Of a DNA stretch of 24,562 bases, positions 1 to 24,562 are shown piece after piece. How positions within the stretch are numbered: the stretch's first letter is position 1; the number at the start of each line of letters is the position of its first letter. Both the position numbers and the translations under genes were made by a program. This stretch comes from a virus: the IMG/VR virus record IMGVR_UViG_3300035702_000234, positions 1 through 24,562 of that record; one strand, written 5' to 3'. Below the pieces are notes generated by a model. It worked only from the letters and a program-made list of their open reading frames with translations. It searched no databases and was not told where the DNA came from.

Positions 1-976
1 GTGTAGGCGTTGGTGTCACAGTAGGTGTCACAGTAGGTGTAATTGTCGTCGTTGGGGTTAGCTGCGGCGTCGAAGTAGGTGTCGCAGTAGCAGTAACCGT
101 TGGTGTCACAGTAGGTGTAATTGTCGTCGTTGGGGTTAGCTGCGGCGTCGAAGTAGGGTCCTGTGTACTCGTTGGTGTCAACGTTGGTGTCACTGTTGGT
201 GTCAACGAAATAGTAGCCGTCACAGTTGGTGTAACCGTTGCTGTTTGCGTTACGGTCGGGGTCACAGTTGGTGTCAACGAAATAGTAGCCGTCACAGTTG
301 GTGTAACCGTTGCTGTTTGCGTTACGGTTGGTGTAACCGTTGCAGTGTTAGTTGGTGTCAACGTTGGTGTAACCGTGTTCGTTGGCGTCAACGCTGGTGT
401 GGCCGTGTTCGTTGGCGTCACAGTCGCTGTACGCGTCACCGTTGGTGTTGGTGTTGGCGTAACCGCAGACGATGATGGTGTAACACTTGGTGTAAGTGAA
501 GAAGTCGGAGATGGTGTGACTTGTGGTGATTCCACAAAGCAAGTCCCACCCTCTTGAAGATTAGAATCGACTTGCGGCGCAATCCGTGGTGCCGTTACAT
601 TATTTTTAACCTGTAATGCAACCCAAGAAGTTTTGAATATCTCTTTAAACTTCATTTTGTTTACAAATGCATCTTGTAATACCTGAAAGAAAATATAGTT
701 TACATCTTCGACCTGAAAGTTATCATAAATTGCACCCATTGTTGCAATTATATCTTCGGGAGTATCAAAGTTAACCTGAGTATTAACGAACGTATCGATA
801 TCAATACCGACAAAATTACGATTTGTGTTCGTGAGTATAGCTACGATAGTAGACTTAGCCAAATCCGGGTCAACAAAAATCTGTTCAGGTCCCAGACCAA
901 AGCGAGTGTCTGTCCCAAACATTTCATCATAGAGTACTCGCTCTAGAGTTGGTAGAATTTTTGTCTGATCAGTCAT
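1..976 (-). CDS. Thr/Pro-repeat structural protein, C-terminus beyond window
   Basis: The minus-strand frame stays open from an ATG at 976 to the left edge, so only the first 325 residues are visible. The start is fixed by a TAATG overlap with the stop of the giant upstream gene. Residues 1 to about 145 look globular (begins [20 protein letters not shown]) and match no family I recognise. From about residue 154 the protein is almost entirely Thr-x-Thr-Pro units (TVTPT, TLTPT, TNTATPA), at least 170 residues without a stop, in an unbroken frame despite long DNA repeats. Last in the baseplate cassette, it is probably a virion surface or fibre-like component in which the Thr/Pro stretch is an extended stalk; that role is inferred from position and composition only. 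The ribosome binding site is weak, so translation is probably coupled to the upstream gene. Confidence 0.8.
24..79. repeat. 56-bp direct repeat, copy 1
   Basis: This segment is identical base for base to 102-157. The two copies are 78 bases apart, which is 26 codons, so the minus-strand Thr/Pro frame is kept. It lies inside the Thr/Pro-repeat gene. Confidence 0.85.
102..157. repeat. 56-bp direct repeat, copy 2
   Basis: Second copy of the repeat at 24-79. Identity at the DNA level, not just the protein level, suggests a recent duplication or slippage event within the Thr/Pro-coding stretch. Confidence 0.85.
195..256. repeat. 62-bp direct repeat, copy 1
   Basis: Identical to 267-328. The offset is 72 bases (24 codons), so the reading frame of the Thr/Pro-repeat gene is preserved. 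Its sequence differs from the 56-bp repeat nearby, so at least two separate duplications have occurred. Confidence 0.85.
267..328. repeat. 62-bp direct repeat, copy 2
   Basis: Second copy of the repeat at 195-256, inside the Thr/Pro-coding region of the left-edge gene. Confidence 0.85.
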
Positions 977-3900
977 TATTGAATCCGTTTAATCGGGACG
1001 CCGCGAACTTTGCCACCACCACTATCACCAGAGACATTTGCACTAAACGAGAAATCCCTACTTAGGACTATAGCCCCACCAGATTTTTCTCTTATCTGCA
1101 CCGTACCACTTACCGCACGAGCACCAATACCATTTTGTGTTATCGACCATGCAGGGCTGAATGTTCCGAGGTCTATCCAAGTATTTATTGCACTTCCACT
1201 GGTAAATGCCCCGCTACTAACCGAAACCCTGATTTCATATGGGCTACTCGGGAAACCAATTGGCTTCATCCATTTATAACGTTCAACACCTCTAACAATT
1301 ACAGAATTTTCCGGGTTAATCCCAGTACGTGTAAATTGCATGCCTGTGCTGGCCGGTTGCGGATCGAACACATTGTGTTGGTCAATAATATCTCCCGAAT
1401 ATACTGTACCTGTTGACGGGAAGAACAAACCAAGAACCTCTGCAGGTGACGGTGTTGGTGAAACAACCGGTGTTCTCGATGGTGTAACCGGTGGTGTAGG
1501 AGCAGGCGTCGAAGTTGGCCCCGGTGTGTTGGGTGGCGTAACCGGTGGTGTTGTCGTAGGGTTCGGAGTTACGGTTGGCGTTGCCTGCTGTGTCGGCGTA
1601 GGGAACGGCGTACCCGTATTTGATGGGGTAGGCGTAGGTGTCTGCGTCCCAACAACTCCAGATGGTGATGGTGATACGGTTGGTGTAATACTCGGTGTTG
1701 GAGTAGGCGTAATATCCAACAATGGTGAGCCATCGTATTGGAATCCGAGAATAGACTCAGTGATAGCATTCCATAGAATGCGGTCAATCTTGGTAAACTG
1801 CTTCTCTCGGAATAGTTTCCACTGCCAATGAAGGTTCTTTAATTGAAGCTCACTTACACTGGGATCATTATTAGCCAAGTTATCACGTAACGTGAAGTCT
1901 CGTGTAAATCGCAACGTATATGCATCATCCGCTCGTACACGCTCTGCCAGCCCTTTAATAATTAGCTGGTTGTAGACAAACGGGAACTCATAAGACACGG
2001 TGTCTTCGCGCTTTGGACTGTTTGTGTCAAACAAATCAGCATAAGAAGTAGCTGTTAGGTCCACAACGTTGTTCGGAATCATATACGGGGTTGGTATATT
2101 CTCGAACTGCTCACGCATCGTCTTAAGCGTGGTACTTCCTAGTGGTCCACCCTTTACTTGAATATCAGACAAACGGTTCTCTACCCAGAAATAATAAGTG
2201 AATTTCTCGTTTCCGGTCACAGGATCGATACGGTTAATCGTTGAGTATGGTGTGTCAAGTTTATATGATACATTGTCTAGTTGTAACTGCGTTGGAACCG
2301 TAGCAGGTAGAACAATATGAATTAGTTTACCCTGTGGCAATCCAGTTCCAGTTACCACATTCCCTGCGTATGTGTCGAAATCGGCATTAGTAGAGAACTG
2401 CGTTGACTCTACATATTTACCGTCTACATACACGTCCACATCCACGTCAAACGAAAGGCCCGATGCGCTATATGACGTAGATATCACCAAGTTGGTCGGT
2501 ACCGTAGAATCGATCATTTCCGCAACAAAATCAAAATGTTGGTTGCGTTCTTCGACCCAGACAGGTGCAAGTGTAGTTCCGTCATTACGATAAACAACCT
2601 TACGTGCTTGCCCCGTTTTTCTATCATTGATCGGCAATAGGCCAGCGCTGTTTTGCTCGGATGAGAGTTGATCGTACTCCACTGGGAGAACATCGGATTC
2701 CGTCCATTGGTATAGTTTAATTGTGGCCCAATCGGCTAGCTTGCCCCAATTTCGCAGTCTAATATTCAAATCACTTTGGACATTTGGATCATCAAATGGT
2801 AGATGCCCCTCGGAGTTGATATCGAACCACACATTGTTATTGAAACGTGAATCCCAAACATTGTTAGCAGCAGAGACTGCATTTGCAATCGGGTTGCTGT
2901 ATCCAGCCGGGTCTTCATCCACCCTGAAGTTGACGGGATAGATTGCACGTGAGTAGTACTGTTGGCGACGAGGATTCCAGAAAGGAACTTCAGTTTCTAC
3001 TTCGCCCGCTCGCGTGTTTATTATCTTAGCTGGGTTTTGGGCATCATAGTTATATGCCAGTGTACTCACATTGGTTGGAGTATCACCAGAATTCACCGGA
3101 AGGTTGATAAATCTAATTAGAGTGTTTGTAACAAACTCGTAATCAACGCCTTCTACTAGCTGTTGGTATACAACGGGTGGCCCAATAGATGATACAAAAT
3201 TGATAAATGCCGCGTCGGCTGCTGCTTCAAGCAACAAATAATCATCCCCATCGAAATCAAAATAATTATCGTTTGCTCGTACATCTTCAATTCTTTCAAT
3301 AATGCGCGGATTAACATAGAATCTGTCACGCGGCGATATTTTTTCCACCTGATCTGGCTGCTCGAACCATCTTGATTCGTTGTCAATTTCAACTGCTTCA
3401 AATGATGTGTCAGAAGCTGTACCAAATGGTTCAACGAATTCAAGGCGTAGTTCTTTGCGTATAACGTCTCGGCCAGATAGTTTTAGTTCTGGATATATTT
3501 TCTGCTTAGAATCTCCAAAGCAATCAATTCGGTATGTCCAGAATTCATCTACTTCAATGTTGTCGTATGATATCTGATTTGTAAAGGCATTAGCTGCAAA
3601 GTTGGTTCCTTTCTTCTGAATCAAGCCACGGTAAAACAGGAATTGTGATTTATCGGTGATGCCAAGATCATCCGCATAATCGTAAGGTCCGTCGTATCCT
3701 AGAGATTTACGGACGTTTTCTACAATAACTTCACCTTCTTTGCTCTGCGTGGTACTGTATGCAAAGCGCAAAGACTCAATTGCTGATTCAATATTCTGCA
3801 CCTGACCACGATCAAGGATAACGTTTCCGCCAACATTTGGGCGTAGTGTGAATTTATCTTGCTTATCGAACTCAACATCAAATCTAGGAGTGTTGATACC

Positions 3901-6900
3901 CAAAAATGGATCGTAAATCAATATACCATTGACGCTATAATTCTGGAATTGCAAAATATGCTCATATCCGTCAAAGAACAAATGCATACCGCTCATGTAT
4001 CTGGCAGTAGTTGTGTTGGTATCGTTTGACGCCACGCGTTGACCGGTTAGCTCAATTTGCGATCTTTCATCTTTACGATATACTGCAACATCTGTAATTC
4101 CAAGATTTCTACCATCCTGATCATATACTCGCTGATTGGTGAGTACATCTAGATCAGAACCAGTCAGTACATTGGATAAAACACCAGTATCATGATCAAT
4201 GAATATCATATTCTTGTGTGGATTTAGATCAATAGATGGGAATCTCTTTGTCTCTGGTGAAATTCTAATACTCAGCGCACCTTCACCGTTATCAGTAAAC
4301 GTTAGAGCATTGCCTTTAACCGCAGCTGAACGCGAAGCCGCCAATTGTAATATACCCGGAGTAGCCGTGCGAATTACGTAGTATCCAATAGTATCCGCAA
4401 TTGGATTGTTGAACTCGGTTGGGAGTGTTCCCTTGCTACTGTTGAACGTTACTCGTGTCCCAGTATTCCATGCAATAGTCTCTTGACTAGTAAAGTTATT
4501 GGAAATATTGTTTGGAGCAATTGCGTATTCTTCGCGAATCTCCTGTCCTGTTCGTCTCGCGGTATATAGGAATTCGATCAAATATTCGGTTTCTAGTTGC
4601 CAATTATATTCACGCCCGGTTGTAGGGTCACTATTATTGCCGTCGGGGTTTGCGTAAACAAAACCAATACTCTCAAGATACGCAGAATATCCGTTTAGGA
4701 AATCGATACAGTTCTGTATACCAGAAATTGTTACCGGAGTGGGTAACGTGCGTACTATTCGGTTATCGACGTAATGCTGTTTCCAATACGCCAATACTTC
4801 ACGAGCTTGGAATGCTGTGAACGTGTTCTTAATTCGACCAACGTAGAAAATACCGTCAGGGACACTAGTTGGGGTAATGGGGTTTCCATTTAATGCACCA
4901 TCACGTGTAGTGGAAAGCTTGAACTCTCGATCATTTACACGTATCATGTAGAATAGGTCAGTTTCATTAAATGGTGCGGGTAGAGAAGTATTTGTACCCC
5001 AAGATAGTCCGGTGCCCGTAACCCATGAATCCGGTAATGTAACTGCGGTGTCAGGCTCAATAACCCCGTCGATTACGCTGTTTGAAATGCTAATATTTTC
5101 CTGAACTTCAATGCGTGTTAATTGACTTTCAGTATTATATGATGCTACAACTACAGTATATGTGCCGTTGAAATTAGTAGAGTCTTTAATTTCGAATGTT
5201 GTGTTGCGATTAAAATACTGCACAAGATCGTCTTCGACATAGAATACCTTGTTGAATTTGATAAAGTTAAACTGATTACCACTAGTCCCCTGATAGTTTG
5301 AACTGACAGTAGAAAATAGTCCAGAATCAGTGATTGAGGCAAAGGTACTTCCACCAATTTTATCACTGGCGATATAAAGGTTACCATCCTCAATGAATGC
5401 AGTGCCAGCCGAGCCAAGTTGTGAATTTAGTACGTCAACTAGGTCACCGAATGTTTGTGCATCTTGCCCCAACACAATCAAGTTTACAGTCGTAGTTCCG
5501 TCAAACAATACGCTGGCATAATAAGGTGTAGTATCGTTGGCTAGTTCCGTTGAAACTGTTGGTGCCGCTGTCTCACTATACTGTACTATATCATAGCCGA
5601 AGCTTTGTTCAAGTTCCACTGCCTCAATGTTGAAGCTGAATGTCCTATACGTGTCGTCCCCGGAGGTAACGCGGACTGGATAATTCTGCACGCCGAATGT
5701 CTCGATTGGTCGAGCTACGGGAGATGTGTTTTTGAATTCAACAGTCCAACCAATGCCCTTATCAAACTCAGAAGAGAAGCGCGATGGGGAGGACAGCATT
5801 GTAGCGTTTATACCATCAAGCCATACGTCACGAATTCCCAATGTCTTCTTGAAAATTATGTCTCGATCCTGATCGGTTACATCAAATATATCTGAACCAA
5901 TCTTGATGAAGTTTTGAGTGTTAATGAACGAGCCGAATTGATATGTTAGGGGTGCTTCCCAATCTCGCCACAGATCACGGAACTCGGAGGAAATACCATC
6001 AAACCCACGGTATCTGTTGTAATGAACATACCATTGGTTAAGCCCGCTAGCCTTAAATACGGTGTTACCATTGACAATATCACCATGGAAATTGATGTTA
6101 CGGTGGCTTGCTACCTTATTACTACGGTCGTCTACCTGTAAACATGCAACATCAATAAGTTCAGGCCCAAACGTTTGGTTTAAGAACTTTAGTGGCTGAA
6201 TCTTGAACGCTACAATAAGTTCATCATATAGGCGTTGTGATGAAACCTTCCAATTCCATTCCTCTGGGCCAATTTGACCGAATTCATAACCCGCACTTGG
6301 GGTTACAACGAATTCATTGTTACCCGAATCATGTAAGCTTCGAACAGCTGGATTTGATGAATTGTTACTGTTCCAATATGGCGGTAACAGTGAATCTGGG
6401 AAATACCCGTCTGATGTGTTTGTGCTTTCAATGTTTACTGGAACATAACTATACAGATTTGTAATCTGTGATGGAGTTCCAGTTCCTAAGTTTGTATCAG
6501 GTGCCACTTGACCAATAGGAATAATACCATCAAGTATGTTCGTCCACATAACAGTTTTCCAACGCCGGACGTTTGTTGGGTCGCGGTATTGAGTATCCCA
6601 ATAGTCTGGTTTAGAATCATATCCTTGTAATTTCCATGGCTCCAAGTGCGGATATGGTGTGCGGAACACGGACTCGTATAGCGCTTCCCATGAACTGAAA
6701 ACGGATGTATTATTACCACCAGTTAATGGGTCAACTTGAATGGTCGTGAACCCGTAGTTCCATGTGAACGGGTTGTTCTGGCGGTAACCGGCATTAACGA
6801 ATGCACCCTGTACATTTCTTTCAGCAAGGAATTGGGAGAACCTTTCACGTAATTGTCCATCATATGCACTATCTTCCTGTGTCGTTAAGAAATTGTATTT

Positions 6901-9900
6901 GGACACGAAGTTTTCAGGAAGAGCCTGATCTGACAATAAGTCGTACAAGTCATTTTCAATTTGTAGGAGAATATCCGCCACAAGTAAGGATAGTTCGACT
7001 AGTTCCCACGTTGCAAGGGTGTTGTATCGGTATAGCTTTCTTGTCTTCTCGGTGGTGTTTGTGCGAATTAAAAAGTCACCATTGGCGGCAAGTGTTGGAA
7101 AAGCTTCACCGCTTGATGCAACAACCTGTGTTGTATTATTTGTATTTTTGGAAATTATATTGTACAATAATTCAATTGAAGCTGGACTAAGTTTTACGTC
7201 CTTGCGATGACCATCATGGTGCACTATTTCAAGTATACCTAGTACGTCGTCTCGAACCAAATAAGGTTTTACCTTGGGGGCTAACCCGAGAAATGGTATG
7301 GTTGCGATCCAGTTCTTAACGCCGGTATTAGTCGCTTCGTCAAATGTGGCGCTATCTCCAAACCACTGATCAAGCCTATCATTTTTTTCAAATATATCTT
7401 TAGTGGAGTCAACTACAAATGCAGTAAGCTCAGAAAGGTTGTCAAAACCAGCCTGTGAGAAATAAGAGCCAATATTATCTTCTAGAATCTCACGTAGTGT
7501 AACTTGCCCATTATCATATCGGTCATTTGCAAACTGGATTAGTTCAACTGGGTTGACATTGTTTACAAACATAGCAGACATGAGTGTATCGAACCCATCG
7601 TTATGTTCTTTAATAGTCCCACCCAAACCATAATTTACTGAGTTGTCTAGGTGGAATAAATTAGCAAAGGTATCATTGACAATACCCGGTGCAGATTGAG
7701 CTTGCACAATACTGTTAAAGTGCCTAAACACTTCCGTAAGTCTGATTGTGCTTTTGTTTTCATGCTGCACATTGTAGTATAGCTGGTTCGGGATTTCCCA
7801 AAAACCATCGGCTTGAATTGGTACGTATTGTTCGTTATGGGTTCCGCGTTTCCAAATAGACTGGAACTCGTCATCATATTCACGTAGGTCACGGTATACG
7901 TATAATGCTTCAGTATCTTCGTCCATTAATTCTTGTGCAAATGTGTAATCTCGCGCAACAGGGTCAAACACTATACGTTGATCGATATTGGGCTCGTAAA
8001 CGCCCGTCGAGTCTTCGTTATATACAAATATGCGACTAGCAAAGGTAAATGGACTAAAATCAACATCGTAAATACTAAACCATGGGTATTGTGATCTTTC
8101 AGTTTTTACTTGCTCGATGCGACGATTGTCTACAAGGTTAAACTGTTCAAGACCAGAAGATGTACTGACCGTAACATTCTTACGACCGATATCTTCCAAT
8201 GCATATTCACCAAGCTCAATTCGAACAATGTCGTTTTCACTAATTTCAACATCGGGGTTGAATTGAACTGAGCCCACGAAATCACTCGCAACACCAGAGG
8301 CCATTTCAACAAAATTACCATATTGGCGTTCACCGTTTATGTAAACCCGTAAATCACTTTCTTGGAAATCTTCATACAAACACAAATCGTGTAGCGAACT
8401 ATCAAGTTCCAACAGTGGCCCAAATACAGAGCCAGACCCCGTGACGTATTTGAATTCTTGGAAGTATAAACCGATGATGGTTTCAATAGTTCCGGCAGAT
8501 ATTGTGGACGTGGTGACAACCTCGTCCAGCATCGGGTTTCTTTCTGGCGTGTAACTGGATGCTGCAATGTTAACAATACCTTCAAACTGCCAATGGTATA
8601 CATCTGTGCTTAGCCATGGGTCGCCCTCTGCCGTAAATGTTGGTGCAACAAAAGCACCTACAGGCACGTCAAGTGGGTTTATAATTGGCTCAGCTAGCGT
8701 TACACGGGTTCTGTATCGCTGACCCGGTGCAAGTTGTAAAAACTCAGAGGACAGTACGGTATTGACCCCAGTGTTAGTTCCGAAGTCACCTAACTGAATT
8801 TCAGTCCCCGGCGTTAAGTCATTAGATAAGTTACCAAACTGCTCGCCAAATAGCAATGTGGTAGAATTCGAGAATGAAACTTCGCCACCACTAACTACAC
8901 GAGTGTCAACCAGTTCAAACAACGTAGGTTGAGTATCTGTGGGTGTGTACGATACTGCATCGTTTCTGCGATATCTCCATGCCTTTTCAGCAAAGGAATG
9001 TTCCGACAATTCCAGTAGTGGGAAATATTCAATAATTGGCAATTGTGCTCGGGATTTGCCCGTGAAATTATTGATTTCACTGCGATGAATCCAATTGTTC
9101 TGCTCGGACCAATCATCAGATTGGCGGTAACTTACAAGATGATTATTATTGCTTATATCAACAATAAGGCTGAATCGATCTACAGCTACAGCCCAAGTAG
9201 AGCCATTCCATTGACGAAGTTGGTCGTTTTCGGTATCAAGCCAAAGTTGGCTTACATTGATAGCCGGTGGCGCTGTAGTGAATGAAATATCTTCTAGGCT
9301 ACGACGGCGCAGAATCTGATAAGACACTGTTGGTTCGTTGAAAAATGTTCTTCCCAAATCCAGCAGGTTTGATGTAATTAGGTTCGTGATGGTATATTCA
9401 TCATCGAAACCAGTCCCTGTAATCTTAAGTATATCACCGTCTTGATAAGTACCGTCCAAGAAATCCTTTGACCCACTCGGGTCTGTTAGAAAGCTTGATC
9501 CGAAAGTTGTTGAACCTGTTGACTGTAATAGTAGGAAGTTTCGAGCCCAGATTATATCACCAATGTCAGATTCGTCAAACGTTCCAAATTGGCTTACGGT
9601 GTATGGATTATTACATGCGACGTTGTATTCGGCTTCCACTGAGCGCAGTATTGGCGTCGCACTGATACGTGTCCAGTCAAAGGTACCATCGAGTTCTTGG
9701 TTTAATGTAATCACAGTACGGTTGTTAATTACATCAAACGATGAACTTGCAACGGTCCACATGGTGGTAGGTTGTGATGTTGTGCTGGCTTCGCTGCTGA
9801 ACACATACCCGTTGACAAACAAATTAGTCACATCACTTGCAACGGTGATAGTGTTGTTCAAAGCATTCGTAGTTAGAACTGCTAATTCAGTTTTTGACAA

Positions 9901-10674
9901 TGACACATAGCTGTCATTTACACCTATTTCGATATCGTAATCAGCAACATTAAATGCTACTTCAGTGTAATCCCCAACAACATTGTATGCCGTGGATACT
10001 ACTGGAGCAAATACGGGCACAGTTCCAGTGCCCGATAATACTACAGTCTCACCATCACGGATTGTAGTTGTTTGATTACCGGATACTCGAACAATATTAC
10101 TTGGTTCGTCATATGCCGAAATGCTGTACGTGGGCATCGATGACCCGATACTACGCATGATTTGGGTGCGACGATCTGTAACCCAATTACAAAGGTTCTT
10201 GATAGTAATGTATTGTGGTGGGTTATCGGTGTTACTCGAATCCCAAAAATAGTCTTGGAAGTTGATTAGCTTATCAAGATCGATGGGTGGAATCCAGTTG
10301 AATTGTAGGCTGTTGCCCCATTCGTTGAACTTATCGATATCGACACCAAGCAAACGAAGCCGGTTCATAAAGTCACGGAAAGACATTAACCAATCAACAT
10401 CACCTACTTTATTGTATAGGAGTGGTTGCAGTTGGTTTGCTTGTCGATATGCTGTTGGCTCCGCGATTTGTCGAAGAGTAGAGTCGGTGCTGTTTTCTGT
10501 AGAACCAATTATACCAAATACGCGCTCAACTTCATCCTTTGTTAAAAACCTATTGAATAGGTTATGGTTGAGACCTTCAAGGATTTTTTCATCCTTGATA
10601 TTCTCAGCAGGAAGAAGTTTATTGAGGTCAGTCCTCGGTTTATCGTAGTCCGAAAAATCTTTATGGTTACTCAC
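976..10674 (-). CDS. Giant virion structural protein in the gp7 (baseplate wedge) position
   Basis: One uninterrupted frame of 3232 residues. It starts at a GTG (10674) preceded by GAGGG at good spacing and by a GATAAATA late-promoter box. It directly follows the gp6-like gene, where T4 carries gp7, but T4 gp7 is only about 1030 residues and I see no motif that proves homology. Most of the chain is beta-rich, with phage-structural phrases such as [18 protein letters not shown] near the N-terminal third. About residues 2985-3078 are a Thr/Pro-rich linker ([18 protein letters not shown] and similar), followed by a compact beta-rich C-terminal domain of about 150 residues ending [10 protein letters not shown]. 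It is probably a baseplate wedge or peripheral fibre-network protein of the tail. Its stop overlaps the start of the next gene by one base. It is certainly a real coding sequence; the exact role is open. Confidence 0.85.
1440..1716 (-). repeat. Thr/Pro-rich coding repeat within giant protein
   Basis: This stretch encodes about 90 residues of degenerate TPTP, TPSPSP and TPPVTP units near the C-terminus of the giant protein. It resembles in composition the Thr/Pro tail of the next gene, but the DNA is less exactly repeated. On the plus strand it creates spurious Val/Gly-rich open frames. Confidence 0.75.
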
Positions 10675-10704
10675 TATGCCCTCGTATTCAGTAGCAATTA
10701 AGAG

Positions 10705-10712
10705 TATTTATC
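10705..10712 (-). promoter_or_regulatory. T4-type late promoter for giant structural gene
   Basis: The minus strand reads GGGATAAATA here, one base from the T4 late consensus TATAAATA recognised by the phage late sigma factor (gp55 type). It lies 30 bases upstream of the GTG at 10674, leaving room for a short leader and the GAGGG ribosome site. The same GGGATAAATA string precedes the tape measure gene. It sits in the only sizeable gap of the minus-strand cassette. Confidence 0.65.
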
Positions 10713-10713
10713 C

Positions 10714-10725
10714 CCCATGTATGGG
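10714..10725. promoter_or_regulatory. Inverted repeat beside late promoter
   Basis: CCCAT and ATGGG arms are separated by two bases, abutting the upstream side of the GATAAATA box at 10712. The placement is like that of the larger palindrome beside the tape measure promoter. It may be an operator or chance; short arms keep this uncertain. Confidence 0.3.
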
Positions 10726-10743
10726 AAGGAAAAGTGCTCCTTT

Positions 10744-13662
10744 TTACTGCCTTAGAGTGCGGGGGTCAAGTGACTCAACAATTTCAACATCGTCCACCGA
10801 AAAATCAACCTGAATAATCTCATCTTCACGAGTAAAGACTTGATATAGATCGCCAAATTCATTTGTGTTGAGCGTTGGAACTAGAACTACACCATCCAAT
10901 GCGCTTGGCAATCTTGAGTGTATGGTTGCCGACAGTTCCGAGAAATAGAACGTTTCACCAAATTCCCATTGGGTGATATCAAAGAACTCACGTACCGTTT
11001 CTACAATGGTACTCTTGACCTGTGTATTGCTCAAGCTTTTATCCTGTGAACGCACAATCTTAATGGATGCTCGCAATTCTGGATCAGCTTTAGGACCAAA
11101 CACCACTTTGATTTTGCCCGGATGTAGTACCACTGTATCAGAAATCATTTTACTTTCAAGAAGATTCTGGTAGTCTGCACGTAATTGGAAAGGTGTTGGT
11201 GCTTCAGGTCGCTGAGAAGTCTGACCATTCAACCACAGTCTAATGTTTTGAGCATATCCCCGTGTAACTAAGTACATGTCGATTATATTAGAAGTAGCGG
11301 GGTCAATCAAATGGTATCTAGGTGTTCTATGGAACCAAGCAAAGTTGACACCTTCGACCCCATTTTCACGTTTCCATAACTGATCAACAGGATCGAGATT
11401 GTCTGACTGATCCTGCGTCCATTCCGCAGCTACATCAACATCTTGATCTACTGTCTGGAATACCCATGGGCTATTATTGTCAACTCGATTGAAGTATACA
11501 TAGTCATCCCCAGCAATTAAATATGCCAAGTCTGGATTGTCTGGGAAACCGTCGTCATTTGCGTCATCTGGAAGAATGTAAAGGTCTTGAATACTTGGTA
11601 GTCCAGAATCTACACCATCGGTGATAACTCGTTGGCCCAATACATCAAAGTTGTAATTTTGTGTTAAAATTGTAGGTGATGATGCTGGTGTGCCCACGTT
11701 TGCCTTAAGCACGGTGATGGTGTCTAAATTAGTTGCTAACGTATCGCCACTTATTACTGCGTCGTTATTGTTCGTATTCCAGAACTTAGTCTCGTCACTG
11801 TGGAAGATCAGCCTAAACGTCTCGTAACAAAGTTCCCAATTCCCACTGCCAGTCGATGCGATACTGAACCAATAATCTGTCCCACCAGTGTCCTCTGACC
11901 AATCACTGCCATCAAAATCGAAATACGCAGTTGACGGTGGATTGTCAATAGCATCAATTAATGCAGTTTCCAAAATTGATCTTTCAGCAACCGTGAACGC
12001 TGTTCTAATTGACGACGGTGATAGACCCTCAAGTGTAAAGCGAGTGAAAAACGCTGTCGATGAAAGCAATGGTTCAATATAGTTATCAATCAGAGCATTT
12101 ACTAGATCGTCATGATCCGGTGGGTTTTCCGAAGGTAACAATGACGCGGATATCGTTTGACAAGCCTCTTCATTATCTAGGCGGGTTTCGAAATAGACAA
12201 CTCCATCGTCACCAAATAATTTTACACTCTCGTAGCTTTCTCGTGGATCATGCCATGGGATATACTTTGAATCACCAGCAAATGTGCGATTTATGGCACG
12301 AAGTTTTAGAATTGTGTTATCCTGAAGTAGAAATTCGTTGTAATCTCTACCGTTGACCATTCTATCCTGTGTGAAGTAGACAGCCGGAGCAGTGCGCCTA
12401 ATGTTCTCAATGTCTTCACTTGGAGCACCATTTTGAATTGGCGACAATAGTGAGAATGCGAAGTTGAATGTTTGTTCACTATTCTGTGGGTCTTGATATG
12501 TGAATGAACTTGCGACGTTCTGAATTGCCGTAGTTGGAATTGGAATATCAGTGTTTGCTGAGGTTCGCGACCATATCTCAAATAGGCCAGATGGAATTGA
12601 AGCAAATTTACCGTCACCAAATATCAACCTGAATCGGTCTTCGTCTAGTGTTTCAACTTCGTATTTGTTTCGATTGCGGTTATTATTGAAAATTACGTTT
12701 TGTCCACCGGCAGTATCAACAGATACCCATTCACCTGAACGTCTAACAGCATCAAAGTCGTTAGCTGTTTCAATAATAGCACCAGTGTCGTCGATGTTGT
12801 TAACAAATACATCGGTTTCGTTACTGTTAGAAATTAGTACGTCAAACGTTTGGTTTGGTGTGATACCATCAAATGTTGCTTCAGTTCTTTGTAGTGATCC
12901 CTGTTTGGTGAAGAAGAAGAATCCGGTGTTATCACTGGAATCCCCAAGTCCATCGTTAAGATACAAAATAGCTAGTTGTAGATTTTGTTCCGGTCGGGTT
13001 TCCAGAGGTCCAAACTCATTAAGGTCTGAACTGACAAGCTCCATAGGCAAGTTTTCATTCGATACAGTAATGGCATATGGCAACGTGTTAGTTGAAAGTG
13101 TGTTGTTGGTCAACTTATATCGTTCGAACAACACACCCTGCACTTGTGTTCTATCGGATGGGGATACCGTTCCGAAATTCTGATCCATAACCTTGTTCAT
13201 TATAAGGATGAATTGCTCTTTCCAATTTGAATTATTGGGATCATTCCATCGCACAGTTACATTGGATAGGTCATTACCATTGGAATCAAATAAGCGTTCA
13301 GCTGTACTGACGCTTGTCATCTTTACTAGCCCACGAAGCGGAATATTACGGTTCGGATTGTATGATAGTAGCTTAGCTAGACGCAGAACAGATTCTTTAC
13401 GTTCAGCAGTGGTAATGAAGTTCTCATGTGCATTCAGGTCAAATCTATATGCTGCAAGCTCCGCAACATATGCAAATAGCTCGATAATCGCAATGAACTC
13501 ACTTGACTCGATAAAGTCATTAAAATCCTCGGGATAATACAGCTTCATGTAATCGACTAGCGATTCCTTGACTGTTTGATAGTCCCATGCAGCAAAATTG
13601 ACCTGCTGGAACACTTCATATGCTCGCTCCCAATTTTCTGCTCTGTTTACAATTCTACTCAT
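10744..13662 (-). CDS. 6: gp6-like baseplate wedge protein (baseplate J family)
   Basis: A 972-residue protein whose first 110 residues carry the T4 gp6 pattern: an aromatic-rich start, YYPEDFNDF, a helix ending IIELFAYVAELAAYRFDLNA, then ENFITTAERKESVLRLAKLLSY. In T4 the homologue (about 660 residues) forms wedge dimers that ring the hub and drive the sheath-contraction switch. The ATG at 13662 overlaps the gp25-like stop as TAATG, with GGAG about 11 bases upstream. The excess length lies in the central and C-terminal parts, where residues about 696-709 form an Asp/Asn-rich loop (DDANDDGFPDNPD) resembling calcium-binding loops. Neighbours gp25-like and gp5-like confirm a baseplate operon. 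Family assignment is firm; the role of the insertions is unknown. Confidence 0.92.
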   Translation of the reverse strand: MSRIVNRAENWERAYEVFQQVNFAAWDYQTVKESLVDYMKLYYPEDFNDFIESSEFIAIIELFAYVAELAAYRFDLNAHENFITTAERKESVLRLAKLLSYNPNRNIPLRGLVKMTSVSTAERLFDSNGNDLSNVTVRWNDPNNSNWKEQFILIMNKVMDQNFGTVSPSDRTQVQGVLFERYKLTNNTLSTNTLPYAITVSNENLPMELVSSDLNEFGPLETRPEQNLQLAILYLNDGLGDSSDNTGFFFFTKQGSLQRTEATFDGITPNQTFDVLISNSNETDVFVNNIDDTGAIIETANDFDAVRRSGEWVSVDTAGGQNVIFNNNRNRNKYEVETLDEDRFRLIFGDGKFASIPSGLFEIWSRTSANTDIPIPTTAIQNVASSFTYQDPQNSEQTFNFAFSLLSPIQNGAPSEDIENIRRTAPAVYFTQDRMVNGRDYNEFLLQDNTILKLRAINRTFAGDSKYIPWHDPRESYESVKLFGDDGVVYFETRLDNEEACQTISASLLPSENPPDHDDLVNALIDNYIEPLLSSTAFFTRFTLEGLSPSSIRTAFTVAERSILETALIDAIDNPPSTAYFDFDGSDWSEDTGGTDYWFSIASTGSGNWELCYETFRLIFHSDETKFWNTNNNDAVISGDTLATNLDTITVLKANVGTPASSPTILTQNYNFDVLGQRVITDGVDSGLPSIQDLYILPDDANDDGFPDNPDLAYLIAGDDYVYFNRVDNNSPWVFQTVDQDVDVAAEWTQDQSDNLDPVDQLWKRENGVEGVNFAWFHRTPRYHLIDPATSNIIDMYLVTRGYAQNIRLWLNGQTSQRPEAPTPFQLRADYQNLLESKMISDTVVLHPGKIKVVFGPKADPELRASIKIVRSQDKSLSNTQVKSTIVETVREFFDITQWEFGETFYFSELSATIHSRLPSALDGVVLVPTLNTNEFGDLYQVFTREDEIIQVDFSVDDVEIVESLDPRTLRQ

Positions 13663-14039
13663 TAGGATTCAAACTCCAAGTTTATGTGAAATAGTTCCAT
13701 CAAATTTAGCTCAACAAAAAATAATCTAGCAGTAATTGCCAATAGACTTTCATTCTGATACGGTGTGACCGAAAAATCTGTACTGTTGATCAACACAACA
13801 CGAGGATCATAGTTAATGACTTCTCGTACCTGATCAGCAATGCGCGCAATAGTATTCTCGTCAAAGGGTTCAAACAACAATAGTTCGATGTTTGTCCCAA
13901 ACCCACGTTGCCCTACTCGCTCTCCGCGTATGGTATAAATGTGGTTTAATAAATCACGCTTAACCAATTCGACATCAGTCAACACCAAAGATTTATTGTA
14001 TCCCCAATTTTTAAACGATACGCCTTTATAAGTAGCCAT
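13662..14039 (-). CDS. 25: gp25-like baseplate wedge protein
   Basis: A 125-residue protein of the GPW/gp25 family, which shares a lysozyme-like fold and joins the inner baseplate ring to the first sheath layer. Diagnostic features are GERVGQRGFGTNIELLLFEP around residues 38-58 (family pattern GER, FGT, LLFEP) and YDPRVVLIN near residue 80. I chose ATG 14039 rather than the TTG six bases further upstream, because AAAGG then lies nine bases before the ATG. The stop overlaps the start of the gp6-like gene (TAATG). Length and gene order agree with T4-like phages. Confidence 0.92.
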   Translation of the reverse strand: MATYKGVSFKNWGYNKSLVLTDVELVKRDLLNHIYTIRGERVGQRGFGTNIELLLFEPFDENTIARIADQVREVINYDPRVVLINSTDFSVTPYQNESLLAITARLFFVELNLMELFHINLEFES

Positions 14040-14057
14040 GTTCAATAACCTTTATTG

Positions 14058-14065
14058 TATTTATG
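14058..14065 (-). promoter_or_regulatory. Possible late promoter before gp25-like gene
   Basis: CATAAATA on the minus strand in the 30-base gap between the gp5-like and gp25-like genes. It matches the late box core, but a start six or so bases downstream would fall in the AAAGG ribosome site, so it may be weak or not used. Confidence 0.3.
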
Positions 14066-14069
14066 ATTA

Positions 14070-15782
14070 TTACCTTCGCCAGAACAGGCCGCGCTCGATT
14101 TCTTCGTCGCCTTCAACTTTGCCTATCGGCTCTCGGCCCGATGGGTCACCATCTCGAACGATATTGTCATATTGTTCTACCCAGTCCACATTATTAACAT
14201 ATCCATCGTTTTGCTCGTTTTCGGTGTCATCAGAGTCCTGCATCATGACACGCGGCCATGGCTCATGCTGTGGAACACGATTAGTCCATGGTGCCAGTTG
14301 GGTTAAATCTAAGTCAGGGTCAGGATTAGCAGCCAAGCTTTCATCGTTAATTTCGTTGATATCTGGGGTGTCAGTTGGTGATGGTGGCCCACTACCACCA
14401 TGTACATGCGAGTTATACTTGGTTCGTAGGTCGTTTACATCCCCGACAAATTCATCCAAGAAATTCATTAGGTCGTTGACCGTAGTATCTTTGCCAGAAA
14501 CTCTGAAATCTATATTAGGACTATCAAGTTTAATGTTTGCTAGTGATTCAATAAACATTTCACCATCAGATTCAAGGTTTAGCCGTCCCGTCAAATCTAT
14601 ATCGGTATTACCTGCAACATTTGCAAGTAAATTTTGACCAACTGCAATACGCATATTTTCTTCTGTTTTAAGATGTAGATCATTGCTGGCTTGGATGCGG
14701 ATATCACCATCGGGCACAGGGTCACTCAGCGGCGTTTGTCCTCGGGTATCCCCAGCATACATCGAAATGAACTTACCGGCCTTCATGCGGATAGACTCAC
14801 CCGCACTTATGTTGATGTCCTTTTCAGCATGTACGGATAGACGGCGCTCGGCATACAAATCAACGTTACCAGCGTAGTCCATTTCTACCCAACCCTTACC
14901 ACCACTAGTCCCAATATACATGCGCTCATTCGTATCATCAAGTAGAACTTGAGCACCAGCAGTTGTTCGAATCTTTATTCTAGAGTTGAACGGTCTATCA
15001 TCTAATGTGATACTGTGGAATCCCGGTGTAGTAAACGTATACGTCTTAGGGGATAGGAATGATCCGATATTCTTGTATGCGGTCCAATCGTATCCATGTT
15101 CTCCCAGTTTTTCCTTGACCCAATCATCTATCTCATTATTTGAAATTGTGTTATAGTCATCATCAACGTAAGCTTCTTTATCGTTAGATGGGGGTTCGGT
15201 AATCGAGGTTACCTGATAATCAGCACCGCGCGTTTTCCACTCTGCTGAATCTGTTTCCTGCTTGAATGCTTCTTGTAGTTTGTTGTATGTTGGCTGAATA
15301 GGATTACCAGTTGAAGTCAAAGGACCATCAACCTTATCATTTCCGTGTTTGAATCGACCATTACCTATCGTATGCGTTTCTTGGTGACTTGGGAAGCACC
15401 CAATAAAGTATCTGCGTCGTGGGTCACCATTGATGCATCCTACTAGAACATGGGCACCAATTTCAGGGACTGCCCAAAATCCATAGTGCATGGGTCCGTT
15501 ACTTGTAGCGTTATCTTCCATAGAACCACGTACATATTGATTCTGATTAACCGCACCCCCAAACGGTGATACGTATGCACTCCACGGAACATGTAACAGC
15601 TTTTTAGGATCATCGTTATATGCTGGGCAAAAGGCTCTAACTCTGCCCTGCTGCAAAGGATCATCATTATCTACAACAAACCCAATAGACAGATGATTAG
15701 TGAGGTTTGTTAGATCGCCGTTTTCTGCACTGTGTACTATGAAATCATGTAGTAGATTCTCAACACTGGAATCAATCTGCAT
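14070..15782 (-). CDS. 5: gp5-type central spike / hub protein without lysozyme domain
   Basis: A 570-residue protein of the T4 gp5 / VgrG-like spike class, which forms the membrane-piercing needle beneath the tail tube. Residues about 32-130 are an OB-fold: GFVVDNDDPLQQGRVRAFCP, then YGFWAVPEIGAHVLVGCING. Residues about 250-430 are the triple-stranded beta-helix type (SRIKIRTTAGAQVLLDDTNE; short repeats such as INISAGESIRMKAG). A conserved HVHGGSGPPSP follows near 456-468. The T4 lysozyme domain that sits between these parts in T4 gp5 is absent: the linker at about 140-240 is acidic and shows no lysozyme motif. The ATG overlaps the tape measure stop (TAATG), with AAGGAG nine bases upstream. 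Confidence 0.9.
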   Translation of the reverse strand: MQIDSSVENLLHDFIVHSAENGDLTNLTNHLSIGFVVDNDDPLQQGRVRAFCPAYNDDPKKLLHVPWSAYVSPFGGAVNQNQYVRGSMEDNATSNGPMHYGFWAVPEIGAHVLVGCINGDPRRRYFIGCFPSHQETHTIGNGRFKHGNDKVDGPLTSTGNPIQPTYNKLQEAFKQETDSAEWKTRGADYQVTSITEPPSNDKEAYVDDDYNTISNNEIDDWVKEKLGEHGYDWTAYKNIGSFLSPKTYTFTTPGFHSITLDDRPFNSRIKIRTTAGAQVLLDDTNERMYIGTSGGKGWVEMDYAGNVDLYAERRLSVHAEKDINISAGESIRMKAGKFISMYAGDTRGQTPLSDPVPDGDIRIQASNDLHLKTEENMRIAVGQNLLANVAGNTDIDLTGRLNLESDGEMFIESLANIKLDSPNIDFRVSGKDTTVNDLMNFLDEFVGDVNDLRTKYNSHVHGGSGPPSPTDTPDINEINDESLAANPDPDLDLTQLAPWTNRVPQHEPWPRVMMQDSDDTENEQNDGYVNNVDWVEQYDNIVRDGDPSGREPIGKVEGDEEIERGLFWRR

Positions 15783-18058
15783 TAGCCACCACTCCTTGCG
15801 TCCGTTGGTTTTTCAGAACCGCTACCACTTGGATTCAATAAAGACACATTTTCCGGCCTATTATCATTTGCAATCAATCGATCAAGATCTTGTTGTGCTA
15901 ATTCACGTGTTTTGATTTGTTCGGCTAATAATTTTTCTTGTAACTCTTTTAGAATATCAGATTCTGCCTGTTTAATTCGGCTTTCTATTATAACTTCACG
16001 CTCACGGGTTTCACTAATTGTTCGAGTAAGCTCACCCATTTGTGTTTCCGGTACACCAAATAACGCTTCCTCCGTGGCGTATACAGAACTACCAATAGTC
16101 GTATCTTTGCCTATAACGATGTCCAGCAACGGGTCGTTTATAGTGGTGCCCATAAACCAACCCGTTGCTCCCGCTGATGCTATCGCAAGTACAGGGGCAG
16201 CAATTTTGGTAGCAACATTAGCCAGAAGCGTACCGCTAAATACAGAACCGGTCATGCTCTTAAAGAATCCAACAACAGGCAATCCAATTGCTGATTGTGC
16301 TATACCACGCATATAAGAATTTATGGTAGCATTAATACTTTGTAGTTCTGACGTTTGTGACTTTGATTGATTTAATCGAGCGTCTTGTGCTTTAGCAACT
16401 GCTTCCACTTCACCTGACTGTTTACGTCCGCGTAGCATTAATTCTTCTGTTCCTGCACCTTTCATCAAAATATCAATAGCTTGAATGGCGGACATTCCTT
16501 GCATTGTGCCCGATGCGGCGGCATCCATTCGGGAATTAGTTGCAAGCTCACGCATTTGATTATACAACTTATCAAATTCAGCACCATTCCCTTCTCGCTC
16601 TACTGTCTCTCGCGACATAACCCCGCGTTGAATTAGTGCTATTTGTTTAGGGTCCATGCCTAATGACCGTGCCAATTGTCCAGCATACCCTGACTGTACC
16701 AGTCTTTCGGAACCTGTTCGAGTCCGTTGCTTTGCTAAGAATTTGCGATAAGCTATAAATTCATCGATATTGAGACCCACCGATTTCTGCAAAGTAGTAA
16801 ACGAGCTAGTTAACATAGCGATAACATTTTCACCTTGATTCATTGCAAGTGTTAATGCTTGAAAATCTACATCACCTGCAAGTCCTGCCAGTTCAGAAAA
16901 GACTTCATCAGCGAGCATATCACTTGTGGATGCAACATCTTCTACACCCTGCCTCAATGATTCTAGATTCTCCGGCGTTATTTGAACACCCAGCTTACTT
17001 AGAATATTGAAAGATTTCGAAATAGCATCTAGTTGTTGTGCTCCGACGAATCCAAATTCTTTTTCTAATGTATCGCCAAATTGGGCTAATGTCTGTTCGG
17101 TTCCACCTATTGTACCTTGGGTTACATCCAATAGACTAAGTGTTGAATTATTCAACGCTGCCGCAAGTGTTGATCTATTTTTGGCAGCAAATCTAGCAAC
17201 ATCTTGTGCAGATGTACCAAAATCAAGTGTATCAAACTGACCCTCAACCATACCAGTAAAACTATCTGCTAGTCCTTGAAACCGTTTGCCAAGTTCAGCG
17301 GGCAAAAAAAATGATGCCGCAGTATCAGTAAACAAACCCTCAAAAGGATTCCCCTGACCTTGTGGAGAAAAACTCAAACTCGCATTCTGAGCGGTTAGTG
17401 AAACTTGGGAAGATATTCCCGCAAATGCTGTTATTGCCGCCTTCCCTGCTATTTCTAGGTTATCTCTGAATTCTTTAACAGACGAATTTTTCTGTTTTTC
17501 CCGCGTATCATGTCGAGCTTTTGCAGCCGTGTGTGCCCTCTTGCTCGCCACTTCCCTTGCCTTTAATGCGCGTGTGGCGTCTGAATATGCATTCGCTATT
17601 TCTTCGGAACTTGAAGTGGCTGTTAATTTAGAAAAAGAAGAATCAAGATTTACTCCAGCCTGCCTCAAGTTACTCATAGTGGATTGGACTTTCTTAAACA
17701 TGGTTGCAGAACTCTTATTATCGGCAATAAGACCCTGCATGCTCTTGGAATGCTTGTCAAGAACATCAGTCGCCTTTGAATACTTGTCCATAGACTTCTG
17801 GTATCTGTTTTCGGACTCTGCAAGCTTTTGAGTTTCCCGTCTAAGGTTGCTGAAAGCCTTAATCAAACCGGCAGATTCATTTTTTATATCATCTGTGCCG
17901 GTGAATACACCCTTTGTTTTCTTTTCAGTCGCAACATTCCCAAGACCACTTGCTTTTCGGTTCTTAGCAATGTAGTCACTACTTGCACCTGAAACATTAG
18001 ATAGTTGAGATTCTATCTTCTTCAGTGTGGTTAGAATGTCGGTCTGTGTATCAGCCAT
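15782..18058 (-). CDS. Tail tape measure protein
   Basis: A 758-residue protein, mostly helical. The N-terminal ~200 residues are polar, Lys/Gln/Ser-rich and coiled-coil-like; a hydrophobic, Gly/Ala-rich segment at about 583-640 (SAIGLPVVGFF; APVLAIASAGATGWFMGTTI) is typical of the membrane-active part of tape measures; then comes a charged helical stretch with many Glu/Lys. In T4 the corresponding protein is gp29 (590 residues). It sets tail length and is ejected with DNA. The first gene of the minus-strand cassette, it starts at ATG 18058 with AAGGA nine bases upstream and a GATAAATA box before that. It is assigned from composition, segment order and position before the spike; no catalytic motif exists to confirm it. 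Confidence 0.8.
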   Translation of the reverse strand: MADTQTDILTTLKKIESQLSNVSGASSDYIAKNRKASGLGNVATEKKTKGVFTGTDDIKNESAGLIKAFSNLRRETQKLAESENRYQKSMDKYSKATDVLDKHSKSMQGLIADNKSSATMFKKVQSTMSNLRQAGVNLDSSFSKLTATSSSEEIANAYSDATRALKAREVASKRAHTAAKARHDTREKQKNSSVKEFRDNLEIAGKAAITAFAGISSQVSLTAQNASLSFSPQGQGNPFEGLFTDTAASFFLPAELGKRFQGLADSFTGMVEGQFDTLDFGTSAQDVARFAAKNRSTLAAALNNSTLSLLDVTQGTIGGTEQTLAQFGDTLEKEFGFVGAQQLDAISKSFNILSKLGVQITPENLESLRQGVEDVASTSDMLADEVFSELAGLAGDVDFQALTLAMNQGENVIAMLTSSFTTLQKSVGLNIDEFIAYRKFLAKQRTRTGSERLVQSGYAGQLARSLGMDPKQIALIQRGVMSRETVEREGNGAEFDKLYNQMRELATNSRMDAAASGTMQGMSAIQAIDILMKGAGTEELMLRGRKQSGEVEAVAKAQDARLNQSKSQTSELQSINATINSYMRGIAQSAIGLPVVGFFKSMTGSVFSGTLLANVATKIAAPVLAIASAGATGWFMGTTINDPLLDIVIGKDTTIGSSVYATEEALFGVPETQMGELTRTISETREREVIIESRIKQAESDILKELQEKLLAEQIKTRELAQQDLDRLIANDNRPENVSLLNPSGSGSEKPTDARSGG

Positions 18059-18080
18059 GGTTAAAAATCCTTAGTCTCAC

Positions 18081-18088
18081 TATTTATC
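18081..18088 (-). promoter_or_regulatory. T4-type late promoter for tape measure cassette
   Basis: GATAAATA on the minus strand, within GGGATAAATA, the same ten bases as before the giant gene. It is 23 bases upstream of the tape measure ATG, with AAGGA between. There is no -35 element at 17 bases, as expected for T4 late promoters. Confidence 0.65.
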
Positions 18089-18090
18089 CC

Positions 18091-18109
18091 TTTCGACTAT
18101 ATGTCGAAA
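18091..18109. promoter_or_regulatory. 19-bp palindrome between divergent late promoters
   Basis: TTTCGAC and GTCGAAA are perfect 7-base arms around TATAT. It starts two bases from the leftward late box and lies about 20 bases before the rightward one. It is upstream of both genes, so it cannot be a terminator for either; an operator for a shared regulator, or an enhancer-like site, fits better. The function is inferred. Confidence 0.5.
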
Positions 18110-18128
18110 AACACGTATTTGCATGAAA

Positions 18129-18136
18129 GATAAATA
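18129..18136 (+). promoter_or_regulatory. T4-type late promoter for gp26-like operon
   Basis: GATAAATA on the plus strand, 32 bases before the gp26-like ATG at 18169, with AGGAAA in between as ribosome site. It mirrors the box on the opposite strand at 18081-18088, so the two structural operons can be switched on together. Confidence 0.65.
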
Positions 18137-18168
18137 TCATCACACCACAAACAACTCAGGAAAATATA

Positions 18169-19128
18169 ATGTCTGAAATCAACCCACTACTAAGTAAAAT
18201 ACATCTTCCCGGCAGAAGGTTCAGATTACCTTCTATGGGTCTATTTTACAATAACGGTGAAATAGATGAAAGTGTAGTTGATGGTGAAATTCAAGTATTT
18301 TCAATGACTGCCATTGATGAAATCAGTATGCGTTCTCCCGAATATCTGTTCACGGGAGAAGCAATAACTAGGGTATTTAACCGATGCATTCCAGAAATTA
18401 AAAAACCCATGGAATTACTATCAATTGACGTTGACTTCTTGTTGACTGCACTGCGGATAGTATCCTATGGTGATGTTATTCGTATAGCACTTCGCTGTCC
18501 TAAATGTGAAGAGAAGCAGCAGGAAAGAAATAGTGCGAAGCTTGATACCTTCATGGTAGAAATAGAAGAGAAAGCAAAGGAGCAGGAAATAGATTTCGAT
18601 TTGGCTTGGAATAGTCCAGAGGTAGTCGAAAAAGCTGAACGTATAATGTCCAAAATGTCTACATCACATAACCATACTATCAACCTCAATAATATATTGA
18701 CTAACCAAACGAAAGAAGTTACACCGGATGATATGGAAACATATACCGTTACATTAAGTAATGGACAAGTACTGAAAATGTCTCCTTTGAGGTTTAGTAA
18801 CGGTGTAATAGCCCTCCAAACGCAGGACAGCGAAATCAATACTAATTTGGATGCAGCAGAAGATTATGTTAGTTTTGTTATATCCGCGTGTATCGATTCA
18901 ATTGATGGTCATTCAATTAAAGCAGATATTGTTGATTGGGCTAAAAAGCTGCCTATATCGCTAAAGGATGAAATTTCAAACCACATGGAGAAGCAGGGAT
19001 CATTTGGAACCAAGTTTGATTACAACATAGTTTGCCCGGATTGCGAGCTTAAGAGAGAGGGTGATGCTATGCTTAACCCCATAACTTTTTTTACAATACC
19101 CTCAGAATCGACGGGCCGGAAAAGCTAA
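18169..19128 (+). CDS. 26: gp26-like baseplate hub / tail assembly chaperone protein
   Basis: A 319-residue protein resembling the T4 gp26-type baseplate family (recalled as T4_baseplate in Pfam). N-terminal signs are LPSMGLFYNNG and the block SPEYLFTGEAITRVFNRCIP, followed by a helical region. Two cysteine pairs, C110/C113 (CPKC) and C289/C292 (CPDC), could bind one zinc ion. Just after the second pair, codons 307-308 are TTT TTT within seven T residues, where a -1 shift would replace the last 11 residues with an 80-residue extension. In siphophages the paired tail chaperones G and GT are made this way next to the tape measure gene; here the tape measure gene is next door but divergent. AGGAAA precedes the ATG at eight bases or so. 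Family assignment is fairly sure; the exact T4 equivalence is less so. Confidence 0.82.
   Translation: MSEINPLLSKIHLPGRRFRLPSMGLFYNNGEIDESVVDGEIQVFSMTAIDEISMRSPEYLFTGEAITRVFNRCIPEIKKPMELLSIDVDFLLTALRIVSYGDVIRIALRCPKCEEKQQERNSAKLDTFMVEIEEKAKEQEIDFDLAWNSPEVVEKAERIMSKMSTSHNHTINLNNILTNQTKEVTPDDMETYTVTLSNGQVLKMSPLRFSNGVIALQTQDSEINTNLDAAEDYVSFVISACIDSIDGHSIKADIVDWAKKLPISLKDEISNHMEKQGSFGTKFDYNIVCPDCELKREGDAMLNPITFFTIPSESTGRKS
19086..19092 (+). other. Candidate -1 ribosomal frameshift site (T TTT TTT)
   Basis: Seven T residues read T TTT TTT in the gp26-like frame, an ideal X XXY YYZ heptamer. A -1 slip leads into the frame that runs open to 19334. That frame has its previous stop at 19074-19076, so the two frames overlap exactly around the heptamer. 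A small hairpin (19123-19129 with 19136-19142) begins 30 bases downstream, too far for a standard stimulator. Confidence 0.6.
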
Positions 19129-19334
19129 AGAAACTTTTAGCTGATTTTGAGGGGACCGTTCGACAAATAGTGAAAGATTGTGTTATAGTTTCCCATTATC
19201 ATCACGGTATAAGCTATGAGCGCGCTTTTGAGCTAACACCCTTTGAAAAAGATATAGCAGCACAGTTCATAGAAGAAGAAAATGAACGTGAGGTAAAACT
19301 AAGAAGTGCCATGTTTGGGGCAAAGGTTAGATGA
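19092..19334 (+). CDS. gp51 / T-domain-like extension, probably made by -1 frameshift
   Basis: An open frame of 80 codons in the -1 frame of the gp26-like gene, ending TGA at 19334. Its protein reads like a tail chaperone T domain: HYHHGISYERAFELTPFEKD followed by an acidic helix IAAQFIEEENER. There is no ATG, TTG or CTG in frame after the stop at 19074-19076 until an ATG near the very end; the only other candidate, GTG 19170, has GAGGGG about 15 bases away and would discard a coding-like stretch. Translation as a fusion through the T7 heptamer would give a 388-residue protein. In T4, gene 51 lies directly after gene 26. The stop overlaps the next ATG (ATGA). The role as hub assembly factor is inferred. 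Confidence 0.65.
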   Translation, partial: YNTLRIDGPEKLKKLLADFEGTVRQIVKDCVIVSHYHHGISYERAFELTPFEKDIAAQFIEEENEREVKLRSAMFGAKVR

Positions 19335-19702
19335 TATCATATAAGAGGATAATAGTTGCGGGCAGCCGCACGTACACCAACAAAGCAAGAGTATTTGAAC
19401 TCTTGGACAAGATCGCTGAAGATCAATCCAAGAAAGGATGTCTCATTGAAATTGTGTCGGGTCTCGCTAAGGGACCTGATATGTTTGGAAAAGAATGGGC
19501 ACATAAGAACGATTTCACTGTTCATGAGTTTCCCGCTAACTGGGACAAGTACGGAAAGCGTGCCGGTTATTTGCGAAATGTAGAAATGGCTGAATTCTCT
19601 GACGCGCTTCTCGCATTTCATGTAAATAATTCAAGAGGTACAAAACACATGATTGATATTGCATACAAGAATGACCTACAGGTAGCAATAGTTACATCCT
19701 AA
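19331..19702 (+). CDS. SLOG-fold nucleotide-binding protein (YspA/DUF2493-like)
   Basis: A 123-residue Rossmann-like protein. Family marks are VAGSR at residues 9-13, VSGLAKGPDMFGKEWA at 43-58 (the glycine-rich SLOG loop), FPANWDKYG, AGYLRN at 78-83, and a closing GTKHMID. Relatives of this group (YspA-type SLOG, DUF2493) are common in phages and are proposed to bind or process nucleotide-derived ligands; no reaction is established. Start ATG overlaps the previous stop as ATGA, so it is translated with the tail chaperone frame. Its presence inside a late structural operon is unusual and could mean a role during assembly or against host nucleotide signalling; both are guesses. Confidence 0.82.
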   Translation: MISYKRIIVAGSRTYTNKARVFELLDKIAEDQSKKGCLIEIVSGLAKGPDMFGKEWAHKNDFTVHEFPANWDKYGKRAGYLRNVEMAEFSDALLAFHVNNSRGTKHMIDIAYKNDLQVAIVTS

Positions 19703-19711
19703 AAATTATTG

Positions 19712-19719
19712 AATAAATA
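19712..19719 (+). promoter_or_regulatory. Possible late promoter before terminase-like gene
   Basis: AATAAATA in the 36-base gap after the SLOG gene, matching seven of eight positions of the late box TATAAATA. It is 19 bases before the ATG at 19739, with GGAG between. The surroundings are AT-rich, so chance is possible. Confidence 0.35.
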
Positions 19720-19738
19720 AAGCCATGGAGATATCATC

Positions 19739-20503
19739 ATGGCTACAAATTATTCATCAACACCTTCCGATTTTATAAACAACGAAGTTGCAATTAAAAC
19801 ACCATATAGGCAACCTAATCGTTCGTTTAGAAAACTCTACGGTTATCAAGACCAACTCATCGCAAAATACCAAAGCAACAACCGTACTATTGTGCATAAT
19901 ACTCGGCAATCGGGTGTAACCACGGCTACGTGGGCTTATGTTTTATGGTACAGCATCTACAATTCTGACAAAAATATAGTAATAACATCGACAACTGTTG
20001 ATTCCGCGCGTTCAATCATGGTAAACATAAGAAATGCTTTGGAATCTATGTCTGATGAGTTAACGCCAAAAATAACAACGTTCAATAGAGATAAAGTAGC
20101 ATTTTCTAACGGGTCTTCTATTTCTATTGTAGCCGCTACTGCTAATGCAGTTAGAGGGGAAACCATTTCTTTATTGTGGTGTGATGATTTTGCTTTTTAT
20201 AATAAACAAAATGAATTTTGGGATAATGTTACTCCCGCGTTGGGTATATCTTCCAAAGTTATAATCACATCATGTTTTGGTATTACCACATCAGAAGATA
20301 ATTTGTTTGTTCAAATGTTGCATGATGCGGCTAGTCCCCAAAACCAATATGCTGTACCAATGAATGTTATGTCCCATGTTGTAATTCCGTGGGATGCCCC
20401 ACCTAATCGTAATAATCTTTTTAAAGAAAGTATGATTGCCAATTTGGGGATAGAAAATTGGCTTACAGAGTACGAAGGTAAGTTGGTGACAATTGATGAT
20501 TAA
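19739..20503 (+). CDS. Stand-alone terminase large-subunit-like ATPase domain, degenerate
   Basis: A 254-residue protein that follows the T4 gp17 ATPase domain from the adenine-binding motif (YGYQDQLI, 34-41) through NGSSISIVAATANAVRG (124-140) and the motif III region KVIITSCFG (173-181), to the end of the domain (WLTEYEGKLV), and then stops. The nuclease domain that makes up the rest of gp17 (about 610 residues) is missing. Walker A reads TRQSGVTT (55-62) where gp17 has SRQLGKTT, so Val60 replaces the lysine. Walker B reads LLWCDD (145-150) with Asp where the catalytic glutamate is expected. ATP hydrolysis is therefore doubtful. The frame is intact, with GGAG eight bases before the ATG, so it is not obviously a pseudogene. 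It may be a regulatory paralogue of the packaging motor or half of a split enzyme. Confidence 0.82.
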   Translation: MATNYSSTPSDFINNEVAIKTPYRQPNRSFRKLYGYQDQLIAKYQSNNRTIVHNTRQSGVTTATWAYVLWYSIYNSDKNIVITSTTVDSARSIMVNIRNALESMSDELTPKITTFNRDKVAFSNGSSISIVAATANAVRGETISLLWCDDFAFYNKQNEFWDNVTPALGISSKVIITSCFGITTSEDNLFVQMLHDAASPQNQYAVPMNVMSHVVIPWDAPPNRNNLFKESMIANLGIENWLTEYEGKLVTIDD

Positions 20504-21239
20504 CATAGTTACCATCGACCCTTCACCAATTGGAACTGCCGTCACCGTCAATGGTGTGCCGTACTCGTTTCCATCCGAAAGCTCAGCAGTTTTAAAGAGC
20601 GGTAAGCTTAGATTATGGTTTGATATGTGCTCGGATTATGCTACAATCGAGCCAATTGATACAAGTTACAATAATGAAAAATCTTATTCACAGCTTGAAA
20701 TGAACAAGCTAGTGACCTTCCAGAAAACTTCAAATTTAATCCGCAAGACCGTTGACAACAACTGCAACCCTGCGTACAATACGCTTTGCCTAATAGAAGG
20801 CTATAGTTATTCGTCTGCTGAGGGTCCATTAATTGACTTGGTGACGTTTGGCACAATGCTTCGTAGACAGTTCTTCACTAGAACTAATACGGAAATGGTT
20901 GTTCTTGCACCATCCACGGTCAAGAGACTCGCAGCGAAATTAACTTATCCAGCTATTCAAAAGGGTAAAAAAGTTGAGTACCGAAATAATGAAGGTATCG
21001 CTGGTGGTAGTTTCAAGAAGCCAGACATATATAAGGTACTTACAGAGAATGATGAGATAGATTCTGACTGGGTTAATTTTCTAAGGGATATTCAAAAAAA
21101 CGTAATTGCACTCAAGAATGTCCCAAAACCCATAGAAGATATCAACGACAGTGTGGTTATGTACTACATTGCCGAGAGAACATATAGAGACTGTAAACAA
21201 GATTATAACCAGACCATAAGAGAACTTAAAAAAGCGTAG
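20496..21239 (+). CDS. RuvC-like nuclease / Holliday junction resolvase
   Basis: A 247-residue protein with the RNase H-like resolvase pattern: Asp8 in IVTIDPSPIGTAV (first strand), Glu101 in CLIEGYSYSSAEG followed by a helix as in RuvC, APSTVKRLAAKLT (compare the RuvC PxxVK segment), and a C-terminal D215xxD218 in IEDINDSVVMYYIAE. These would be the four acidic metal ligands. It probably cuts branched DNA. ATG 20496 is preferred over the TTG just before it; the gene overlaps the terminase-like ATPase by eight bases, so the two are probably co-translated. Terminase nuclease domains share the fold, but the PSTVK and DxxD features favour RuvC. In T4 a resolvase (gp49) clears branches during packaging, so pairing with a terminase-like ATPase makes sense. 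Confidence 0.78.
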   Translation: MINIVTIDPSPIGTAVTVNGVPYSFPSESSAVLKSGKLRLWFDMCSDYATIEPIDTSYNNEKSYSQLEMNKLVTFQKTSNLIRKTVDNNCNPAYNTLCLIEGYSYSSAEGPLIDLVTFGTMLRRQFFTRTNTEMVVLAPSTVKRLAAKLTYPAIQKGKKVEYRNNEGIAGGSFKKPDIYKVLTENDEIDSDWVNFLRDIQKNVIALKNVPKPIEDINDSVVMYYIAERTYRDCKQDYNQTIRELKKA

Positions 21240-21897
21240 ACAATTCGATTCCAATACAAAGCAAGTATGTCGGAGCCTCAACATGGATGTGGGGCTTAGA
21301 GTTCAAGTGTACCGATGCCGTAAAAAGCATCATGGGGACTCGCACTTTCCGTCTATCACTGTGGGTTCGGTATTGTACGTTTGACATTAGTGTTAGCGGG
21401 TAAAGTCCCACCAATTCAACATCGAGGTGTGGCGTGGCTGCGCACATGGAGTTCTGCAAAGAACACGTAGCGGTATCAGCACAAATAGCGATGGTTGTTT
21501 GATTTCTGTGACAATCATCGAAAAGAACGGACAAACAGGTTAATCACACAGATGGTGGGCTGAAATACGCCTTTTTAAGTCATGGGAGCTTGTGTAGCAC
21601 CAGAGTCTAACCCGCTCTGGATTAGATTACACTTCGAGATATTGAATATCCAAATCTACCTGATAAGCTGAACGCAATACTTGCCAAGAAATCACTAAGT
21701 CGTCAAACGAGTATAACCTACTTTTGTAAAAAAGCGCAACTATCTTAATCATATGAGATTGTTGTTATGGTAAAGCTGCAAACTACCAAAGCTATCAATT
21801 GTAAAGGTTAGTACCCGAGTGTGACGAGTCCCCGATTGTCTTAAATTCATGTTTAAAAGAAGAAAAGTACCTCAAATGTGAACAAAATGTTACAAGA
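21240..21897. other. 658-bp stretch with no supported gene
   Basis: No frame here has both a good start with ribosome site and recognisable protein. The longest is a minus-strand frame 21226-21534 (TTG start, no ribosome site, runs into the RuvC-like gene). A plus-strand frame 21626-21748 encodes 40 protein-like residues (DIEYPNLPDKLNAILAKKSL) without a start codon and could be a gene remnant. Small hairpins are present: GATGC/GCATC at 21314-21331, GTTCT-GCAA-AGAAC at 21451-21464, CCAGAG/CTCTGG at 21600-21620. There is also a palindrome GATATT-G-AATATC at 21638-21650. For a phage this is a long gap; it might hold a small RNA, a replication or packaging site, or gene debris. Confidence 0.5.
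21600..21620 (+). other. Hairpin in non-coding gap
   Basis: CCAGAG and CTCTGG form a perfect 6-base stem around a 9-base loop. The loop also contains TCTAA, which could pair instead with TTAGA at 21622-21626, giving two exclusive structures. No T run follows, so it is not a classical terminator. Confidence 0.3.
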
Positions 21898-21926
21898 TTG
21901 AATTCACAGTGGTTGTTTGGTATACT
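21898..21926 (+). promoter_or_regulatory. sigma70 promoter for helicase gene
   Basis: TTGAAT at 21898-21903 and TATACT at 21921-21926 are separated by exactly 17 bases, close to the TTGACA/TATAAT consensus. A start near 21933 would give a short leader carrying GGAG before ATG 21952. This marks the helicase as an early or middle gene read by host polymerase, unlike the late boxes of the structural genes. Confidence 0.7.
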
Positions 21927-21951
21927 CTGGGGACTTTGGAGAAAAATAATA

Positions 21952-23637
21952 ATGACAGAGAGCAATATGGTAGATTTTGAAGAACCGACAGGTAATAGGC
22001 CCATCTTGTCCAAGAGGAATATTTGGGACCACTGGGCAATGCCGGATTATCAGCCGCGTGAAAGCCAGAAGTTTGTTCTTGATTGGATGGCTAATCTACC
22101 AGCTGATGCAAAATACATCTTTTGTCAAATCCCTGTCGGTGGTGGTAAGTCGCCAATTGCGGTTACGTATTCCAGCTTTCTTGGACATGGCCCATTGGGC
22201 ACTTCCTACATTCTGACTCCACAACGAATCCTTCAACGACAGTACGAAGAAAGCTTTACTAACGGTGAATTGGTTTCGGTCTACGGTAAGGCTAACTACT
22301 TCTGCACAACCAAGCTTGGATTGAACTGTGATATTGGTGACGATATCAAGCCTAAGTGCGTTTCATGCCCCGCCAAACAAGCATTTGCGTCGATACGCAC
22401 CACACCACACGTTGTGCTTAACTACAAGCTCGCTCTGCTGTATTCTGAACTTTTTCCGGGGAATACTACTGACTTCCCTGTAAGAGACCTCATGGTCTTC
22501 GATGAGTGCCATACGCTAGAGAACAATCTAGTCAGTCATCGTGCGGTATCTGTCAGTAAAGGTCGATGTGAGAAAGTGGGTGCTAGTTTCTTCAAGCCAC
22601 GTAACTTGAAGGAGGCACACCAGTTCATTGTGGATCAATATTTTCCTGCCGTGGACAGTAAGTATTTCGAGCTAGAAAAGAGCGTGAAAGGTATTGATAG
22701 TAAGTATGAATTTCAGACAAAAGCATCTCTACTACCTTCTGAGATTAGAACCAAGAAGGAATACAAAGAGTTCAAACGTCACCGTGCTATAACTAAGCGA
22801 TTGGCTGAAATATCCTTCGACGTTCTGGAGAAGTACTATGTGCTTATGGTCGATAAGACCGCGTTTGAGTTCAAGGAAATTTATGGTGCAAATCTGTTCA
22901 ATCAAATCCTAAAGCCGAAGGCTGATAGATTCCTGTTCATGTCGTCCACGATTCTGGACTTCAACAGTTATGCTCGTGATCTTGGTATTCCAGAGGATCA
23001 GATTGCAGTGGTTGATATGCCATCAGAGTTTGCACCATCCAATCGCCCAGTATACTTCATGCCGACCGCTAAAATGTCGTATGGGTGGCACAAGCCGGAG
23101 CGCACGAAGGACCGTGACAAGATGCTTAAGCGCGTTGTCGATCTGTGTAATGCTCATGAAGGAGAATCTGGCATCGTTCATACCGGAAGTTTTCAAGTTT
23201 CTTCATGGCTTGTAGACCAACTTGAGAGCAAGATCAAACAGCGGGTTATCACACACAATCAGGATGAGAATTCTAGCAGAGACGAGTGCATTGAAGAGTT
23301 TACGGAGAATGAAGGTAATGAGCCCATGGTTCTGGTATCACCTTCATGCACCGAAGGTCTGGACCTAATGGACGACACTGCTCGTTTTGCTATCTTTGTT
23401 AAAGTACCATTCCCCTTTCTGGGCGACGAATGGGTGAAGCGGCGTAAAGACTTGTCCGAAGAATGGTACATGCGGCAGGCCATGATTTCTATCATTCAAG
23501 GCGGCGGTAGGGTAGTGCGTTCTCCAGAGGATTGGGGTAACACTTACATCCTCGACGAGTCCTTCGGATTCCTATGGAACAAGTATAAAAAGAACGCACC
23601 ACAGTGGTGGAAAGATGCATTCACTGTAGTGTCATAA
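21952..23637 (+). CDS. DinG/XPD-type superfamily 2 DNA helicase with Fe-S cysteines
   Basis: A 561-residue helicase. Walker A is PVGGGKS (61-67), preceded by the YQPRESQ Q-like motif at 33-39. Cys118, 126, 136 and 139 follow between motifs Ia and II, the spacing zone of the 4Fe-4S domain in XPD/DinG enzymes. Motif II is DECH (184-187), and the second RecA domain has SCTEGLDL and motif VI QGGGRVVRSPED (516-527). Such enzymes unwind DNA 5' to 3' and act in repair and R-loop or fork processing. I use ATG 21952, with GGAG ten bases upstream; the frame is open back to a TTG at 21898, but that TTG is part of the -35 box. With the RuvC-like and gp46-like genes it forms a recombination-repair neighbourhood. 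Function assignment is firm at family level. Confidence 0.9.
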   Translation: MTESNMVDFEEPTGNRPILSKRNIWDHWAMPDYQPRESQKFVLDWMANLPADAKYIFCQIPVGGGKSPIAVTYSSFLGHGPLGTSYILTPQRILQRQYEESFTNGELVSVYGKANYFCTTKLGLNCDIGDDIKPKCVSCPAKQAFASIRTTPHVVLNYKLALLYSELFPGNTTDFPVRDLMVFDECHTLENNLVSHRAVSVSKGRCEKVGASFFKPRNLKEAHQFIVDQYFPAVDSKYFELEKSVKGIDSKYEFQTKASLLPSEIRTKKEYKEFKRHRAITKRLAEISFDVLEKYYVLMVDKTAFEFKEIYGANLFNQILKPKADRFLFMSSTILDFNSYARDLGIPEDQIAVVDMPSEFAPSNRPVYFMPTAKMSYGWHKPERTKDRDKMLKRVVDLCNAHEGESGIVHTGSFQVSSWLVDQLESKIKQRVITHNQDENSSRDECIEEFTENEGNEPMVLVSPSCTEGLDLMDDTARFAIFVKVPFPFLGDEWVKRRKDLSEEWYMRQAMISIIQGGGRVVRSPEDWGNTYILDESFGFLWNKYKKNAPQWWKDAFTVVS

Positions 23638-23656
23638 AACTGTAACCATATATTTA

Positions 23657-23685
23657 TAGACAATTTGTGCAGTGCAATATATAAT
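23657..23685 (+). promoter_or_regulatory. sigma70 promoter for secreted protease gene
   Basis: TAGACA (23657-23662) and TATAAT (23680-23685) stand 17 bases apart, a strong host-type promoter. AAGGAGA follows eight bases before the ATG at 23719. The gene can thus be expressed on its own, early in infection. Confidence 0.75.
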
Positions 23686-23718
23686 TGTGTAGATTCGTAA
23701 CACAAGGAGAATATTGCG

Positions 23719-24216
23719 ATGTACAGGTGGTTAACGGTTTTGGTGTTATCTACAATATTGATGGTGCCCTGCTTTGCGCTTACCCGCGATGAGGCCAATG
23801 ATTTTATTTCAATTCATGAATCCGTAGTTAAGAGATTCCAACCCCAAGAATATTCCGGTGAGTTTGGTATCCCTGAAAGATTCAATTACTATTCTAGCTT
23901 ACATACCGTGGTTGGTGATTGTGATGATTTTGCAAGTGCAATTTATTACGAACTATGGAAGCGAGGTTATGAGCCCCGAGCAATCACATATGATAGAATT
24001 GTGGACGGCGTTATAGATTATCGCCATGCCATCGTATGTACCGATGAGGTATGTTTTGACAGTAACTACGTGGGGCCTTACATGCGGGCTAAATTTGATG
24101 GATATGTTGATAGTGGAGATTTCAAGGTCGTCATCATTGGAGAATTCAAAACTCTACCGATGTACGACCTTGAAATATATGAGACTATCGTGTGGATAGC
24201 TTCTCAGGCAGCTTGA
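23719..24216 (+). CDS. Secreted transglutaminase-like cysteine protease (BTLCP-like)
   Basis: A 165-residue protein. Residues 1-20 are a signal peptide: YRW, a hydrophobic core LTVLVLSTILMV, and PCFA before the likely cut; the M-V-P-C18 sequence is a poor lipobox, so soluble export is more likely than a lipoprotein. The mature part has the papain/transglutaminase-type triad of the bacterial BTLCP family: Cys68 in GDCDDFASAIYYEL, His103 in YRHAIVC, Asp114 in CFDSNY. These proteins cut or crosslink peptides in the periplasm; substrates are poorly known. It has its own promoter and AAGGAGA ribosome site, and its end overlaps the convergent gp46-like gene by 13 bases. It could modify the host envelope or exclude other phages; this is inference. 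Confidence 0.82.
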   Translation: MYRWLTVLVLSTILMVPCFALTRDEANDFISIHESVVKRFQPQEYSGEFGIPERFNYYSSLHTVVGDCDDFASAIYYELWKRGYEPRAITYDRIVDGVIDYRHAIVCTDEVCFDSNYVGPYMRAKFDGYVDSGDFKVVIIGEFKTLPMYDLEIYETIVWIASQAA

Positions 24217-24562
24217 TCGATACGTGAGAAGCCATTCTCCAATTCAACAACCATCTGGTTCTTGAACATACTGGCAATCTCGTCACGGTGCGATATAATA
24301 AACATAGACATACCATCCTCCGTGGCGATTTCCTTGATCATCTTGGCAGCTAGTTGAACACCAACGTTACCCAATCCAGTATCTAGACATTCGTCAAGCA
24401 TACAGAACGAAATCTTACCATGTCTAGCTTGTAGCACATCGCGGAAGGCGAAAGCCAGTGCTAGGTTAACCCGTGCCCTTTGACCGGATGAAAGGCTGCT
24501 GAAGTCTAACTCAGTACCAAACTGTGAAATTTTTGCAGACATATCCGGCTGGAATTCAACGC
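24204..24562 (-). CDS. 46: gp46/SbcC-like recombination endonuclease subunit, C-terminus only
   Basis: The minus-strand frame is open to the right edge, so the N-terminus lies beyond the window; 118 full codons plus the stop are visible. It shows the C-terminal ATP-binding lobe of SMC/Rad50-type proteins: ABC signature LSSGQRARVNLALAFAFRD, Walker B FCMLDECLDTG, and the H-loop IISHRDE. In T4, gp46 pairs with the nuclease gp47 to resect DNA ends for recombination-dependent replication. SbcC and T4 gp46 cannot be separated from this fragment alone, but the short SSGQRARVNLALAFAFRDV form and the phage setting favour gp46. It converges on and overlaps the protease gene, with no terminator between. 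Confidence 0.88.
   Translation of the reverse strand, partial: VEFQPDMSAKISQFGTELDFSSLSSGQRARVNLALAFAFRDVLQARHGKISFCMLDECLDTGLGNVGVQLAAKMIKEIATEDGMSMFIISHRDEIASMFKNQMVVELENGFSRIDQAA

Follow-up and report, generated by a model that had tools for sequence, protein, structure and literature searches.

Two outward-facing boxes, very probably late promoters of the T4 type, stand between a baseplate hub gene and a probable tape-measure gene in the viral sequence analysed here, and the distance between such boxes, rather than the letters of the spacer, is what related phages keep, although not absolutely. Our preferred explanation, offered tentatively, is that the boxes are back-to-back promoters at a selected distance, too close for simultaneous occupation, that would serve either operon at a time, with the palindrome between them being incidental. 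T4 late promoters have been treated as simple boxes without upstream context. A kept distance with changing letters would mean that promoter geometry is itself selected, and if so, the junction would offer a model, open to direct testing, for the division of late transcription between a phage's hub and its tube ruler.

The divergent gap and its genes

The sequence, hereafter the window, comprises all 24,562 bases of an IMG/VR record. Its baseplate proteins place it among the T4-superfamily jumbo phages. Among cultured phages, the nearest relatives found were Xanthomonas phage XacN1, whose gp6-like wedge protein is 58% identical, and the Stenotrophomonas phages CM1 and RAS14, at 57%. Table 1 lists the features of the junction, whose 110-bp gap (18059-18168) is exactly the interval between two divergent ORFs.

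Table 1. Features of the hub-gene junction and related sites in the window
Feature	Position	Strand	Remarks
Late box GATAAATA	18081..18088	-	For the leftward probable tape-measure operon; an outward box on this strand is common to many relatives
Late box GATAAATA	18129..18136	+	For the rightward hub gene
Third GATAAATA	10705..10712	-	Precedes a 3232-aa ORF (976-10674)
Spacer, 44 bp	18087..18130	none	Separates the two TAAATA hexamers, measured from inner edge to inner edge
Inverted repeat TTTCGAC-TATAT-GTCGAAA	18091..18109	none	Perfect 7-5-7; near-identical records only; function doubtful
TGTTTTTCGA	18104..18113	-	At the spacer midpoint, sharing bases with the palindrome's right arm; the window's match to a weak A/T-rich element at the centre
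Baseplate hub protein, 319 aa	18169..19128	+	PF12322 / phrog_150; first gene of the rightward unit
Probable tape-measure protein, 758 aa	15782..18058	-	First gene of the leftward operon, followed by a 570-aa spike, gp25 and gp6

The original prediction named a tape-measure operon and a hub-chaperone operon on the two sides of the gap. The hub side stands, its gene belonging to PF12322, the family that holds both T4 gp26 and gp51, while the tape measure is only probable. The 758-aa protein gave no PHROG or Pfam match, and solved structures gave weak matches only, largely to helical or coiled-coil proteins (best E 0.003). Its size, these coiled-coil-like matches, a hydrophobic stretch noted by eye in the translation and its place before spike, gp25 and gp6 allow it fairly to be read as a tape measure. 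Among host genomes, 38 stretches were matched and none of them encodes a relative of the hub.

Two neighbouring genes deserve brief mention. The alignment of the spike (14070-15782, minus strand) runs first along the N-terminal part of XacN1 ORF321 and continues in the C-terminal end of the M23 peptidase ORF322; it looks as if the two had been shortened and fused without the peptidase domain. On the plus strand, a 254-aa ORF at 19739-20503, adjoining a RuvC-like ORF, matches only part of terminase large-subunit profiles and may be a split or partial terminase.

Late-type boxes in the window and in relatives

As originally predicted, the same box is found on both strands of the gap, facing outward, with the inverted repeat in between; the letters and the interval given were correct. 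Three observations make it very probable that the boxes are T4-type late promoters: the TAAATA hexamers begin 28 and 38 nt ahead of the two flanking ORFs, near-identical contigs encode a gp55-like sigma factor, and hub-gene gaps carry the box on each strand in 56 of 65 clusters. Promoters of this type have an 8-bp box close to TATAAATA, to which GATAAATA, present twice in the gap, conforms. Its placement at -13 to -6 is by analogy with T4, for which a passage in PMC1524935 gives that position and describes the first base as variable; under the same rule, transcripts would start at 18075 (leftward) and 18142 (rightward). Both boxes precede virion (late) genes at leader distance: the hub has baseplate matches, as do the second, third and fourth genes of the leftward operon. 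Across the window GATAAATA occurs three times against 1.37 expected, a count reached in 16 of 100 shuffles. All three copies shortly precede an ORF start, and the third supports the box as a late promoter of this phage. Dinucleotide shuffling of the gap gave TAAATA on both strands 14 times in 2000. Neither a terminator-like site (17500-18700) nor an Rfam family (whole window) was found.

On a genome scale, TAAATA lies at -60 to -10 of 5 of the 11 scored ORFs in the window, 55 of 472 in XacN1 and 57 of 394 in RAS14, as against permuted-hexamer means of 0.9, 15.6 and 17.6; the top permuted hexamers reach 5, 46 and 39, respectively, including some that overlap the box by construction. With the XacN1 late sigma factor (phrog_234) as query, a gp55-like sigma gene was detected in 10 of 13 records. 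Among those encoding it are G001, G002 and G003, the near-identical contigs that carry this junction. The 24.6-kb window record itself gave no match; the G001 copy of the gene sits about 9 kb further on from the junction, in a part that lies past the end of the window. In nine related genomes, the composition ahead of 543 late boxes outside the hub is flat except for an A just before the hexamer, so these boxes have no conserved upstream (-35) element; the hub junction may be an exception. For T4, a passage in PMC2988020 likewise describes late promoters that have no -35 element and need only the box.

The activation machinery of T4 may differ in these phages. Its sliding-clamp families, PF02916 and PF09116, matched T4 alone among ten records, three of the nine others being short fragments and a diverged clamp being able to escape such a search; and for the related jumbo phage CBB, the relevant part of PMC5259590 reports no gp33 or gp45 homologue. 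The same part reports a T4-like late motif at 35 places in the CBB genome. The records in which neither clamp family matched are XacN1, RAS14, G015, G016, G018, G022 and G001-G003, several of which have a gp55-like sigma; late transcription there may use a diverged clamp or none.

Hub-gene gaps were gathered from three viral_contigs scans with hub alignments, one with a gp6 alignment, and cultured phages, which yielded 89 different sequences; at 70% identity these form 65 clusters. Cultured phages are represented by a sample, namely the junctions of 12 phages from hub searches (64 and 61 records matched) plus T4. Of the 56 clusters with TAAATA on each strand, 39 have the boxes outward (T4 is counted here, its boxes overlapping), 14 have them crossed, that is, face to face, and three have both kinds; in the other nine, five have a minus box only, three a plus box only and one has none. 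Counted by sequence, boxes on both strands occur in 75 of 84 distinct sequences (contigs plus four cultured phages, with L068 and L067 each entered in two lengths) versus a shuffle mean of 7.7. The proposal that two late-type boxes serve the hub gene and the probable tape-measure operon is supported, and a box on each strand of a divergent hub gap recurs in phages as far apart as T4 and the jumbo phages. For the contigs, a long open frame, rather than a family match, identified the leftward neighbour; Atu_ph07 has a different small gene in this place. Left out of the count are Vibrio phage 2.275 and Listeria phage LIS04, where the hub gene has no divergent neighbour. ORF starts were set by script, mostly at the first ATG of the open frame, so that some leaders and the box-less gap (L103) may be mis-set, and the lineages sampled are not fully independent.

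Crossed boxes lie 8-14 bp apart in 10 of the 14 crossed clusters and 26 bp apart in CBB. The ten are L104, L108, L185, L186, L188, L189, L193, PA5oct (L058), XaC1 (L165) and Munch (L167). By the T4 rule the start sites of such pairs would nearly coincide, as in a single-bubble bidirectional late promoter.

Distance, symmetry and letters of the spacer

In 40 distinct outward junctions the median distance between inner box edges is 41 bp, with a median absolute deviation of 2.5, versus 4.5 for either leader. Spacings of 39-46 bp account for 24 junctions, the window's 44 bp among them, and those of 29-33 bp for eight; none falls at 34-38, three exceed 50 and five are below 29. This set leaves out L070, which resembles L069, and RAS14, which resembles XacN1. 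Where one gap held several boxes, the closest outward pair was taken (in the second set, at least 15 bp apart, which 12 of its 34 gaps did not provide); L097, L100 and L227 are consequently counted at 30, 30 and 19 bp though pairs at 40-42 bp are also present. Three junctions were kept despite short leaders: L192 (0 nt), L105 (5 nt) and L101 (7 nt).

The hub spacings looked quantised (29-33, 39-46 and 52-56 bp), with a resultant of 0.49 at 10.5 bp and a jitter p below 2e-4, and the first 12 non-hub pairs leaned toward the same phase (Rayleigh p 0.07, directed p 0.03). Helical phasing was nevertheless rejected: six new pairs from Phosso, Atu_ph07 and G016 did not follow it (p 0.97 and 0.59 in the Rayleigh and directed tests), and all 18 non-hub pairs gave p 0.21 and 0.09. 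These three genomes depart from the choice fixed in advance, which was G016, G019 and one of Phosso, PBECO4 or T4. In this set a 39-bp XacN1 pair was kept with a 14-nt leader (limit 15-50 nt), and a 6-bp G018 pair, being below 15 bp, was excluded.

It is quite possible that the junction holds nothing more than two independent late promoters fitting a short gap, their distance and the palindrome having no function beyond compactness. The gaps are indeed short (median 107 bp), the leader lengths are themselves clustered, with 20 and 19 of 40 in the densest 8-bp interval, and the spacer letters mostly differ between clusters. Against this, although not decisively, permuted leader lengths fail to reproduce the tight spacing: the densest 5-bp interval holds 21 of the 40 junctions, versus a mean of 7.3 with leader lengths permuted and a maximum of 15 in 20,000 trials (p 5e-5). 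A control junction within the same genomes also speaks against compactness as the whole explanation. The tail-tube-type divergent late junction, between a tail tube gene and an unknown gene, spans 23 to 75 bp (XacN1 23, RAS14 23, G015 63, G022 63, G018 43, G016 75), whereas the hub spacings are 32, 32, 43, 43, 43 and 41 bp in the same order. Ten genomes were scanned for this control and the other four had no tail-tube-type pair passing the filter; the tail-tube gene was identified by family search in XacN1 and matched by size and arrangement in the other five.

The palindrome was originally proposed as one site coordinating both operons, and a related but very unlikely reading makes it the operator of a dimeric regulator that couples them, with letters co-evolving by lineage. 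An inverted repeat this good or better arises between the boxes with p about 0.03 in shuffles, in a window that holds 15 perfect inverted-repeat hits at 14 places (arms of 7 or more, loop 3-8). Inverted repeats are present between the boxes of some other lineages, strikingly centred and of other letters in RAS14 (7-bp arms) and contig L063 (8-bp arms). Symmetry about the midpoint was significant in the first 20 junctions (combined p 4e-4; p 0.001 for the 17 left after thinning), and GCAC-N5-TAAATA flanks the hub junction on both sides in XacN1 and RAS14, with one other place in the two genomes. The centred symmetry disappeared in 22 previously unused outward junctions (p 0.98 by local score, 0.51 by total pairs), and the uncentred test, for the best repeat anywhere between the boxes, gave only p 0.055 for 18 outward junctions of the first set together. 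In the window, the palindrome's centre lies 8.5 bp from the midpoint between the boxes and the centred test gives p 0.26; the term mirror-image used in the original prediction therefore suits the boxes better than the palindrome. The conservation in relatives on which that prediction depended did not materialise, since every one of the 18 loci, out of 338, at which the letters occur represents this junction, either in the window or in three near-identical contigs (2 differences in 310 aligned columns), and a viral_contigs scan for box plus palindrome returned the same three contigs. Nor does the palindrome sit beside other late boxes in the window, where it has one copy and its half-sites, at 2374 and 18625, lie inside ORFs. 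Mirror symmetry as a general property of the spacer was accordingly rejected, and so was the palindrome as the likely coordinating element. The letters are probably incidental to this lineage; an inverted repeat that catches the eye between genuine promoters can be no more than a bystander. GCAC-N5-TAAATA, occurring once elsewhere in XacN1 and RAS14, was also rejected as a general extended late promoter.

A further reading, improbable but better placed than the operator, is that the spacing is fixed by a central element, an A/T-rich tract plus CAC/CG, which lies at the midpoint and is used by both promoters in common, either in a -35-like role or to bend the DNA. When 37 outward spacers (those of 25 bp or more) were searched on two strands for motifs, with position left out of account, TGtgTTTcAc emerged with a log-likelihood of 57.6, versus 37.2 +/- 2.5 and a maximum of 41.9 in 20 shuffles, a comparison that favours the real set in that it had 15 restarts and the shuffles 8. 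Motifs trained on the first set scored the second with p 0.003 at all three widths, centred at two of them. Runs of four or more A or T near the midpoint occur in 12 of 24 spacers of 39-46 bp versus 3.5 expected, and in 12 of 37 versus 5.8 overall. A separate pattern test covered 39 spacers of 19 bp or more, with patterns chosen after the data were seen. Such an element would be special to the hub gap because composition is flat at the 543 other late boxes. On the other side, a one-strand search at width 10 (45.1) fell below the best shuffle (47.4), the reverse direction of training and testing gave p 0.003, 0.013 and 0.126 with no significant centring at any width, and the two halves yielded different letters. 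Residual homology could explain part of the signal, and the T4 late promoters described in the passage of PMC2988020 need no upstream element. The A/T-rich element near the midpoint is partly cross-validated and is best treated as a lead.

Possible use of the paired promoters

In the preferred explanation, that of back-to-back promoters at a selected distance, RNA polymerase carrying a gp55-like sigma would start transcription leftward at one box and rightward at the other, and selection would hold the pair at about 42 bp between inner edges, or about 65 bp from one predicted start site to the other. Two promoter complexes placed so close should overlap; if a complex reaches about -40, the overlap in the window would be about 14 bp. 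Because the complexes should overlap, one late-promoter island would act at any one time for the hub gene or for the probable tape-measure operon, and in this way might balance the two; such exclusion is suggested by the 44-bp spacer together with general footprint sizes. In T4 the sliding clamp would add 13 bp to each footprint, according to a passage in PMC2988020, but it was dropped from the proposed geometry since PF02916 and PF09116 were found in T4 only. In the crossed lineages the start sites would lie within a few bases of each other, and in either geometry a single polymerase would be able to open at once. Several findings tell against the preferred explanation: the outward junctions at other distances (eight at 29-33 bp and eight elsewhere), the nine clusters that lack a box on one or both strands, the hub genes of Vibrio phage 2.275 and Listeria phage LIS04, and the clamp result, which lowered confidence in it somewhat.

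A wider proposal is possible but doubtful, namely that the hub / tape-measure gap of the T4 superfamily is a geometrically fixed bidirectional late promoter, either back to back at about 42 bp or face to face with nearly coinciding starts, where one polymerase at a time would share late transcription between tail parts that must be made in proportion.

The T4 gene 26 / gene 51 junction resembles the window in having a divergent PF12322 hub gene and late boxes on both strands of the gap, but its boxes overlap in a 50-bp gap with PF12322 paralogues on both sides, whereas those of the window are 44 bp apart with a probable tape measure leftward. The hub junctions of XacN1 and RAS14 share the divergent order and the outward TAAATA boxes; they differ in their 32-bp spacer and another inverted repeat, and the gene that comes first on their leftward side is smaller. 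Crossed hub junctions (PA5oct, Munch, XaC1, CBB and marine contigs) likewise have one late box per strand, although there the boxes face each other at the short distances given above. In bacterial bidirectional promoters one -10 element is shared by both directions. Such promoters, which arise from promoter-sequence symmetry, also place two opposite promoters on one stretch of DNA; as described in part of PMC10268837, their key elements read both ways, whereas the window has two separate boxes at a kept distance. Among the titles and abstract openings listed by searches of an open-access library for divergent, overlapping, bidirectional or back-to-back late promoters, none described this arrangement; earlier papers on T4 could well have covered the gene 26 / 51 promoters.

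Three observations on the compared sequences fall outside the argument above. In XacN1 (AP018399.1) the same ORF series and gap sequences appear at about 1-66,000 and 319,000-384,670; since both record ends share them, a terminal repeat of roughly 66 kb is suggested. In marine-type contigs (L109-L155, for example L131, and also L187), AACT(A/T)CGTAGTT is kept shortly before the plus late box, and some of these gaps form the perfect 12-bp palindrome AACTACGTAGTT. Finally, the marine element CTNCGTAGTTA was found in all of 10 records, in one or two copies. A second copy is present in six of them, and in five of those six (L158, L159, L160, L161 and L163) it lies about 33 nt before another TAAATA, which precedes a gene starting MATLVSP that may be the tail sheath.
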